DNA of 64,000 nucleotides from Halorhodospira halochloris. GTDB lineage: Bacteria > Pseudomonadota > Gammaproteobacteria > Nitrococcales > Halorhodospiraceae. This document shows positions 1-64,000 of the stretch, piece by piece. The stretch covers positions 2,334,501 through 2,398,500 of the forward strand of contig NZ_AP017372.2 of assembly GCF_002356555.2 (NCBI RefSeq), read 5' to 3'. The notes under the pieces are model-generated. The model did not search any database and was not told where the DNA came from. It saw nothing but the letters and a program-made list of their open reading frames with translations. Each line of letters opens with the position of its first letter. The stretch's first letter is position 1. Made by a program: the position numbers and the translations under genes.

Positions 1-111
1 CCGCGTTAAAGCAGCCGAAATTCAGCCCGAGCGTCCGAAATCTACCCAACGGCCCAAGCGCCAGGGGATATCGTCATAACCAGCCCCTTAATGGAAATGA
101 GGATTACCGCA

Positions 112-624
112 TCAAACGGACATTGCGTTACTAGCCTCCTGAAACTCCTCGTCGATCAGTAGCTTATTAGCATCAACAAGGATGAGCAGGTCGGTATCAT
201 CTCTACTCACGACTCCGTATATATATCGCGACGACTCCTCATTGCTGACGTTGGGCGCTGTGTCGATCTCATCTTCCCGCACAGTAGCCACTTCATTAAC
301 GCCATCCACCATTATGCCGGCGATATTATCTTCAACCTCCATGACAATGATTCGGCTTTCACTGTCGGCCTCCTTGGGCGGCATCCCGAACCGCAGCCGC
401 GTATCGAGTACTGTTACCACTTTGCCGCGTAGATTGATTATGCCCAAAACGAAATCCGGGGCCCCGGGTACCGGCGCGATCTCGGTGGGCGGAAGCACCT
501 CCTGGACCTGCATCACATCTATAGCATAGTGCTCCCCACCAAGCTTGAAGGTCACCCACTGGCTTGTCTGGCCATCAGCCTGCTCGTCGTTCTCTTCCGC
601 ATAGACAAGTTCATGATCTGTCAT
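112..624 (-). CDS. cheW: chemotaxis coupling protein CheW
   Basis: CheW couples chemoreceptors to the kinase CheA in the polar array. The 170-residue protein is one CheW/SH3-like domain after a short acidic N-terminus: a beta-rich core with the typical segment around 'INLRGKVVTVLDTRLRFG' (about residues 66-83). It is the last gene of the long flagellar/chemotaxis run and follows parP by about 20 bases. An AGGAAG Shine-Dalgarno lies upstream of the ATG. Its length is normal for CheW. Identification is by family recognition and by the cheB-parC-parP-cheW order. Confidence 0.95.
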   Translation of the reverse strand: MTDHELVYAEENDEQADGQTSQWVTFKLGGEHYAIDVMQVQEVLPPTEIAPVPGAPDFVLGIINLRGKVVTVLDTRLRFGMPPKEADSESRIIVMEVEDNIAGIMVDGVNEVATVREDEIDTAPNVSNEESSRYIYGVVSRDDTDLLILVDANKLLIDEEFQEASNAMSV

Positions 625-645
625 AGAATATATCTTCCTACAGGA

Positions 646-1572
646 TTACCGAAAATCGGTCGAATTGCTGACTACCCGTACAGTTTGCCCGGGATCCAAA
701 GATGATGCCAATGCCCCTTCAAGATCATCCTCATTTTCCAGCAGCTGCGTAAAAGAATCTGTATCGAGCAACGCACACAGTCGCTCGCTGACTGTACCGG
801 CCAACCAGCGGTGCCGGCCATGCTGATCACGCCACTGGACCTGATCCGGGGTCAGCTTGAATACATCACCCACTTCCTGACACGCCAGAGCCCAGCTGCC
901 GTCACCCACAACGAGAAGCTTACCCTGCTGTCTCTCCTGCACAGGGGGGCGGTGCTTGGCCGGCAACACCAACTCAGCAGTATCTACAACCCGCACGAAA
1001 CGGTTGCGGTGGTACAAGGCCCCGTGAACCCATGCCGGCTGGCTGACATAAGGCTCTACTTGCACATCTTCCCACCGCAACACCCGATGCAGCTTTACTA
1101 AAGGCACCGCGACACGCAAAGGGCCGACGTGGAAAATCATAGCCTGAAACCATGGCTTTGCCCAAGATGGGATGGGGTCTTGATCACGGCCTTGCCCAGC
1201 CCCCCCACCATGCTTGGCTGGGATCCTTTGCTGCTCTGGCGTTGGCCTCTTAGCTGGAGCCTTTGCTTGCGCTTGACTTGCCTCAGGATCGCCCTGCTCG
1301 ACCTGCGGTAAAGGCATCTGTGGCAACTTTTCGCGCTCAGCCACTCGCTGCTGACGTCCAGTTTCAGGCTTGGCTTGGGGCGCTGCGGCGGAGCTGGCGG
1401 GCGAACTAGCTGCAGTGGAACTAGCAGCAGAGGAGCTAACGGATGAATCCCGCTCTTCAGCCGGCGCCTCTGCTACATCGGCTAACAGTTCATCGAGATA
1501 CTCGGCGAGGGCCTTCTGCGGTTGGCTCTCAGTGCCGTCATCACCACTGTGGCGGCGATCTCGCTCAACCAT
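646..1572 (-). CDS. parP: ParP-like polar array protein with CheW-like domain
   Basis: The 308-residue protein has a long low-complexity N-terminus (Ser/Ala/Pro/Gln-rich, roughly residues 1-135) and a divergent CheW-like domain in the C-terminal half (from 'AKPWFQAMIFHVGPLRVAVP'). This architecture and its place between a ParA-type ATPase and cheW match ParP. In Vibrio, ParP tethers CheA and the arrays to the cell pole through ParC by its CheW-like AIF domain (established knowledge of the family). Its start overlaps the parC end by 8 bases, implying translational coupling. It could be annotated simply as a second CheW, but the disordered N-terminus and context favour ParP. Confidence 0.85.
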   Translation of the reverse strand: MVERDRRHSGDDGTESQPQKALAEYLDELLADVAEAPAEERDSSVSSSAASSTAASSPASSAAAPQAKPETGRQQRVAEREKLPQMPLPQVEQGDPEASQAQAKAPAKRPTPEQQRIPAKHGGGAGQGRDQDPIPSWAKPWFQAMIFHVGPLRVAVPLVKLHRVLRWEDVQVEPYVSQPAWVHGALYHRNRFVRVVDTAELVLPAKHRPPVQERQQGKLLVVGDGSWALACQEVGDVFKLTPDQVQWRDQHGRHRWLAGTVSERLCALLDTDSFTQLLENEDDLEGALASSLDPGQTVRVVSNSTDFR

Positions 1573-2359
1573 GTTTCGCCACCTCCTTTCCTTTTAGCTT
1601 ATCTTGCACCAACAGATGCTCAAGCAATTTACGTATCGCTATACTACCGCGAGACCAAGGCAGGCTAACAGTGAGCGGCAAACCGTCGCGGCTAGCCTCA
1701 CGGAACTGGGTATCAATCGGGATGGCACCCCCCCACACCTTATCTGTGTAGCGTTGTCGCACCTCCTCCAAGGCCCGGTTAGCCGCCCGGGTACGCCGAT
1801 CATATAAGGTTGGCACTATCGTATAGGGGAGCTGATTAGAACGCGAGCGGTTGATCATATCTATAGTGCCAACCATTCGCTCTAATCCCTTAAGGGCCAG
1901 GAATTCAGTCTGGACTGGAATAACCAACCTATGGCAAGCGGCAAGGGCATTAACCATCAACACCCCAAGCATAGGCGGGCAGTCAAGGATAGTGTGCTCA
2001 AACCGATCAGCCATTGAGGTGACTGCGCGCTTGATAACCAAACCCATTCCCTTGCGATTGCCAAACTGGCGATCAAGCGTCGCTAAGGCAGTCGATGCGG
2101 GCATCAAATAGAGGCCATCAACTCCGGTTGGGTGTGCGATTTGGGGATCAGCAGTACGGCTTGGATTTTGGAATAGCCCATAAAGATTAGGCTCCACAGA
2201 ATCAGGGTCAAAGCCAAAATAACTGGACAACGAGCCATGGGGGTCGAGATCCACCATAAGTACCGACCGGCCACGCTGGGCCAGCAGACCGGCAAGGCTT
2301 GTTACCACGGTGGTCTTGCCTACTCCTCCTTTTTGGTTGGCCACCGTCCAAATACGCAT
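1565..2359 (-). CDS. parC: ParA-family ATPase ParC (chemotaxis array positioning)
   Basis: A 264-residue ParA/MinD-type ATPase with the deviant Walker A 'KGGVGKTT' at residues 10-17, the 'VDLDPHGS' A' motif and 'LDCPP' Walker B. In the cheB-parC-parP-cheW order such proteins place chemotaxis arrays at the old pole and segregate them at division. It is not a chromosome-partition ParA: there is no parB nearby. AGGAG precedes the ATG. It sits about 17 bases after cheB and overlaps parP by 8 bases. Confidence 0.9.
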   Translation of the reverse strand: MRIWTVANQKGGVGKTTVVTSLAGLLAQRGRSVLMVDLDPHGSLSSYFGFDPDSVEPNLYGLFQNPSRTADPQIAHPTGVDGLYLMPASTALATLDRQFGNRKGMGLVIKRAVTSMADRFEHTILDCPPMLGVLMVNALAACHRLVIPVQTEFLALKGLERMVGTIDMINRSRSNQLPYTIVPTLYDRRTRAANRALEEVRQRYTDKVWGGAIPIDTQFREASRDGLPLTVSLPWSRGSIAIRKLLEHLLVQDKLKGKEVAKHG

Positions 2360-2376
2360 ATAAAACAGCTCCTGGC

Positions 2377-3582
2377 TCAGCGCAACCGACTAAGCTCTAT
2401 ACCGATTTGATCAAGTGGTAAAACCTGATCGCTCAGTCCTGCCTTTGCTACAGCTGCCGGCATACCATAGATAACACTCGTGGCCTCATCTTGGCTCCAG
2501 ACCCACGAACCTTGGTCTTTCAATACCTTTGCTCCTTTAGCACCGTCAGAACCCATGCCGGTCAAGACTATTCCTAACACCCCACCAGGGGCCAAACGGG
2601 CAATTTCTGCAAAGGCTATATCAACACTGGGCTTGTAGTAATGCTCTGATGAACCTTCATGGGTATAGACCGTCAGTGCACCACTTCGGCCACGCACGCC
2701 AATATGCTTACCCCCAGGAGCCAACAGCACCTCTCCGCGGCGCAACACATCGCCCTCCTGTGCCTCCCGTACGGTTACTCTACACAGCTCATTGAGGCGC
2801 TCAGCAAATGCTGGAGTAAAAGAGGCGGGCATGTGCTGTACAGCCAATATTGGCACCGGAAAGTTAGCCGGCAATGCCGTAAGAACCTGCTGCAAGGCAA
2901 CAGGTCCGCCGGTAGAGCAACCAATAACTATCGCCTCTAAGTCGGCTAAACGAGGAGCGCGCACCTCGCTGCGTCGACGCCGGCTTGATTTGCGGTCAGC
3001 GACGGCTCCAGGATCTTTATCGCGGCTTGGCACAGGAGGCTGGGCAACTTCTTGCTCTCCCCTCTGCCGTGTGACAGGCTTAGATGATCTCAGCGCACCC
3101 GGTTCAGGACTTTTGGTTTTATCTTGAGCGGTTCTGGTGACTGCCGCGGCGGCGGCCTCACCACGCCTACGCCCCCCGCCTCTGGCACCGCCGCCTAGCT
3201 CTACTAGTCGATCACAGAGCTGGCGCTCAATCTGCTCACTATCACCTGAGACGTCCGCGAAACGCTTGGGAATAAAATCGGAGGCGCCTGCCTCAAGGGC
3301 CTCCAGCGTAGACTTGGCACCTTCGTAGGTCAGAGAAGAGAACATCAGTACCGGAGTAGGACGCCGGCGCATTATCTCACGCACAGCTGAGATACCATCC
3401 AGCTCCGGCATCTCAATATCCATGGTTATAACGTCCGGGCACAGACGCTCGGTTAGAGTGATGGCCTCCTTACCATTAGTCGCCTCGCCGCATACATGAA
3501 GCTTTGGATGCGACTCGACCATCGCCCGTATACGGCGCCGGAAGAAGCCGGAGTCGTCGACTACCAGCACTCTTATGCTCAA
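2377..3582 (-). CDS. cheB: chemoreceptor glutamate methylesterase CheB
   Basis: CheB removes methyl groups from chemoreceptors and deamidates them when phosphorylated by CheA. The 401 residues show an N-terminal receiver ('VLVVDDSGFFRR', phosphoacceptor in 'DVITMDIEMP'), a long charged Ser/Arg-rich linker (about 135-215) and a C-terminal esterase domain with 'IGCSTGGP' (nucleophile Ser), 'AVQHMP' (His) and 'GMGSDGAKG' (Asp). The linker is longer than the roughly 20 residues of E. coli CheB. It is followed closely by parC and preceded by cheA. Confidence 0.96.
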   Translation of the reverse strand: MSIRVLVVDDSGFFRRRIRAMVESHPKLHVCGEATNGKEAITLTERLCPDVITMDIEMPELDGISAVREIMRRRPTPVLMFSSLTYEGAKSTLEALEAGASDFIPKRFADVSGDSEQIERQLCDRLVELGGGARGGGRRRGEAAAAAVTRTAQDKTKSPEPGALRSSKPVTRQRGEQEVAQPPVPSRDKDPGAVADRKSSRRRRSEVRAPRLADLEAIVIGCSTGGPVALQQVLTALPANFPVPILAVQHMPASFTPAFAERLNELCRVTVREAQEGDVLRRGEVLLAPGGKHIGVRGRSGALTVYTHEGSSEHYYKPSVDIAFAEIARLAPGGVLGIVLTGMGSDGAKGAKVLKDQGSWVWSQDEATSVIYGMPAAVAKAGLSDQVLPLDQIGIELSRLR

Positions 3583-3650
3583 CCCCTATCTCCTTTTGCT
3601 CCATACCGGGGAAGTGTAAAGTCACCGCCTCCCCGAGCGGCGAAAAAAGG

Positions 3651-5903
3651 CTATAAACGCCTTCCATGTGCCTTAATCAAGCTGGGAATATCGACAATCA
3701 GGGCAATCTGGCCGTCCCCGGTAATAGTTGACCCAGCCAATCCCGGCAGACCGTGGAGCATTGCACCTAGGGGTTTAATTACAACCTCCTCAAGTCCTAT
3801 TACCTCATCGACGACAAATCCTACCGCCTGGTTACCTACGATGACCGTTATAACCTGGCGCTCGTCCTCCACCTCTTCGCCATTATCACCTCCGGACGCC
3901 ACAGCCATCTCGCGCTTGGTCGCCAACACCGGTTCGCCCGTCTGGTGTAACCACCGCTCGAGGAAGAACAAGGGCATAGCCTTATTTCTCACCAAGGCGA
4001 CCAGGCGGTTGTTGACCACGCTAGTACGCACATCATTGAGCTCGAATATTTCGCGTACTACCGACATCGGCAGAGCGAACTTGCGTCCGGAGATCTTGAC
4101 CATAAGGGTGGGCAGGATCGCCAAGGTCAAAGGCAACTGGATGCGCATAATGGTGCCGCGCCCCAACTCGGAGTCAATATCTACAGTGCCGTTGAGCTTG
4201 GCCAAGCTATTCTTGACCACATCCATACCGACTCCGCGACCGGAGACATCACTAATCTCCTCTTTGCTGGAAAATCCGGCATGGAATATGAGATTAAAGG
4301 CCTCCTTATCATCAAGGCGCGAAGCGCTCTCCTGATCCATCACCCCCTTCTTGACAGCGAGGCTACGCAGTTTATCGGCATCCATGCCCCGCCCATCATC
4401 GGTAATCGAGAGCAGAATATGATCACCCTCCTGCTCAGCAGCCAAGGTTACCACCCCCTCCCTGGGCTTGCCCGCCGCCTCGCGCTCATCCGGATACTCA
4501 ATGCCGTGATCCACTGAATTGCGCACTAGGTGGACCATGGGATCAGCTAAGGCCTCGACCATGTTCTTGTCTAAATCGGTGTCTTCGCCCTGGGTCTCGA
4601 GGCTCACCTCCTTTTGTAGCTGTCGGGCAAGATCACGGATTACGCGCGGAAAGCGACCAAAGACCTTCTTAATCGGTTGCATGCGGGTCTTCATGACCGA
4701 ACTTTGCAGGTCGGAGGTTACCAATTCGAGGTCACTGACCGCTTGACTCATGCGATCATCTTCCAAAATGTCGCGCAGATTCGATAAGCGGTTGCGTACC
4801 AGCACCAACTCCCCGACCAGGTTCATGATCTCGTCGAGTTTCGATGTGTCGACGCGTACCGAGGACTCAACCTTGGCGCCACCGCCGCCACCGGCTGCCT
4901 GACCACCGTCTTGACCACCACCGGCTGCTCTGCCGCCACCGCCGCCGCCTTTATCATCGCCGCCTCCAGCTCCGCCCTGGCCACCACCTCCAGCCGCGGG
5001 CTTCGCAGGCTCAGACTGTTTTGCGGCCGGCTCATCCTTCTGATCTTGTTCCGACTGCAGAGCTCCCTCGCCAGAGCCAGTCTCGGCCTGTTGTTGCTCC
5101 ATCTGCTGATGCTGTGTGGCCTGCTCTGCAGCGCCAGCTTTAACGGCGGGGGGCTCGCCATGCTTGCCCGGCGCCGCTCCCTCCCCATAGAGGTTATCAA
5201 GCAGCTGCTCGAATTCTTCTTCGGTAATCTCATCATCGCCCGCAGCCTTCTGCGGCTCAACCTCGCGGCCCTCAGCAGCCTCAACCGCTGGTGGCCTGCC
5301 AGCATGGCTACCCTTGCCGTGCAGCTCATCAAGCAGCTGCTCGAACTCCTCGTCAGTGATCTCGTCGCTGTCACTCTGCGCAGCAGCACTCTCGGCTTCG
5401 CCCTCACTGAGCATTTGCTCGAAGTCGGCTTCACTCATTCCAGCAGATGATTGCGACTGTTGCTCCGGGGCTGCGCCGCTCGTGCCAGCTTTACCGCTAG
5501 CACCGGCGGCGCCATCCGGCTGTTTGAGCTGATCGAGTGATTGCAGCAGGGTGTCCGGGGCCTGCTTGGGATCATGACCTTGCTCAATCTGGCCAAACTG
5601 CTCCACTACGATATCCAAGGCCTGCAAAACGGTATCCATCAAGTCCGCCGAGACTTGTTTCTCACCGTTTCTGAGCAGGTTAAAGATATCCTCCGTACGG
5701 TGGCATATCTCCACTAGCGGATTGAGCCCCAAAAAGCCTGCACCGCCCTTGATGGTGTGAAACCCGCGAAATATCGAGTTCAGTAGCTCTTTGTCATCGC
5801 CACGCTGTTCAAGATCAACGAGCTGACCACCGAGGCGCTCGAGTATCTCTCGAGACTCGACCAAAAAATCCTGCACAATATCATCGTTGAGGTCGATGGC
5901 CAT
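3651..5903 (-). CDS. cheA: chemotaxis histidine kinase CheA
   Basis: A 750-residue CheA. The P1 HPt domain has the phosphorylated His at residue 49 ('FRGFHTIKGG'). Between P1 and P3 lie FEQ(M/L)L motifs at about residues 161-165, 181-198 and 225-242, the last two nearly identical copies ('EITDEEFEQLLDELHGKG' type), followed by a Gly/Gln-rich tract. P3 dimerisation, P4 ATPase (N box near 'HLVRNSVDHG', G1 'DDGRGMD', G2 'SGRGVGMD') and the CheW-like P5 follow. The repeated acidic motifs occupy the region that in Vibrio CheA contacts ParP (LID); the link here is inference. It phosphorylates CheY, CheB and CheV. Confidence 0.97.
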   Translation of the reverse strand: MAIDLNDDIVQDFLVESREILERLGGQLVDLEQRGDDKELLNSIFRGFHTIKGGAGFLGLNPLVEICHRTEDIFNLLRNGEKQVSADLMDTVLQALDIVVEQFGQIEQGHDPKQAPDTLLQSLDQLKQPDGAAGASGKAGTSGAAPEQQSQSSAGMSEADFEQMLSEGEAESAAAQSDSDEITDEEFEQLLDELHGKGSHAGRPPAVEAAEGREVEPQKAAGDDEITEEEFEQLLDNLYGEGAAPGKHGEPPAVKAGAAEQATQHQQMEQQQAETGSGEGALQSEQDQKDEPAAKQSEPAKPAAGGGGQGGAGGGDDKGGGGGGRAAGGGQDGGQAAGGGGGAKVESSVRVDTSKLDEIMNLVGELVLVRNRLSNLRDILEDDRMSQAVSDLELVTSDLQSSVMKTRMQPIKKVFGRFPRVIRDLARQLQKEVSLETQGEDTDLDKNMVEALADPMVHLVRNSVDHGIEYPDEREAAGKPREGVVTLAAEQEGDHILLSITDDGRGMDADKLRSLAVKKGVMDQESASRLDDKEAFNLIFHAGFSSKEEISDVSGRGVGMDVVKNSLAKLNGTVDIDSELGRGTIMRIQLPLTLAILPTLMVKISGRKFALPMSVVREIFELNDVRTSVVNNRLVALVRNKAMPLFFLERWLHQTGEPVLATKREMAVASGGDNGEEVEDERQVITVIVGNQAVGFVVDEVIGLEEVVIKPLGAMLHGLPGLAGSTITGDGQIALIVDIPSLIKAHGRRL

Positions 5904-6013
5904 CGTTGAGGCCTCCGCTATTGATATATTTAACCCAAGCTGTCACAGCACATCCGGGTTTATTTGCCAATTTCTAAGCTGCCACGCAGGGAGCGCGCGC
6001 TAGCAAGCGCCAA

Positions 6014-6799
6014 CTAGAAACCAAGGCTTGAGAGCAGATCGTCTACCTCATCTTGGCCGCTCACTACGCCCTCGTTATCGCCACCCGGAATCGACGGCCC
6101 TTCACCTTTCTGCATGCGCTCACTGGCCTCGCTCTGCTTGCGCTCAGAACGCTGCGGATCATCTACTATGCGCTGACCGGAAATCCTGACCAGCTGCACC
6201 AAGTTCCCTTCCACCTCTTCGACCAGGGCTATTACCCGACGGATTATCTGTCCGGTAAGATCCTGATAATCCTGAGCCATAAGGGCATCATTCAACTGCG
6301 ATGTAACCTTGTGGCCGTTCTCTTGAAGGTGGGAGAGAAACTCATCTAGATCACGGCACAACTGCCGAAACTGCTCAACATCAAGATCTCGCTGGCGGAA
6401 AGCCTGCCAGCGCTCGGCCAGCCGCTCACCCTCTTCAGCCACCCACTGCACCAGCGGCGTTGTCTCCTCGATCATCGTCAGAGTTCGGTGAGCAGCCTGC
6501 TCGGTCATGGTTATAACGTAGTTGAGCCGCTCGCGAGCATCGGGTATCTCGGATTCAGTTATATCCGCAAGGCGCTCATCGTAGTGGAAGGCCTTGATCG
6601 CCTCATGCAATTCACGAGTCAAGGTGCCCAGCTCTCGGAAGAGCTCGGTTTCCCTCAGGTGCGTGAGATCATCAATTACACTCTGCGCCCCCTCTACGTC
6701 CCCAGCATCGACACACTCAAGCAACTGCTGAGCAGCAGAACGATAATCCTCCAGCGATGCATTCTCGGGAGTAGTGCTGTCTAAGGCCATACTGCTCAA
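6014..6799 (-). CDS. cheZ: CheY-P phosphatase CheZ
   Basis: CheZ dephosphorylates CheY-P. The 261-residue all-helical protein carries the catalytic motif 'DYQDLTGQ' near residues 177-184 (Gln179 is the likely catalytic Gln) and a C-terminal CheY-binding helix ending '[12 protein letters not shown]'. Its start overlaps the cheY stop by 4 bases. About 110 bases separate it from cheA, with no convincing terminator. CheZ is typical of gamma- and betaproteobacteria. Confidence 0.95.
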
Positions 6800-7200
6800 C
6801 CCCCACCCCCGGCATTGACTCGCTCGAAAATCTTATCGATCTTTTCGCGCAGCGTGGCCGCCGTGAAGGGCTTAACTACATAGCCGTTCACACCTGCCTG
6901 GGCAGCCTCCATGATCTGCTCACGCTTAGCTTCGGCAGTGACCATAAGAACCGGTAAGTCCTTCAGGTTAGGGTCAGCCCTGACGTTCTTGAGCAAGTCC
7001 AGACCGGTCATACCGGGCATATTCCAGTCGGTTATGAGGAATTCAATCCCGCCCTTCTGCAGTATGGGCAGCGCAGTGTTGCCATCATCGGCCTCAACTA
7101 TGTTGTTGTAGCCGAGTTCGCGCAACAGGTTCCTGATTATTCGCCTCATCGTGGAAAAGTCGTCCACAACAAGGATTTTCATTTTCTTGTCCGCTGCCAC
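6796..7200 (-). CDS. cheY: chemotaxis response regulator CheY
   Basis: A 134-residue single-domain receiver that binds FliM (and FliN) when phosphorylated by CheA, switching flagellar rotation. All catalytic residues are visible: Asp13/Asp14 ('VVDD'), phosphoacceptor Asp58 ('LITDWNMPG'), Thr88 and Lys110 ('VVKPF'). It lies between fliA and cheZ, as in Pseudomonas and Vibrio, and overlaps cheZ by 4 bases. Confidence 0.97.
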
Positions 7201-7225
7201 ATTGCCCCCCTATTCTGAGGCTAGT

Positions 7226-7969
7226 TCACGCCGTTCGTTGCTGGTTTTCTCGAGTCCAGTCAGCCAGACGGTTGCGCAATTTAAGCATGATGCGGCCGTG
7301 AATCTGGCTGACCCGTGACTCCGAGACCTCAAGTACTTCACCAATCTCGCGTAGATTCAGCTCTTCATCATAATATAAAGCCATCACCAAACGCTCGCGT
7401 TCCGGCAATTCGCGTATCGCCTCGGCCAACTCAGCTTGAAACGCATCATCCTGAAGTATGACCAACGGCCCAGGGTCGCTGCCTTGCGGCTCATGAACCT
7501 CGCCGGTGTTGGGGTCTTCCTGATCGATGCTGAACACGCGCGCTGTCGATACATCCTGCAGAATACTATGATATTCCGCAATGGAAATTCCCATTGCCTC
7601 GGCGACCTCATGGTCGCGAGCATCGCGTCCAGTTCTGTGTTCAATTTGCCTGACCGCCTCGGCAACATCACGCCCCTTGCGGTGCACAGAGCGCGGCGTC
7701 CAATCAAGCCGGCGGATCTCATCCAGCATGGCGCCTCGGATGCGTATCCCAGCATAGGTCTGGAAGCTTGCCCCTTGTGAGGAATCATACTGCCGCGCCG
7801 CCTCTAACAAGCCGATCATGCCTGCCTGAATGAGGTCCTCCAGCTGCACACTGGCTGGTAAACGACTAGCCAAGTGGTGAGCTATCCGTTTAACCAGAGA
7901 GGCATGACGGGTAACCAGGTCTTCGTCGCCCTGTGAGGCAACTGCCGTGTACATGGCGTGACCATTCAT
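7226..7969 (-). CDS. fliA: flagellar sigma factor FliA (sigma-28)
   Basis: A 247-residue sigma-70-family factor of the FliA type, with region 2 ('LVKRIAHHLASRLP...LIQAGMIGLLEAARQYD') and region 4 ('ELNLREIGEVLEVSESRVSQIHGRIMLKLR'). It directs RNA polymerase to late flagellar promoters; four near-consensus targets exist in this window (flagellin 1, flagellin 2, fliS, flgM). Its antagonist FlgM is encoded at 56303. It overlaps flhG by 4 bases. Confidence 0.97.
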   Translation of the reverse strand: MNGHAMYTAVASQGDEDLVTRHASLVKRIAHHLASRLPASVQLEDLIQAGMIGLLEAARQYDSSQGASFQTYAGIRIRGAMLDEIRRLDWTPRSVHRKGRDVAEAVRQIEHRTGRDARDHEVAEAMGISIAEYHSILQDVSTARVFSIDQEDPNTGEVHEPQGSDPGPLVILQDDAFQAELAEAIRELPERERLVMALYYDEELNLREIGEVLEVSESRVSQIHGRIMLKLRNRLADWTRENQQRTA

Positions 7970-8862
7970 CCGGCCATCTCTCCATGGACGATGCTGTACT
8001 CAATCAGACGCTCAACAAAAAACTCCAGATCACTGGCCGCACCACTCGGTGCCGGCCAGCTACCAATACGCTTGGCTAATTCTCCGAAAGCTCGCGCTGA
8101 GGGACTGTTTGGATAAACCATAACCACCGGTTGTTGTTTCTGCACAGCACGCCTTAGGCGTTCATCTTCAGGGATAGAACCCAGAAAGTCGAGACGCAGG
8201 TTTAGGAAACGCTCTGTAGCAATCGCCAATTTATGGTACAGCATGTGCCCTTCACGCTGGCTCCTAACCCGATTTGCGACCATGTGAAAGCCTTCCACCC
8301 CATGGCGGTTGAGCACCTTTATAAGTGCATATGCATCGGTGATAGATGATGGCTCATCACATGCAACTATTATCAGCTCTCTGCAAGCCCTAACGAAGTT
8401 TACTACGCTCTCCGAAATGCCGGCTGCTGTATCAACTATAAGGACATCAACCGAATCTTCAATATCACTGAAACAGCGTATCAGACTGGCGTGCTCATCG
8501 GCACTAAGCTCTGCCATCCGCTGTGTTCCGGATGAAGCGGGGACTATTGTAAACCCTCCTGGCGCTTCCACAAGGATATCGCTCAGGGTCGATTCTCCGG
8601 CTATGACATGAGAGAGATTGCGCTGCGGCGAGAGGCCCAACTGAACATCAACATTCGCCAAACCGAGATCGGCGTCAAAGAGCATGACCTTGGAGCCCAT
8701 CCGGCTTAAAGAAGCTGCCAGGTTGACCGAGACATTGGTCTTACCGACACCGCCCTTACCGCCCGTAACGGCGATGACTTTAACAGGCCGGGCAGCTCTC
8801 ATGCGCCGTAAACCCGAAGCCTGATCCAATAAAGGCTCACTCAGGTGCATTAGCTCCTCCAC
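7966..8862 (-). CDS. flhG: MinD-like ATPase FlhG (FleN), flagellar number control
   Basis: A 298-residue MinD/ParA-type ATPase with deviant Walker A 'GKGGVGKTN' (about residues 35-43). FlhG restricts polar flagellar number by antagonising FlhF and, in several species, the master regulator FleQ/FlrA. Order flhA-flhF-flhG-fliA is the polar-flagellum standard. The start overlaps the flhF 3' end by 26 bases; the second Met (four codons in) would reduce this to 14. C-terminus is amphipathic, consistent with MinD-like membrane association. Confidence 0.94.
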   Translation of the reverse strand: MEELMHLSEPLLDQASGLRRMRAARPVKVIAVTGGKGGVGKTNVSVNLAASLSRMGSKVMLFDADLGLANVDVQLGLSPQRNLSHVIAGESTLSDILVEAPGGFTIVPASSGTQRMAELSADEHASLIRCFSDIEDSVDVLIVDTAAGISESVVNFVRACRELIIVACDEPSSITDAYALIKVLNRHGVEGFHMVANRVRSQREGHMLYHKLAIATERFLNLRLDFLGSIPEDERLRRAVQKQQPVVMVYPNSPSARAFGELAKRIGSWPAPSGAASDLEFFVERLIEYSIVHGEMAG

Positions 8863-10696
8863 CTAGGGACAGCGCCAGGGCGTCTTCATCAAGCTCTTGC
8901 TTGTGCTCATCAAGCAGGACACAGGCCCTGTGAACGAGTGTATCACCCCGTGCCGCCTGTATATCTTCCGGAACCCGCTGTCCCGTAGCCAGATAAGCCA
9001 GCGGCAACCGGGTTCGCAGGGCACATGTCAATGCCCCACCGAGTGTTGTCGCCTCATCAACCTTGGTCAGAATGCACCCAACCGGTGAGGCCCCGGTAAA
9101 AGCACTGACCGAATCCGTTAGTGTCGAGAGCTGGGTTGCCGCTGACAGCACCAGGTAGGTACGAACCAGGCCCTCTGCGCTGCCCAACGTCTTGAACTGC
9201 TCGGCCAAACGGACATCGCGCTGGCTCATGCCAACCGTGTCAATCAGAACCAGACCACGTCCGGCCAGGTCATCGACTACGTTGCGCAACTCATGCTTAT
9301 TGGTAGCCGTGTACACCGGCACATCGAGGATCCGAGCATAGGTTAGCAACTGATCTTGCGCGCCCACGCGGTAGTTATCGGTACTGACCAAAGCAACCTT
9401 GTCGCGACCATGGCGCAGTGCGTAGCGCGCCGCAAGCTTAGCAACTGTGGTTGTCTTGCCCACCCCAGTAGGCCCTACCAAGGCCACAACACCACCGCGA
9501 TTAACGATTTCATCACCAGCAATCGGCAGATGCCGGGCAACCAGGGCCAACGCTTTGCGGAAGGCGGAATTAGGATCCTCGTCGCTACCTATGTGATCAG
9601 CTAACCGCTTACTGATATCGGAACCCAGACCAAGATCCGCCAGACGCTTTATAACCCCCGCACGCGCCGGATGGCGACGCCCCATGCGCCCCCATTCGAG
9701 TAATGAAAGCTGACTCTCAAACAAGTCGCGCAGGGCACTTATCTCCTCACGCATTTGCCTTAACTCAGCCTCATGCGAACTGCCGCTGCGGCGATTTTGC
9801 GCAGCTGAGTCACGTCCACTGAAATAAGCCGACTCGGGCTGCTCAACCGAGGGCTTATGGCGCCTTGCAGAAGTAGAATGCTGATTACGCTCCTGCCGTC
9901 CCGACGGCGCATTGGGCTTGGCTCTTTGCTTGGCTTGAGGGGCTTGTGCACGCTGCTTTTCGCGCTCGCTGTGTTCACGGCTCAACGCAGCGAATAGCTC
10001 TGCGTCATCGTCATCATCCCCTACGCGCAGATTGAGCCTGCCGCTATCCGATCCGGCCAGATCATCGGCAGAAAAGCGCCGTGGCGCGGCAACTTTGCCA
10101 GTCTCTGCTTTGGCACCATCAGCTGCCGAACGCAAATCCGGAGCTGGCTGATGATGCTGTTGAGCAGCAACTGGCTCTTGCTGGCGGGAGAGCCCCACCT
10201 GGTTGTCCTGGGGCTGACTCCTGTCCGCCTCTCCTTGACCAAAAACATCGGGCAAGGCGTTATCGGCGACACCATCGGCGCGCAAGCGACGAAGGCGCGC
10301 CAATGCCGCCTGGCGGGCGCGCGAGGCATCGTCTACGCCCGAGTCACGACCCGTATCGGCGGCTTGGCTGGCGTCATTAGGCATAGCTGGGGTTGCCCCG
10401 TAGCTGCTATAACCGCCAGTTCTGGAGGCATGGGCTTGGTCGTCTGCAGCGGCTCTATCCGGCTCTCCCGGGCGCGGCCCCGGCGACCCTTCTAACGGCG
10501 GTATCTCGTTAGCCCGCGGATCTTGGGCACGCGCGGCGGCCTGAACAGCCTGCTCGTCGTAATCGATCGCCGAGATAACCTCCACTCCGCCGTCAATACT
10601 CCGCGATGAGAGCACAACCGCGTCGGGGCCATGCTGTTCTTTGACCTTGCGCAGTGCCTCACGGGTATTTGCGGCGAAGATTCGCTTAATTCGCAT
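8837..10696 (-). CDS. flhF: signal-recognition-type GTPase FlhF
   Basis: FlhF marks the pole for flagellar assembly. The 619-residue protein has a short basic N-terminal B domain start ('MRIKRIFAANTREALRKVK'), a very long disordered Gln/Arg/Asp-rich linker (about 60-310) and the SRP-type NG GTPase domain with the P loop 'GPTGVGKTTT' near residue 407 and 'DTVGMSQRD'. The family is often 400-500 residues; the extra length is the linker. The stop lies inside the flhG start region, and flhA is 6 bases upstream. Confidence 0.95.
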   Translation of the reverse strand: MRIKRIFAANTREALRKVKEQHGPDAVVLSSRSIDGGVEVISAIDYDEQAVQAAARAQDPRANEIPPLEGSPGPRPGEPDRAAADDQAHASRTGGYSSYGATPAMPNDASQAADTGRDSGVDDASRARQAALARLRRLRADGVADNALPDVFGQGEADRSQPQDNQVGLSRQQEPVAAQQHHQPAPDLRSAADGAKAETGKVAAPRRFSADDLAGSDSGRLNLRVGDDDDDAELFAALSREHSEREKQRAQAPQAKQRAKPNAPSGRQERNQHSTSARRHKPSVEQPESAYFSGRDSAAQNRRSGSSHEAELRQMREEISALRDLFESQLSLLEWGRMGRRHPARAGVIKRLADLGLGSDISKRLADHIGSDEDPNSAFRKALALVARHLPIAGDEIVNRGGVVALVGPTGVGKTTTVAKLAARYALRHGRDKVALVSTDNYRVGAQDQLLTYARILDVPVYTATNKHELRNVVDDLAGRGLVLIDTVGMSQRDVRLAEQFKTLGSAEGLVRTYLVLSAATQLSTLTDSVSAFTGASPVGCILTKVDEATTLGGALTCALRTRLPLAYLATGQRVPEDIQAARGDTLVHRACVLLDEHKQELDEDALALSLGGGANAPE

Positions 10697-10702
10697 TATC
10701 TA

Positions 10703-12820
10703 TCACCCCTGGTTGCCTGAGTCTTGTTGACCCTGGCCTACGGTGGCCACTATCCGCACCTGGCGATCATCAGGCACTTCATTATACGACAGGACATAAA
10801 GCCCCGGGGCTGTATTTTTTGTCAGCCGCCGCAACCAACTCCGCAACGAAGGCGAGGTCAGCAGTACAGCAGGCTGACCGGCGGACTCTTGGCGTTGCAC
10901 CGCGTCGCTTAGCGACTGCTGCATACGTTCAGCAAGACCGGGCTCAAACCCCCCGCCATCGCCGGAACCCTGGATTGTATTAAGAAGCAGCTGCTCAAGC
11001 TGCGGCTCCAAGGTGATTACCGGCATCTCCCTTTCCATGCCCACAATGCTTTGTACAATCATCTGCGCCAACCCTTCCCGCACGGCTTGGGTCAGCTGCG
11101 CCGGGTCCTTACTCTTCTGGCCGTGCTCGGCAAGGGTCTCAACAATAGTGCGCATATCTCGGATTGGCACCGACTCTTCAAGTAGATTCTGCAATACCTT
11201 GACTAATACCGAAAGGGATATGGTGTTTGGCACCACCTCTTCGACCAGCTTTGGCTGACTCTGGCCGAGAATATCCAGCAACTTTTGCGCTTCCTCATGG
11301 CCGAATAGCTGATGAGCATTGCGCTGTACCACCTGCGAGAGATGCGTGGCGATTACGGTACTAGCGTCGACAACCGTATAACCCAGGGTTTGGGCATAAT
11401 CATGCTGCGATGGGTCTATCCAAACAGCATCCAAATCGAAGGCTGGATCCTTGGTTGGTGTCCCCGGCAGTTCGCCATGCACTGAGCCTGGGTTAATTGC
11501 CATCTCCCGCCCCGGATTAACGTCGGCCTCGGCCATAGGTACCCCATGGATACTGACACGGTAAACATTTGGCCCAAGATCTAGATTATCGCGAATATGG
11601 ACAGGCTGCACTAAAAAACCCAAATCTTGTGAAAGTTTTTTGCGTACACCCTTGATTCTTGTCAGTAATTGCCCCCCTTGCTGGCGATCTACCAGCGGAA
11701 TCAGCCCATAACCGACCTCCAATCCTACCGGATCAACCGGCGGCACATCGTCCCAGGTCAGCTCCTTTTTCTCTGGATCAGTCTGCTCCCCCTGCTTTTT
11801 CTCAGCCTCTTTCTTATCTCTTTCCTGGTCCTGCGCCTCGGTGCGCCTGAAGGTGGCATACCAAGCCCCTAAACCGCACAACCCGGCAAAGAACAAGAAC
11901 GGCACCGCCGGCAGCCCCGGGGCTAGGCCGAGTAGGCCAATTACCGTCGCCACCACCCATAGCACACGTGGGTTGCTAAACAGCTGACTGAGTACCTCGT
12001 CGGTCATCTGCCGGCTGTCAGAATCCCGGGTGACCAGTATCGCGGTCGCGCTCGATAAGACCAGGGAGGGGATCTGCGCCACTAGGCCATCACCGATGGT
12101 CAACAGGGTGTAATTGCGCGCCGCCTCATCAACCGGCATACCGTGCTGTGTCATGCCGATAATCAAGCCGCCGACGATATTTATCAGCAGAATCAGGATA
12201 CCGGCAATGGCATCGCCCCGGACAAACTTGGCCGCACCATCCATGGAGCCGTAAAAATCAGCCTCTCGGGACACTTCCGAGCGGCGGGTACGAGCCTCCT
12301 CCTGGCTGATAAGGCCGGCGTTGAGATCGGCGTCTATAGCCATCTGTTTGCCGGGCAGGGCGTCGAGAGTAAATCGGGCGGTTACCTCAGAAATACGCCC
12401 GGCACCTTTGGTTACAACGACGAAGTTAATAATCACCAGGATGGCGAAGACCACAAAGCCAACTACGTAATTGGCACCGACAACAAACTCGCCGAACGAT
12501 TGGATTACGTTCCCCGCAGCGTCGGTACCTGTATGCCCCTCAAGGAGAATTATCCGGGTAGAGGCTATGTTAAGGGCCAGGCGCAGAAGCGTTGCCACCA
12601 GCAATATGGTGGGGAAGACCGCAAATTCCAGCGGCCGCATTATATAGACGGTAACCAGCAATATTGATAGCGACAGGACAATGTTGAAGGTAAACAACAT
12701 ATCCAGCGCCAACGGCGGCAGAGGCACAACCATCATCGCCAACAGGGCGATGACCAACAGCGGTGTTCCTAATCCGCGTGAGCCGATGCTGCGAATTTGA
12801 TCGGCGATCGCAGAACTCAT
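10703..12820 (-). CDS. flhA: flagellar type III export gate protein FlhA
   Basis: A 705-residue FlhA. The N-terminal half has about eight membrane segments (first 'PLLVIALLAMMVVPLPPLALDM' region) with the conserved FHIPEP-type cytoplasmic loop ('GRISEVTARFTLDALPGKQMAIDADLNAG'); the C-terminal half is the soluble domain that binds chaperone-substrate complexes. It forms the nonameric export ring and uses proton motive force. It overlaps flhB by 4 bases. Confidence 0.98.
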   Translation of the reverse strand: MSSAIADQIRSIGSRGLGTPLLVIALLAMMVVPLPPLALDMLFTFNIVLSLSILLVTVYIMRPLEFAVFPTILLVATLLRLALNIASTRIILLEGHTGTDAAGNVIQSFGEFVVGANYVVGFVVFAILVIINFVVVTKGAGRISEVTARFTLDALPGKQMAIDADLNAGLISQEEARTRRSEVSREADFYGSMDGAAKFVRGDAIAGILILLINIVGGLIIGMTQHGMPVDEAARNYTLLTIGDGLVAQIPSLVLSSATAILVTRDSDSRQMTDEVLSQLFSNPRVLWVVATVIGLLGLAPGLPAVPFLFFAGLCGLGAWYATFRRTEAQDQERDKKEAEKKQGEQTDPEKKELTWDDVPPVDPVGLEVGYGLIPLVDRQQGGQLLTRIKGVRKKLSQDLGFLVQPVHIRDNLDLGPNVYRVSIHGVPMAEADVNPGREMAINPGSVHGELPGTPTKDPAFDLDAVWIDPSQHDYAQTLGYTVVDASTVIATHLSQVVQRNAHQLFGHEEAQKLLDILGQSQPKLVEEVVPNTISLSVLVKVLQNLLEESVPIRDMRTIVETLAEHGQKSKDPAQLTQAVREGLAQMIVQSIVGMEREMPVITLEPQLEQLLLNTIQGSGDGGGFEPGLAERMQQSLSDAVQRQESAGQPAVLLTSPSLRSWLRRLTKNTAPGLYVLSYNEVPDDRQVRIVATVGQGQQDSGNQG

Positions 12821-14004
12821 CGATTATCGGTCTCCCCTCGACCGGCGCTGCGGCCATAGCCGGCATCGTCCGAATCAACATCAAACCCCTCCGGCACTTC
12901 GGGGTCCGGCCGCTCTGGGCGCTCCCATCCACGCCGTTGAGCCGCCTGAAACTGATAGACATAGGCCAGCACTTGAGCAACCGCCATATATAGCTCGGCA
13001 GGTATCTCCTGCTCCAGCTCAGTCGAGTAGTACAACGCCCTTGCCAATGGGGGGGACTGAAAAATCAGAATGCCATTCTCCTCAGCTATTGACCTGATCC
13101 TCGAGGCCACAAGGTCTGTACCCTTTGCTACAACCTTGGGGGCACGCATCTGCTGCTGATCATACTGCAGAGCAACAGCGAAGTGCGCCGGGTTAGTGAT
13201 TACTACATCGGCATTGGGAACCTGCTCCATCATCCGTCGATTAGCCATTTCACGTTGCTGATCGCGGATGCGCTGTTTGACCTCGGGCTTACCCTCCGTC
13301 TGCTTATGCTCGTCTTTAACCTCCTGGCGAGTCATGCGGATCTTCTGGGTATGATCATAGATCTGATAAGGAATATCTATCGCCACCACCACCAGCATTG
13401 ACAGAGCCAAGAGAAAGAAAAAGATGTAGAAGAGTCTAACACCTTCGGCCATGGCCGGCTCGAGTGGCTGGCGACTCATGGTGTGGAAGTTATCGAAAAA
13501 GAGATAGAAAAGACCTACCGCAGTGCCGCCAATAACCAGCACCTTGCCCAACGCCTTGCCCAGCTCAACAGCCGCTTTAGTGCCGAACATCCGCTGGAAG
13601 CCTTTTATCGGGCTGAGCTTCTCCGGTTTCGGTGCCATAGGGTGGAAGGAGAAGCTCCACCCCCCCAGAGCGGTCGGCGCGAGCAGCGCTGCAGCCAGCA
13701 TGACGGCGATAAATGGGATCACAGTTATGAGGCCGTGCCCGATCGCCTCGTGGAGGCGCTGGATTACGATATCAGGGTCGAAGATATGGCTGCGGTCAAA
13801 TGTGAATGACCACTCCAAGAGGCTAGTTAGACGGTTGCCCATCCAGCCGCCCAAAAAGAGCATAGCCAAAGCCGCTATTAGCAGGATGAGCATCGTAGTA
13901 AGCTCCCGCGAACGCGGCACCTGCCCCTTTTTGCGTGATTCTTCGCGCCGTTTCGGGGTAGGTTCTTCAGTTTTTTCCTGTCCGTCTTCGCTCTCCTGAG
14001 CCAC
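12817..14004 (-). CDS. flhB: flagellar export switch protein FlhB (NPAH variant)
   Basis: FlhB controls the switch from rod/hook to filament export by autocleavage. The 395 residues give a charged N-terminus ('EKTEEPTPKRREESRKKGQ'), four membrane segments and the cytoplasmic domain. The usual cleavage motif NPTH is here N271-P272-A273-H274 ('VITNPAHFAVAL'); the codons AAC CCG GCG CAC are clear. A tail of about 35 acidic/charged residues follows the globular part. It overlaps flhA by 4 bases. Confidence 0.97.
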   Translation of the reverse strand: MAQESEDGQEKTEEPTPKRREESRKKGQVPRSRELTTMLILLIAALAMLFLGGWMGNRLTSLLEWSFTFDRSHIFDPDIVIQRLHEAIGHGLITVIPFIAVMLAAALLAPTALGGWSFSFHPMAPKPEKLSPIKGFQRMFGTKAAVELGKALGKVLVIGGTAVGLFYLFFDNFHTMSRQPLEPAMAEGVRLFYIFFFLLALSMLVVVAIDIPYQIYDHTQKIRMTRQEVKDEHKQTEGKPEVKQRIRDQQREMANRRMMEQVPNADVVITNPAHFAVALQYDQQQMRAPKVVAKGTDLVASRIRSIAEENGILIFQSPPLARALYYSTELEQEIPAELYMAVAQVLAYVYQFQAAQRRGWERPERPDPEVPEGFDVDSDDAGYGRSAGRGETDNR

Positions 14005-14007
14005 CGC

Positions 14008-14799
14008 TCAGCCTCCTATCGGCGTAACCCCGAGCAACTCACCTATGGTTCGGTACGCCTCTGCCCACATCGCCTCCATACGCAATGGCAAGACCGGCAG
14101 GACCAGGATCGGCAGCAGCACCCCGCCAACCAGGATGGTCAGAGGCAGCCCGACTGAAAAGACGTTCATCTGCGGTGCTGCCCGGGTCATAACTCCCAGT
14201 GACAGGTTAATCACCAGCAGCACCGTAACCACCGGCAAGGCTATAAGAACCGCGCCAGCGTACATCTGCGTGCCCCACGCGGCTACCCCCCAGAACATGT
14301 CGCGGTCAAGCTGAAATTCACCAACAGGAATAACCGTAAAACTTTCCGCAAGCAACTGCACTATCATCAAGTGGCCGCCGATTGCCAAAAACATCAAGGT
14401 GGTTACGACCAACAGGATCTGCGAGATAACCGGCACTGACATGCCCGTCTGCGGATCAACCATAGTTGCAAAACCCAGCCCCATAGCCAGGGCAATACTC
14501 TCCCCGGCAACCACGACGGTATTCAGGGCCAGAGCCAAAACAAACCCTATAGTCAGGCCAATCACAACTTCCTGCAGGGCAATCAGGAGCCCGTCGATGG
14601 ATAGAGGGTCTACCGGCGGCGGTTGCCCTACAGCTGGAAGTACCGCAATAGTGAGCGCTACGCCGAGGAATATGCGCACCTGGGTCGGCACCATGTTGTT
14701 GCCGAATACAGGAGCAGCAAGTGCGGCGGCCCCCACCCGCATCAATGGATAGACGAAGGCGCCCACCCAAGATGCTATTTCCGAGGTGGTGAACTCCAT
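14008..14799 (-). CDS. fliR: flagellar export gate protein FliR
   Basis: A 263-residue, very hydrophobic protein with about six membrane segments and the family signature around 'ALQEVVIGLTIGFVLALALNTVVVAGESIALAMGLGFATMVDPQ'-type region (residues about 73-115). Together with FliP5FliQ4 it forms the helical export gate. The gene is 3 bases upstream of flhB and about 30 bases downstream of fliQ. Length is normal (about 260). Confidence 0.97.
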   Translation of the reverse strand: MEFTTSEIASWVGAFVYPLMRVGAAALAAPVFGNNMVPTQVRIFLGVALTIAVLPAVGQPPPVDPLSIDGLLIALQEVVIGLTIGFVLALALNTVVVAGESIALAMGLGFATMVDPQTGMSVPVISQILLVVTTLMFLAIGGHLMIVQLLAESFTVIPVGEFQLDRDMFWGVAAWGTQMYAGAVLIALPVVTVLLVINLSLGVMTRAAPQMNVFSVGLPLTILVGGVLLPILVLPVLPLRMEAMWAEAYRTIGELLGVTPIGG

Positions 14800-14828
14800 T
14801 TATGCAGACACCTCGGCCACCCGCGCGA

Positions 14829-15098
14829 TCAGCTCAGTATTCCCGGAATGCCGCGGATTAGCCGTTCAGTAAAATCGGTTAGGATCCGGGTCATCCAGGG
14901 GGTTAGCAGGAACAGAACTACAGCCAAACCGGCCAACTTGGGAACAAAAGACAGGGTCTGCTCGTTGATCTGGGTAGCTGCCTGAAACATACCCACGATC
15001 AGACCGATGATCAGCGCCGACAACAAGATCGGCCCAGCCAAAAGCACGGCGACTGTAAGGGTTTGATTGCCCAACTGGATAGCCAGCTCAGGAGTCAT
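14829..15098 (-). CDS. fliQ: flagellar export gate protein FliQ
   Basis: An 89-residue protein with two membrane helices and the FliQ signature 'AATQINEQTLSFVPKL'. The open frame can be extended upstream to a TTG at 15119, but the ATG at 15098 (MTPELAIQLGNQ) has AGAGG at the right distance and gives the usual family length, so I chose it. A long-looped hairpin lies between it and fliP. Confidence 0.96.
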   Translation of the reverse strand: MTPELAIQLGNQTLTVAVLLAGPILLSALIIGLIVGMFQAATQINEQTLSFVPKLAGLAVVLFLLTPWMTRILTDFTERLIRGIPGILS

Positions 15099-15140
15099 AT
15101 AGAACCTCTGCCAAGGCAAGCTGAAGACCCAAATTAAATA

Positions 15141-15190
15141 ATTGCATCATTACGCATATTAGCGAGGCCAAACGCCCCTCATTATGCAAT
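15141..15190 (-). terminator. hairpin between fliP and fliQ
   Basis: ATTGCAT (15141-15147) pairs with ATGCAAT (15184-15190). A smaller GAGG/CCTC pairing lies in the loop, and a T-rich run (TATTTAATTT on the minus strand) follows. It begins next to the fliP stop codon. It could be a partial intra-operon terminator or an mRNA-stabilising 3' end; the long loop makes it uncertain. Confidence 0.35.
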
Positions 15191-15939
15191 CAAACAAAGA
15201 AACTTGCTGCCAACGTCCCCATGATGAGAGACCAGCCATCAACTAGCACAAATAGCATTATTTTGAATGGTAACGAGATAATCATGGGGGATAACATCAG
15301 CATACCCATCGACATTAAGGTACTGGCAACCACCAAATCAATAACGAGAAACGGCAAGTAGAGTATGAAGCCGATAATAAATGCAGTCTTCAGCTCACTG
15401 GTCATGAATGCGGGGATAAGCACCGTCATCGGCACATCATCAGGTGTTTCGACCTCGCCATAATCGGCTATGCGCAGAAATAGCGCAATGTCGTCCTCCC
15501 GCGTCTGCTGAATCATAAAATCGCGCATCGGCTGACTTGCCGCCTGCAGAGCCTCTTCCGGACCTAGTTCTTCTTCGAGATAAGGCTGCAAAGCAACCTC
15601 ATTGACCTCATCGAAGACCGGCATCATGACAAAGACTGTCAAGAACAGGGCCAAACCGATAAGCACCTGATTAGAGGGTGTTGAAGCTGTACCCATTGCT
15701 TGGCGGAGGATGGCCAGGACAACGATGATGCGGGTGAACGCGGTCATCATCAACACCATGGCCGGCAGCATGGTGAGCAGAGTCATGAGGACGAGGATCT
15801 GTACGCTCAGACTCCAGGTCTGCCCGTCCTCAGTATCTTGAATAGTCAAAGCCTCGAGTGCCGGCTGACCAAAGGCAGGCAACGGCAAACAGAATAGAGC
15901 CGCGGCAAGGAGTAGTATTAAGCCGTGCGCTTTGGACAT
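15190..15939 (-). CDS. fliP: flagellar export gate protein FliP
   Basis: FliP is the core of the export gate. The 249-residue precursor has an N-terminal signal peptide ('[18 protein letters not shown]'), the hydrophobic segment with '[19 protein letters not shown]', and the C-terminal signature '[30 protein letters not shown]'. It follows fliO by 4 bases. Length is normal. Confidence 0.98.
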
Positions 15940-15943
15940 TAAC

Positions 15944-16438
15944 TCACTGCTGCTTTGATTGATGCTGCATCATGCTCCGCAACCGAGCCGCAAAGGGACC
16001 TGCCTGCGCAGCTCCCGGAGCAGTATCATCAACTACTGGCTTATCAAGCACTTGTAAAAAACGTACACTACCGGGCGCCACCCCCAGAAGGATCTGCTCC
16101 TCGCCTACCTTGACCAGAACCACCCGCTCTCTATTGCCGACAGGTAGCGAACCGAGCACTCGCATTTGCCCTGATGCTGTGCTGCTCAAACCGCTAAAAC
16201 GCCTTAGCCCCCAGGCCAGTGCCACTATCAGAACGACTATTATTACAAGGACAACAATAACTCGCGCTATAGCCTCCGCCTCTACCCCTGGCACCCTGTC
16301 TTGATCTGCCCAGGCAAGGTGGCTATAGCAAAACAAGAGACAATAAACCGCCAGCGGTCTGGCTAGTTTAGCAGACTTGGCGGCAAACCTCTGCAGGGTT
16401 GAGTGGCATGAGCCGCGCTGGGGAACGATATCAATCAT
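15944..16438 (-). CDS. fliO: flagellar export assembly protein FliO
   Basis: FliO is a membrane scaffold that helps FliP oligomerise. The 164-residue protein has an N-terminal hydrophobic segment (about 28-43), a second clear membrane helix ('[23 protein letters not shown]', about 56-78) and a small cytoplasmic beta domain ('[29 protein letters not shown]'). Start and fliN stop share TAATG, so translation is coupled. FliO is poorly conserved; position between fliN and fliP confirms it. Confidence 0.92.
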
Positions 16439-16992
16439 TAACGCAGCTTCTTGACACGCTCCGCCGGGCTTATTACGTCGGTTAGACGTATTCCAAAGCG
16501 CTCATTTACTACCACCACCTCACCATGCGCTATCAGGGTACCATTGACCATAACGTCAAGGGGCTCACCAGCAAGTCTGTCGAGCTCAACCACAGAGCCC
16601 TGGTTCAGCTGCAGCAGGTGGCGGATACTGATCTGTGTCCGGCCGATCTCCATAGACAGGGTAACCGGAATATCGAGGATTACATCAATATTACCTTCAT
16701 CCTCACCCCCGCTGCCTGGCTCGGTTGCAGCCGGATCAAATTCATCAAGCTCGACCGTTTGTTGAGTGCCTTTGCTCTGCGGCTTAGCGCCTTGCTCGGA
16801 ACCTCCGCCACTCGGCTGCGCTTGGTCTGCCTCAGCTTTACCCGCCTCGGTAGCTGATCCCTGATCAGTAGCTGGGGGCTCCGCCGGCTGTTCTTCTGAG
16901 CCTACAGCAGAGTCTCCCGCCTCGTCCTGTTGCTCCGCCAGGGCATCTGCCCAAGAATCCCCCAGGGACTCCTCATCTTTTTCATCACTCAT
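16438..16992 (-). CDS. fliN: flagellar switch protein FliN with long acidic N-terminus
   Basis: FliN is the lower C-ring protein that binds CheY-P and the FliH-FliI ATPase complex. The C-terminal ~85 residues are the SpoA domain ('NIDVILDIPVTLSMEIGRTQISIRHLLQL' through 'VNERFGIRLTDVISPAERVKKLR'). The first ~95 residues are a Gln/Gly/Glu/Ser-rich extension; E. coli FliN is 137 residues, so this 184-residue form is longer. It follows fliM by about 40 bases. Confidence 0.96.
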   Translation of the reverse strand: MSDEKDEESLGDSWADALAEQQDEAGDSAVGSEEQPAEPPATDQGSATEAGKAEADQAQPSGGGSEQGAKPQSKGTQQTVELDEFDPAATEPGSGGEDEGNIDVILDIPVTLSMEIGRTQISIRHLLQLNQGSVVELDRLAGEPLDVMVNGTLIAHGEVVVVNERFGIRLTDVISPAERVKKLR

Positions 16993-17031
16993 CGTACTGC
17001 CACCTCATGCCGAAACGCCGCTAAACCGGAT

Positions 17032-18189
17032 TTACCAGTCATCAGCGTCATAATCGCCGCCGGCTACGGTTTGCTGAGCCGTCATCCGGGTAATCTGCTG
17101 CTGCACCGACTCCTCAGTGTGCTCCTGCTCATGCTCCTGTTGCTGCTCGCCTTTGTTTTCAGACTTTTTGCGCCCCTCCTCACGCACCTGATCACGCTCC
17201 GGCAGGAGGGTCTCCCGCTCAGGGGCCTGAATCTTCTCGTCAATACGCACAGCTGCGTACCCTTCACAGACCCCGTAGGTGCCGTAGAAAATGGGTACCT
17301 CTTCAGCTTCAAGCACTACCTGATCCGGCATCTCTATAGGTATGACGTCCCCCGCCTTCAGGTACATTAAGTCGCGCAGAGTGATCTGACTCTTGGCTAG
17401 GGTGCTGTGCATCTCCACCTTGGCTGTCTTCATCTCTTCGCGCAGGGCGCGCGCCCAGCGATCATCGACATCGTTACGATCAGACTGGACACCTGCGTCA
17501 AGCACCTCACGAATCGGCTCAACCATCGTGTAGGGGAGAGTGACATGGATGTCACCGCCACCACCGTCAAGCTCGACGTGGAACTTGCTCACCACCACAA
17601 CCTCGGTCGGGCTGACAATATTGGCGAACTGCGGATTGACCTCCATGTTGACGTACTCGAAGTCAACACCAAGGACTGGGTTCCAAGCCTCGCTCAAGTC
17701 ATCGAAGGCCTGATCCAGGAGCAGGCGAATGACCCGCTGCTCAGTTGGGGTAAACTCGCGCCCCTCTACCTTAAGATAAAAATGGCCGCCGCCGCCGAAG
17801 AAGTTATCCACCACCAAGAATACGAGTTTGGGATCGATAACAAACAGCCCCGTCCCGCGCAGAGGGGGGACGCGGATTATATTCAGGCTAGTAGGCACAA
17901 AGAGCGTGTGAACGTACTCGCCGAATTTCATCATCTCGACGCCGGTTACGGAGACTTCCGGCGTCCGCCGCAACATATTAAACAGCCCGATCCTGAACAG
18001 CCGCCCAAAACGCTCGTTGACCATCTCCAGGGTCGGCATCCGGCCCCGGACGATGCGCTCCTCGGCAGTAAAGGTATACGGGCGTAGCTCTGACTGATCC
18101 TCTTCTTCATCGGTATCAACGTCCCCGTCATCTATACCGTGTAACAGGGCGTCGATCTCGTCTTGGCTGAGGATATCCTGCTGCGCCAT
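17032..18189 (-). CDS. fliM: flagellar switch protein FliM
   Basis: FliM is the middle C-ring protein. The N-terminal CheY-binding segment is intact ('ILSQDEIDALLHGI', residues 5-18). A CheC-like middle domain ('FGRLFRIGLFNMLRR', 'GTGLFVIDPKLVFLVVDNFFGG') and C-terminal SpoA domain follow. A Glu/Gln-rich tail of about 50 residues ('GEQQQEHEQEHTEESVQQQ') extends beyond the family end (385 versus about 325-335 residues). Confidence 0.97.
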   Translation of the reverse strand: MAQQDILSQDEIDALLHGIDDGDVDTDEEEDQSELRPYTFTAEERIVRGRMPTLEMVNERFGRLFRIGLFNMLRRTPEVSVTGVEMMKFGEYVHTLFVPTSLNIIRVPPLRGTGLFVIDPKLVFLVVDNFFGGGGHFYLKVEGREFTPTEQRVIRLLLDQAFDDLSEAWNPVLGVDFEYVNMEVNPQFANIVSPTEVVVVSKFHVELDGGGGDIHVTLPYTMVEPIREVLDAGVQSDRNDVDDRWARALREEMKTAKVEMHSTLAKSQITLRDLMYLKAGDVIPIEMPDQVVLEAEEVPIFYGTYGVCEGYAAVRIDEKIQAPERETLLPERDQVREEGRKKSENKGEQQQEHEQEHTEESVQQQITRMTAQQTVAGGDYDADDW

Positions 18190-18210
18190 AGCTTCCGCCT
18201 GAGTTTAGTG

Positions 18211-18663
18211 CTACTGCATAACAAAACTAGTGAAGTAGACCGCCTCTACCTCACCCTGGGCACCGCGCTCCTCAAGGATACCATTGATCTCCTCAAGCGA
18301 TTTGCGCCTTAATTCCTCGCGTCCAGCGCGTGTATTCAGCTCCTGAAAGCTCTGATCGGCAAACAGCATCAGCAGATTATTGCGAACTACAGGCATATGC
18401 CGCTCTACCGCTTCCAGAGCCTCTTCACTGCGCGCCATCAGTTCTACCTCGGCCTGCAGATAACTGATGCGTTGACCGCGCTCGAAATTGACCGTCAAGG
18501 GGGGCTCTAACTTAAGGTAGATCGGATCTCCCAGATCCGGCTCGCCGTTCTCCTCAATTCCGGCCGGAGTTATGTAGCCTAGCGCCATAGCCCCGACCAG
18601 CCCCATAGTCCCTGCCAGGAGCAGAGTTATCGCAAACATAAAAATGTAGATGATCTTCGGCAC
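18211..18663 (-). CDS. fliL: flagellar basal-body protein FliL
   Basis: A 150-residue single-span inner-membrane protein (N-terminal helix about residues 4-31, 'IIYIFMFAITLLLAGTMGLVGAMALGY') with a periplasmic FliL domain ending 'VYFTSFVMQ'. FliL supports stator function. It is the first gene of the 18-kb flagellar run, so the promoter should lie in 18664-18943; I could not identify a convincing sigma-54 or sigma-28 element for it there. Confidence 0.95.
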   Translation of the reverse strand: MPKIIYIFMFAITLLLAGTMGLVGAMALGYITPAGIEENGEPDLGDPIYLKLEPPLTVNFERGQRISYLQAEVELMARSEEALEAVERHMPVVRNNLLMLFADQSFQELNTRAGREELRRKSLEEINGILEERGAQGEVEAVYFTSFVMQ

Positions 18664-18766
18664 CGCCGAACCTCCTTACCCGTGGCCGCCAGGGGTAGGC
18701 AATCGCCTTTCTGGGTATTGTACAGCCTGACGATATTCTAACGCACTTAGCCTGTCCAGCGGTCAC

Positions 18767-18798
18767 TTGACATTTGCACTCACCTGCAATTTAATTGC
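18767..18798 (+). promoter_or_regulatory. sigma-70-type promoter with palindromic operator over the -10
   Basis: TTGACA (18767-18772), a 17-base spacer and TTTAAT (18790-18795) form a good vegetative promoter for the porin/znuA genes. The -10 lies inside a perfect 6-1-6 inverted repeat, GCAATT-T-AATTGC (18786-18798). A repressor bound there would occlude RNA polymerase; Zur is an obvious candidate given the genes, but the sequence does not match the enterobacterial Zur consensus. Confidence 0.5.
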
Positions 18799-18943
18799 GA
18801 TAGTCGTTCTCGTAGTCTTCTCAGACCCCACATAATAGGTGTCGGCACCGGGTGGCAAAGCTTAACTGCATAGGTGCATTTTAACTCGACACAGGGGACG
18901 AGGAAGAAACTCCTAAAAGCCCGCAATTAGGGAGCCCTAACCA

Positions 18944-20374
18944 ATGACAGAGAGTTCAGCCCAAACCATAGCTAAATGGTTATTGTTATTACTAACATTT
19001 GCTTTAGCCTCGCCCGCAGCATTAGGCCAGATGCCGCAGGGTAGTGGCCCGGCAATGGATCAACCCCATACTACCCCCGAAGCACAGGCACGCACTCCTG
19101 GAGCGCCCTCCTCGACCGAAATGATTGGCGCCGGAACTCTGATGAACCCGTCGATATCGGTCATCATGGACGGTGTCTACGCTAACGAGTTCTCCGGCCA
19201 TGTCGGCGACCCCGGGGGCTTTGATATGGGGCACAGCCACGATCACGGTCACGGTCATGACCACGGGCTTGAAGATGGCTTTCAGCTGCGGGAGACCGAA
19301 TTCGCCTTTGAGGCCACGGTGGACCCCTACTTTGACGCATTCGCCATGCTGGTGATTGAGGACACCGACCACGTCGATCTTGAAGAGGCCTACTTCACCA
19401 CCCGTTCTCTGCCTTGGGGGCTGCAGATCAAGGGCGGACGTTTTCTCTCCGATGTCGGCTATATTAACGCCTTCCACCCCCACGACTGGGACTTTGTCGA
19501 TCGGCCTTTAGCCAATGAACATATTTTCGGTGACCACGGCCTGCAGGAGATCGGACTACAGCTCAATTGGGTGGCCCCTACTACCAGCTATCTTAAGTTG
19601 GGGCTTGAAAGCCTGCAGGGCGAAGGTGGCAGCTTTGCGCGCCATGAGGGCGATTATGCTGATTCTGCCGGCCCCCGCGTGACAACAGCATTCGCCAAAT
19701 GGGGTCCGGACCTGGGCTTCGATCACGCCGCGCAGTTTGGTGCCTCATTCGGCTATAATCGCGCTTGGCACGACGAAGTGGAGCACTCAACCGATAGCGA
19801 GATATGGGACGGTGATGCCTGGTTTGCCGGACTCGATGCGGTCTACAAATACACCCCGCCGCGCAGCTACCAGGGAGAAGGTCAACTGACCATACAAGGT
19901 GAGTGGTTCTACAGGCATATTGACACAGACTATCTCGTCTTTAGCCACTCTGAGGATAATAATAGTGAGGATAATAATAGTGATTATCCCTTTGGCGATG
20001 GTCTCGCAAATGCCGAGATCGATGAGTCGTCATCTTGGAAACAGGACGGCATGTACCTGCAAGCCGTCTACGGTATCGCACCGCGCTGGCGGGCAGGCGT
20101 CAGGGCCGAGGCGCTGGGCTTATTGGAGAACCGAGCTCATGTCGTCCATAGATCAGACCATGCAGATCACGACAATTTATACGATGATCTCGATACCTCC
20201 TACCGCTACTCGGCCTCGGTGACCCACTACCCGACCGAGTTCTCCTACATCCGCGGGCAGGTCAATTACTCCGATTTTGCATCTGATGACCCCAACGGCT
20301 CGAGTGAAGACTCCTGGCAATTCCTTGTGCAATACAACTTGAGCCTCGGCGTCCACGGAGCGCACCCGTTCTAA
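18944..20374 (+). CDS. His-rich outer-membrane porin-like protein linked to zinc uptake
   Basis: A 476-residue precursor with an N-terminal signal peptide (about residues 1-28), a Pro/Thr-rich segment, then a His-rich stretch ('HSHDHGHGHDHG', about 97-108) and a beta-barrel-like body ending in Phe ('GVHGAHPF'). There is no TonB-dependent plug, so it is more like a porin than a receptor. It lies 36 bases upstream of a zinc-type binding-protein gene; the His cluster suggests Zn binding at the surface or periplasmic mouth (inference). A perfect 15-base tandem duplication occurs in it. AGGGAG precedes the ATG. Confidence 0.7.
   Translation: MTESSAQTIAKWLLLLLTFALASPAALGQMPQGSGPAMDQPHTTPEAQARTPGAPSSTEMIGAGTLMNPSISVIMDGVYANEFSGHVGDPGGFDMGHSHDHGHGHDHGLEDGFQLRETEFAFEATVDPYFDAFAMLVIEDTDHVDLEEAYFTTRSLPWGLQIKGGRFLSDVGYINAFHPHDWDFVDRPLANEHIFGDHGLQEIGLQLNWVAPTTSYLKLGLESLQGEGGSFARHEGDYADSAGPRVTTAFAKWGPDLGFDHAAQFGASFGYNRAWHDEVEHSTDSEIWDGDAWFAGLDAVYKYTPPRSYQGEGQLTIQGEWFYRHIDTDYLVFSHSEDNNSEDNNSDYPFGDGLANAEIDESSSWKQDGMYLQAVYGIAPRWRAGVRAEALGLLENRAHVVHRSDHADHDNLYDDLDTSYRYSASVTHYPTEFSYIRGQVNYSDFASDDPNGSSEDSWQFLVQYNLSLGVHGAHPF
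19952..19981 (+). repeat. 15-bp perfect tandem duplication inside the porin gene
   Basis: GAGGATAATAATAGT occurs twice in direct succession (19952-19966, 19967-19981). It keeps the frame and gives SEDNNSEDNNS, probably in an extracellular loop. Such an in-frame short tandem can change copy number by slippage. Confidence 0.85.
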
Positions 20375-20410
20375 GCGCAGCAGCAGATCAACAGCGAACA
20401 GGAGCCAAAC

Positions 20411-21334
20411 ATGTCAAGCAGAACAACCCGCAAAGGCCGACTAATAGCCGCTCTGGTGGCAACAGCAACCGCCCTCCTCGGCCTTACCGCAACCAACGCC
20501 GCGGCGGATACCATCAAGGTTGCTGCCTCCACCACTAATATGGGCATGCTGGTTCGCGAAATCGGCGGTGAGCATGTCGAAACAACCACCATGGCACCAC
20601 CCGATCGCGACGCCCACTACCTCGAAGCACGCCCCTCAATGATGGCCGCAATGCGCGGTGCCGATCTGCTCGTCGCCGTCGGTGCCGAGCTGGAAGAGGG
20701 CTGGGTGCCGGCAGCCCTGCGCGGAGCCAACAATCCCGACATCATGCCCGGGCGCACCGGCTACTTCGAGGCCGCCGCCCAGGTCGAACTGATCGGTCAG
20801 ACCGGCCACGCCGACCGCGGCAGAGGTGATGTCCACCCCGCCGGCAACCCCCACGTCTATCTTGATCCGGTCCGCATGGCTGAAGTCGGCCACGCCCTCG
20901 CGCATCGCCTAAGCGAGTTGCGGTCGGCCCACAGCGACACCTTCCATAGCAACGCAGAGGCCTTTGAAAAAAGGGTCAAGGAGCGCATGCCCGAGTGGGA
21001 GGAGAAGGCCGCCCAATCCTCCGGGGTCGTGCTCTTTCACGAAAACATCGACTACCTCATGGATCGGTTAGACATCCAAATCCACGGCTTTATTGAACCG
21101 CTACCCGGCATCCCCCCCACTGCTCGCCACCTCCGCCAGCTGGTAAGAGACCTTGAGGGCAAAGAGGGGGTTACCATCTTCGCCGACTTCGAACCCAGCC
21201 GGGGCGCCGAATTCATCAAGGATCAGCTAGGCTGGGAGTACTACTCGCTGCCCACCCACGTCCCGGTCGGCGGTGATGCCGAGGATTACTTCGAGGTCAT
21301 CGATGCCTTGGTAGAGGCAGCAGCCTCTTCTTAA
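20411..21334 (+). CDS. znuA: zinc/manganese ABC transporter substrate-binding protein (ZnuA-like)
   Basis: A 307-residue cluster A-I binding protein with signal peptide (about residues 1-33, ending 'TATNAAAD'). Candidate metal ligands are visible: His in 'RDAHYLE', His in 'GNPHVYLDP', His in 'LFHENIDY' and the acidic residue in 'FADFEPS'. It lacks the internal His-rich loop of many ZnuA proteins; the preceding porin carries one instead. Zinc is the most likely metal, manganese cannot be excluded. It is separated from znuC by 254 bases with a terminator-like hairpin. Confidence 0.85.
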   Translation: MSSRTTRKGRLIAALVATATALLGLTATNAAADTIKVAASTTNMGMLVREIGGEHVETTTMAPPDRDAHYLEARPSMMAAMRGADLLVAVGAELEEGWVPAALRGANNPDIMPGRTGYFEAAAQVELIGQTGHADRGRGDVHPAGNPHVYLDPVRMAEVGHALAHRLSELRSAHSDTFHSNAEAFEKRVKERMPEWEEKAAQSSGVVLFHENIDYLMDRLDIQIHGFIEPLPGIPPTARHLRQLVRDLEGKEGVTIFADFEPSRGAEFIKDQLGWEYYSLPTHVPVGGDAEDYFEVIDALVEAAASS

Positions 21335-21363
21335 TCTCAGCCTTCAGGCAGGGGAAAGGAGCT

Positions 21364-21396
21364 ATATAGGGGCCAGCAACAAACTGGCCCCTATAT
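21364..21396 (+). terminator. perfect hairpin downstream of znuA
   Basis: ATATAGGGGCCAG (21364-21376) is perfectly complementary to CTGGCCCCTATAT (21384-21396) with a 7-base loop, followed by TTT only. It is a strong intrinsic-terminator-like hairpin that would end porin-znuA transcripts before znuC. Confidence 0.75.
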
Positions 21397-21457
21397 TTAC
21401 CGCCCCGAGCCTAAATTACGCCCGGGTCACCTCCTCTTGATCTTGATTTACTTGACT

Positions 21458-21476
21458 GCAAACGAGAATGGTTGTC
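21458..21476 (+). promoter_or_regulatory. possible Fur/Zur-family box upstream of znuC
   Basis: By hand alignment the 19-mer starting GCAAACGAGAATGG matches the Fur consensus at 12 of 19 positions. It lies 113 bases before the GTG of znuC, in the gap that separates znuA from znuCB. This is weak evidence; a Zur or Fur site is equally possible. Confidence 0.3.
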
Positions 21477-21588
21477 ACTCCATTCAAGGTTTGATAACGT
21501 TAGCCGCCAAGACATTGGCGTGGCTCGCCAGATCCCTGGCAACGCCCGAGATGCTGTCAGTTCAGCAAATACCAGAAGGTGCATAGCC

Positions 21589-22218
21589 GTGACCTCTTCC
21601 AATCCCTTCAACAAGCAACCTCTACTGAAGATAAAAGAATTACGGGCTGGATATAGCCAGCCAGTGGTTGGCCCTCTGACCGCCAACATAAACCCGGGTG
21701 AAGTAGTAGGATTCACTGGTCCGAACGGTTCCGGCAAAAGCACAATCATGCGGGTGCTGACCGGACAGGCAAGGGCCTTTAGCGGCCAGATTGCCCCAGC
21801 TCCGGGAATCAACATCGCCTGCCAAGCACAGAGCCCTTATCAGGGCGGTGAGCTGCCCCTGCGCGGCAAAGAGCTGCTGGCGCTTATGGGAGCCGAACCG
21901 GAAGTGCTGCCCCAGCCCCTGCACCATCTGCTCAACAGGCGCGTCGATAGGCTCAGCGGTGGCCAACGGCAAAGCTTGATCGTTTGGTCTGTTATCGGCC
22001 ATAGCGGTGAACTGATCCTGCTTGATGAACCTACCAACAACTTAGACTCCCAGGGCCGCGAGCTGCTCATAGAGGGATTGAACAACTTGTCAGAACACCG
22101 CGGAGCCTTGGTCATCAGCCATGATCATGAATTTGTCCGGCAGGTCTGCTGCTGTTCTATACCAATATCCCCCTCAGGCATACCTAGCTCAGCTCAGGAA
22201 ACAAGGCAAGCTGCTTAA
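21589..22218 (+). CDS. znuC: zinc/manganese ABC transporter ATPase (ZnuC-like), 3' end possibly frameshifted
   Basis: An ABC ATPase with Walker A 'GPNGSGKST', signature 'LSGGQRQ', Walker B 'LILLDEPTNNLD' and the switch His in 'VISHDHEF'. The frame opens at 21472, but GTG 21589, preceded by AGAAGGTG, gives a normal N-terminus. The C-terminus is odd: after 'EFVRQV' the frame reads CCCSIPISPSG-type sequence, whereas the next frame (22142-22246) reads a natural-looking helical tail containing 'YQYPPQAYLAQLRKQGK'. A +1 shift near 22141-22155 would restore it and make the gene overlap znuB. Confidence 0.75.
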   Translation: MTSSNPFNKQPLLKIKELRAGYSQPVVGPLTANINPGEVVGFTGPNGSGKSTIMRVLTGQARAFSGQIAPAPGINIACQAQSPYQGGELPLRGKELLALMGAEPEVLPQPLHHLLNRRVDRLSGGQRQSLIVWSVIGHSGELILLDEPTNNLDSQGRELLIEGLNNLSEHRGALVISHDHEFVRQVCCCSIPISPSGIPSSAQETRQAA

Positions 22219-23021
22219 TGGATCTGCTCTTCGACCCCCTATTTAGACTGCCCTTCTTTGCCGGCCTGACAGCCTCGGTAGTTGTCGCCATTATCGGTCT
22301 CTATCTAAGGCTGCGTGCCGAATGGCTCGCCGCTTTAGGGTTCGCCCATCTCGCCGGGGCAGGCGGGGTGGCTGGGGTACTACTCGGCGCGCCAGCGCTG
22401 GCAGCAGCGCTAGCTGCCAGCGCTTTAGCGGTGTTAATCAAGGGTCTATTAAGACGCAGCGGCAATGACGTGTACGCCTGGCTAATACTATTTGGCTGGG
22501 CGGCGATGTTAATCGGCGCCAGTCTCACCCACCATGCCAAGATACTAGGTGACGCCCTCGTCGATGGCCAACTCTATTTCGCCTCTACCGCTGAACTCTG
22601 GTCAACCCTGAGCATAGCGGCCGCGGCTACCATAATCCTGCCACTCATATCGCGCCGGCTGCTGCGCAACGAACTCTTCCCCGGCCACGACCAAGCCAAC
22701 GCCAAGTCGCTGTGGCCGGTTACCGTCGGCTTCGACCTGCTCGCCGCTGCCGCGATCGCCGTCACCGCCCTGGTCATGGGAGTAATGGCCGCGTTTGCGA
22801 TGGTGTTTATCCCCCCCTGGATTGCCTTTGCCTTGTCCGGCGGGTGGAGGCTTGCGGTTCTTTGGTCTGCCCTACTCGCTGCAGCTCTCTACACCGCGGC
22901 CTATGTTACCGCAATGCTCGCTGACATGCCGTTCGCGCCAGTTCTCGTAGCCTTGGCTGTAGCGATTGCGCCACTGCGTTTCCTGGCCTCTTTGAAGCCT
23001 ACAAACAGGGAGGCGGCTTGA
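22218..23021 (+). CDS. znuB: zinc/manganese ABC transporter permease (ZnuB-like)
   Basis: A 267-residue ABC-3 family permease with about eight hydrophobic segments, from 'PFFAGLTASVVVAIIGLYLRLRAEWLA' to 'VLVALAVAIAPLRF'. It starts one base inside the znuC stop (TAATG), so the two are coupled. Together with ZnuA and ZnuC it completes an inner-membrane metal importer. The family assignment is firm; the metal is inferred from the neighbouring proteins. Confidence 0.85.
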   Translation: MDLLFDPLFRLPFFAGLTASVVVAIIGLYLRLRAEWLAALGFAHLAGAGGVAGVLLGAPALAAALAASALAVLIKGLLRRSGNDVYAWLILFGWAAMLIGASLTHHAKILGDALVDGQLYFASTAELWSTLSIAAAATIILPLISRRLLRNELFPGHDQANAKSLWPVTVGFDLLAAAAIAVTALVMGVMAAFAMVFIPPWIAFALSGGWRLAVLWSALLAAALYTAAYVTAMLADMPFAPVLVALAVAIAPLRFLASLKPTNREAA

Positions 23022-23035
23022 TTCTAAGCCGCCTC
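23010..23035 (+). terminator. hairpin over the znuB stop codon
   Basis: GAGGCGGCTT (23010-23019) pairs perfectly with AAGCCGCCTC (23026-23035) around a 6-base loop. The znuB stop TGA (23019-23021) lies within it. A second small hairpin (CTCC-TAAA-GGGGAG) follows. The pair probably ends the znu transcript and may also stop fliK transcription from the other side. Confidence 0.65.
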
Positions 23036-23115
23036 ACCTGCTCCTAAAGGGGAGTTGGAGCAATACACTTCCTAACGCTCGCTACTCACGACAACTCACG
23101 CTTATAACAAAGGGC

Positions 23116-24597
23116 TCAGGCAAAGTGATCGACCAGCCCTAAGCCTCTAGCAGAGCCCTCCTGTGCCGGGGTTTCGCCATCATCCCCCTCACCAACAGAA
23201 TCGACACCAACCTCCGAGGCATCGGCCAAGAGCTCAGCTTCATCCTGCTGACCCTCTTCTCCACCAGAGGAGATGTTTACCTCCACTTCCTCATTGCCTT
23301 GTTCGGCTAGCATCTGCCTAAGACGCTGCATATCTTCCTGGAGCGCTTCGCGGGTTGCAGCATTATGGGCAATTATATTGACTGTGGTGCGCTCCTCACC
23401 GACCGTTACCTTGACGTCCAAGGGCCCCATACCAGGTGGATTGAGCTGCAACCGCGCCTCTTTTACCCCTTCCTTGACCATCCAGTCTATGCGCTCGCCG
23501 ACCGCTGGGGTAAAGCCATTCTGTCCCACCTGCTGCGGGACATTAAGCTGAACTCCACCGCTCGAGCGCGCACTTGCCTCCAGGCCTTGAGCTGCGGCAA
23601 ACATGCTGCCGAAATCAGCGCGCCCCATGCTTGCCTCTTCACCACGCCGCGAGCCCCCTTCCGCGGCCTGTAGCAACGCCTCCATACTCGCCTGACGCTC
23701 ACCGCCGGATGACGAACCTCCGCTGTTGGCATTCTGCCCGGCAGGATCATCTCCGCTAGCTGCTGCCGAAGCACTCAGCGCCCCGCCTGCCCTTAACTCG
23801 CGGACAATCTGCTCCCCCTGGGAGTTTTGAGCGATGCTGCGCTCCCCGAAGCGCTCTGCGCCCTCACCACCGAAACCAATGCCGCCCATCGAACTGAATC
23901 CGGTTCCACCCGAGCTCATTGGATCGGCTTGCCAGCGCCCAGATATCTCTTTGAGCCTATCGGCATCGCTGACTATCTCGACTTCCAGGTGCTCTAGCTT
24001 GCCTGCTTCTTTCAGCTCGGCAACCCTCTCTTCTAGCGCTGCCCACAGGTCCTCGCCATCAAGCCCCTGTTCTTTGAGCTCTGCCAGCTCCTGTAGGAGC
24101 TCCTCACGCTCAGCCTTCAGTGCCTGCAGCTGCTCGGCATGATCTCCCTTACCGCTGAGGACCAAGCCCCGACCTAGGCCCTCGGCGCCTTCTTTTAGTA
24201 GTAGGGTATCGGCAGAGAAGGTTTTGCCTTCGCCATCACCCTCAGCCGACTTAGTTTCAGTGAATATTTCCCAGCCATGCTGCTGCAGCAGCTTGAGCTT
24301 ACCTATCTGGTCAGTGTCAAAAGAATCGCTGCCGCCCAGCTGACTAACCAGCTGACTAAACAGATCTTTCAGTTCTCCCTGAACCTTGTTGCCGTCATGC
24401 GGCAACCCTTTGCCGGTTTTGGCATGATCTATCAGTGCCGCAAACTGCTCTTTAGACACCCCCATATCCTTTAAAGCAGAGCCATCAAACAACGCATCCG
24501 CGAACAGCTTCCCCTCTGCGTCCCCCTGTTTGGCAGGCTTGGCGCCTTTTTTGCCGAGCATATCCAGATCCAGAGCAGCAAGTTCCATTGGCATCAT
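23116..24597 (-). CDS. fliK: flagellar hook-length control protein FliK
   Basis: FliK measures hook length and triggers the FlhB export switch. The 493-residue protein is low-complexity and coiled through most of its length (Glu/Leu-rich helix around residues 155-215, Gly/Ser-rich around 230-330). It ends in the conserved Flg_hook domain ('ARLQLNPPGMGPLDVKVTVGEERTTVNIIAHNAATREALQEDMQRLRQMLAEQG') plus an acidic tail. AGGAGA precedes the ATGATG start. It has its own sigma-54 promoter and is separated from fliJ by a repeat element. Confidence 0.92.
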   Translation of the reverse strand: MMPMELAALDLDMLGKKGAKPAKQGDAEGKLFADALFDGSALKDMGVSKEQFAALIDHAKTGKGLPHDGNKVQGELKDLFSQLVSQLGGSDSFDTDQIGKLKLLQQHGWEIFTETKSAEGDGEGKTFSADTLLLKEGAEGLGRGLVLSGKGDHAEQLQALKAEREELLQELAELKEQGLDGEDLWAALEERVAELKEAGKLEHLEVEIVSDADRLKEISGRWQADPMSSGGTGFSSMGGIGFGGEGAERFGERSIAQNSQGEQIVRELRAGGALSASAAASGDDPAGQNANSGGSSSGGERQASMEALLQAAEGGSRRGEEASMGRADFGSMFAAAQGLEASARSSGGVQLNVPQQVGQNGFTPAVGERIDWMVKEGVKEARLQLNPPGMGPLDVKVTVGEERTTVNIIAHNAATREALQEDMQRLRQMLAEQGNEEVEVNISSGGEEGQQDEAELLADASEVGVDSVGEGDDGETPAQEGSARGLGLVDHFA

Positions 24598-24641
24598 TAA
24601 CGGGGGTCTCCTTGTGTCCTTGTTAATCCGTAATTCATTAA

Positions 24642-24657
24642 TGCAATATTCGCGCCA
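24642..24657 (-). promoter_or_regulatory. sigma-54 promoter of fliK
   Basis: On the minus strand TGGCGCG-AATA-TTGCA fits TGGCACG-N4-TTGCW with the required GG-N10-GC spacing. It is about 45 bases upstream of the fliK ATG. RpoN-dependent control of hook-stage genes is standard in polar-flagellum hierarchies. Confidence 0.75.
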
Positions 24658-24660
24658 TCA

Positions 24661-24734
24661 AATCTCCAGGGATGGATTCACGGCGTCCTCCACACCGGGG
24701 TAGTTGAGTGGCTCCGGGGGAGTTTTTGGAGATT
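24661..24734 (-). repeat. intergenic hairpin element between fliJ and fliK, sharing 29 bp with 61457-61485
   Basis: The element is bounded by AATCTCCA (24661-24668) and its complement TGGAGATT (24727-24734). It contains, on the minus strand (24694 down to 24666), a 29-base sequence identical to 61457-61485. It sits just upstream of the fliK sigma-54 promoter and may end fliJ transcription. I do not recognise a named family; it behaves like a REP/MITE-type intergenic repeat. Confidence 0.75.
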
Positions 24735-24778
24735 CCTCCCGAGATAATCGATGCTAATCAACCCCTCTGTCAGGCAAA

Positions 24779-25240
24779 TTACTCGCTGTCGGAAGCTATA
24801 CCACGCTGAGCAGCCTGAAACAGCAACCGCGCCGTTTCATCCAGCTCTCTCTGTTCGCGGCGCTCCTGTTCCTGACGCTCCTGCTGCGCGCGGCGCTCAA
24901 CGACGCTCTCAATGCGCCGATGCTCCGCCCACCGCCCCAACCACTGCTTATGAAGCTGCTCTACTCGCTGCTGCTGATCGCTAATACCTTGTCTTTGCTG
25001 ATCCACTGCTTCATCGAGCCGACAGAGAAAGGCGTGGAAATCACGCAGCCGCGATGCTTCAATGGTCCCCTCGCAGACCAGTCGGCGCCGATAATCCTGG
25101 CGCATATGGAGGATATTCTCGAGTTGCCCCTGGCTCTCCTGCAGTTCACTGCGCGCCTTGGCAAGCTCCACCGCTGCCCGCTCTTGACGCTGCTGGGTCA
25201 ACCTCTCAACCGGGCGTAGCTTCTTTGAGCCGCCGCTCAT
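24779..25240 (-). CDS. fliJ: flagellar export chaperone FliJ
   Basis: A 153-residue protein that is almost wholly antiparallel coiled coil (heptad-like 'LEEQ...RQ..L' patterns, very rich in Gln, Arg and Glu). FliJ sits in the centre of the FliI hexamer and escorts chaperones to FlhA. It lies about 40 bases after fliI, the usual place, and is of usual length (about 147). Confidence 0.9.
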   Translation of the reverse strand: MSGGSKKLRPVERLTQQRQERAAVELAKARSELQESQGQLENILHMRQDYRRRLVCEGTIEASRLRDFHAFLCRLDEAVDQQRQGISDQQQRVEQLHKQWLGRWAEHRRIESVVERRAQQERQEQERREQRELDETARLLFQAAQRGIASDSE

Positions 25241-25281
25241 CGCGACCTCCTGGATTTTATCTATTACGATCTGTCAGTTAC

Positions 25282-26628
25282 TCAGGCTGCCTCACGCAGT
25301 AAACGCTGCAATGAGGCCAATGACTCAGAAAAATCGACTGCCTCGCTCACGTCTTGCTGCATAAATGCCCGCATGTGGGTTTGGTAGGCTATTGCCTGAT
25401 CAACTAAAGGATCGCTGCCGCGCTGGTACGCCCCGACACTTATCAGATCCTCGTTCTGGCGGTAGGCCGAATAGAGTTCGCGGAAGCGCTGCGACAATTT
25501 CTGATGCTGAGCTGTTGTCAGCGACATCATCGCCCGGCTGATGGACCCCTCCACATCTATGGCCGGGTAGATCCCGGAGTCTGCGAGGGACCGGGACAGA
25601 ACAAGGTGGCCATCTAGTATAGCCCGGGCCGAATCGGCAATCGGTTCCTGCTGATCATCCCCTTCAACCAGGACTGTGTAGAACGCCGTTATTGACCCAC
25701 TGCCCTCAGGGCCATTGCCGGCGCGCTCTACCAACCTGGGGAGTAAACCAAATACCGACGGTGGATAGCCTTTGGTTGTCGGCGGCTCACCTATGGCTAG
25801 ACCAATCTCACGCTGGGCCTGGGCATAGCGCGTCAATGAGTCCATTAGCAGCAGGACGTTATAGCCTTGGTCGCGAAAGTACTCAGCAATACTGGTAGCA
25901 CGCATAGCGCCGTGCAGGCGAAAAAGCGGCGAAGTATCCGCAGGCGCCGCCACCACAACCGCCCGCGCGAGGCCATGGCGCCCCAAGATATCGCTGATAA
26001 ACTCGCGCACCTCACGTCCCCGCTCGCCGATTAGCCCGACTACCACAATGTCAGCTGTCGTATAGCGCGTCATCATACCGAGCAGGACGCTCTTACCCAC
26101 ACCGGAGCCGGCAAACAGGCCCATCCGCTGGCCGCGCCCCACCGTGAAGAGCGCATTGATTGAGCGCACGCCGACATCAAGCGGCGATTCTATAGGTGCC
26201 CTTTCCAGCGGATTGATCGGATCAGAGACAAGAGGAGTCCTTTCTCGTACTTTGAGCGGGCCACGCCCATCAATTGGCGCCCCCTCGCCGTCGACCACAC
26301 GTCCGAGCAACCCCTCTCCGACCTTGACCTGTGCTGCCGTGCCCCGCGGTATTACGCGAGCACTAGGCATGACGCCATGCAACTCACCTGTCGGCATAAG
26401 ATAGAGGCTATCGCCGGAGAACCCGACTACTTCCGCCTCGACGCCAGAGTTACCGTCCTCTATGGTACAGCGCGAGCCCAGTGGGGCTCGACACCCTTCA
26501 GCCTCCAGTGTTAGCCCCACAATCCGCCGTAACACCCCTTCAACCGGGGGACGGACCGGCTCCAGCTCGCCCACCCGCTGACGCAAACGCTCTGTCCAAG
26601 CCCTGGCATCAGCCTGCGCTTCACTCAT
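25282..26628 (-). CDS. fliI: flagellum-specific ATPase FliI
   Basis: A 448-residue F1-type ATPase that unfolds and delivers export substrates. Walker A is '[16 protein letters not shown]', Walker B region '[38 protein letters not shown]'. It lies between fliH and fliJ and overlaps fliH by 4 bases. Length is typical. Confidence 0.98.
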
Positions 26629-27695
26629 GTCTCGCCATCCTCGCGCTTGCGCCTGGTCCCCCGTCGCCGGCGAGAAGATCTATCGCGCTTCGTTTTTTGT
26701 TCTGCCTGACCAGCAGCATGAGACTGCTCACTGCCACCGCTAGATTGATTTGCAGGAGCATCAGCGCTTGATGTTGCGCTCGACTGATCGGCGGTACTTG
26801 CTTCCGCGCTATTGTCCGTCTGGGCAGGGGCGGCTTCTTCCTGCTGCTGCTCAGCTTCACCGCGATAAGTGCGCACAACCTCCTCAGTCTCCTGCGTAGC
26901 ATGGGCATCGCCGAACAATTGCTCAGCTACAGCCTCAATCCGCCGCTCCACACTTGCATCAACGCGGGATGTCTCGGTGCGAACTACACAACCTCCATGG
27001 CTAACCTGTTGGTCAGCGACCATAGTCCAGCCCCGCTGCTGAGCATCTGCGCCGAGTTGTTCCTCAATAAATCCGATTTCCTCGGGGTTGACATGGACAC
27101 TAATCCAGCGGTGATTGGCCGGCAACTCTTTGAGGGCACGGTTAACCGCTGATTCAGCATGGGATGGGTCCCGGCGCAGCTCGCTCAGCACCATCCGCTT
27201 GGCAATGCCAAAGACTAGATGGGAGAGTTCGTCTTCTATTTCGCGATCGAGTTTTTCCAAGGGGCGGCCAAGGGTATCTAACAGTGTCCGCAGACGCCTC
27301 ACCAACTGTGCACCAGACTTGCGGCCATCCTCTTCACCGGCCTTGAGGCCTTCTGGATAGCCGGCGTGAAACCCCTCAAGTTTCCCTTCTCTATGCCCTA
27401 CCTTATAGCCCTCTTTACGCGCCTGAGTACGGATCTGTTCGATCTCTTCCTCGCTCGGCAGGGCACGCCGAGCCTCATCCTCCTGTTTAAGCCGCTGGTA
27501 GACGGCTTGGCGCTTCCTCTCACGCTGCCTGCGCCGCTTTTCGAGTTCCTCCTGGCGAGCGCGTTCCTGCTCCTCAAGTTCTAGCTGACGCAGGCGCTCG
27601 CGCTCAGGCTCATCAAAGTCAGGGGTCTCCCAGGTCTCTATGCCATCCAAAGCCTCACCGGGAATCACTCGGAATCTCTTGTTGGTGTTATCCAT
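26625..27695 (-). CDS. fliH: flagellar export regulator FliH with long basic C-terminal tail
   Basis: FliH binds FliI and FliN and regulates the ATPase. The core shows the Glu/Arg-rich N-terminal helix, Gly-spaced segment ('[24 protein letters not shown]') and the C-terminal FliH domain ('[19 protein letters not shown]...[26 protein letters not shown]'). The frame opens at a TTG (27716), but ATG 27695 ([14 protein letters not shown]) is the better start. Beyond the normal end there are about 90 extra residues: a Gln/Ser/Ala-rich stretch, then a strongly basic end ('[13 protein letters not shown]'). Confidence 0.93.
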
Positions 27696-27798
27696 CACCA
27701 CCCCCGGCCCGGACAAAGACCGACATCACTTACAGAACACCCGGCCACATAGCGTCTTTGAGGACATCAGGGCACTACAGCTGGATGTCTTACCAAGC

Positions 27799-28794
27799 CT
27801 AGACATATTGCTCTGTGCCACTAGCCAGGTTGATGGTCCCCTCGTCGGCGAGGCGTTTAGCCGTGGTAAGGATCTCTTTCTGCGCACCTTCGACATCGCT
27901 CAAGCGCGCCGGACCCATCGCCTCAAGCTCTTCCTGCAGCATCTCGCCCGCACGCCGTGACAGATTATTGAAGAACTTGGTCTGTAGCTCCTGGCCAGCA
28001 CCTTTCAAGGCGAGGGTCAGCGAGCCGGTGTCAAGCTCACGCAGCAGCTGCTGCATGGAGCGGTCGTCCATTTGTTTAAGGTCCTCGAAGACAAACATGA
28101 GCTCTTGAATACGATCAGCAAGATCTTCATCAAGCTCTTTGACACTATCCATAATGGCGCCTTCGGTCTGCGAATCCATATTATTGAGGATATCCGCTGC
28201 AGACTGCAGACCGCCGATGGTTGAAGATTTGAGCCTCTGCTGGCCAGAAAATTGTTTTTCCATGATCTCGTCGAGCTCCTGTAGGGCACGCGGCTGGATA
28301 CCTTCAAGGGTCGCTACACGCATTACTATGTCGTGGCGAATCCGCTCCGGCATTTCGGCCAATACTAGTCCGGCCTGGTCGGGCTCCAGATAAGAGACCA
28401 CTATGGCAATTATCTGGGGGTGCTCAAGGCGGATCATCTCGGCTATAGTCCGCGGATCGAGCCACTTGAGCTGATCAAGTCCGCGGGTACTGCCGCCCAT
28501 GACGATGCGATCGATGATCGAACCCGCTTTCTCCTCGCCGAGGGCTTTGACCAATGTGCTGCGGATAAAATCGGTCGAGCCGATCCCCAATGAGGTCTGT
28601 TCGGCAGCGGTATTGATAAACTCATCAAGTACTTCATCGACTTGCTCGCGGCTTATCTTGCCGACCTGCGTCATGCCCAAGCCGAGCTTCTGGACCTCGC
28701 GCGGCCCGAGATAGCGCATAATCTCGGCAGCCGCATCCTCACCGAGGGTTAACATCAAAACTGCCGCTCTATCCGAGCCTTTCATTGTTGACAT
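27799..28794 (-). CDS. fliG: flagellar rotor protein FliG
   Basis: FliG binds FliF and forms the upper C-ring that contacts the stator. The 331-residue protein has the N-terminal FliF-binding part, middle domain with the EHPQ motif (here 'RLEHPQIIAIVVSYL') and the C-terminal torque helix with charged residues ('FVFEDLKQMDDRSMQQLLRELD'). Length and motifs are typical. It lies between fliF (12 bases) and fliH. Confidence 0.98.
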   Translation of the reverse strand: MSTMKGSDRAAVLMLTLGEDAAAEIMRYLGPREVQKLGLGMTQVGKISREQVDEVLDEFINTAAEQTSLGIGSTDFIRSTLVKALGEEKAGSIIDRIVMGGSTRGLDQLKWLDPRTIAEMIRLEHPQIIAIVVSYLEPDQAGLVLAEMPERIRHDIVMRVATLEGIQPRALQELDEIMEKQFSGQQRLKSSTIGGLQSAADILNNMDSQTEGAIMDSVKELDEDLADRIQELMFVFEDLKQMDDRSMQQLLRELDTGSLTLALKGAGQELQTKFFNNLSRRAGEMLQEELEAMGPARLSDVEGAQKEILTTAKRLADEGTINLASGTEQYV

Positions 28795-28806
28795 GAGCAG
28801 CCACCA

Positions 28807-30588
28807 TTAACGGTTTTCTTCTTCTTCCAACCACGCCTTGACGGCATTTGCCGCCAGCTCAGGCTCGTTCTCGACAAGCTCTAGTACTGCTTGCAACTTG
28901 GCCTCGTAGGGGCGCTCGCGCATATCGCTGAGCTGTTCTCCGCCCAATCCAGCCAAGCGCATAGCTACATCACTTTCATCTCCGCCACCCTCACCAGCCG
29001 GGCTCTCCAGCGCCTGCTGATCGCCTTCCGCAGTATCTTTATCCTCTTCCTCTTCTTCTTCACCGCCAAGGACCCGGTTAACAATCGGGCGGATGGCTAC
29101 TATATATATCAGCAAGCCTATCGCAGCAAAGACGGCAAGACGGATTAGATCGCGTACCCACTCCTGCTCCCAGACCTCCGGCGGCGGCTCAGGTGGCTCG
29201 ACGATCTCCGCAAAGGGCACAGTAACCAAGCTCACTGCGTCGCCACGCTGAGCGTCATAACCTACCGCATCCTGAACCAGATTCTCGAGTCGATTCAACT
29301 CCTCGTCGCTCAACGCCTCGCGGACAACTTCGCCTTCCTCACCTTCGACGTAGCGGTGATCTACGAGCACACCCACAGTCAAACGGTCAAGGACGCCCAA
29401 AGCCGGCTGGGCTTCGGTCAGTGTCCTACCGACTTCCCAATTGCGAGTCTCATCAGAGCTAAACGGTATACCGCTGCCTCTGGCATCAGGGCTATCCGGG
29501 TCCAATTCCCCCGGACCAGGAGGTTGATTAGTCAGTGCCCCGGGGATGCCAATAGGCCAAGTATAGCCACCGCCGCTGCGCTCTCCCATCTGCTCGCTAC
29601 GGATAGCGCTACGCTCAGGATCGAAAAACTCTTCAACCTTGCGCCGTGAATCGAAATTCAGACGCGCGCTTACTTGTGCCCTAACCCTATCTGGCCCAAT
29701 GATCGGCTTGAGTAGATCCTCCACCCGCCGCTCGATACGCTCTTCCACGCGGCGAGTGAGCTCATGTTGCTGCGCAGCAGCTGTTGCTTGGGTCGGCTCG
29801 TCATCGGTGGTAAGCAGGCGACCGCGATGATCTACGACACTGACATTCTTGTGACTGAGATCCGATACGGCACTGGCGACCAGGTGGACTATCGCATCCA
29901 CCTGTCGGCTCGGCAGCTCCCTATCCTCTCTGAGTTCCAAGACTACTGAGGCTTGAGCCTCACGCCGATCACGCACGAAAACAGATTCCCGGGGACTATC
30001 GAGGTGTACTCGCGCTGACCTAACCTCGCCTAAGGCCTGGATAGAACGTGCCAACTCCGTCTCCACGGCCCGATCAAAACGAGTATGCTCCATGAACTCG
30101 CTGACCCCGAACCCCGGGTCTTCCTCGAGCATTTCGTAGCCGAAACCAGACCTGCTCGGTAGTCCTTCTGCTGCGAGAAAGATCCGCGCCCGGTGAACCT
30201 GCCCCTCAGGCACCTGTATATCTCCGGTGCGCTCGTCAAAATCTACTTTCACACCCTGTTCTTCAAGGGCGTTGATTATCTGGGAAGCATCTTCGGAGTC
30301 TAAGTCAGAATAGAGGGTGCGCAACTCAACCGGGCTTTGCGCCCAAAAGAATAGCGCCACGCCTAGTCCAAGCACACCAATAAGGCCAGCAACGAGGCCC
30401 AACTTACGTAGCGGGTTCTCGCCCAGCCACGCCTCAAGCCACTCCTGCCAATTATCAGGCAGAAGCCTCCCGAGACCGGAGGAGGAGGAACTACCCTTCT
30501 CGTCACCGGCTGATTCTGGCGAGCCGTTTTCTACCGGAGATGGCGGTGGTGCGCCATCCGACTCGGCCATTGCCCGGCTCTCAGCCAT
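28807..30588 (-). CDS. fliF: flagellar MS-ring protein FliF
   Basis: FliF builds the MS ring. The 593 residues include an N-terminal disordered stretch, membrane helix 1 ('LGLVAGLIGVLGLGVALFFWA', about 65-85), the periplasmic ring-building motifs ('YSDLDSEDASQIINALEEQGVKV'), membrane helix 2 ('LIRLAVFAAIGLLIYIVAIRPIV') and the C-terminal FliG-binding tail. GAGGG at a 7-base distance supports the first ATG. FliE is just upstream. Confidence 0.97.
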   Translation of the reverse strand: MAESRAMAESDGAPPPSPVENGSPESAGDEKGSSSSSGLGRLLPDNWQEWLEAWLGENPLRKLGLVAGLIGVLGLGVALFFWAQSPVELRTLYSDLDSEDASQIINALEEQGVKVDFDERTGDIQVPEGQVHRARIFLAAEGLPSRSGFGYEMLEEDPGFGVSEFMEHTRFDRAVETELARSIQALGEVRSARVHLDSPRESVFVRDRREAQASVVLELREDRELPSRQVDAIVHLVASAVSDLSHKNVSVVDHRGRLLTTDDEPTQATAAAQQHELTRRVEERIERRVEDLLKPIIGPDRVRAQVSARLNFDSRRKVEEFFDPERSAIRSEQMGERSGGGYTWPIGIPGALTNQPPGPGELDPDSPDARGSGIPFSSDETRNWEVGRTLTEAQPALGVLDRLTVGVLVDHRYVEGEEGEVVREALSDEELNRLENLVQDAVGYDAQRGDAVSLVTVPFAEIVEPPEPPPEVWEQEWVRDLIRLAVFAAIGLLIYIVAIRPIVNRVLGGEEEEEEDKDTAEGDQQALESPAGEGGGDESDVAMRLAGLGGEQLSDMRERPYEAKLQAVLELVENEPELAANAVKAWLEEEENR

Positions 30589-30605
30589 GGCGTACCCTCA
30601 CGAAC

Positions 30606-30926
30606 CTATACTTGCATATTGGAGATTTCTTCATAGGCTTCCAGGAAGCGGTTACGCACCTCCTTCATGGCCTCGAAAGAGAGCTGCGCCTTTTGTGAAG
30701 AAATCATGACATCGGTTAACTGGACATCCTCTCCGCGCATGTATGCGTCTTTGAGATCAGTCGAGTCGACTTGGCGATCATTGACATGCTCCACGGCCTG
30801 ACGCAAAAGGCTCGAGAATTCTTCCACGGGGGGGGCATCTTGCTTATTGGTTGCCGCCGCCGATTGCTGCTGGCCACCAATAGAACGCATCTCTGCAAGT
30901 GCTTGCTCAATGCGAAAGTCGGACAT
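30606..30926 (-). CDS. fliE: MS ring-rod junction protein FliE
   Basis: A 106-residue helical protein that connects the MS ring to the rod; typical FliE C-terminus 'VQLTDVMISSQKAQLSFEAMKEVRNRFLEAYEEISNMQV'. The gene lies 10 bases after flrC and 17 bases before fliF, so flrC and fliEFGHIJ are likely cotranscribed. Confidence 0.96.
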   Translation of the reverse strand: MSDFRIEQALAEMRSIGGQQQSAAATNKQDAPPVEEFSSLLRQAVEHVNDRQVDSTDLKDAYMRGEDVQLTDVMISSQKAQLSFEAMKEVRNRFLEAYEEISNMQV

Positions 30927-30936
30927 GGCCGGGTCC

Positions 30937-32457
30937 TCAGTTACCGTAGACGTAGATATTAGTCGAAGCGCTGCCCCGGTCGGGTACTTCGACGCCTTCT
31001 TGACGCATCCGCGCCAGCTTGTACCTCAACGTCCTGCTGCTTATACCAAGACGGGCTGCAGCCTCTTTGCGATTGCCGCCTACCGCAGTCAATGTCTCAA
31101 GGATTAGCCTATACTCGCGGGTCTTCAAACCCTCTTCAAGAGTCTGCCCGGAAGCTTCCTGACCTGACCGCTCCGGGGTATGTGGCTCCTCATATCCCGG
31201 AGCCACTGGAGCCGATTCAATTCCTTTAGGGATTGTTGGTTGCCACGGCTTAGCAGCATGATTGGGCTCAAACAGCGCCCCCGGGCCGCCTTCTACTGCA
31301 CGCACTGCCTCATTCGTCCAATCAGGTACCGACTGCGGCTGAGGCTCCAGCGAGACTGGATCGAATTGGATCGCACCACTATCGATTTTATCGCCATCGG
31401 CGAGTATCAATGCCCGTTGGACAACATTCTCCAATTCACGGACATTGCCGGGCCAAGTATGCTGAATGAGCTTGCGCTGCGCGTCGGAGGTGAACTCTAC
31501 CCCTGCTGCCCCACCCAATTGGGCGTACTTGAGGGCGAAGGACTGGGCCAAGGGGATAATGTCTGCCAGTCGATCACGTAGAGGGGGCAGATGTATCGGG
31601 AATACGTGGAGGCGATAGTAAAGATCCTCTCGGAATTTGCCCAACCGCACAAAATCACGTAAGTCGCGGTTGCTGCTCGCTAGTACCCTTACATCGAGCG
31701 GGATCGGTTTATGGCCACAGAGTCTCTCGATCTCCTTCTCTTGAAGGGCACGCAGCAGCTTTGCCTGCAACCCAAGGTCTATCTCGGAGACCTCGTCCAA
31801 CAGCAGGGTTCCGCCCTGGGCCTGCTCAAACTTGCCGGAGTGGGAGCGGTTCGCCCCGGTAAAAGCGCCTTTTTCAAAGCCAAACAGCAGAGCCTCCAGC
31901 ATATTCTCCGGGATCGCTGCACAGTTGACAGCCACAAAAGGCCCATCAGCCCGGTGGGAGCGCTCGTGTATGTAGCGGGCAAAGACTTCTTTGCCCGTGC
32001 CGGACTCACCAGTCAATAAAACCGTCACATCTTTTCCGGCAACTCTTTGCGCAAGTGCGATAAGTTGCCGACTGCTCTTATCTTCGGCTATCAGCTCCGG
32101 GCCGTTGTCAGTCACTCGGGAGACGGCTGCCGCCAACTCATCTGCCGCCGATTGCTCGGCCACAAAATCTGCCGCGCCATCACGCATCGCGGCCACTGCG
32201 ACTCCTACTTCTGCTGTTGCAGAGACCAAGATAACCGGGGGGGCCATCGGGTGCCTGACAACCGATCGCCAGTCACTACCATCACCAGCACCTTCGCAGT
32301 AGACAATAGCCGCGAGGCCACCCTGATCAAGCATTCTGTGCGCGGCATCAGGACCCTCAGCCGCAACGGTGGTAAAGCCAGCCCTGGCCAAGTGTCCGAG
32401 TTGCTCGGAACGTCTGTCCGCATCGCGGGATACAACGAGCACACGCTGCTGACCCAT
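30937..32457 (-). CDS. flrC: FlrC/FleR-type sigma-54 activator with degenerate receiver
   Basis: A 506-residue enhancer-binding protein. The AAA+ domain is complete: Walker A 'GESGTGKE' (150-157), the sigma-54 contact 'GAFTGA' (197-202), Walker B 'LLLDEVSE'. The C-terminal Fis-type helix-turn-helix ('[25 protein letters not shown]') and the fliE neighbour mark it as FlrC/FleR, not FleQ. The receiver fold (1-115) is degenerate: the phosphoacceptor position lies at Cys54/Glu55 and the switch Lys is Glu101. ATG 32457 with GGGGGAG was chosen over the longer frame to 32553. No cognate kinase gene adjoins. Confidence 0.92.
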
Positions 32458-32752
32458 GTTTCTCCCCCTAAGCAATGAATCGCCTACTGCGGCCGCTGCC
32501 GCCACACCGCAGGAATGGCGCCGCGCTCGCATCCGCACCTGTACATCAATCAATAACAGGCGGGAGCACTACGGCCGGCCACAAAGCACCGAACGAGATT
32601 AGTTTACGGGGAAGGGAGTGATCAGTCAAAGCCGCGTGTACAAAAAAGAAACAACAACGCAGCCAGAAATCACGTGCATGGAATGTTGTTTTGGCTTTAA
32701 CCTGGTGACCCAGATCCACTAAATGCCACGATTAACCATTAGGAATTTTCTA
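32458..32752. other. 295-bp gap between flrC and fliT where fleQ and flrB usually lie
   Basis: No plausible gene is present. In Pseudomonas the order is fliD-fliS-fliT-fleQ-fleS-fleR-fliE; here fliT and flrC face each other across this gap. A weak sigma-54-like element (CGGCGCC-ATTC-CTGCG, minus strand, 32508-32523) lies about 50 bases before flrC and keeps GG-N10-GC, but deviates elsewhere. Confidence 0.6.
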
Positions 32753-33100
32753 TTAACCACCGTCTGATGTCTGCCTATAAGCATCGCTAGCGGTACGTAA
32801 CTGCATCTCTTTGCGTGATTCGTCGCCGAGACGATCGCGCTCGGCCACCATGAGCTTGCGAACCTTCTCCTCAATCTCCAGCGACTCAGCCAAGCACTGC
32901 CTAGCCCGTGCACTGGAATCAGCTCCAAGTTCATCTGGCATCCCACCAAGTTGCTTGTTACGCAGCTTGTCACGCTCCATAACAGAGTCCCAATCGCCCT
33001 GCCGAGCACAACGCAGCATTTGCCTGGTTAGCTCCAAAACCCTCTCGGCATGGAGCTCGACGGCAGCTGCGCCGCCGAGCTCGTCGCGATTTCTTACCAT
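32753..33100 (-). CDS. fliT: flagellar protein FliT (filament-cap chaperone)
   Basis: A 115-residue, helical, charged protein after fliS, the standard place of fliT; FliT is the export chaperone of the cap protein FliD. The helical pattern 'LELTRQMLRCARQGDWDSVMERDKLRNKQL' is typical of the family. The frame opens at TTG 33109, but ATG 33100 (MVRNRDELGG) is preferred; the Shine-Dalgarno is weak, so translation is probably coupled to fliS 15 bases upstream. Confidence 0.75.
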   Translation of the reverse strand: MVRNRDELGGAAAVELHAERVLELTRQMLRCARQGDWDSVMERDKLRNKQLGGMPDELGADSSARARQCLAESLEIEEKVRKLMVAERDRLGDESRKEMQLRTASDAYRQTSDGG

Positions 33101-33115
33101 GGCCGGCAATTAGAT

Positions 33116-33544
33116 TTACTGGCCCTGGGCAGCTGCGGCTTGGGCAGCTTCCCTAGTGCGCAGCTCAGGGGGTATTGCATCCCATGCGCTCTTAATCTCA
33201 CGCATAAGCGAGGCTACTTCGTCAAGGTACTCGACTTCATTTTGCATGTTCGCCTCAACCAAGCGACGCTGCATGTATGAATAAAGCTCCTCGAGATTAC
33301 CTGCTATGCGCCCGCCTGTCTCGTGATCCAAACCTGAGCGCAGGCCGTCAAGAATGGAGATGGATTTACTGATAAGTTCGCCCTTGGCTGCGACTTCACC
33401 TCGCTCCATCGCACCTCGGGCTTGCGCCACCCGATCCAACAGGCCATCCATTAACAACTGAACTAGCCTATATGGGTCTGCGTAGGCGGCACTGGAATAA
33501 CTACCAACCTGTTGATACTGATTTACGCCGCGATGCATAGACAT
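33116..33544 (-). CDS. fliS: flagellin export chaperone FliS
   Basis: FliS binds the C-terminal helix of flagellin and prevents premature polymerisation. The 142-residue protein has the N-terminal Tyr-rich segment ('YQQVGSYSSAAYADPYRLVQLLMDGLLDRVAQARGAME') and the helical bundle typical of the family. It has its own sigma-28 promoter in the fliD-fliS gap. Confidence 0.96.
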   Translation of the reverse strand: MSMHRGVNQYQQVGSYSSAAYADPYRLVQLLMDGLLDRVAQARGAMERGEVAAKGELISKSISILDGLRSGLDHETGGRIAGNLEELYSYMQRRLVEANMQNEVEYLDEVASLMREIKSAWDAIPPELRTREAAQAAAAQGQ

Positions 33545-33613
33545 ATCCTATTCCTGTGCTTAGGGGGCGTTGATTTACTACACTTTACTGCTTCTCTTTA
33601 CCACTCAAGTTAT

Positions 33614-33640
33614 CTATCGGCACATACAACAAAAACTTTA
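33614..33640 (-). promoter_or_regulatory. sigma-28 (FliA) promoter of fliS-fliT
   Basis: On the minus strand TAAAGTTT (33633-33640), 11 bases, GCCGATAG (33614-33621). The -35 matches TAAAGTTT 8/8, the -10 matches GCCGATAA 7/8. The predicted start of transcription is about 63 bases before the fliS ATG. Confidence 0.9.
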
Positions 33641-33654
33641 GCAAAGATGACTAT

Positions 33655-35076
33655 TTAATTCTTATTCGTGGCATCCAGGCGCTGCTTTATGAATTCCGAC
33701 GTCTGATTGAGCTCAGCTACGCGCTGATCCATCCTGGAAAATTGACTACGCAATTGTTCCTCTCGTCTTTCCATGCGCCGATCAAGGCGCTGGCGATCAT
33801 CATCAATTCGCTCCAGGCGACTCTCCAAGCCATCGGTGCGCATGCTGATGACCCCATCTCGCCCAACCACTTCCTCAAGGACGCTCTCTAGGCGGGCCAT
33901 GACTCCCCCTTCAGGGTTAGTCATTAGCTCCGTTAGCAACTCAGGGTGCTCTGCGGCCATGCTCTGCATCTGCGCACCATCCAGATCCAGCGTCCCATCG
34001 CGATTGGTGCGAATGCCCAAATCACCCAAGGCCCTCAGCGGCTGTCCTGCTAACTCACCAACCGGCTCGGTTATAGCCCTGCTCAGCCGGCTCTCTACAT
34101 TGCTGAGCGTGGAATCACCCTGCAGGGGAGCAGCTTTCTCTGACTCCGGATCGTATGCGGAAAGCTGATTTAGCTGGCTGCGGACTTGATTGTAGCTGTC
34201 AACTAGTCTCTGGATGTTCTCTTCTGCAAGCCCAGTCTGCTGCCTTACCGTCACTCGACTTCTACCCTCTTCGCCAAGCTCAAGGGTCACACCATCTATC
34301 GCGCCCTCAATGGTGTTGGTAGGCCGGGTCACTTGCATACCATCTATTGTGGCCACGGCATCAGTAGCCGCCTGTACCTGCTCGAAGGCTCCTACAGCCT
34401 GTTGACCTTCGGCAGCCACACCGAACTGCAAGAGAGACAAATCACCCTCATCCTCTTCGCCTTGCTCGGTTCTGATCTGCTGTATGGCGTTCTGCTGGCC
34501 GGTTTCTTCGGTGGAGATGGCCAGGCGCGGACCGGCGCCGTCGTCAACCACGGAGGCCCTGAGCCCTTCGGTCTGTTCGTTAATCGCATCACGAATGCCA
34601 AGCAAGGTCGCCTGATCTTCATCTATACGTACTAACTGCTCCTGACCCTGACCATCGGCAATTACCATCCGGCCAGTTCCGAGCGGGTCAGAACTATCCT
34701 CAAACGCACCACTAGCTGTTGCTATGCGCTGCCCGCGGGCCAGTTGCTCCACCTGTACATCGTGATCACCGGCCGGAGCGCCCTCTTCAGCGCTCGCTTG
34801 CACGGCCGAGGAATTGCTGGAATCTACCTCTATACCCGAATAGGCACCAGGGTCTGCCAGTCCACTTATGCCCTCGCGAAACTCGCTAATCGTGCTCTGC
34901 ATCTGGCCCAGAGCGGAAATCTTCTCCTGAATCTCCTCTTCACGGTTCGCTAGGCGTTTCTCCGTGGGCGCGCGCTCTGCCTGGACCAGATCCTGGACCA
35001 TCTTGCGAGTATCAATGCCCGTGCCAACATCCATTTGGCTTGGCATGTGCGGCATTTGATCCAGTGCAGTTGGCAT
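33655..35076 (-). CDS. fliD: flagellar cap (hook-associated 2) protein FliD
   Basis: A 473-residue FliD that caps the filament and folds incoming flagellin. N-terminal domain ('VGTGIDTRKMVQDLVQAERAPTEKRLANREEEIQEKISALGQMQS') and C-terminal coiled coil ('SMRTDGLESRLERIDDDRQRLDRRMERREEQLRSQFSRMDQRVAELNQT') are typical. The mid domain is very acidic, as expected for an extracellular halophile protein. It follows flaG, with a palindrome in the gap. Confidence 0.96.
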   Translation of the reverse strand: MPTALDQMPHMPSQMDVGTGIDTRKMVQDLVQAERAPTEKRLANREEEIQEKISALGQMQSTISEFREGISGLADPGAYSGIEVDSSNSSAVQASAEEGAPAGDHDVQVEQLARGQRIATASGAFEDSSDPLGTGRMVIADGQGQEQLVRIDEDQATLLGIRDAINEQTEGLRASVVDDGAGPRLAISTEETGQQNAIQQIRTEQGEEDEGDLSLLQFGVAAEGQQAVGAFEQVQAATDAVATIDGMQVTRPTNTIEGAIDGVTLELGEEGRSRVTVRQQTGLAEENIQRLVDSYNQVRSQLNQLSAYDPESEKAAPLQGDSTLSNVESRLSRAITEPVGELAGQPLRALGDLGIRTNRDGTLDLDGAQMQSMAAEHPELLTELMTNPEGGVMARLESVLEEVVGRDGVISMRTDGLESRLERIDDDRQRLDRRMERREEQLRSQFSRMDQRVAELNQTSEFIKQRLDATNKN

Positions 35077-35087
35077 AGTTGCCTCTC

Positions 35088-35122
35088 TAGTTGATCAACT
35101 AACCTTGCAGCCTAACAAGGTT
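35088..35122. promoter_or_regulatory. palindrome and hairpin between flaG and fliD
   Basis: TAGTTGATCAACTA (35088-35101) is a perfect 14-base palindrome. Next to it AACCTTG (35101-35107) pairs with CAAGGTT (35116-35122) over an 8-base loop. On the minus strand the hairpin comes first after flaG and could terminate or slow transcription; the palindrome then lies just before fliD and could be an operator. No sigma-28 or sigma-54 motif is visible here. Confidence 0.4.
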
Positions 35123-35189
35123 CGACCCTTGTATATATCTTTCGTTCCTTCGTCCGCCAGCCTATGACGTTGTCAGTCTGATCAATTCT

Positions 35190-35636
35190 TCACGCGCGAT
35201 CATTGAACAGAATGCCGTGAACCTCTTTCATTCTTGCAGCTATCGCCAACATCTCATCCGGCGGTATTTGGCGCACTACATCTTCTGTCCCTCGCACATA
35301 AACCGTTACCACTGTCTTGCCGGTTTGATCATCGACGCTAAACTGCAGATCGCGCCCAACCCTTTTGATGAACTCTTCAAACCTCTCAATTGCCTTGGCC
35401 AAGGCCTGCGGGTCATCAGCACGATACACGTCGAGTGGTTCGAGCTCATCGAGATGCATCATCACCCGCGGTTCTGCTTTCTCACCTACTTCTCCCGCCT
35501 CTACCGAAGTATCGGCATACCTAGCATCACCCCGAGCAGAACCCCCCGATTCTTCCGGCCTGGACTCTCCGGTTTCAACCCGACTCCAGCCTTGACCAGC
35601 AGCTACTGCCGAACCGTAACTGTAGATCTCGCTCAT
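35190..35636 (-). CDS. flaG: FlaG-family flagellar protein
   Basis: A 148-residue protein with a disordered Ser/Glu-rich N-terminus and the C-terminal FlaG domain ('LQFSVDDQTGKTVVTVYVRGTEDVVRQIPPDEMLAIAARM'). FlaG proteins influence filament length. The frame opens at 35660, but ATG 35636 (MSEIYSYGS) with GGGGAGG directly upstream is the better start. It lies between flagellin 1 and fliD, as in Vibrio and Pseudomonas. Confidence 0.92.
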   Translation of the reverse strand: MSEIYSYGSAVAAGQGWSRVETGESRPEESGGSARGDARYADTSVEAGEVGEKAEPRVMMHLDELEPLDVYRADDPQALAKAIERFEEFIKRVGRDLQFSVDDQTGKTVVTVYVRGTEDVVRQIPPDEMLAIAARMKEVHGILFNDRA

Positions 35637-35716
35637 ACTGCCTCCCCACCCACCCCGCATTCAGGGGGATTGCGGGCCGGGTCACCGTTCAGGCAGTACG
35701 GAACTCCCGGCCGTGG

Positions 35717-37219
35717 TTATTGTTGCAGCAACTGAGTCACCATCTGCGGCATCTGGTTGGCCTGTCCTAGGACCGACGTGCCAGCCTGCTGCAGTATCTC
35801 CGTTCGCGTCATCTCTGCGGTCTCCTCGGCAAAGTCGGCATCGCGGATCCGCGAACGTGACTCACTCAGGTTCTCCGAGGAGATGTTCAGGTTATTTATT
35901 GTCGCTTCAAAGCGGTTCTGTACCGCACCCAAATCGGCTCGCACCTCATTTATACGCCCGAGAGCGAAATCAACCGTCCGTATGGCATTATCGGCTGCCG
36001 CACGGTTTTGAACGTTTATGGTCTCTACCTTACCATCAACTTCCTGGCCGGTAACCACGTAGTTCTTGCCAGAAAGCAAATCTCCATCTGCATCAATCAG
36101 GCCGAGCCTGGCTAGATCCTGGTCATCTGCTTCAATCGAAACTGCTCCTTCAAGCTCGCTTGCCAGCTGGATACCACGCTGCACGTGGAGTCCTTCGCCG
36201 AAATCGAACTCATCCTCCATGTCCAGGGCCCCATCGACACCATCAGGTATCGCTATAGGCAACTCCCCAACATCGGATCTGCCTATCCGGAAGTCAGACT
36301 CCGAGCGAAACTCCACCCGGCCATCGCCAGATACGCGCGCTTCAACGCCAGTCTCAGCGGCCCTGGAGTTTACCGCATCGACCATGTTCTGCAGCGCTTC
36401 TTCTGGATCTTCACCCATGTTGAAATTGATCTGCTGGCCGTTGATCTTCAGGCTGGCGCTCTCCTCGGTGCCATCGAAGTTATCTTCAGCAAAGGTGAAC
36501 TCCTGTGTCGCACGATCCGCCCTGAAGGCTTGAACTCCGGTGACCGGATTACGCTCGTTGATCCTCTCCACAGCCTCTGAGACGCTGCGTACGCCCTCAA
36601 GGCTTATTGCGGTACCATTTATATTTATATCGGCGTCACCAAAATCAAGCTCTTCGCTAGCTCCCTCTTGAATCTGGCTGAGCACAGCCTGGCCGTCAAT
36701 TATCTGGGCTCCAAGCTTCTCGCCGCGCAGATCCATCCCTGAGACACTCAGACTCTGGGCGCGATTCGCCCCGACTTGGAAGATCAGCTCACCGAGAGAG
36801 CCATCCAGCACATTTTGCTGGTTGAACTGAGTGTTCTCGGCGATCCTATTCACCTCATCCAACGCAGCCTGCACCTCGCGGTTGAGGGCATCCCGATCTC
36901 CCGGGGTGTTGGTGTCGTTGGCCGCCTGCACAGCGAGCTCGCGCACTCTCTGCAGCAGGTTGCTCATCTCTTCCATGGCGCCTTCGGCTGTCTGCGCGAA
37001 AGAGATGCCATCGTTAGCATTCCTGGCCGCCTGATCAAGGCCATTGATCTGAGCGGTGAACCGCTCGCTTATCGCCAAGCCCGCGGCGTCATCCCGCGCA
37101 CTATTGATGCGTAAACCGGATGATAATCGCTCAATGGCAGTCTCCATATCGCCTTTCGAAGCATTCAAGTGGCGCTGCGCATTAAGCGATGCAACGTTTG
37201 TGTTGATCACCTGTGCCAT
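35717..37219 (-). CDS. fliC: flagellin 1
   Basis: A 500-residue flagellin. N-terminal D0/D1 ('MAQVINTNVASLNAQRHLN', 'RLSSGLRINSARDDAAGLAISERF') and C-terminal D1/D0 ('VDFALGRINEVRADLGAVQNRFE', 'ILQQAGTSVLGQANQMPQ') are well conserved; the centre (about 190-390) is acidic and variable and includes a flagellin hook-IN-like segment. The true start is ATG 37219; the frame opens further up at 37273. Its own sigma-28 promoter lies upstream. Paralogue of the gene at 37536. Confidence 0.97.
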   Translation of the reverse strand: MAQVINTNVASLNAQRHLNASKGDMETAIERLSSGLRINSARDDAAGLAISERFTAQINGLDQAARNANDGISFAQTAEGAMEEMSNLLQRVRELAVQAANDTNTPGDRDALNREVQAALDEVNRIAENTQFNQQNVLDGSLGELIFQVGANRAQSLSVSGMDLRGEKLGAQIIDGQAVLSQIQEGASEELDFGDADININGTAISLEGVRSVSEAVERINERNPVTGVQAFRADRATQEFTFAEDNFDGTEESASLKINGQQINFNMGEDPEEALQNMVDAVNSRAAETGVEARVSGDGRVEFRSESDFRIGRSDVGELPIAIPDGVDGALDMEDEFDFGEGLHVQRGIQLASELEGAVSIEADDQDLARLGLIDADGDLLSGKNYVVTGQEVDGKVETINVQNRAAADNAIRTVDFALGRINEVRADLGAVQNRFEATINNLNISSENLSESRSRIRDADFAEETAEMTRTEILQQAGTSVLGQANQMPQMVTQLLQQ

Positions 37220-37315
37220 GACCCGTCTCCTCAAGTGGACGCCCAAAGCGTCTTTGTCCGTTGACCTCAGCACGAGCCTTCTGTTTGGACATGCAACTCG
37301 CGCTCTTGCCCAAAC

Positions 37316-37342
37316 ATATCGGCGCTCTTCGGCAAAGCTTTA
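37316..37342 (-). promoter_or_regulatory. sigma-28 (FliA) promoter of flagellin 1
   Basis: On the minus strand TAAAGCTT (37335-37342), 11 bases, GCCGATAT (37316-37323). The spacer contains TTGCCG, as does the flagellin 2 promoter spacer, and another CGGCAA lies directly upstream (37348-37353). The transcript start is about 90 bases before the ATG. Confidence 0.93.
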
Positions 37343-37494
37343 GTCTTTTGCCGCGCTGCTGATCCAGCGGTAAAAATGTCTCTGACGGGTCTGGCTAATT
37401 CTTAATAATCCTTCCCCTTACAATAGTTTGTGATGACTCACCGGAACAACGGACACAACTTGAGAGACGGATACTTGTTTAGCCCTAAGTCGAT

Positions 37495-37525
37495 GCGGGG
37501 CCTGGGAGGTCAAGCCAGACCCCGC
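37495..37525 (-). terminator. hairpin downstream of flagellin 2
   Basis: GCGGGG (37495-37500) pairs with CCCCGC (37520-37525), with further CTGG/CCAG pairing inside. It starts about 10 bases after the flagellin 2 stop. There is no clear U-run, but it is the only strong hairpin between the two flagellins and may end the first transcript or protect its 3' end. Confidence 0.6.
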
Positions 37526-37535
37526 CGATTTCGAC

Positions 37536-38948
37536 TTACTGCAGTAGCGTCAACACGTTCTGCGGCGACTGGTTGGCCTGTGCCAGCACCGAGGTTCCAG
37601 CCTGCTGCAGCACATCTGCACGCGTCATTTCAGCACTCTCGCGGGCGAAATCAGCATCCAGGATGCGTGAACGAGAAGCCTCCATGTTTTCCGAGACGTT
37701 CTGCAGATTGCTGGTAGTAGCCTCGAAGCGGTTCTGGATCGCACCGAGGTCAGCTCGCGCCTCGTTTATCCGCCCCAGGGCAAAGTCCACGGTACGGATG
37801 GCGTTATCCGCATCGCCCCTGCTAGCCACTGAAAGCGCATCGGGACCACTTACCCGGCTAGACTCAACCTCTAAGACCTCGCCATCTTGATCGGCCAGAC
37901 CCAACTCGGTCATAAGATCGTTGTCACCGGTGACCTGCACCGGCCGCTCAATGTCAGCGGCAAGCTGAATTCCCCGCTCGAAGCGAACGTGCTCGCCCTC
38001 GTCCATACCGAGAGGATTATTGTCCCCCGCTTCGATACGGAAGTCGGACTCGGAGGCGAACTGCACTGTCCCCTCATCCGTCACTCTTGCCCGAACCCCG
38101 GTCTCCTGTGAGTTGCGGTTTACCTCATCAACAAACTCGTTAATGTCAGCACCTTCGCTGACGCCAACATGCTGGCCGTTGATCTCAATGCTGGCGCCTT
38201 CTTCCCCTGGAGTTTCGTAATCAAACTCCTGAGACTCAGCACGATCGGCCCTAAAGGCTTGCACACCGGTCGACCCAGCAACGGCATTTACCCTATCGGC
38301 CACGTCAGATACCTCACGCACGCCATCCATGGAGACTTCGACACCGTTGACACTGATACTGCCCTCAATATCCAGATCACCGTAGGCGCCATCTTCGCCG
38401 ATTTCACGCTCTATCGCGCGACCATCCATGATCTCGGCACCAAGGTTGTGGCCGCGCACATCAAGGCCGGATACGTTGATGCTCTGGGCCCGGTTGGCAC
38501 CAACCTGGAAGACCAGCTCTTGCAAGGAACCGTCGAGGACGTTCTGGTTGTTAAACTGAGTCGTTTGAGCAATACGATCGATCTCCATGACCGCTTGCTG
38601 AACCTCAGCATCCAGAGCCCGCCGATCCTCTGCAGTGTTGGTGTCGTTTGCCGACTGAACCGCCAGCTCACGGACCCGCTGCAGCAGGTTACCCATCTCT
38701 TCCATCGCCCCTTCTGCGGTCTGGGCGAAAGAGATGCCGTCGTTAGCGTTCCGTTCGGCCTGGTTAAGGCCGTTTACCTGCGAAGTAAAGCGCTCACTGA
38801 TGGCCAAGCCGGCAGCATCATCTGAAGCAGAATTGATCCGCTTACCTGATGACAGGCGCTCTAGAGCCTGCTGTTGATCTGCCTGAGTGGCATTAAGGTG
38901 CCGCTGCGCATTCAGTGAAGCGACATTTGTATTGATAACCTGTCCCAT
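37536..38948 (-). CDS. fliC: flagellin 2
   Basis: A 470-residue flagellin, paralogue of flagellin 1 at 35717. The conserved ends are nearly identical ('MGQVINTNVASLNAQRHLNA', 'ERLSSGKRINSASDDAAGLAISERF' and 'VLQQAGTSVLAQANQSPQ'), the acidic centre (about 190-370) is more divergent and 30 residues shorter. It has its own sigma-28 promoter and lies first in the flagellin block. Confidence 0.97.
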   Translation of the reverse strand: MGQVINTNVASLNAQRHLNATQADQQQALERLSSGKRINSASDDAAGLAISERFTSQVNGLNQAERNANDGISFAQTAEGAMEEMGNLLQRVRELAVQSANDTNTAEDRRALDAEVQQAVMEIDRIAQTTQFNNQNVLDGSLQELVFQVGANRAQSINVSGLDVRGHNLGAEIMDGRAIEREIGEDGAYGDLDIEGSISVNGVEVSMDGVREVSDVADRVNAVAGSTGVQAFRADRAESQEFDYETPGEEGASIEINGQHVGVSEGADINEFVDEVNRNSQETGVRARVTDEGTVQFASESDFRIEAGDNNPLGMDEGEHVRFERGIQLAADIERPVQVTGDNDLMTELGLADQDGEVLEVESSRVSGPDALSVASRGDADNAIRTVDFALGRINEARADLGAIQNRFEATTSNLQNVSENMEASRSRILDADFARESAEMTRADVLQQAGTSVLAQANQSPQNVLTLLQ

Positions 38949-38970
38949 AGCTCTTCTCCTCTTACTTTAT

Positions 38971-39372
38971 TTGCCGAGAAGGCCAGGGCGGCAGCCACTT
39001 GCCGCCGTCTTGAACCCTACTCTGCCTTCATAACCCATATCGGCCCTTTGCGGCAATCCTTTACCCCCTTAAGCGGCAAAAATTTTCCGCTCTACGGTCG
39101 CCCTTGGTTCCTGTCTTGGGCGCGTCGCTTGAGGCCTTAGCCTGCGAAATCAAGGCTTCCAGCCAAACCCACGACTCGGGTGCCACTATCTTGCCACCAC
39201 TTGGCGGCAAAATAAAACCGTTGCGGCAAAAAAAGGCAAATTTTTTCCGTAGTCGGCAACGCGCCGCCATATGACGAGTGTGCGTGGACTAAGGTATATC
39301 GGAAAAAACTGCGCAAGACACGGCATTGCAGCCCAACAACCGCTTCTGCCATGAGGTAATCATCTGCGGCAA
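38971..39372. repeat. cluster of eight TTGCCG/CGGCAA hexamers upstream of flagellin 2
   Basis: Positions: 38971, 38999 (TTGCCG); 39052, 39075, 39205, 39224, 39254, 39367 (CGGCAA). By chance a 402-base stretch should hold about 0.2. The same hexamer is found twice at the flagellin 1 promoter (37330, 37348) and three times upstream of flgB (53325, 53335, 53344). It is a candidate binding site for a flagellar regulator. Confidence 0.7.
39038..39064 (-). promoter_or_regulatory. sigma-28 (FliA) promoter of flagellin 2
   Basis: On the minus strand TAAAGGAT (39057-39064), 11 bases, GCCGATAT (39038-39045). The spacer contains TTGCCG at the same place as in the flagellin 1 promoter. The predicted transcript start is about 83 bases before the ATG. 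Confidence 0.93.
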
Positions 39373-39409
39373 ATCGTACCAATGAGGCAAAACAAATGCA
39401 GAGTATGTT

Positions 39410-39428
39410 GACTATGCGAATCGTTCTC
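39410..39428 (+). promoter_or_regulatory. Fur-like box upstream of the TonB-dependent receptor
   Basis: The 19-mer GACTATGCGAATCGTTCTC matches the Fur consensus at 13 of 19 positions by hand alignment and lies about 80 bases before the receptor ATG. This fits an iron-repressed outer-membrane receptor. Confidence 0.5.
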
Positions 39429-39508
39429 ACTAGCATCATTTAGCCATGTGACGGAGCCTTAAGGCAGTAGGCTTTTTATGGTGCATTGCTTTCTTATAGG
39501 GGCCTTAA

Positions 39509-41797
39509 ATGAAACAACCCAACCCTTACCGCATGTTCGGAACCTTAACCAGCACAACAATCCTGGCATGCGCTTACGGCACGGCAAGCGCCGAGACTTC
39601 AACAAGACTGCTCGATCGGGTGATGATTACCGGGGATCCGGACCGGATTGAGGAGATACCAGGCTCAGCTCAAGCGCTGGATCGGGAAGCCCTCGACCGG
39701 CACAGTCATACCGACCCGCACCGCATCTTGCGTGACATTCCAGGCGTGACCGTGCTCGAAGAGGAAGGCTACGGGCAGTTTCCGCACATCAGCATGCGTG
39801 GCACACCGCCAGAGCGCGGCGAGCGAGTGACGATCATGGAGGATGGTGTCCTTGTCGCGCCTGCCCCCTATGCGGCCCCTGCGGGTTACTATTTCCCACC
39901 CATAGGCCGTATGGACAGAGTTGAAACCCGCAAGGGCTCGAGTTCCATCAAATATGGCCCGTATACAGTTGGCGGCGCACTGAACATGGTCTCAACCCCG
40001 ATACCGCGTGAGCGCTCCGGCAAGGCAGACATCCTATTTGGCTCGCATAACGGCAGAAGGATGCATGCCCACATTGGTGGCCAAGAGGGCGAAAACGATC
40101 AATGGGGATGGCTCGTTGAGGGCTACACTGAGCAAAGTGATGGTTTCAAGGATCTTGATAATGCCCTCTCCGGACCCAATCAGCCCGAGCCGAATACCGG
40201 CTTTGATCGACGCAACCTGATGACCAAGCTGCGCTGGAATAGCGACCCGATGGCCGAACTATACCAAGAGGTGGAGTTCAAGTTCGCTACGGATGAGCGT
40301 ACCGTCTACGACACCTATCTCGGCCTTACGGAGCAAGACTACGCCGACGACCCCTACCGGCGCTACGCCGGTTCGCAGATCGACGAAATCAATACCGAAA
40401 ACGACAAGTTCATGTTAAGGCACTACATTCAACCAACCGCCAACGTAGACATCACCACCACCATTTACCGCACTGAAACAGTGCGCAATTGGTACAAGCT
40501 CCACGAGGTCTCTGACGGTAACCCCGACAACGGCGGAGAGTTCACCGGCATCGGTGACATCCTCGATGACCCGGAGGAGCACTCGGCCGAGATGGATTGG
40601 ATCCGGGGCGATATCGCTAGTTGGGATGATGACTCGGTTGGAGATGTGCGAGCCAACAACCGTGAGTATTTTGCCCACGGCCTGGACGTCCAGATGGGCT
40701 ACCTCTTCGACGCCTTCGGCTGGGAGCACGAGCTCGAGAGTGGGCTACGCTACCACCAGGATGAGGAGGACCGCCTTCAGTGGCACGACAGCTTCGCCAT
40801 GGAAGACGGGATGATGTACAAGGTAGATGGCTCTAAACGGGATACCCCGGGTGATGTTACCAACCGCCTTACCGAGGCTGAGGCTATCGCCGGTTTCGTG
40901 CAGAACACCATGCGTCAGGGTTCCTGGACCGTTACCCCGGGCGTGCGCTACGAGTACGTCGATGTTGAGCGTCGCGACTGGGAAGGTCCGAACCGTAGCT
41001 CCGCCAATCTAGATGATGACCGTCCGCGCTCGAACACCTATCGGGAGTGGATCCCTGGCATCGGCGCGGTCTACGACATCGACCGGCGCTGGAGCGTGCT
41101 GGCCGGCGTCCACCGCGGCTTCGCCCCCGGCGGATCGGACCCCGACGGTGAGGCTGAGGAGAGCAACAACTACGAGCTCGGTGCCCGCTTCCGCGACGCC
41201 TATACCCAGGCCGAGCTCATCGGCTTCTTCAACGACTACTCGAACATAAATGCCCAGTGCACCCAAGTCGGCGGAGGCTGTGAAGATGAGGACGATGTCG
41301 CACCGATCGGGGAGGTGGAGGTGTACGGTCTTGAGGCCACCTGGCTCCACGACCTCGGAGCTTCACAAGGCTGGGGCGTCCAGGTTCCCGTGAGCCTGAC
41401 ATACACGCTGACCCGTAGTGAGTTCCGGGAGAACATCGGTAAAGAAGAGGCGCCGAATAATTGGGCTTACGCCCGCAAAGGCGACTCCCTGCCGGAAATC
41501 CCTGAGCACGAAATCAACGCCCGCATTGGGCTCGCCCAAGAGGATTGGCGGATCAACTTGGCTGCCAACTGGACCGACTCAGTCAAAGCCAAGGCCGACC
41601 CAGACTACTCGCATCAGGAGATCGACTCCCGCGTACTAATCGATCTGTCAGGTGAGTACTACATCACTGAGGACGCTCGTCTGTTTGCCGCAGCGGAAAA
41701 CCTCACCGATGAGGAGTATGTAGCTCACTGGAGGCCCGCCGGCGCACGTCCGGGCAAGCCGCGAGAATTTTGGGCAGGAATAAAGGTGGACTTTTAA
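39509..41797 (+). CDS. TonB-dependent ferric-chelate receptor, FecA-like
   Basis: A 762-residue outer-membrane receptor. Signal peptide about 1-28; plug domain ('RILRDIPGVTVLEEEGYGQFPHISMRG', 'VTIMEDGVLVAPAPYAAPAGYYFPPIGRMDRVETRKGSSSIKYGPYTVGGALNMVSTPIP' region, about 75-165) close in wording to FecA-type receptors; 22-strand barrel ending in Phe ('EFWAGIKVDF'). It imports a ferric chelate using TonB energy; the exact ligand cannot be read. It sits alone between flagellin and flgL genes and looks like an insertion into the flagellar island. A strong hairpin follows. Confidence 0.9.
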   Translation: MKQPNPYRMFGTLTSTTILACAYGTASAETSTRLLDRVMITGDPDRIEEIPGSAQALDREALDRHSHTDPHRILRDIPGVTVLEEEGYGQFPHISMRGTPPERGERVTIMEDGVLVAPAPYAAPAGYYFPPIGRMDRVETRKGSSSIKYGPYTVGGALNMVSTPIPRERSGKADILFGSHNGRRMHAHIGGQEGENDQWGWLVEGYTEQSDGFKDLDNALSGPNQPEPNTGFDRRNLMTKLRWNSDPMAELYQEVEFKFATDERTVYDTYLGLTEQDYADDPYRRYAGSQIDEINTENDKFMLRHYIQPTANVDITTTIYRTETVRNWYKLHEVSDGNPDNGGEFTGIGDILDDPEEHSAEMDWIRGDIASWDDDSVGDVRANNREYFAHGLDVQMGYLFDAFGWEHELESGLRYHQDEEDRLQWHDSFAMEDGMMYKVDGSKRDTPGDVTNRLTEAEAIAGFVQNTMRQGSWTVTPGVRYEYVDVERRDWEGPNRSSANLDDDRPRSNTYREWIPGIGAVYDIDRRWSVLAGVHRGFAPGGSDPDGEAEESNNYELGARFRDAYTQAELIGFFNDYSNINAQCTQVGGGCEDEDDVAPIGEVEVYGLEATWLHDLGASQGWGVQVPVSLTYTLTRSEFRENIGKEEAPNNWAYARKGDSLPEIPEHEINARIGLAQEDWRINLAANWTDSVKAKADPDYSHQEIDSRVLIDLSGEYYITEDARLFAAAENLTDEEYVAHWRPAGARPGKPREFWAGIKVDF

Positions 41798-41805
41798 AAC
41801 AACTC

Positions 41806-41840
41806 GCCCCCGCTTAGGCAGATCTCTACCGAGCGGGGGC
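41806..41840 (+). terminator. terminator-like hairpin after the TonB receptor
   Basis: GCCCCCGCT (41806-41814) pairs perfectly with AGCGGGGGC (41832-41840) over a 17-base loop. There is no U-run. It begins 8 bases after the receptor stop and faces the small ORF at 41857 from the other side, so it may serve both strands. Confidence 0.65.
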
Positions 41841-41856
41841 AGCCTACGGTAACGAG

Positions 41857-41946
41857 TTAGTACTTGCGGAAGCGTGATGCGACAGCCGGCGAACCAGCAG
41901 CAGCCAACAGTACTAGTACTGCAACAACCAATGTCGAACAAGTCAT
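41857..41946 (-). CDS. small 29-residue putative membrane peptide
   Basis: On the minus strand an ATG at 41946, preceded at 8 bases by AGGAGG, opens a 29-codon frame ending TAA. The peptide starts MTCSTLVVAVLVLLAAAG and ends SRFRKY: one hydrophobic helix with a basic C-terminal tail, N-out/C-in by the positive-inside rule. It could also be read as a short C-terminal anchor-like sequence. I do not recognise it. It lies 85 bases upstream of nothing on its strand (downstream is the receptor terminator) and follows flgL, so it may be the last gene of the flg operon. Confidence 0.45.
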   Translation of the reverse strand: MTCSTLVVAVLVLLAAAGSPAVASRFRKY

Positions 41947-42031
41947 ACCAACATCCTCCTGGTTAATGGATGGATAGCCAACTCTCAGAACTGCTTCACC
42001 GCAGCCCTGTTAAACTAAAGCCAAAACTGGC

Positions 42032-43297
42032 TTAGATATAATTGAACAGGCTCAGGTTCTGAACCCTACCGAAGGTGGCCTGTGCTGCTTCCAAGCCGCT
42101 GAGTTGTTTATTAAAGCGGCCGGTAGCCTCGGCGTAGTCGAGATCTTCCTCAGTCGATATAGTCTCCTGCAGATCTACCAGCGCGGCCTCATTGCTAGCT
42201 CGCTCGGAATCGAGGGTGGACAGCCTAGCACCTATCTGTGAACGGATGTTTATTACATTTTCAAGGGCTAAGTCTACATCGCCGAGCGCTCTATTGACTG
42301 CATTGCGAAAGTGCGGCCCCTCGCCGTCCTCTTCCAGGGCACCGATCAGTTCATGCACCGTCTCAAAAATAGACTGAGGGCGACTTGTCGAAACAGTAAA
42401 GGTATCCCCCTGTTCAGGGCTGCCATCTACCTGCACCCGCACACCCTCCTCAACCTCTATCGTACTACCCGGTGCATATTCAGGTAGCTGATCTACCGCA
42501 GGTGGCTGACCATCTGGTCCAGCCGGCGGTTGGACCAACTCCCACCCTTCGGGATTGTTCTGATCGTGGCGGCGCTCAACCATATAACGCATATCGCCGT
42601 AATCATCCTCGACAAACTGGAGGCGATATTCGCCGTACTGCGGGTCAATACGGTGCACCGACTGATCAACAACATTGATCACCCCGCTGCCATTATTTTC
42701 TCGGCTCTCGTAGGCCTGGAACTTGCCATTGCCATTGGGGACCTTCATAAAGGCCTCAAACCCCGAATTATCTACGCCAATCTGCCGCCCCGGACCTACC
42801 CTAACCTGACGGCTATTCTGATCACCGTGATACTCGACTTGACCACCCGGCTCCATGCTGAAAGGGCGAGTCTTGGTCTTGGCACCGGCAAACAGATATT
42901 CTCCATTGCCATCTCTGCTATTACTCAGCTGCAGCAACTGTTCATAGCGTTCTTTGATCTCTGAGGCGATATAGCCACGCGTCTGCGGATCCTGAGAATC
43001 ATTGGCGGCCTGTACCGTCAACTCCCGTATGCGCTGCAGGTTGTTACCGACCTGCTCCATAGCATTTTCAGACATCGAAAGCCGGTTGCGCGCCATATCA
43101 TTATTCCGATTGAAACGCTCAACCGAAGAGACAGTGCGCTCTAGATCAAGTATGCGCGCCGCCGAGGAGGGATCGTCGGAGGGCCTCAGGACGCGCTTGC
43201 CGCTAGAGAGCTGATTGTGACTCTCGTTTATCTCAGACTGCTGACCGGTCATGTTCTGCACGCCGGTATTATGCATGTGGCTAGTCGATACTCTCAC
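42032..43297 (-). CDS. flgL: hook-filament junction protein FlgL (HAP3)
   Basis: A 421-residue flagellin-like junction protein; N-terminal D0/D1 ('HNTGVQNMTGQQSEINESHNQLSSGKRVLRPSDDPSSAARILDLERTV') and C-terminal region ('LDYAEATGRFNKQLSGLEAAQATFGRVQNLSLFNYI') match FlgL. The start is a GTG with AGGAGG six bases upstream. It is 10 bases after flgK. Confidence 0.96.
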   Translation of the reverse strand: MRVSTSHMHNTGVQNMTGQQSEINESHNQLSSGKRVLRPSDDPSSAARILDLERTVSSVERFNRNNDMARNRLSMSENAMEQVGNNLQRIRELTVQAANDSQDPQTRGYIASEIKERYEQLLQLSNSRDGNGEYLFAGAKTKTRPFSMEPGGQVEYHGDQNSRQVRVGPGRQIGVDNSGFEAFMKVPNGNGKFQAYESRENNGSGVINVVDQSVHRIDPQYGEYRLQFVEDDYGDMRYMVERRHDQNNPEGWELVQPPAGPDGQPPAVDQLPEYAPGSTIEVEEGVRVQVDGSPEQGDTFTVSTSRPQSIFETVHELIGALEEDGEGPHFRNAVNRALGDVDLALENVINIRSQIGARLSTLDSERASNEAALVDLQETISTEEDLDYAEATGRFNKQLSGLEAAQATFGRVQNLSLFNYI

Positions 43298-43307
43298 GAC
43301 TCACCTC

Positions 43308-45365
43308 CTAGCGGCGCACTGCATTGAGGATTTCCTGGAAGACCTCATCTGCAGTGGTTATAACCTGTGCCGCAGCTTGATAGGCCTGTTGATACTCCAT
43401 CATATTGGCGGCCTCCTCGTCGAGGTTGACACCAGAAAGTTCCTCCCAGTGCTCCTCGGCTTGACGCAGCAGGGTCTGCTGAGCATCGCGGTTGGTCTGG
43501 ACCCGTTGGCTAAATCCACCCAAATCGCCAACCATTGAACTGTAGGCTTCCTGGAAGCTGCTGTTGCCATTGTCCATGATGGACTCATCCATCAGTTCCG
43601 CCATAGCTAGCGCGTTAGTGTTATCGCCTACCCCTTCGTAGTTGCCGTTGATTGCGAAGCTATCCCCTGGGTCCGGCAGACCAGAAATGCGCACAGTGAC
43701 ATCCAAGTCCTCAAGCCCCTCAACATTTGAGAGATTATATTCCTGCCCGCGGTCGTGGTCGTCCGGATTATAACGCAGCCTTGCCCCTGGAATTTCCTCG
43801 CCGCCAACATAGACCTGAAAATAAGATTCGCCATTCGGCTCCTGCTGGTGCTCTAGTATCACGCCCTTGTGCAACGGCCCACCTTCGCGGAGCGCCTCCA
43901 TGACGCCCTCAGCATCACCAACCTCTGCAGGGCCTATCTCACCCCTGCCGGTGTTCTCACTCTGTCCAGTCGCAGTCACGGCCTCACCGGTTGCAGCTGG
44001 CGAAGCAGCCGCAATCTGAGTTGGCCTCGACAGCCTCGTGTCAAGCCCTCTTGCCCCCTCTTTGGTGGGCTCTATCAAGAACCTTTCGCCATCTTCGGCC
44101 CCATCCGGCAGCTTGACTTTCATGCCGTCAAAGCGGAAATACCCGTCTTCATCGGGCACCATAACATCATTACCAGCAGCGGAAGCATTCTGGTTGGGAA
44201 GTAGGTTTATTGTCTGGTTGTCCTGCTCCCTGCGCACTTGCCACTGATCGTTGCCAGCATCGTAGCGCAAAGAGTATGCGCCACCTTGTAACTCTCCTAT
44301 GCGCTCGGGGTCTATTTGCACCTCAGGTTTTTCGGCATCGACATTAGCAGCATGTGCAGAGACCTTGACGTCTGCAACATCGAAGAAATTATCACCGCGT
44401 TGCGGCTCTCCCTCTTCGTAGTGGACACCGCGCTTGTGCTGCTCATTCAGGGCTACGCCCAACGAGGTGGCCACGCGACCAATATCATCGCGGGTTTCAT
44501 CCAGTACCCCCTCACGAAACTCGAGCAGCCCCCCCATACTGCCGCCGCGCAATCGATCAGTAACTACAACCTCTCGATCGCCAATTTGCATGGCCAGTTC
44601 AGGGCGCTCCGGGTCATATGGGTTTTTAACTACGTCTAAGTTGTAGGTGCGATCTCCAACCACAAGCGGCTGCCCGCCACCGACTCCGACATTGACCGAA
44701 CCATCCCTTTCCTGAGTCACCCTTACAGCAACGAGTTCTGATAACTGACGTATTTTTTCATCGCGCTGATCGAGCAGATCGTTAGGGGGACGCTGTTCGT
44801 TATGAAAGCGCTGACGGATCTCATTGTTAAGCTCGGCTATAGAATGGGCCAGACCATTGACTTGTTCGGCTTTTTGGCCAATCCGCTTATCAACATCGTT
44901 CTGCAATTCGAGCAGGCGATTGTCCATGGTCTCAAAACGATCGACCAACGCCTGCCCCCTGGTTAGAAGCAGCTGCCTAGTAACAGTATTAGCCGGATCG
45001 TTGGCAACCTCTTCCACTGCATCGAAGAATTCGCGCATCGCTGGGCTGAGCCCGGCATCTTTATCGGCCACCAGATTATCAACCCGCGAGGTCATCTCTT
45101 GCAGCTTGTCAAGCCGCTCAAACTCGGAGTTATGGCGGCGCAAGCCCTCGACCCGCGTATCTTCACTCAGGCGCTGAATGGTCTGTACCTGCGTCCCGGT
45201 ACCGATCGCACCACGTGAATAATAATGAGGGTGAGTTGTGTCCTGCTCGACACGCTGCCGGCTGAAACCGTCCGTGTTGACATTGGAAATGTTATGCGAG
45301 GTAGTCGCCAAGCCGCGCTGCGAGGCACGTAGCCCACTTATCCCAGTGTTGAGGAAATCCGCCAT
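43308..45365 (-). CDS. flgK: hook-filament junction protein FlgK (HAP1)
   Basis: A 685-residue FlgK. The conserved N-terminus 'FLNTGISGLRASQRGLATTSHNISNVNTDGFSRQRVEQ' and the C-terminal 'SGVNLDEEAANMMEYQQAYQAAAQVITTADEVFQEILNAV' are intact; the middle is acidic and longer than in E. coli (547 residues). It is cotranscribed with flgL. Confidence 0.97.
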   Translation of the reverse strand: MADFLNTGISGLRASQRGLATTSHNISNVNTDGFSRQRVEQDTTHPHYYSRGAIGTGTQVQTIQRLSEDTRVEGLRRHNSEFERLDKLQEMTSRVDNLVADKDAGLSPAMREFFDAVEEVANDPANTVTRQLLLTRGQALVDRFETMDNRLLELQNDVDKRIGQKAEQVNGLAHSIAELNNEIRQRFHNEQRPPNDLLDQRDEKIRQLSELVAVRVTQERDGSVNVGVGGGQPLVVGDRTYNLDVVKNPYDPERPELAMQIGDREVVVTDRLRGGSMGGLLEFREGVLDETRDDIGRVATSLGVALNEQHKRGVHYEEGEPQRGDNFFDVADVKVSAHAANVDAEKPEVQIDPERIGELQGGAYSLRYDAGNDQWQVRREQDNQTINLLPNQNASAAGNDVMVPDEDGYFRFDGMKVKLPDGAEDGERFLIEPTKEGARGLDTRLSRPTQIAAASPAATGEAVTATGQSENTGRGEIGPAEVGDAEGVMEALREGGPLHKGVILEHQQEPNGESYFQVYVGGEEIPGARLRYNPDDHDRGQEYNLSNVEGLEDLDVTVRISGLPDPGDSFAINGNYEGVGDNTNALAMAELMDESIMDNGNSSFQEAYSSMVGDLGGFSQRVQTNRDAQQTLLRQAEEHWEELSGVNLDEEAANMMEYQQAYQAAAQVITTADEVFQEILNAVRR

Positions 45366-45409
45366 AGCCGTTTATCCCTGTTTGGCCAGAAAGGCCCATT
45401 AACCCTATA

Positions 45410-46492
45410 TTAGCTGTTCGGCAGACTATCCGAAATCTTTAGCACTTCGGTTCCAGCCCGAACGCCTACTCCACGCTCCGGATCTATATCCATTATCTGC
45501 TGCAGCTTTCTAGCGTAGTTTGGATCTGTCGCGTATCCCGCATCCTGCAAGGCTCTAACAAAGCGCTCGGGGTCATCCCCTACCCGCAGGGCCTCCTGGT
45601 AGCGTGGATTACGCTCCAAAAAGTCCGCGTAATCATCGAAGCTATCCTCTAGTGACTCGTAGGCCCTAAAATCGGCCATCTCCCTCTGAGCCACCCCATT
45701 ACGATACTCCAAGGTAGGAACCTTCACCGAGTCGCCATTCCATCCGGAGTACTGGGCCTTTATATTGAATAGGTTATTCGAACTAACACCGTCACTATCT
45801 TGGATAACGTGCCTACCCCAGCCTGTCTCCAGAGCGGCTTGGGCAATCAGGGCCACCGGTGAGACCCCCAAACGCTCAGCGGTATCCTTTGCTAACGGAG
45901 TTATGTCTTCTACAAATTCCCGTGGGGTCGACCAAGCCGGTCCCTTATCGCCGGGCTTCTGCTCTTCCAAATTATTCGTCTGATTAAGAGAGGCGGTGGC
46001 AGAATCTACCACGCCCTCATAAAAAGAGACAGGGTCGTCTTTATCGGCAACTTTGCTATCGCCACTTGATACATGCTCGTCTTCGGAACCAGGCTGGGCT
46101 GAGCTATCTGAGTATGGCGAGAGAGGCACAGAGGAGTGCCTATAGTCATCCAGGTCGCGCGGCCCACCTTTTACTCTGTCGGTCTCAAACCCAGCATTGA
46201 CCCGCAATTGTTCCTCAATCATGGGCGCCAACCCCATGCCCTCGCCCCTGGCCATCTGCACCGCCATTTGGCGATCAAAAAGCCCGCGATAGGTCTCTTC
46301 GGCATTGCCTCCAAAGATGTCCTCACCTGGCGTAGCTGCACGCATCTGCTTGAGCATCATCTCGACAAATACGGCCTCAAACTGCTTAGCTACCTCGGCC
46401 AGATCCTCTTCACTGGGATCCTGGACACGCCCACGCAGCTCATGCAGCCCCTGCGGCTCGATCGCATTACCCAGACTTCCGACATCGCGCAT
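45410..46492 (-). CDS. flgJ: rod cap and peptidoglycan hydrolase FlgJ
   Basis: A 360-residue two-domain FlgJ: an N-terminal rod-cap part ('AKQFEAVFVEMMLKQMRAATPGEDIFGG...YRGLFDRQMAVQMA') and a C-terminal glucosaminidase ('GVSPVALIAQAALETGWGRHV', catalytic Glu in ALETGWG), joined by an acidic Ser-rich linker. The frame opens at GTG 46504, but ATG 46492 (MRDVGSLGN) with GAGGTG at 8 bases fits better. It drills the wall for the rod. Confidence 0.95.
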   Translation of the reverse strand: MRDVGSLGNAIEPQGLHELRGRVQDPSEEDLAEVAKQFEAVFVEMMLKQMRAATPGEDIFGGNAEETYRGLFDRQMAVQMARGEGMGLAPMIEEQLRVNAGFETDRVKGGPRDLDDYRHSSVPLSPYSDSSAQPGSEDEHVSSGDSKVADKDDPVSFYEGVVDSATASLNQTNNLEEQKPGDKGPAWSTPREFVEDITPLAKDTAERLGVSPVALIAQAALETGWGRHVIQDSDGVSSNNLFNIKAQYSGWNGDSVKVPTLEYRNGVAQREMADFRAYESLEDSFDDYADFLERNPRYQEALRVGDDPERFVRALQDAGYATDPNYARKLQQIMDIDPERGVGVRAGTEVLKISDSLPNS

Positions 46493-46552
46493 AGGCAGAA
46501 ACACCTCAACCCTGAAGAAAATTGCGAACTTGAGCCACCTGCACCTTGATCA

Positions 46553-47665
46553 TTACAACACGGTCAACTCAGCTCGCAGAGCACCGGCACGCTTGAGAGC
46601 CTCTAGTATAGCAATCAAATCCCCCGGAGCTGCACCGACACTGTTAATAGCGTCGACGATCTCGTTGATATCGGCCCCCGGCTGAAAGACAAATGCTGGG
46701 TTATCACCTTCGACCTCACCCAAATCCTCATCTGGGGCCATTACCGGCTCATCCAACCCTAGCGGGTCCTCGGCCACCTGCTCAGCCGGTGCCCCAGCTA
46801 TAGCGACGGTCATGTTGCCATGGCTCACAGCTGCAGGCCTTACCCGCACCCCCGAGCCCATCACTATGGTACCAGTACGCGAATTAACAATTATCTGCGC
46901 AGGGGCCTCGCCAGGCTCAACCTCAAGCTCTTCAAGGAATGAGACATAGCTTACACGCTGATCGGCATCTGCAGGCGCCCGCACTCTCACGGAGCCGGCA
47001 TCAACAGCCCGCGCAGTATTAGGGCCAAGGTTTTCATTAATCACCTCGGCAGTGCGGCGCGCAGTTGTAAAGTCTGGATTGTGCAGATTAAGCACCACCT
47101 CGTCACGCTCACCAAAGCCACTGTCTATAGTGCGTTCTACCATAGCACCGCGGGGTATAGAGCCGCCTAGGTGGTTATCTACCGGTATCTCGGTGTCTTC
47201 TGCACCGAACCCCCCTACAATGACTCCCCCCTGAGCCACGGCATAGACCTCACCATCCGAGCCGCGCAGAGGTGTCATAAGCAACTGGCCTCCCTGCAGG
47301 CTATCAGCATTTCCCAGTGAGGAGACCTTAACGTCAATCTGCTGCCCCTCGCGGGTAAAGGCCGGCAATTCGGCGGTTACCATTACTGCTGCGGTGTTAT
47401 CAGACTGCGGATCGACGTCATGCGGAATGTTTACTCCCATCGCACTGAGCATGGAACGCACACTCTGATCAGTGAAAGGGGCATTATCGCCCGTCCCATC
47501 CAGCCCGACCACCAAGCCATAGCCGACTAATTGATTGCTCCTAACACCGGCTATGTCGGCGATATCCTTTATGCGTTCCGCCGCAGCCAGACCAGAAGCC
47601 AATAAAGCAACGGTGGCGAACAACCCTGCAGCCACGTAACGCAAATAAAAGCCTGCCCGCATCAT
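46553..47665 (-). CDS. flgI: flagellar P-ring protein FlgI
   Basis: A 370-residue periplasmic precursor with signal peptide (about 1-28) and the family hallmark 'RIKDIADIAGVRSNQLVGYGLVVGLDGTGDNAPFTDQSVRSML'. Forms the bushing in the peptidoglycan. Length and motifs are typical. Confidence 0.98.
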   Translation of the reverse strand: MMRAGFYLRYVAAGLFATVALLASGLAAAERIKDIADIAGVRSNQLVGYGLVVGLDGTGDNAPFTDQSVRSMLSAMGVNIPHDVDPQSDNTAAVMVTAELPAFTREGQQIDVKVSSLGNADSLQGGQLLMTPLRGSDGEVYAVAQGGVIVGGFGAEDTEIPVDNHLGGSIPRGAMVERTIDSGFGERDEVVLNLHNPDFTTARRTAEVINENLGPNTARAVDAGSVRVRAPADADQRVSYVSFLEELEVEPGEAPAQIIVNSRTGTIVMGSGVRVRPAAVSHGNMTVAIAGAPAEQVAEDPLGLDEPVMAPDEDLGEVEGDNPAFVFQPGADINEIVDAINSVGAAPGDLIAILEALKRAGALRAELTVL

Positions 47666-47719
47666 GGTTAATAACCCCTTGTGCGTCCTTTACATCGAGC
47701 TAGTAAGCGAGCCGAACGG

Positions 47720-48403
47720 CTATCTACTCATAAAAAACCGCGACATCCAGCCGGGCGCGGCCGCATCATCTATGGACCCTTCTCCCGTATAACCAACCTG
47801 CATCGCTGCAATCTTATCGGAGGATACCTCGTTATTAGCCCCGACATCATCCGGGCGCACTATTCCTGAAATAGTTAAGTACTCTTCGCCCTGGCTGACT
47901 GTAACTGCCTTTTGGCCCTGGATGACCATCTGACCATTGGGCAATGTGTCGACAACTACCGCAGTGATAGTTCCGGAGAGACTAGTATCTTGATCGGCTC
48001 CGCCGCCGCCCTCAAAGTTTGACTCGCTATCGTGCTCAAAGGACATCGGACGCCCGGCAATGTCGAAGTCTTCACCCCCGAACTGAGGAGTCGGAAAGTC
48101 TCCTTCCGCGGCCCTGAACATATCCGCGCCCACCGACCTGCTACCACTCATCTCTTCTTCGACAATTACCGTAATCAGGTCGCCTTGACGGCGCGCACTG
48201 CGATCCTCAAACAGGCGCATCCGTTGCTGCTCATCGAATAGTGCCCCTCTAGGCGACTCCGCCATATCCGGGATCTGCACACGAGGCGCCGTTATCGGCG
48301 ATGGCCCATGCTCCTCTGGCATAGGCGCACACCCAGACGCTAGCCCGAGGGCTAGGGCAGCTAGTGCTACTACGCTGACGGTCCGGCTATATTTTAGCCT
48401 CAT
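47720..48403 (-). CDS. flgH: flagellar L-ring lipoprotein FlgH
   Basis: A 227-residue lipoprotein with a clear lipobox ('LASGC', Cys25) and the typical 'LFEDRSARRQGDLITVIVEEEMSGSRS' and 'GQMVIQGQKAVTVSQGEEYLTISGIVRPDDVGANNEVSSDKIAAMQVGYTG' regions. Forms the outer-membrane ring. Confidence 0.98.
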   Translation of the reverse strand: MRLKYSRTVSVVALAALALGLASGCAPMPEEHGPSPITAPRVQIPDMAESPRGALFDEQQRMRLFEDRSARRQGDLITVIVEEEMSGSRSVGADMFRAAEGDFPTPQFGGEDFDIAGRPMSFEHDSESNFEGGGGADQDTSLSGTITAVVVDTLPNGQMVIQGQKAVTVSQGEEYLTISGIVRPDDVGANNEVSSDKIAAMQVGYTGEGSIDDAAAPGWMSRFFMSR

Positions 48404-48428
48404 AATGACCCCGGTTAGCCCGATGACC

Positions 48429-49214
48429 CTAGACGTTCTGCGTCATAAACTGGAGCATCTGATCAGTAGTAGAAATAGCCCGGGTATTGGTCTCGAAGCC
48501 CCTCTGGGTTTCGATCATATTCACTAGTTCTTCGGCTATATTGACATTGGACGTCTCCAGAGCGCCCTGCATGACGGAGCCAAAAGCATCCTCCCCTGGC
48601 ATACCTACTACCGGCGCACCACTAGAGGCGGTCTCTTGGAAGAGGTTCTCACCTACCGGCTCCAAGCCCGAGGGGTTGATAAAATCGGCCAATTCGATCT
48701 GTCCCAGCTCTTCGGGGTCGGCCTGATTGGGCATCTTCGCCGTTACAGTACCATCAGTGCCAATGGTTACCGACTGCGCATCTTGCGGCACCTCTATCGC
48801 CGGCTCTAGCAAGTACCCCCCTGTAGTGACAAGTTGTCCTTGCTCATTAAGCTGAAAGGCTCCGTCCCGGGTGTAAGCAACCTCGCCATCGGGCCGTAAG
48901 ATCTGGAAAAATCCTTTACCCTCAATCGCCACATCAAGGTTGCGCTCGGTTTGCTGGATATTGCCCTGGGAATGGATCTTCTCGGTCCCAGCAACACGCG
49001 AACCGGTGCCCAGCATCAACCCCGAAGGCAGCATGGTGTCTTGGCTCGAGCGACCGCCCGGCTGTCGTACCGTCTGGTAGAAGAGATCTTCAAAGTTCGC
49101 CCGATCTTTCTTGAAACCATTGGTATTGACGTTAGCCAGATTGTTCGAGGTCACTTGCATGCTCTTCTGCTGAGCATCAAGTCCGGTCTTAGCCACCCAA
49201 AGAGCGGGATTCAT
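48429..49214 (-). CDS. flgG: distal rod protein FlgG
   Basis: A 261-residue FlgG: 'LWVAKTGLDAQQKSMQVTSNNLANVNTNGFKKDRANFEDLFYQTV' and C-terminal 'LETSNVNIAEELVNMIETQRGFETNTRAISTTDQMLQ'. Exactly the length of E. coli FlgG (260). Lies between flgF and flgH. Confidence 0.98.
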   Translation of the reverse strand: MNPALWVAKTGLDAQQKSMQVTSNNLANVNTNGFKKDRANFEDLFYQTVRQPGGRSSQDTMLPSGLMLGTGSRVAGTEKIHSQGNIQQTERNLDVAIEGKGFFQILRPDGEVAYTRDGAFQLNEQGQLVTTGGYLLEPAIEVPQDAQSVTIGTDGTVTAKMPNQADPEELGQIELADFINPSGLEPVGENLFQETASSGAPVVGMPGEDAFGSVMQGALETSNVNIAEELVNMIETQRGFETNTRAISTTDQMLQFMTQNV

Positions 49215-49287
49215 ACAGTTACCTCCGTTGTGTTAACACCTGTCGGCCCGCATGCGTCCAGACCAATAATCATCTATCCCATAACGC

Positions 49288-50028
49288 CTATGACGGATGC
49301 CTGAGCAGTTGTGAGCTAGTTTGTTCATTCTCTTCAGCGGTGGTTAGCATTTTTATATGGGTCTCAAACTGGCGGGCGTGATCTATCATCTGCACCAGTG
49401 ACTCAGCCATGTTGACGTTACTACCCTCCAACGCCCCTGAGCGAACCCTGACCTGGGCATCATCCTGGGCCGGCTCGCCGTCATAGTGTCGTATCAAGCC
49501 ATCTTCGCTCTTGACTAACTCTGCGGGATCCGGGTTAACCAGCCTAAGGCGGTCGACCTCTATAGGCGCCTCCGGCGCCTCTCTAGGGATAGCGGTTATG
49601 ACTCCATCGTCTGCTATCTCTATATTAGAATCGGGTGGAATCGATACCGGGCCATTCTCCCCCATAACCAAATGGCCATCCCCAGTGGTCAGCAGCCCCT
49701 GAGAATCCTGGCGAAAATCTCCCCGCCGCGTATAGGCCTCTGAACCATCAGGTGCCTGAACTACGAACCAGCCCTGATCCTGTATGGCTACATCAAGTTC
49801 GCGGTCGGTAGTCATAATCGACCCGGGTGTGAAATCGGTTCCGGCTCGAAGCTCCTCAGCATAGGCACGAGTAGGGAACCCGGGACCATACATCGGTGCC
49901 TGATAGAAGCTATCCAGGTCAGCACGAAACCCCGGCGTGTTAGCGTTGGCCAAATTCTGGTTGTTATGGTGCTGCGCCTGCAGGCTATGCTTAGCCCCAG
50001 TCATGGCGATGTATAGCTGTCTATCCAT
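49288..50028 (-). CDS. flgF: proximal rod protein FlgF
   Basis: A 246-residue rod protein: N-terminal 'YIAMTGAKHSLQAQHHNNQNLANANTPGFRADLDSFYQAPMYG' and C-terminal 'LEGSNVNMAESLVQMIDHARQFETHIKMLTTAEEN', the FlgF pattern. It is 65 bases after flgE. Confidence 0.96.
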   Translation of the reverse strand: MDRQLYIAMTGAKHSLQAQHHNNQNLANANTPGFRADLDSFYQAPMYGPGFPTRAYAEELRAGTDFTPGSIMTTDRELDVAIQDQGWFVVQAPDGSEAYTRRGDFRQDSQGLLTTGDGHLVMGENGPVSIPPDSNIEIADDGVITAIPREAPEAPIEVDRLRLVNPDPAELVKSEDGLIRHYDGEPAQDDAQVRVRSGALEGSNVNMAESLVQMIDHARQFETHIKMLTTAEENEQTSSQLLRHPS

Positions 50029-50092
50029 GTTCCCTTCCTGCTCTATACCCTAATCACACCAAAATCAGACTACCCGTCCACTGATTGTTGGA

Positions 50093-51316
50093 TCAGCGAA
50101 TGTTAAGAATCTCCTGGGTTACCTGATCCTGAGTAGATATCATCTTGGCGTTGGCGGAGAAGTTTCTTTGCGCGGTAATCATGTTAACCAGCTGCTCTGA
50201 AACCTCTACGTTCGATTGCTCCAAAGCACCTGCTTCAATGCGCCCGAACTGTCCTTGCCCGGGGACGCCAATAAGCGGATCACCAGCCTCAGCCGTCGCC
50301 TGCCAGGAGGTCTCGCCGACATTTTGCAGCCGCTCCTCAGAGGCAAATTGGGTCAGCGCAACCTGCCCGACAGCCTGAGTTTCGCCATTGTTGTAACGAG
50401 CATAAATAGTACCGTCATTCTCAACATTGACGTTCTGAAACTCGCCAGCAGTATAACCGTCCTGAGAGACCTCAGTGACATTGAAAGGCCTGGCGAATTG
50501 GGTGACATCGCCGAAGTCTATCTCGACATCAAGATCATCGACGTTGGCAACGAACTCGGACTCAATCGCTTTAGTGTCACCCTCTATCAAGTTGCCTGCG
50601 CTGTCGAATTCAAGCTGGTGAGGACCGAAGAAGTCCTGGTCGCCCTCATAATCAGCGCCCTCGACCTGAGTAAATACTTCCCAGGTGTTTTCGCCACTCT
50701 TTACGAAATAGAAGGTTGCGTCGTGAGCACCGCCTTGCGAGTCATAGAATGTCGTGGTAGTAGACTCGTTGAAGCTATCAATGTCTTCCGGATCAAAGGC
50801 TTCCGGATTAAGGATTTCAGCGTCAGCGTTAAGATTGGCGCCTAAGCGCGCCTCTTCGGTAGCTTGCGCCGGGATCCCCTCGGTCGGCACGCGCAGGTGG
50901 TCGCGACCGTCACCAATGCGGCTACCATCTTCGTCAGTCTGAAATCCGGTCAAGCGCTTACCAGTATTGTTGACTACGTAACCATCTCTATCGACCTCGA
51001 ATTCCCCGGCACGGGTATAAGAAACATCGCCATCGTCATCCAGCCGGAAGAATCCTCCCCCTTCTATGCCAAGATCTAGACTACGCTCTGTGAAATCGAA
51101 CGACCCCTGGTTAAACATCTGTCCGACATTGGCCATCCGTGACCCTTGCCCGATGGCCAACTGCGGAATCCCCATCGGCCCTAGGGCGAAAAGGTCGTTG
51201 AATTCCGCACGTGATTTCTTAAACCCAGTGGTACCCGCATTAGACAAGTTATTACTCGTCGTCTCTAAATCCTTGGATGCAGAGTTTATCCCGGTTAGCG
51301 CTACATTGAATGACAT
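50093..51316 (-). CDS. flgE: flagellar hook protein FlgE
   Basis: A 407-residue hook subunit with 'ALTGINSASKDLETTSNNLSNAGTTGFKKSRAEFNDLF' at the N-terminus and 'LEQSNVEVSEQLVNMITAQRNFSANAKMISTQDQVTQEIL' at the C-terminus. The central domain is rich in Asp/Glu, consistent with exposure to brine. Confidence 0.98.
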   Translation of the reverse strand: MSFNVALTGINSASKDLETTSNNLSNAGTTGFKKSRAEFNDLFALGPMGIPQLAIGQGSRMANVGQMFNQGSFDFTERSLDLGIEGGGFFRLDDDGDVSYTRAGEFEVDRDGYVVNNTGKRLTGFQTDEDGSRIGDGRDHLRVPTEGIPAQATEEARLGANLNADAEILNPEAFDPEDIDSFNESTTTTFYDSQGGAHDATFYFVKSGENTWEVFTQVEGADYEGDQDFFGPHQLEFDSAGNLIEGDTKAIESEFVANVDDLDVEIDFGDVTQFARPFNVTEVSQDGYTAGEFQNVNVENDGTIYARYNNGETQAVGQVALTQFASEERLQNVGETSWQATAEAGDPLIGVPGQGQFGRIEAGALEQSNVEVSEQLVNMITAQRNFSANAKMISTQDQVTQEILNIR

Positions 51317-51348
51317 CTGTGCTCTCCTTGATCTTAGTCGGTAATTTT

Positions 51349-52224
51349 TTAACGGACTCTCTTGACATCAGACAGAGAGATGTCCCCTAGCCCGGCAACA
51401 TTCAACTCCGGCGGGCGGCCATCCATACCCATTGATACGCTAGTGACCTGTGCCCCCACCAAGGTTCCTACGGGTTCACGCTCATCACCGTCTTCGGTGT
51501 ACGCCTGAAGTGTATACTGGCCCTGGGGTAAACGTTGGCCATCTTCATCGGTGCCATCCCACACAAAAGGGTGCTCTCCTTCCGAGACCTGACCCAGCTG
51601 CTCCCTATGGACTCGCTCACCGTGCTCGTTTTCTATCTCCACCGTAAGGTTAGGCGCTGAACTTTCCAGCTGTAGGATGGCCTGTAAGTCCCCATCCTCC
51701 GGCAAATAGCCTTCGCCGCTATCAGTTAAAACCTCACGACCGACTAGCTGCGCCGCGCGGAGTGACTGATCGGAGCGCATATGCTCGAAAAACTCCTGAA
51801 ACTCACTCTTCAGCTCGTTGATCCCTGCGGCGGTTGTGAACTGGGCAATCTGCCCCATCATCTGTTCGGTATCTTGCGGGTCTGTCGGATCCTGATTCTC
51901 AAGCTGGGTTAGCATTAGCTTAAGGAAGTCTTCATGGCCTATGCTCTGCGGATCACCTTTATTGTCATCCTCCGCCAATCTAAGCTCATCGGGAATGCCT
52001 CCGTCTTGCTCTGCCGCCCCGACACCCCGGCCCTCGGCCCTTTCGGCGCGCCTTGAGCTACCAGCAGGGGCATTCTCAGCTGCAGGGGCTTGACCCTGCT
52101 TGGCACCAGCGGCAGGTTCCTGCCCCGCAGGACCGGATTCCTTTACCCCCTGTCCAGCAGCGCCCGTTGATTGCTGAGGTTTGGCTCCAGAGGCACCGCC
52201 CATCAGTTGTGCAGGATTAAGCAT
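51349..52224 (-). CDS. flgD: hook cap protein FlgD with long N-terminal extension
   Basis: FlgD caps the growing hook. The core ('SIGHEDFLKLMLTQLENQDPTDPQDTEQMMGQIAQFTTAAGINELKS' and the FlgD Ig-like part 'GEHPFVWDGTDEDGQRLPQGQYTLQAYTEDGDE') is typical. The first ~85 residues are Gln/Gly/Ala/Pro-rich and absent or shorter in E. coli (231 residues; here 291). Confidence 0.96.
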   Translation of the reverse strand: MLNPAQLMGGASGAKPQQSTGAAGQGVKESGPAGQEPAAGAKQGQAPAAENAPAGSSRRAERAEGRGVGAAEQDGGIPDELRLAEDDNKGDPQSIGHEDFLKLMLTQLENQDPTDPQDTEQMMGQIAQFTTAAGINELKSEFQEFFEHMRSDQSLRAAQLVGREVLTDSGEGYLPEDGDLQAILQLESSAPNLTVEIENEHGERVHREQLGQVSEGEHPFVWDGTDEDGQRLPQGQYTLQAYTEDGDEREPVGTLVGAQVTSVSMGMDGRPPELNVAGLGDISLSDVKRVR

Positions 52225-52239
52225 ATAAATGCTCCTCTG

Positions 52240-52809
52240 TTATCTGCCCAGGCGCAGGGTTTCCATCATCAGATCACGCGATGTATTCATGACTTCAACG
52301 TTGTTCTGAAATGATCGCGAGGCGGAAATCATGTTGGTCATCTCCTCGACCGTGTTGACGTTGGAGCGGTAGACATAGCCATTTTCGTCAGCCATAGGGT
52401 GGTGTGGCTTGTGGATAGGCTCTACTTCGGCGTCACTCTCTACCACACCGGGCATAAACACCGGCACGCTCGGCGAGGGGCTGGCCCATGGGTCTTGCAT
52501 ATGGGCACCATTCACCGGCTCACCACCAAAAAACTGGCGCTGAAAGCTAACCGGACTCATTCGATCAACCGGACCACCACTTTCAGCCCAGCTTGGGGTC
52601 TGCGCAGGCTGTGGCCCACCCTGCTGCGGATAACCCCCTTGAGCCTGGTGCAGTGCCGCTGCAAAGACGGGCTGGCGAGCACGATAGGCCTCCTCAGGGC
52701 TCCCGGCAACGGTCTCGGCATTAGCCAGATTGCTTGCCACGGTATTCAGCCGTAGCTGCTGTGCGTTCATGCCGGTTCCAGCGACATCAATCGCATTCAT
52801 CAAGGACAT
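52240..52809 (-). CDS. flgC: proximal rod protein FlgC with a Pro/Gln-rich insertion
   Basis: The ends are FlgC ('MNAIDVAGTGMNAQQLRLNTVASNLANAETVAGSPEEAYRARQPVF', 'KPHHPMADENGYVYRSNVNTVEEMTNMISASRSFQNNVEVMNTSRDLM'). Between them (about 58-125) an insertion rich in Pro, Gln and Ser makes the protein 189 residues instead of about 135-150. Context flgB-flgC-flgD is standard. Confidence 0.96.
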   Translation of the reverse strand: MSLMNAIDVAGTGMNAQQLRLNTVASNLANAETVAGSPEEAYRARQPVFAAALHQAQGGYPQQGGPQPAQTPSWAESGGPVDRMSPVSFQRQFFGGEPVNGAHMQDPWASPSPSVPVFMPGVVESDAEVEPIHKPHHPMADENGYVYRSNVNTVEEMTNMISASRSFQNNVEVMNTSRDLMMETLRLGR

Positions 52810-52815
52810 CTGCTA

Positions 52816-53217
52816 TCACTCCCTTCTTAAGGCGCCGGAAAGCTTGCTTATGCGACCGTTAAGAAACTCTAGTGTGGCCTGGTAGTTAACCGCGTTTTCA
52901 GCAAACTTAGCTTGCTCCACATGCATCTCCACCGTATTGCCGTCAAGAGAAGCACCATGCGGTTGACGGTATAAAGATTTCGGATCACCCGCCGATACGT
53001 GTGATGCCGGCTGCAGATGTTGCGGGTTAGTAGCCTGCAGCGGCTGTTGGGGCGGCTGCGTCGCTTCCCTCATAGCCGTGCGGAAATCCATGTCGCGCGC
53101 CTTGTAATTAGGCGTGTCGGCATTAGCTATATTGGAGGCAAGCAGCTCATGCCGCTCACCGCGCAAATTCAGTGCCTGCTCATGGGTAGAGAAGGCTTGG
53201 TCAAGACCGATGCGCAT
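52816..53217 (-). CDS. flgB: proximal rod protein FlgB
   Basis: A 133-residue FlgB ('LDQAFSTHEQALNLRGERHELLASNIANADTPNYKARDMDFRTAM' and 'GNTVEMHVEQAKFAENAVNYQATLEFLNGRI'). First gene of the rod-hook operon flgBCDEFGHIJKL; a sigma-54 promoter lies 40-55 bases upstream. Confidence 0.97.
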   Translation of the reverse strand: MRIGLDQAFSTHEQALNLRGERHELLASNIANADTPNYKARDMDFRTAMREATQPPQQPLQATNPQHLQPASHVSAGDPKSLYRQPHGASLDGNTVEMHVEQAKFAENAVNYQATLEFLNGRISKLSGALRRE

Positions 53218-53256
53218 CGCGCTCTCTCCGTTAGTTCTTGGCCACCTGGTTGGCCA

Positions 53257-53272
53257 TGCAGATTACATGCCA
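53257..53272 (-). promoter_or_regulatory. sigma-54 promoter of the flgB operon
   Basis: On the minus strand TGGCATG-TAAT-CTGCA fits TGGCACG-N4-TTGCW with exact GG-N10-GC spacing, 40-55 bases before the flgB ATG. Three CGGCAA/TTGCCG copies lie 50-95 bases further upstream, the usual position of an enhancer for a sigma-54 activator. Confidence 0.8.
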
Positions 53273-53323
53273 AAAATCACATAAAACAGAATCAACAGCT
53301 TAGGCAGCACGCCCCCAGTGTCG

Positions 53324-53349
53324 GCGGCAAATTTTTGCCGTCTTTGCCG
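53324..53349. promoter_or_regulatory. TTTGCCG inverted/direct repeat upstream of flgB
   Basis: CGGCAAA (53325-53331) and TTTGCCG (53334-53340) form a perfect 7-2-7 inverted repeat; a third TTTGCCG follows in direct orientation (53343-53349). This arrangement looks like a dimer or multimer protein-binding site, placed where the flgB enhancer is expected. Confidence 0.55.
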
Positions 53350-53453
53350 GCACTCTGTTGCCAATCAGCGGGTAGCGGCAGACCCTAGCGCGCCAAGGCG
53401 CCTGTCAGCGAACCGCGCCGCTAACCGAATTTATGCCCGAGTAGCCCGCCGCC

Positions 53454-53474
53454 TGACTAGGGAACTTCTAGTCA
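53454..53474 (-). terminator. hairpin downstream of cheR
   Basis: TGACTAG (53454-53460) pairs perfectly with CTAGTCA (53468-53474) around a 7-base loop, about 20 bases after the cheR stop on the minus strand. No U-run follows. It may separate cheV-cheR from the flgB operon. Confidence 0.45.
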
Positions 53475-53492
53475 ACATGCCGGCGCGGTCCG

Positions 53493-54341
53493 CTATTTGC
53501 GCTTATACACTACTCCCCCGTCGAGCCGAATCAACTCAAAGGCATCAGAGTGACGGGCCAAAGACTCAGATGCACCAACCACAAGAAAACCTCCAGGCTT
53601 AGTTATCTGCGCCATCCTATTGATGATATCTCGCCTGGACTCCCAGCCAAAGTAAATGAGCACATTACGGCAGTAGATTACATCAAAACGCCCTAAACCC
53701 GAGTAACTCTCGAGCAAATTATGGACCTTGAAGCTAGCCCTTTTGCGAATGTTTGGCTTGACTTCCCAGGTGTTTTCCCCCACCTCATCGAAGAATCTCT
53801 TTTGGCGCTCAGAGGCCAGCCCCCGGCTGGCGACGTTGGCTGTATAACGCCCCCGGCGGGCCTGATCAATCATAGCCGGAGATATGTCAGTGCCTATAAT
53901 CTCGGCCTCAATTCGCCCGCCCGAGGCACGATACTCCTCGACCGTCATGCTTATGGAGTAAGTCTCCTGGCCGGATGAGCAAGCCGCTGACCAAATGCGT
54001 ACTGTGGGTATGCGCTGCTTTTCCATCTCCGGCAAGATGTGCTTACGCAGAACATCGAACGGGTAAGTATCACGAAACCACTGAGTCTCATTCGTGGTCA
54101 TGGCCTCTATAACACGCCCCTTTAGATCCGCCGAAGGGCGCTTCTCGAGGGCCTTGACCAGTTCACCCAAATTTGGGATCTGTTCATTCTGGAGCACTGG
54201 AGCCAGGCGACTAGCCACCAGGTACTGCTTGTTCTCACCAAGGACTATACCGCAAGCACGCTCAAGGAACCGGGCAAAAGCTCGGTAGTCTTCGTCTTTA
54301 ATAGACAGCTCGGCCAATGTCTCCTCCTCTGTGTCTATCAA
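53493..54341 (-). CDS. cheR: chemoreceptor methyltransferase CheR
   Basis: CheR methylates chemoreceptor glutamates using S-adenosylmethionine. The 282 residues have the N-terminal helical domain and the methyltransferase fold with 'IWSAACSSGQETYSISM' (SAM loop), 'EIIGTDISPAMIDQARRGRY' and 'FDVIYCRNVLIYF'. It overlaps cheV by 4 bases; the cheV-cheR pair next to flgB is the Vibrio/Pseudomonas arrangement. Confidence 0.97.
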   Translation of the reverse strand: MIDTEEETLAELSIKDEDYRAFARFLERACGIVLGENKQYLVASRLAPVLQNEQIPNLGELVKALEKRPSADLKGRVIEAMTTNETQWFRDTYPFDVLRKHILPEMEKQRIPTVRIWSAACSSGQETYSISMTVEEYRASGGRIEAEIIGTDISPAMIDQARRGRYTANVASRGLASERQKRFFDEVGENTWEVKPNIRKRASFKVHNLLESYSGLGRFDVIYCRNVLIYFGWESRRDIINRMAQITKPGGFLVVGASESLARHSDAFELIRLDGGVVYKRK

Positions 54342-55273
54342 TCGCCGAGCGCCTGAAGACGCCCTCTAACCCGATCAGCGAGCTCATCGGCATGAAACTT
54401 AGCTAGAAACTCATCGGCTCCCACCCGACGGACCATCTCTGTATTGAACACGCCGCTCAGAGAAGAGTGCAGCAGGACATATACGGAGGAGATACTATCA
54501 TCCTCACGCAGTCGCGCGGTCAGGGTATAGCCATCCATAGCTGGCATCTCTATGTCAGAGACAACCATGAGCAAATCGTCCAAGCCAGATGGTTCCTGGC
54601 GTGCCCAGCTTTTCAGCTGCTCAAGGGCCTCCTTGCCATTCATCTTGGTTACCACCCGGACACCGAGATCCTCCAAAGTGCGCTGTATCTGGGTCAAGGC
54701 CATCTTTGAGTCATCCACCACCAGCACCTTATAGGCGTCGGCACCTTTTGCCGCAGCCACCCCGCCACCCTCAGTGGTCTTCGGATCAACCCCACTGTCT
54801 CGGTTTATCTCACCAAGAACCTTTTCAACATCGACTATCTGGATCATCTGTTCTTCATACCTGGCCACCGCAGTTAAATAGTTACCTGCACTGCCGCCGC
54901 TCGGCGGGGGCATGACCTCTTCCCAATTGATGTTGATGATCCTATCGACACCGCCGACTAGGAACCCCTGCACCTGGCGGTTATACTCCGTTATTATGAT
55001 GTAGTTGCCTTCCTCTTTCTGGATCCCATGACCGGAAATGGCGTAGCTCAGATCCAGGACTGAAAGGGCCTGCCCCCGCACATAGGCGATGCCTCTTGAG
55101 GCGGGGTGAGCTTGAGGCACGAGACTCAGCTCAGGGGCGGGGATGACTTCGCGCACTTTGAACACGTTGATGCCGTAACGCTGCCGTCCTTCGAACCTAA
55201 AGAGCAGCAGCTCCATTCGATTACGGCCGGCTAGATGGGTGCGCTGATCAACGGAGTCAATAATTCCGGCCAT
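54338..55273 (-). CDS. cheV: chemotaxis protein CheV (CheW-receiver fusion)
   Basis: A 311-residue CheV: an N-terminal CheW domain (about 15-165) and a C-terminal receiver with all key residues ('VLVVDDSKM', phosphoacceptor in 'LLMVVSDIEMPAMDGY', Lys in 'FLAKFH'). CheV is an extra coupling protein whose activity is set by phosphorylation from CheA. It is divergent from flgA. Confidence 0.97.
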   Translation of the reverse strand: MAGIIDSVDQRTHLAGRNRMELLLFRFEGRQRYGINVFKVREVIPAPELSLVPQAHPASRGIAYVRGQALSVLDLSYAISGHGIQKEEGNYIIITEYNRQVQGFLVGGVDRIININWEEVMPPPSGGSAGNYLTAVARYEEQMIQIVDVEKVLGEINRDSGVDPKTTEGGGVAAAKGADAYKVLVVDDSKMALTQIQRTLEDLGVRVVTKMNGKEALEQLKSWARQEPSGLDDLLMVVSDIEMPAMDGYTLTARLREDDSISSVYVLLHSSLSGVFNTEMVRRVGADEFLAKFHADELADRVRGRLQALGD

Positions 55274-55305
55274 TACGCTCCGGCTCCTTGTAGTTTTAGA
55301 GTGAG

Positions 55306-55320
55306 CTCAGGAAACCTGAG
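55306..55320. promoter_or_regulatory. short inverted repeat between cheV and flgA
   Basis: CTCAGG-AAA-CCTGAG (55306-55320) is a perfect 6-3-6 inverted repeat centred in the 89-base divergent gap. It is too short and lacks a U-run for a terminator, so it may be an operator shared by both directions. No clear promoter motif accompanies it. Confidence 0.35.
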
Positions 55321-55362
55321 TGATACCCTTTTATGGTAATCCGCAACCACCAAGAGGGAAAG

Positions 55363-56136
55363 ATGCGGATGCGCAATTTGATTGACTCCATGGCGGGAAG
55401 ACCGCAAAACTCAACAATCGCCAACGTCATTATACGGCGCACAATGGCTTTGTTGCTTCTCTTCCTGCCGCTTGTAACTGCGTCCCACGCACTTTCTGCC
55501 GAGCGCCAGCAACCAGGCTTGATTGAGGAAGCTGCAGAAGAGTTCCTATACGATATACTATCTCAGGACTATGAGCACGTAGAGGTTAGCGCTAGAGGAG
55601 TCGACTCACGCCTCAACCTTGCTAAGTGCAGCGGCAAGCTAGAGGCCTTTATACCCCATGGACGCGACGCTATAAGGGCGAGCACAGTAGGGGTCAGTTG
55701 CAGCGGCGATGAACCGTGGACTGTATATGTGCGCATGGAGATTGAGATCGGCGCTGACGTGGTTGTCGCCTCTCGACCGCTCAGCAGAGGGACAACACTC
55801 GATCACGATGACGTACGCATCGCCCGCAGGGATGTGCGGAGAGCCCGGGGCGAATGGTTCACCGACATAGGGGATGCTATCGGACTTGAAGCCCAGCGCA
55901 ACATCCGGCAAGGTGACCCTATAACATCGCGAATGGTCGATCAGCCACTATTCGTAAGCAGGGGGGAGCGCGTGACCATTCAGTCTGGAGGCCAATCCGG
56001 GATCAGCATAACCGCTCGCGGCGAAGCCCAGGAAAACGGTCGGCAAGGCGAGAGAATCCGCGTGGAGAACCTTGATTCCGGCAGAGAGATTGAGGGACGC
56101 GTGGTCGCACCCGGGGTTGTCCGGGTAGGCCGTTGA
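55363..56136 (+). CDS. flgA: P-ring assembly chaperone FlgA
   Basis: A periplasmic protein that helps FlgI form the P ring. The ATG at 55363 (MRMRNLIDSM) has AGAGGGAAAG directly before it and is preferred to the upstream frame start at 55333. After a hydrophobic signal segment ('MALLLLFLPLVTASHALSAE') comes the SAF-type domain ('VVVASRPLSRGTTLDHDDVRIARRDVRR') and the C-terminal 'RGERVTIQSGGQSGISITARGEAQENG' typical of FlgA. Lies divergent from cheV, upstream of flgM. Confidence 0.95.
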   Translation: MRMRNLIDSMAGRPQNSTIANVIIRRTMALLLLFLPLVTASHALSAERQQPGLIEEAAEEFLYDILSQDYEHVEVSARGVDSRLNLAKCSGKLEAFIPHGRDAIRASTVGVSCSGDEPWTVYVRMEIEIGADVVVASRPLSRGTTLDHDDVRIARRDVRRARGEWFTDIGDAIGLEAQRNIRQGDPITSRMVDQPLFVSRGERVTIQSGGQSGISITARGEAQENGRQGERIRVENLDSGREIEGRVVAPGVVRVGR

Positions 56137-56192
56137 AGGGGAGTTGCTTCGAGGCCGCATTTAGGTCAAAGTATGCAAACGAGAATGGCGGC

Positions 56193-56219
56193 TTAAGTTC
56201 CAGCAGCTGGTGCCGATAA
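56193..56219 (+). promoter_or_regulatory. sigma-28 (FliA) promoter of flgM
   Basis: TTAAGTTC (56193-56200), 11 bases, GCCGATAA (56212-56219). The -10 is a perfect match, the -35 6/8. The transcript would start about 77 bases before the flgM ATG and gives the classical FliA-FlgM feedback. Confidence 0.88.
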
Positions 56220-56302
56220 GATTGGAGAGCTGAGGTCTTGCCGTGATTAGGGGTACGTGACAGTAAGCGAGACCGTTAAGGAACAAAGCTGAGGAGAGCC
56301 CG

Positions 56303-56611
56303 ATGTCCAATCCGATCGAAGGGGGGCCGCGCCCCATCGGGTCCGCGGCAACACAGCCGGGCAAAGGTCATAAGGTCGATGACAATGCGCCGCAAAGCAC
56401 ATCCTCGCGTGCTGGAGTTGGCGCTGATGAGGCCGAGACCTCTGAGCGGCTTAAAGGTGTGCGGGACCGGATAGACCAAACACCGGAGGTGGATCGTGCC
56501 CGTGTTGACGCAATCAAAGAGAAGATTGCTAACGGCGACTATCCGGTTGACGCAGAGAAAATCGCACGCAAATTCGCGCAGTTTGAGGCTCTGATTGAGG
56601 AAGAGGGTTAG
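56303..56611 (+). CDS. flgM: anti-sigma-28 factor FlgM
   Basis: A 102-residue, mostly disordered protein with the C-terminal sigma-binding region 'DRARVDAIKEKIANGDYPVDAEKIARKFAQFE'. It holds FliA inactive until it is exported through the completed hook. GAGGAGAG precedes the ATG. Its end overlaps or adjoins the flgN start. Confidence 0.95.
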   Translation: MSNPIEGGPRPIGSAATQPGKGHKVDDNAPQSTSSRAGVGADEAETSERLKGVRDRIDQTPEVDRARVDAIKEKIANGDYPVDAEKIARKFAQFEALIEEEG

Positions 56612-56618
56612 CGCGCCG

Positions 56619-57131
56619 TTGAGCAGCGACACATCGCCAGAGGAACGCAGCCTATCTAAGGAACAGATTGCCCGACTCGAGTCCCGCATTGAGCGTTGTC
56701 GCGAGCGGGCGAAGGCGTTAGCAGAGACCCTCGACTCTGAGACGGAGATGCTTGCCCAACGTAAGATAGAGGGCATGGACGCGCTACTGCAGCGCAAATC
56801 TGAGCAAGTTACCGCCCTTGAAGAGGCGGAACGCAAGCTCAGCCGCTTGTTAGGTAGGATCGGCTTACCTGAGGGGCGCCAAGGGGTGAGGTTAGCCTTG
56901 CGCTCCGCACCCGACAGGCTCGATGCCGCTTGGCAGGAGCTGGAGAGCATACTGCAAAGCGTTCAGGCTCGGAACGAGGCCAACGGGCGGCTTATTCACC
57001 AAAATCTCGAATATACGCGCCGCATGATTGATCTAGTCGCAGGAGCACATGACCGCTCAGACGAGGCGCTTTACGGCACCAATGGCAGCCGTAGTGCGGC
57101 TCAACGCAGCCGTAAGATAACCCAGGCCTGA
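56619..57131 (+). CDS. flgN: FlgN-type export chaperone for FlgK/FlgL
   Basis: A highly helical, coiled-coil protein after flgM, as expected for FlgN, the chaperone of hook-associated proteins. 'RKLSRLLGRIGLPEG'-type and C-terminal 'NGRLIHQNLEYTRRMIDLVAGA' segments fit the family. No ATG is available: the TTG at 56619 with AGAGGG upstream is my choice (about 170 residues), an alternative TTG at 56595 overlaps flgM. Confidence 0.85.
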   Translation: MSSDTSPEERSLSKEQIARLESRIERCRERAKALAETLDSETEMLAQRKIEGMDALLQRKSEQVTALEEAERKLSRLLGRIGLPEGRQGVRLALRSAPDRLDAAWQELESILQSVQARNEANGRLIHQNLEYTRRMIDLVAGAHDRSDEALYGTNGSRSAAQRSRKITQA

Positions 57132-57312
57132 CTCGGGCGCACGGGGGACGCCGATACCCCTCCACACCCCCACTCCGAAGCACTTCCTTGTCTAGTAACT
57201 ATGGCAGATACGGCAGGTAAGGTGTAGACTCTTAGGCAAGCGCACTGCAAGAACGTTGTCTGCCTTTCAAGGAGGGCGCTCTAGCAACAGCAGCAGTGAG
57301 GAGATGAGCGAC

Positions 57313-57690
57313 ATGTCCGACTTCGAGCCATCCATTGCCGGCCCGGAAGCCAACCGCAGCAGTCACGCTGAGTATCTCAAGGACCTGCGTCGAGAGGAAG
57401 CCCTACGCCCCTCTATAGAGCGGGAAGACGCTGCTCATCGACTGGATCAAGGTCACCCGCGAATCGAGCAAGGTAACGCTGTCGACGGCGATTCGGTAGC
57501 GGTAACAGCCAACCGCCCCCAATCGGCCAACGACGCCGCAGATATGACCCCTGAGAATGCCAGGCAACTTGCCGAAGATACCCGCGAAAGGATACTGGAG
57601 TCGCCGCAGGATGCCACAGAGGCCGTCCGGGACACTGCCCAGGAGCCGGCCTCCAGCCGCATCAGCAGGGCCATTGATGCCCTCAATTAA
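57313..57690 (+). CDS. unknown small acidic protein following flgMN
   Basis: I do not recognise this 125-residue protein. It is hydrophilic, has no Cys, signal or membrane segment, and looks disordered apart from a C-terminal helix pair ('[20 protein letters not shown]', '[13 protein letters not shown]'). ATG 57313 (MSDFEPS) has GAGGAG nine bases before; an upstream ATG at 57304 and a TTG at 57256 are less likely. It follows flgN and overlaps rplS tail-to-tail by 8 bases. The 'TRERILESP' segment loosely recalls the flagellin C-terminus. Confidence 0.7.
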
Positions 57691-58036
57691 TCTTCTCTTT
57701 GATCCGCGCCGCCTTACCACTTAGTTCACGCAGGTGGTAAAGCTTGGCCTGACGGACATCACCCCGACGTTTAACCTTTATGCTCTCGATCTGCGGGCTG
57801 TAGGTCTGAAAAACCCGCTCCACACCTTCACCGTGCGATACCTTACGTACTGTAAATGACGAATTGAGGCCACGGTTACGCTTGCCAATTACAACGCCCT
57901 CAAAGGGCTGAACACGCTCGCGCCCGGCTTCCCGCACCCATACTTGCACAAGCACCGTATCGCCTGGACCAAACTCAGGCACAGTGTGCTTGCATGCCTC
58001 AACCTGTTCCTGCTCCAACTCGTCGATGACATTCAT
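57683..58036 (-). CDS. rplS: 50S ribosomal protein L19
   Basis: A 117-residue L19 ('[60 protein letters not shown]' region, '[26 protein letters not shown]'). It ends the rpsP-rimM-trmD-rplS operon and overlaps trmD by 4 bases. The stop overlaps the convergent unknown gene by 8 bases. Confidence 0.99.
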
Positions 58037-58860
58037 GTCGAATCCCCTTGATTATCTGATTTGTCTCTCTGCTCTTGGGCTTCACTGCCAGATCGCTCAA
58101 TCTCGCGATACTCGGCTACGAATTCGTCCAACAACTTCTGCTGACGCGGCTCTAGCTCCCGATTAGACAACAGCTCCGGGCGCCGCAACCAAGTCCTGCC
58201 CAGCGCCTGCTTTAAGCGCCACTCCTCTACGGCCCCATGATCGCCAGAGCGTAGGACACGAGGCACCGTCCTGCCTTCAAAATCATCTGGACGCGTATAG
58301 TGAGGGTGATCGAGCAACCCTGTAGCGAAGGAGTCCTCAGCCGCCGAGTCTTCATGGCCGAGCACCCCAGGAATCATTCGCACTATAGCGTCCACGACTA
58401 CCATCGCCGGCAGTTCCCCGCCACTTAGCACATAGTCGCCGATTGATACCTCTTCATCCACCTCCGCCTCAATCAAGCGCTCATCAATCCCCTCATAGCG
58501 CCCACACAGGAGTATCAACCGCTTATGCCTAGCCAGGCGGGCCACGCCCTGCTGGTCAAGCCGCTGCCCCTGCGGGCTAAGGTAGATCACCCGTGCAGGC
58601 CTGCCATCGGCTAACCGGGCTGAGCGGATAGCCGCGCGCAGGGGGGCAGCCTTCATCACCATACCCGGACCACCACCATAGGGGCGATCATCAACCGTGC
58701 CGTGGCGATCCTCGGCGTAATCGCGAGGGTTCCAAACAGCTATTTCGGCTAATCCTCGCTCAACCGCCTTCCCGACAACACCGTAGCGGGCAACCTGCAT
58801 CACCATCTCGGGAAACACGGTTATTATATCGAGGCGCTTAGAACTCTGGGTCCCAGTCAA
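58033..58860 (-). CDS. trmD: tRNA (guanine-N1-)-methyltransferase TrmD
   Basis: TrmD methylates G37 of tRNAs next to the anticodon. The 275-residue SPOUT enzyme shows '[10 protein letters not shown]', '[14 protein letters not shown]', '[15 protein letters not shown]' and '[30 protein letters not shown]'. No ATG lies near the N-terminus; a TTG at 58860, inside the rimM 3' end (23-base overlap), is the best start. A 30-residue charged tail follows the family end. Confidence 0.97.
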
Positions 58861-59368
58861 CAGAGATGAACCCCCGGTTTAAATCTACCCTTTTCACGTA
58901 GTAGCCGGGCACGAACGGTATCAACCTCTCACGATCGCCACAGACCACCATCACGTCATTGGCTCCGGTCTCCAGCAGATGATCGACCACACCCAAGTGC
59001 CTTTGCTCAAGGTCATAAACCTCGAGACCCAGCAGATCAGCCCAGTAGTACTCATCTTCGCCGAGCTCGGGCAGATCGGCGCGGGGGATCCTGATATCAA
59101 ACCCCAACCAGGCACGGGCTTGGTCGCGGTCGTCAACCCTTTGCAGCTTCGCTACCAGCCCTTTGCCTTGTTTCTTGCTTGCCTCTACCGCGAACTCAGC
59201 CAACAGCTTAGAGCCACAAAGCTGCCACTTAGGGTAAGCGAGCAGATTCTCCTTTGGCTGTGTATAGGAGTAAACCCGCAACCAGCCTTGCACACCATAG
59301 AGGCCTACTACGCGGCCCACGGTGACCATGTTGGGCTTATCGTCAACACCCTCCACGGCTCTACCCAA
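58838..59368 (-). CDS. rimM: 16S rRNA processing protein RimM
   Basis: RimM helps mature the 30S subunit and binds S19. The 176-residue protein has '[20 protein letters not shown]', the PRC-barrel region ('[13 protein letters not shown]') and the end '[12 protein letters not shown]'. The frame opens at TTG 59368; GTG 59356 or ATG 59329 are alternative starts and I cannot decide from the leader. Confidence 0.95.
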
Positions 59369-59383
59369 GCCAGCGCTGCTCTA

Positions 59384-59641
59384 CTAAGCGGCCTGCTCAG
59401 CCCGCTCCGCTTCACGGATCAAGTTGGCTACCCGCTGAGTGGGTTGAGCCCCCTTCTCGATCCACTGCTTAGAGCGTTGCAAATCAAGTTTGTAGGGTGC
59501 CTCTTGCCCCGCAGCGACCGGGTTAATATACCCGAGGCGCTCAATAAACGCCCCGTCGCGTGGCTTGCGAGCGTCCGTAACTACTATGTGGTAAAAGGGC
59601 CTCTTTTTCGATCCTGCTCTTGCCAGTCGAATGGTAACCAT
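59384..59641 (-). CDS. rpsP: 30S ribosomal protein S16
   Basis: An 85-residue S16 ('[41 protein letters not shown]'). First gene of the rpsP-rimM-trmD-rplS operon. AAGG lies a few bases before the ATG. Divergent from glpD. Confidence 0.99.
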
Positions 59642-59745
59642 ATGCGCCTTATCTGATTATTCCAGTGTTGAAACCTTGTCCTCGCGGCACTGAAAAACCA
59701 ATGCCTATGAGACACCTTCTGATTAATCCGCCTATTGTACGCTCT

Positions 59746-59775
59746 TTGCTGGCAAAGGGAAGCCCCTGGCATAAT
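59746..59775 (+). promoter_or_regulatory. possible promoter immediately upstream of glpD
   Basis: TTGCTG (59746-59751), 18 bases, CATAAT (59770-59775). It ends only 9 bases before the glpD ATG at 59785, so a transcript would have almost no leader. The weak Shine-Dalgarno is compatible with that. Confidence 0.3.
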
Positions 59776-59784
59776 TACCATCAA

Positions 59785-61392
59785 ATGAAAAAGCACAATC
59801 ACTACGACCTCGTAATAATTGGCGCCGGCATAAACGGTGCCGGGATTGCCCGTGATGCTGCGCTGCGCGGGCTTAAGGTTCTGGTAGTGGAGCAGAACGA
59901 CATCTGCTCTGCAACCTCAGCCTGGAATAGCAGGCTTGTGCACGGCGGACTGCGCTACTTAGAGCATAAAGAGCTAGGGCTGGTCAGAGAGTCGCTGCGT
60001 GAACGTGAAAACCTCCTACGCACCGCCAGTCACCTAGTCCACCCATTGCCTCTGATGATCCCCATATACGCAAGCAACCGCCGCGGTCCCACCATTGTGC
60101 GCATGGGCATGCTGGCCTATGATCTACTCTCTTACGACAAAAGCCTGCCCCGCCACCGCATGCTCTCGCGCCAGCAAGCAGCGCAAAAAGCCGCCGGCCT
60201 CGACCAAAAACAGCTTAAAGGGGCAGCCCAATATTACGATGCCCAAGTAACATTTCCCGAAAGGCTGACACTTGAGATCCTGCTTTGTGCCCGCGAAAAC
60301 GGCGCTGAAATACTTACTCACACGCCAGTAAAGCGCATAAACTTGGACGAGACGAACTCCGCTGTTAGCGGGGTTAGGATCCTCAACCGCGCTACAGGAG
60401 AAGAAGAGGATATCGTCTCAAAATGCGTAGTCAATGTAAGCGGACCTTGGGTAGATCAGGTACTGACCACCTCTGGCCACACCTTACCCAGGCAGATCGG
60501 CGGCACTCGCGGTAGCCACATAGTCGTAGCCCCATTCTCCGGTGCCCCACAAGTCGCTCTTTATGCCGAGGCCGAGGACGGCCGGCCGTATTTTACCATA
60601 CCCTGGAACGGTCTCTTCTTGATCGGCACCACAGACCTTCACCACGAAGAGCCGCCCGATTCTGTCCATGCCACAGAAGAAGAGATAGACTACCTGCTGA
60701 ATTCCACCAACCGCCTACTGCCGTCAGCGCAGCTCGAAAGGGACTCCGTTTTATACTCTTACGCCGGAGTCCGGCCCTTGCCGTATGTCCCTGCCGGACA
60801 ACCTGGGACAATAACACGACGCCACATAGTTCACGACCACAGCCCCCAGATCACCGGTTTGTGGTCGATAATTGGCGGCAAGCTTACTACTTATAGGAGC
60901 CTGGCCGAGGAGGCCGTAAATAAAGTTGCTGCGGCGCAGGGCTGGCGTCTGGCACGCTGCTCTACTCACCATCGCCCGCTACCCGGCGCCAGGCGGCACA
61001 ACGCCCGAGAACTAGAGAAACGTCTATGCGCTAATTATGGTTTAACCAGCTTGGCGGCAAGGCGCATAGTATCCATATACGGGGCACGCAGCGAGGACAT
61101 ACTTGAGCTGCTCAGCGAGGCGCCGGAATTAGCAGAAAACCTAAGCCCAGAGACTGGCGCTATCAAGGCTGAACTGGTCTTTGCTATGCGCTATGAAATG
61201 GCGGCTAACCTCACTGATGCGCTTATGCGCCGAACTATGGTCGGGCTTGGCCCCGCAGCAGGATTGGATGCGCTCGAGAACGCAGTCGCAACTCTCTGCC
61301 AGCATCTTAACTGGGATCGGCACACAGCCATGGGACAGGCTGATGAGTTTCGCCAATATGTCGCCCATACCCTGCGCACTCAAGATCCCTAG
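59785..61392 (+). CDS. glpD: glycerol-3-phosphate dehydrogenase GlpD
   Basis: A FAD enzyme that oxidises sn-glycerol 3-phosphate to dihydroxyacetone phosphate and feeds electrons to quinone at the inner membrane. From ATG 59785 (MKKHNHYDLVIIGAGINGAG) it has 535 residues. The FAD-binding 'IIGAGINGAGIARDAALRG', 'SAWNSRLVHGGLRYLEH' and the C-terminal domain are present. The frame is open 40 codons further upstream, but that part looks non-coding. No other glycerol gene is nearby. Confidence 0.95.
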   Translation: MKKHNHYDLVIIGAGINGAGIARDAALRGLKVLVVEQNDICSATSAWNSRLVHGGLRYLEHKELGLVRESLRERENLLRTASHLVHPLPLMIPIYASNRRGPTIVRMGMLAYDLLSYDKSLPRHRMLSRQQAAQKAAGLDQKQLKGAAQYYDAQVTFPERLTLEILLCARENGAEILTHTPVKRINLDETNSAVSGVRILNRATGEEEDIVSKCVVNVSGPWVDQVLTTSGHTLPRQIGGTRGSHIVVAPFSGAPQVALYAEAEDGRPYFTIPWNGLFLIGTTDLHHEEPPDSVHATEEEIDYLLNSTNRLLPSAQLERDSVLYSYAGVRPLPYVPAGQPGTITRRHIVHDHSPQITGLWSIIGGKLTTYRSLAEEAVNKVAAAQGWRLARCSTHHRPLPGARRHNARELEKRLCANYGLTSLAARRIVSIYGARSEDILELLSEAPELAENLSPETGAIKAELVFAMRYEMAANLTDALMRRTMVGLGPAAGLDALENAVATLCQHLNWDRHTAMGQADEFRQYVAHTLRTQDP

Positions 61393-61437
61393 CTAAGCCC
61401 TTGACTCCTAGCACAGACCTATACAACTCCCCACCCA

Positions 61438-61543
61438 GCGCCATTAGCTGCCCCGATGTGGAGGACGCCGTGAATCCATCCCTGGCGGCCCCATGGCGCT
61501 ATCCCTGGCGCCAAGACGTCCACATCGGGGCAGCTAATGGCGC
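61438..61543. repeat. 106-base hairpin element with 25-bp perfect outer stem
   Basis: The arms 61438-61462 and 61519-61543 are perfect 25-base complements. Inside are further GGCGCC-type pairings. Positions 61457-61485 are identical, in opposite orientation, to 24694-24666 between fliJ and fliK. It lies between glpD and the ABC gene and may also terminate glpD. It is most like a REP/MITE-type mobile palindrome; no transposase is present. Confidence 0.85.
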
Positions 61544-61567
61544 CGAGGGAGGTTTCGAGACACCCAA

Positions 61568-61612
<45 letters not shown>

Positions 61613-61671
61613 CTAATAAGGAGCGACGCTAATCGTTAGCGCTAGATCTGAATGGCGTGTCAAGGTCAGCG

Positions 61672-61690
61672 GGTATTGAGAATTATTCGC
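61672..61690 (+). promoter_or_regulatory. Fur-like box upstream of the ABC ATPase gene
   Basis: The 19-mer GGTATTGAGAATTATTCGC matches the Fur consensus at 13 of 19 positions and lies 60 bases before the ATG. It supports an iron-uptake role for the ATPase. Confidence 0.5.
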
Positions 61691-61748
61691 AGACCAGGCA
61701 TTATCACTCAACCAAATATCACTACTTAACCGTAGCGGAAGTTTTTTA

Positions 61749-62894
61749 ATGAGCAGAGTTTCTACCCCGTTGCTGGAACTCAACGATATGCGTTGTTGCT
61801 ACGGCAATTTTGTGGCTGTCGAGCAACTGAGCTTTGCCCTTGAACAGGGCAGCATAGCTTGCCTGCTAGGGCCAAGCGGATGCGGCAAAACTACCGCTTT
61901 ACGCACAATTGCCGGGTTTGAAACTATAGCCAAAGGTGAGATACGCCTGCAGGGGCGAGTTATATCTTCTCCAAATTACACCCTCCCGCCTGAGAAACGG
62001 CGGATGGGCATGGTCTTTCAGGATTACGCCCTCTTCCCCCATCTGAATATATATGACAACGTCACCTTCGGACTGCGTAGGATGAGCCGAGATGAGCGGC
62101 GCAAGCGCGCCGACGAACTCCTTGAGCTGGTTGATTTGCGCAATCTCGGCGATCGCTATCCCCATGAACTATCCGGAGGCCAGCAGCAGCGAATATCCCT
62201 GATCCGTGCGGTTGCCCCCAGGCCTGATCTTGTCCTTCTCGATGAGCCATTCTCCAACCTCGATGTCGATCTGCGCGAGCGTCTCGGGCGCGAGTTTAAG
62301 GATATCTTCCGCAACGAGGGGGTGACTGCCATCCTGGTTACCCACGATCAGAGCGAGGCCTTCGCCATGGCCGATGAGATAGGGGTGATGTGCAGCGGCA
62401 GACTTATCCAGTGGGACACCCCCTATAACCTATACCATAAACCGGCTAACCGGTTTGTCGCCGACTTCGTCGGCTATGGCAGCATCGTTGAAGGTATAGT
62501 CGCAGATAGCGAGAAGGTTAAAACCGAACTTGGCACCTTGTGCAGTAATAATGGCGAACTGCCCTGGCCGCGCGGCACAAACGTCGAAGTCCTGCTGCGC
62601 CCTGATGATGTAAAAATGGGCCAGGCCCCTTCTGGCCTGCACGGCAGAATAGTCAAAAAGGCCTTTAAAGGGGCAGAAACACTGTATACGCTGCGCACCC
62701 CGAGCGGCCATGAACTAGTCTCTTTGGCCCCTAGCACCATCGATTATGAGGAGGGCAGTGATATCGGACTTACCCTCGACACCAACCACTTAGTGGCGTT
62801 TCAAAGAAACGATATGGCAGATCCGTGCTCTTGCAAGCACCAAGCAAGTCTGAGCCCGGCACATGAAACACTCTCTCAAGCTGCTCAAGGCTAG
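61749..62894 (+). CDS. fbpC: ABC transporter ATPase, FbpC-like (ferric iron type)
   Basis: A 381-residue ATPase of the CUT1/FbpC/PotA class: Walker A 'GPSGCGKTT', Q loop 'MVFQDYALFPHL', signature 'LSGGQQQRISLIRA', Walker B 'LVLLDEPFSNLD', switch His 'VTHDQSEAFA', then a C-terminal TOBE-like domain (about 270-350). 'VGYGSIVEGIV' and the Fur-like box point to iron(III) uptake, but FbpC, PotA and CysA cannot be fully separated by eye. No binding protein or permease gene adjoins, so it is an orphan here. Confidence 0.8.
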   Translation: MSRVSTPLLELNDMRCCYGNFVAVEQLSFALEQGSIACLLGPSGCGKTTALRTIAGFETIAKGEIRLQGRVISSPNYTLPPEKRRMGMVFQDYALFPHLNIYDNVTFGLRRMSRDERRKRADELLELVDLRNLGDRYPHELSGGQQQRISLIRAVAPRPDLVLLDEPFSNLDVDLRERLGREFKDIFRNEGVTAILVTHDQSEAFAMADEIGVMCSGRLIQWDTPYNLYHKPANRFVADFVGYGSIVEGIVADSEKVKTELGTLCSNNGELPWPRGTNVEVLLRPDDVKMGQAPSGLHGRIVKKAFKGAETLYTLRTPSGHELVSLAPSTIDYEEGSDIGLTLDTNHLVAFQRNDMADPCSCKHQASLSPAHETLSQAAQG

Positions 62895-62948
62895 CCCACT
62901 CACCTATCGCGGATCATCTAGAGGCGCCCCCCATTAGCCGAGCACAGC

Positions 62949-64000
62949 TTACGGATTCTCACCTGCAAACAGGCCTATAAGGCTGATACCAAGGACCAAG
63001 GCCAAAAATAGAGCGCCGGCCATAGCCAGGGCAAAGAGCCTACTCTCAATAGCTGCGAAGAGACGCGCGCTGAGCAAAGTCGGCGATGGGGCGCTCGGCA
63101 GACGCGGACGGTTGCGCCAATGGCGCCGGATAAAATAGCCACTGCGCACGCCCCAGAGCATTGCCGGCTTGATCCAGTCGCCCTCAGGCAGACGCGGCAG
63201 TAAAGGGGCGCCAGCAGACCAGAACAAGGCGCCAAAAATGCCAGCCCCCCCTAGACCTACCAGTACTGGCCAGGCTGCTTCGAAAACTGCTTGGCCGGTA
63301 ATAGCAGAGTTTACTTGCGTAAAATCCCAATGAGCGGCAACCAGCCAGGGCAGACACAATGACGAAGCTATTAGGCCAAGCACTGCCAGTTGCTGGACTC
63401 TCCCGTCGGACTCATGGCCAACGCCCCTACCGCTCCAGGCTACCCACAAAAAGCGCAGCAAAAGCAAGGTGGTTAGGACGGAGGCGACGCCCAGAAAAGC
63501 CGTCAGCAATTCTCCGGCTGGCAACTGGTAGGCTCCATCCTTGATTGCCGCCTTAGCCAATGCGCCACTACTTAACGGCACCCCAGCAATAGCCATAGCA
63601 GGCAAGAGCATATACCATCCCCGGCCGCTACTACTCAGCCCACAAGCGAGGAACAATGCGCCCTTAGCCAGACCATGATGCACAGCAAACAACAAGGCCC
63701 CACCAAACACTGCAGGGGCGATTTGCGGATAGCATAACGCCATACCCACCGCCAGCAGTAGGAGCCCCATTTGACTGACCGTTGAGTAAGCCAAAACCGT
63801 CTTGGGCCGAGCCTGCACAATACCGACGGCATTGGCATAGACTACGGTAACAATGCCGGCGGCCATGAGCAGACCACCATAAAAAGGCAAGCCTACCTCA
63901 CCGAGGGGCAGCATCCGCAACCAAGCGATCAGAGCAGCTTTAACCACTAACCCTGAGAGGAGCGCACTCGCTGCGACCGGCGCAGCGGGATGGGCCAAGG
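62949..64000 (-). CDS. NuoL/NuoM/MrpD-type ion-translocating membrane subunit, 5' end outside the window
   Basis: The frame runs off the right edge. The visible 349 residues contain many membrane segments and the family hallmarks 'LAHPAAPVAASALLSGLVVKA' (channel Lys), 'RPKTVLAYSTVSQMGLLLLAVGMAL', 'HHGLAKGALFLACG' and 'IAGVPLSSGALAKAA'. Such proteins pump protons in respiratory complex I, hydrogenases or Mrp Na+/H+ antiporters. The C-terminus is short and without the lateral helix of NuoL. In a halophile an Mrp-type antiporter subunit is plausible, but the subunit cannot be assigned from this part. Confidence 0.85.
   Translation of the reverse strand, partial: LAHPAAPVAASALLSGLVVKAALIAWLRMLPLGEVGLPFYGGLLMAAGIVTVVYANAVGIVQARPKTVLAYSTVSQMGLLLLAVGMALCYPQIAPAVFGGALLFAVHHGLAKGALFLACGLSSSGRGWYMLLPAMAIAGVPLSSGALAKAAIKDGAYQLPAGELLTAFLGVASVLTTLLLLRFLWVAWSGRGVGHESDGRVQQLAVLGLIASSLCLPWLVAAHWDFTQVNSAITGQAVFEAAWPVLVGLGGAGIFGALFWSAGAPLLPRLPEGDWIKPAMLWGVRSGYFIRRHWRNRPRLPSAPSPTLLSARLFAAIESRLFALAMAGALFLALVLGISLIGLFAGENP

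Follow-up and report, generated by a model that had tools for sequence, protein, structure and literature searches.

A candidate FlrC-type palindromic box at hook-stage and flagellin genes of Halorhodospira halochloris

FlrC-type regulators in described systems and in H. halochloris

In Vibrio, the flagellar regulator FlrC typically has its sites downstream, and these nevertheless work as true enhancers; genes of the FlrC class include fliK-flhB and flaA (PMC6504787). For the P. aeruginosa homologue FleR, recognition of the flgBCDE and fliC promoters has been reported, as has support of swimming largely without FleS (PMC8335546). A further member of this group of sigma-54 activators, FlbD, represses fliF via an ftr site (PMC3930126).

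The DNA analyzed here is a window of 64,000 nt from the genome of Halorhodospira halochloris, which is a single contig of 2,834,560 bases (2.83 Mb) with 56% G+C. The system resembles that of Vibrio cholerae, where flaA, flgK, flgB, and fliK form class III, in having a homologous activator and sigma-54 targets, a putative enhancer downstream of the fliK promoter, and a flagellin among the likely targets (PMC6504787). Unlike in V. cholerae, the flagellin site in H. halochloris adjoins a sigma-28 promoter, no clear FlrA is present, FlrC lacks the phospho-Asp, and in relatives no FlrB is encoded between flrA and flrC. The reach of a homologue to a flagellin promoter (fliC) as well as to flgBCDE has a reported parallel in P. 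aeruginosa FleR (PMC8335546). The likeness to Caulobacter FlbD concerns the protein, for which FlbD is the best NCBIfam model; unlike H. halochloris, Caulobacter has no sigma-28 flagellins.

The FlrC of H. halochloris carries the AAA+ domain and helix-turn-helix of FlrC/FleR/FlbD activators, matches Pfam Sigma54_activat and HTH_8, and scores 421 bits against the NCBIfam FlbD model, which is below the cutoff of that model. Its gene lies in the flagellar cluster directly before fliE-fliF, and FlrC-type sites stand near sigma-54 promoters of rod, hook, or fliK genes, as in this class. No match to Pfam Response_reg was found in the protein, so that the phosphorylatable receiver of FlrC/FleR proper is not evident; as for the partner kinase (FlrB/FleS), the interval between flrA and flrC in the relative G007 has no room for flrB. 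In the FlrC alignment, the receiver phospho-Asp is missing across the order, but is kept in Shewanella, Marinobacter, and others. Most family members encode a FlrA with a FleQ domain beside flrC. In H. halochloris and G002, no clear FlrA was found, only a weak paralogue elsewhere in the genome, with FleQ domain scores of 27 and 24 bits versus 58-78 for flrC-adjacent copies and a best FlrA match of ~43%.

The hexamer and the spaced dyad

The initial annotation drew attention to TTGCCG/CGGCAA hexamers at the flagellin and flgB promoters, and every copy that it listed was located: eight within 38971-39372 upstream of flagellin 2 (38971 and 38999 on the + strand; 39051, 39074, 39205, 39224, 39254, and 39367 on the - strand), two at flagellin 1 (37330, -; 37348, +), and three on the flgB side (53325, -; 53335, +; 53344, +). 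A lone TTGCCG is weak evidence, as it is too common to inform: the pair occurs 103 times in the window, ranking about fourth of 2080 hexamer pairs, against an expectation of 93.9 from a fourth-order Markov model. Hexamer counts alone were dropped as evidence for this reason. The flagellin 2 cluster is denser than any other, in that eight copies per 402 bases are matched by no other non-homopolymer hexamer in the window. Background density was taken from 400 kb of the same genome (20 sampled stretches of 20 kb), giving 0.86 hexamers per kb in intergenic and 1.46 per kb in coding DNA. At the intergenic rate, the eight hexamers in 560 bases at flagellin 2 have a P of ~4.5e-8, exceeding the density of other intergenic DNA, a comparison that the initial annotation had proposed. 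In a uniform-rate simulation, a single cluster of this kind at any place in the genome had a P of 0.007. That a common hexamer is clustered here through chance, a reading that draws on the rank of TTGCCG among the commonest hexamers of the window, is contradicted by this density, by the dyad spacing, and by the conservation in relatives, and we regard it as extremely improbable.

The hexamer had been treated as the meaningful unit, but a gap scan replaced it with a dyad, CGGCAA-N4-TTGCCG, accompanied by phased extra half-sites. Among 62 FlrC loci from outside the family (1.09 Mb; mostly gammaproteobacteria, with one alphaproteobacterial MAG), the N4 gap had 16 hits, no other gap had more than three, and none of 89 other permuted hexamers gave more than two. 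In the family loci, a set whose counts are slightly inflated by some overlapping stretches, N4 had 10 hits and no other gap more than four. Same-orientation repeats at 21 bp numbered 13 outside the family and 10 within it, compared to none in the 400 kb of own background, and 13 of 26 dyads had a strong sigma-54 match no more than 300 bp away (8.6% at random). No dyad was seen in many AT-rich FlrC loci.

In the 2.83-Mb genome, the exact dyad occurs twice, upstream of flgB and inside fliK, in both cases adjoining strong flagellar sigma-54 matches that are among the best of the window by a hand-weighted consensus score. With up to one mismatch, the dyad CGGMAAWWWWTTKCCG, a pattern picked after the flagellin 2 and flgB sites had been seen, occurs three times in the window (twice at flagellin 2, once at flgB) versus 0.02 expected. 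One-mismatch dyads are non-specific genome-wide, with 28 occurrences versus 14 for a control pattern. We read the hexamers as half-sites of a single palindromic switch whose most likely binder is FlrC; the full box is often repeated with a phasing of ~21 bp, or two turns. In relatives, further boxes lie between fliP and fliQ and upstream of flrC, the latter accompanied by a sigma-54 promoter; in H. halochloris, unlike in these relatives, no box was found upstream of flrC or fliQ. The region upstream of flrC in H. halochloris (32458-32752) is also missing the sigma-54 promoter of relatives, and flrC may be transcribed from the fliS sigma-28 promoter (33614-33640), which would make FlrC late. 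The features of the window are collected in Table 1.

Table 1. Sites, promoters, and genes discussed in the text, in window coordinates
Feature	Position	Strand	Remarks
Half-site TTGCCG, 21 bp from the TTGCCG arm of the fliK dyad	24389..24394	+	Located in sequence
FlrC-type dyad CGGCAACCCTTTGCCG inside fliK, putative downstream enhancer	24400..24415	.	Exact, one of two in genome
Sigma-54 promoter TGGCGCGAATATTGCA of fliK	24642..24657	-	Best match in window; equivalents in three relatives
flrC, sigma-54 activator, candidate binder, degenerate receiver	30937..32457	-	GAFTGA AAA+ domain, Fis-type HTH
Sigma-28 promoter of flagellin 1, spacer hexamer 37330-37335	37316..37342	-	Hexamer not conserved in relatives
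Hexamer upstream of flagellin 1 promoter	37348..37353	+	Not conserved in relatives
Flagellin 2 gene	37536..38948	-	
Hexamer in flagellin 2 leader, near ribosome-binding site	38971..38976	+	
Leader hairpin GGCGGCAAGTGGCTGCCGCC of flagellin 2, contains hexamer 38999-39004	38988..39007	-	Most pairs kept in 7/7 sequences, no covariation
Sigma-28 promoter TAAAGGATTGCCGCAAAGGGCCGATAT of flagellin 2	39037..39063	-	Conserved
Half-site TTGCCG in flagellin 2 sigma-28 spacer, 23 bp from dyad half-site	39051..39056	-	
FlrC-type dyad (sense CGGAAAATTTTTGCCG), ~10 bases before flagellin 2 sigma-28 -35	39074..39089	.	11/12 positions
Half-sites 39205, 39224, 39254 around second flagellin 2 dyad	39205..39259	-	Located in sequence
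Second, weaker dyad AGGCAAATTTTTTCCG upstream of flagellin 2	39234..39249	.	10/12 positions
Outlying hexamer	39367..39372	-	No conserved counterpart seen in relatives; probably incidental
Sigma-54 promoter TGGCATGTAATCTGCA of flgB	53257..53272	-	Second-best match in window, tied with + strand match at 24540
FlrC-type dyad CGGCAAATTTTTGCCG upstream of flgB	53325..53340	.	Exact, one of two in genome
Extra half-site TTGCCG beside flgB dyad	53344..53349	+	Third half-site in many relatives too
Weaker second dyad CGGCACTCTGTTGCCA, 23 bp from first flgB dyad	53348..53363	.	10/12 positions

The sigma-54 promoters of flgB and fliK

Upstream of flgB, the sequence CGGCAAA-TT-TTTGCCG at 53325-53340 forms the perfect 7-2-7 inverted repeat that had been claimed. 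Of the relatives with a close FlrC, 17 had readable DNA upstream of flgB, and every one of these keeps the flgB dyad (12 exact, three at 11/12, and two at 10/12 positions), although these relatives share ancestry and, as with the other conservation counts given here, do not represent independent events. Strong sigma-54 matches occupy the corresponding place in relatives. In G014, where the FlrC recognition helix differs, the flgB dyad was not found, an absence case of one genome. These observations are consistent with FlrC binding to a box ~60 bp upstream of the flgB promoter, from which it would act through sigma-54 as a classical enhancer-bound activator.

A third FlrC-type target, overlooked in the initial annotation, is fliK. 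In H. halochloris, a single exact dyad lies at +182, while in G006, G007, and G008 the sigma-54 promoter lies at ~-60 and two dyads, spaced 21 bp, at ~+190 and ~+215. In several other gammaproteobacteria, too, a dyad follows a strong sigma-54 match at a distance of 235-420 bp downstream, in the stretch from fliJ to the conserved part of fliK. Here FlrC would act as an enhancer-bound activator of a sigma-54 promoter from an intragenic box ~230 bp downstream of it. Most likely, an FlrC-type box serves rod/hook and hook-length genes in H. halochloris as in other gammaproteobacteria. The neighborhood of fliK has two further features. Between fliL and fliK stand genes for a zinc-type ABC transporter (18944-23021), as they do in relatives, and a stretch near 24660-24700, TGTGGAGGACGCCGTGAATCCATCCCTGG, resembles an uninterrupted run of 45 G at 61568-61612 that lies beside a long inverted repeat (~61440-61540); the two stretches are possibly a repeat family or an assembly artefact.

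We infer that FlrC, the first candidate of the initial annotation, is the best candidate binder of the box. It is a better candidate than FlrA because the boxes persist in H. halochloris and G002, which have no clear FlrA. The dyad could instead be bound by another regulator, such as an FlrA/FleQ-type protein or an unrelated repressor, given that the binder is assigned indirectly and that an FlrA gene adjoins flrC in most relatives; however, the retention of the boxes in these two genomes speaks against this possibility, as do targets that fit the FlrC class III, and we consider it improbable.

The flagellin promoters

Each of the eight family members with a readable flagellin 2 upstream region (G000, G002, G003, G006, G007, G008, G009, and G011) carries a dyad there that matches 10-12 of 12 positions, and the half-site in the sigma-28 spacer is an exact TTGCCG in seven of the eight, with TTTCCG in G003. 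The same layout, with a weaker dyad, is present at one flagellin of G010. Both this pair of sites and the flgB dyad are therefore kept in relatives, which is the conservation that the initial annotation had asked about. Relatives also have same-orientation TTGCCG arrays upstream of flagellin 2, and among the copies upstream of its promoter one orientation predominates (36 versus 8). As to the cluster as a whole, its description as a promoter array applies to part of it, since 38971 and 38999 are leader copies, downstream of the sigma-28 promoter, and may not be protein sites. A reading of the array as the control region of the neighboring TonB receptor gene was rejected because the array stays with the flagellin while the receptor neighbor varies, being differently oriented in relatives or absent near the G003 flagellin.

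Within the leader, hexamer 38999 supplies one arm of a hairpin that is enclosed by a GAAGGC/GCCTTC pairing; as this pairing is invariant in 7/7 sequences, it gives no covariation evidence. The hairpin is well conserved but shows no compensatory changes, and we rejected it as a proven RNA switch. The leader (38950-39045) combines this pairing with a CTTCTC stretch that might pair with the ribosome-binding site and is a candidate for translational control.

As had been noted, TTGCCG stands in the spacer of both flagellin sigma-28 promoters (39037-39063 and 37316-37342), and it is lacking from the spacers of the best fliS match (33614-33640) and of the match after flgA (56193-56219, presumed flgM). 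At flagellin 1, the spacer letters vary among relatives, and the hexamers there are unsupported as regulator sites. The proposal of one regulator for hook and filament genes is accordingly supported for the hook-stage operon and flagellin 2, but does not extend to the flagellin 1 copies, which are not conserved.

At flagellin 2, the core of the boxes is A/T-rich and a C-to-A change is frequent, which leaves room for an UP element or a different factor. If the dyad served chiefly as an UP element or as bent DNA for the sigma-28 polymerase, with the hexamers as promoter constraints, an A/T-rich core directly upstream of the -35, as seen in nearly all relatives, would fit. However, conservation extends to the flanking GG and CCG and to the spacer TTGCCG, none of which flagellin 1 sigma-28 promoters have, and we consider this explanation improbable.

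Taking the loci together, we think it probable that FlrC binds these boxes, activating flgB and fliK through sigma-54 and modulating flagellin 2 directly. At flagellin 2, the box before the -35 and the half-site between -35 and -10 would place FlrC in direct contact with the sigma-28 promoter. Lying across its upstream edge and spacer, FlrC would compete with the sigma-28 polymerase and hold it back at the hook stage, so that flagellin 2 is delayed and timed against hook completion. Such a delay is the likeliest effect, and we rate its prospects as about evenly balanced; co-activation appears somewhat unlikely, and little direct effect of FlrC less likely again. The repression of fliF by FlbD provides a precedent for FlrC delaying flagellin 2 (PMC3930126).

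An alternative has FlrC activating flgB and fliK and also co-activating flagellin 2, either by recruiting or stabilizing the sigma-28 polymerase or through a hidden sigma-54 promoter. The position of the box near -52 suits activation, and at 39181-39196 the sequence TGGCAAGATAGTGGCA forms a weak sigma-54-like site. A half-site within the spacer is more typical of repression, which counts against co-activation, and other family members do not have a sigma-54-like site of TGGCAAGATAGTGGCA quality. We rejected 39181-39196 as a sigma-54 promoter for flagellin 2, as it has no match in relatives. Vibrio flaA is FlrC- and sigma-54-dependent, in line with co-activation (PMC6504787). On balance, we view this alternative as unlikely.

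Returning to the delay of flagellin 2 by FlrC, the unusual feature is most likely that one flagellin gene, out of two, has an FlrC-type box as part of its late (sigma-28) promoter. We tentatively propose, with slightly more doubt than confidence, that a Halorhodospiraceae FlrC without a working phosphorylation site has two modes, serving as a sigma-54 enhancer-bound activator of hook genes and as a direct regulator of a sigma-28 flagellin promoter, the latter constituting a second hook-filament checkpoint besides FlgM. The results provide a concrete candidate box to which FlrC-type flagellar regulators would bind; it is common to distant gammaproteobacteria and includes a putative enhancer inside fliK. 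They also indicate that flagellar control persists in species whose FlrC no longer has a phospho-site, two of which also have no clear FlrA, and they predict that in one family FlrC would cross the sigma-54/sigma-28 divide to reach one flagellin.
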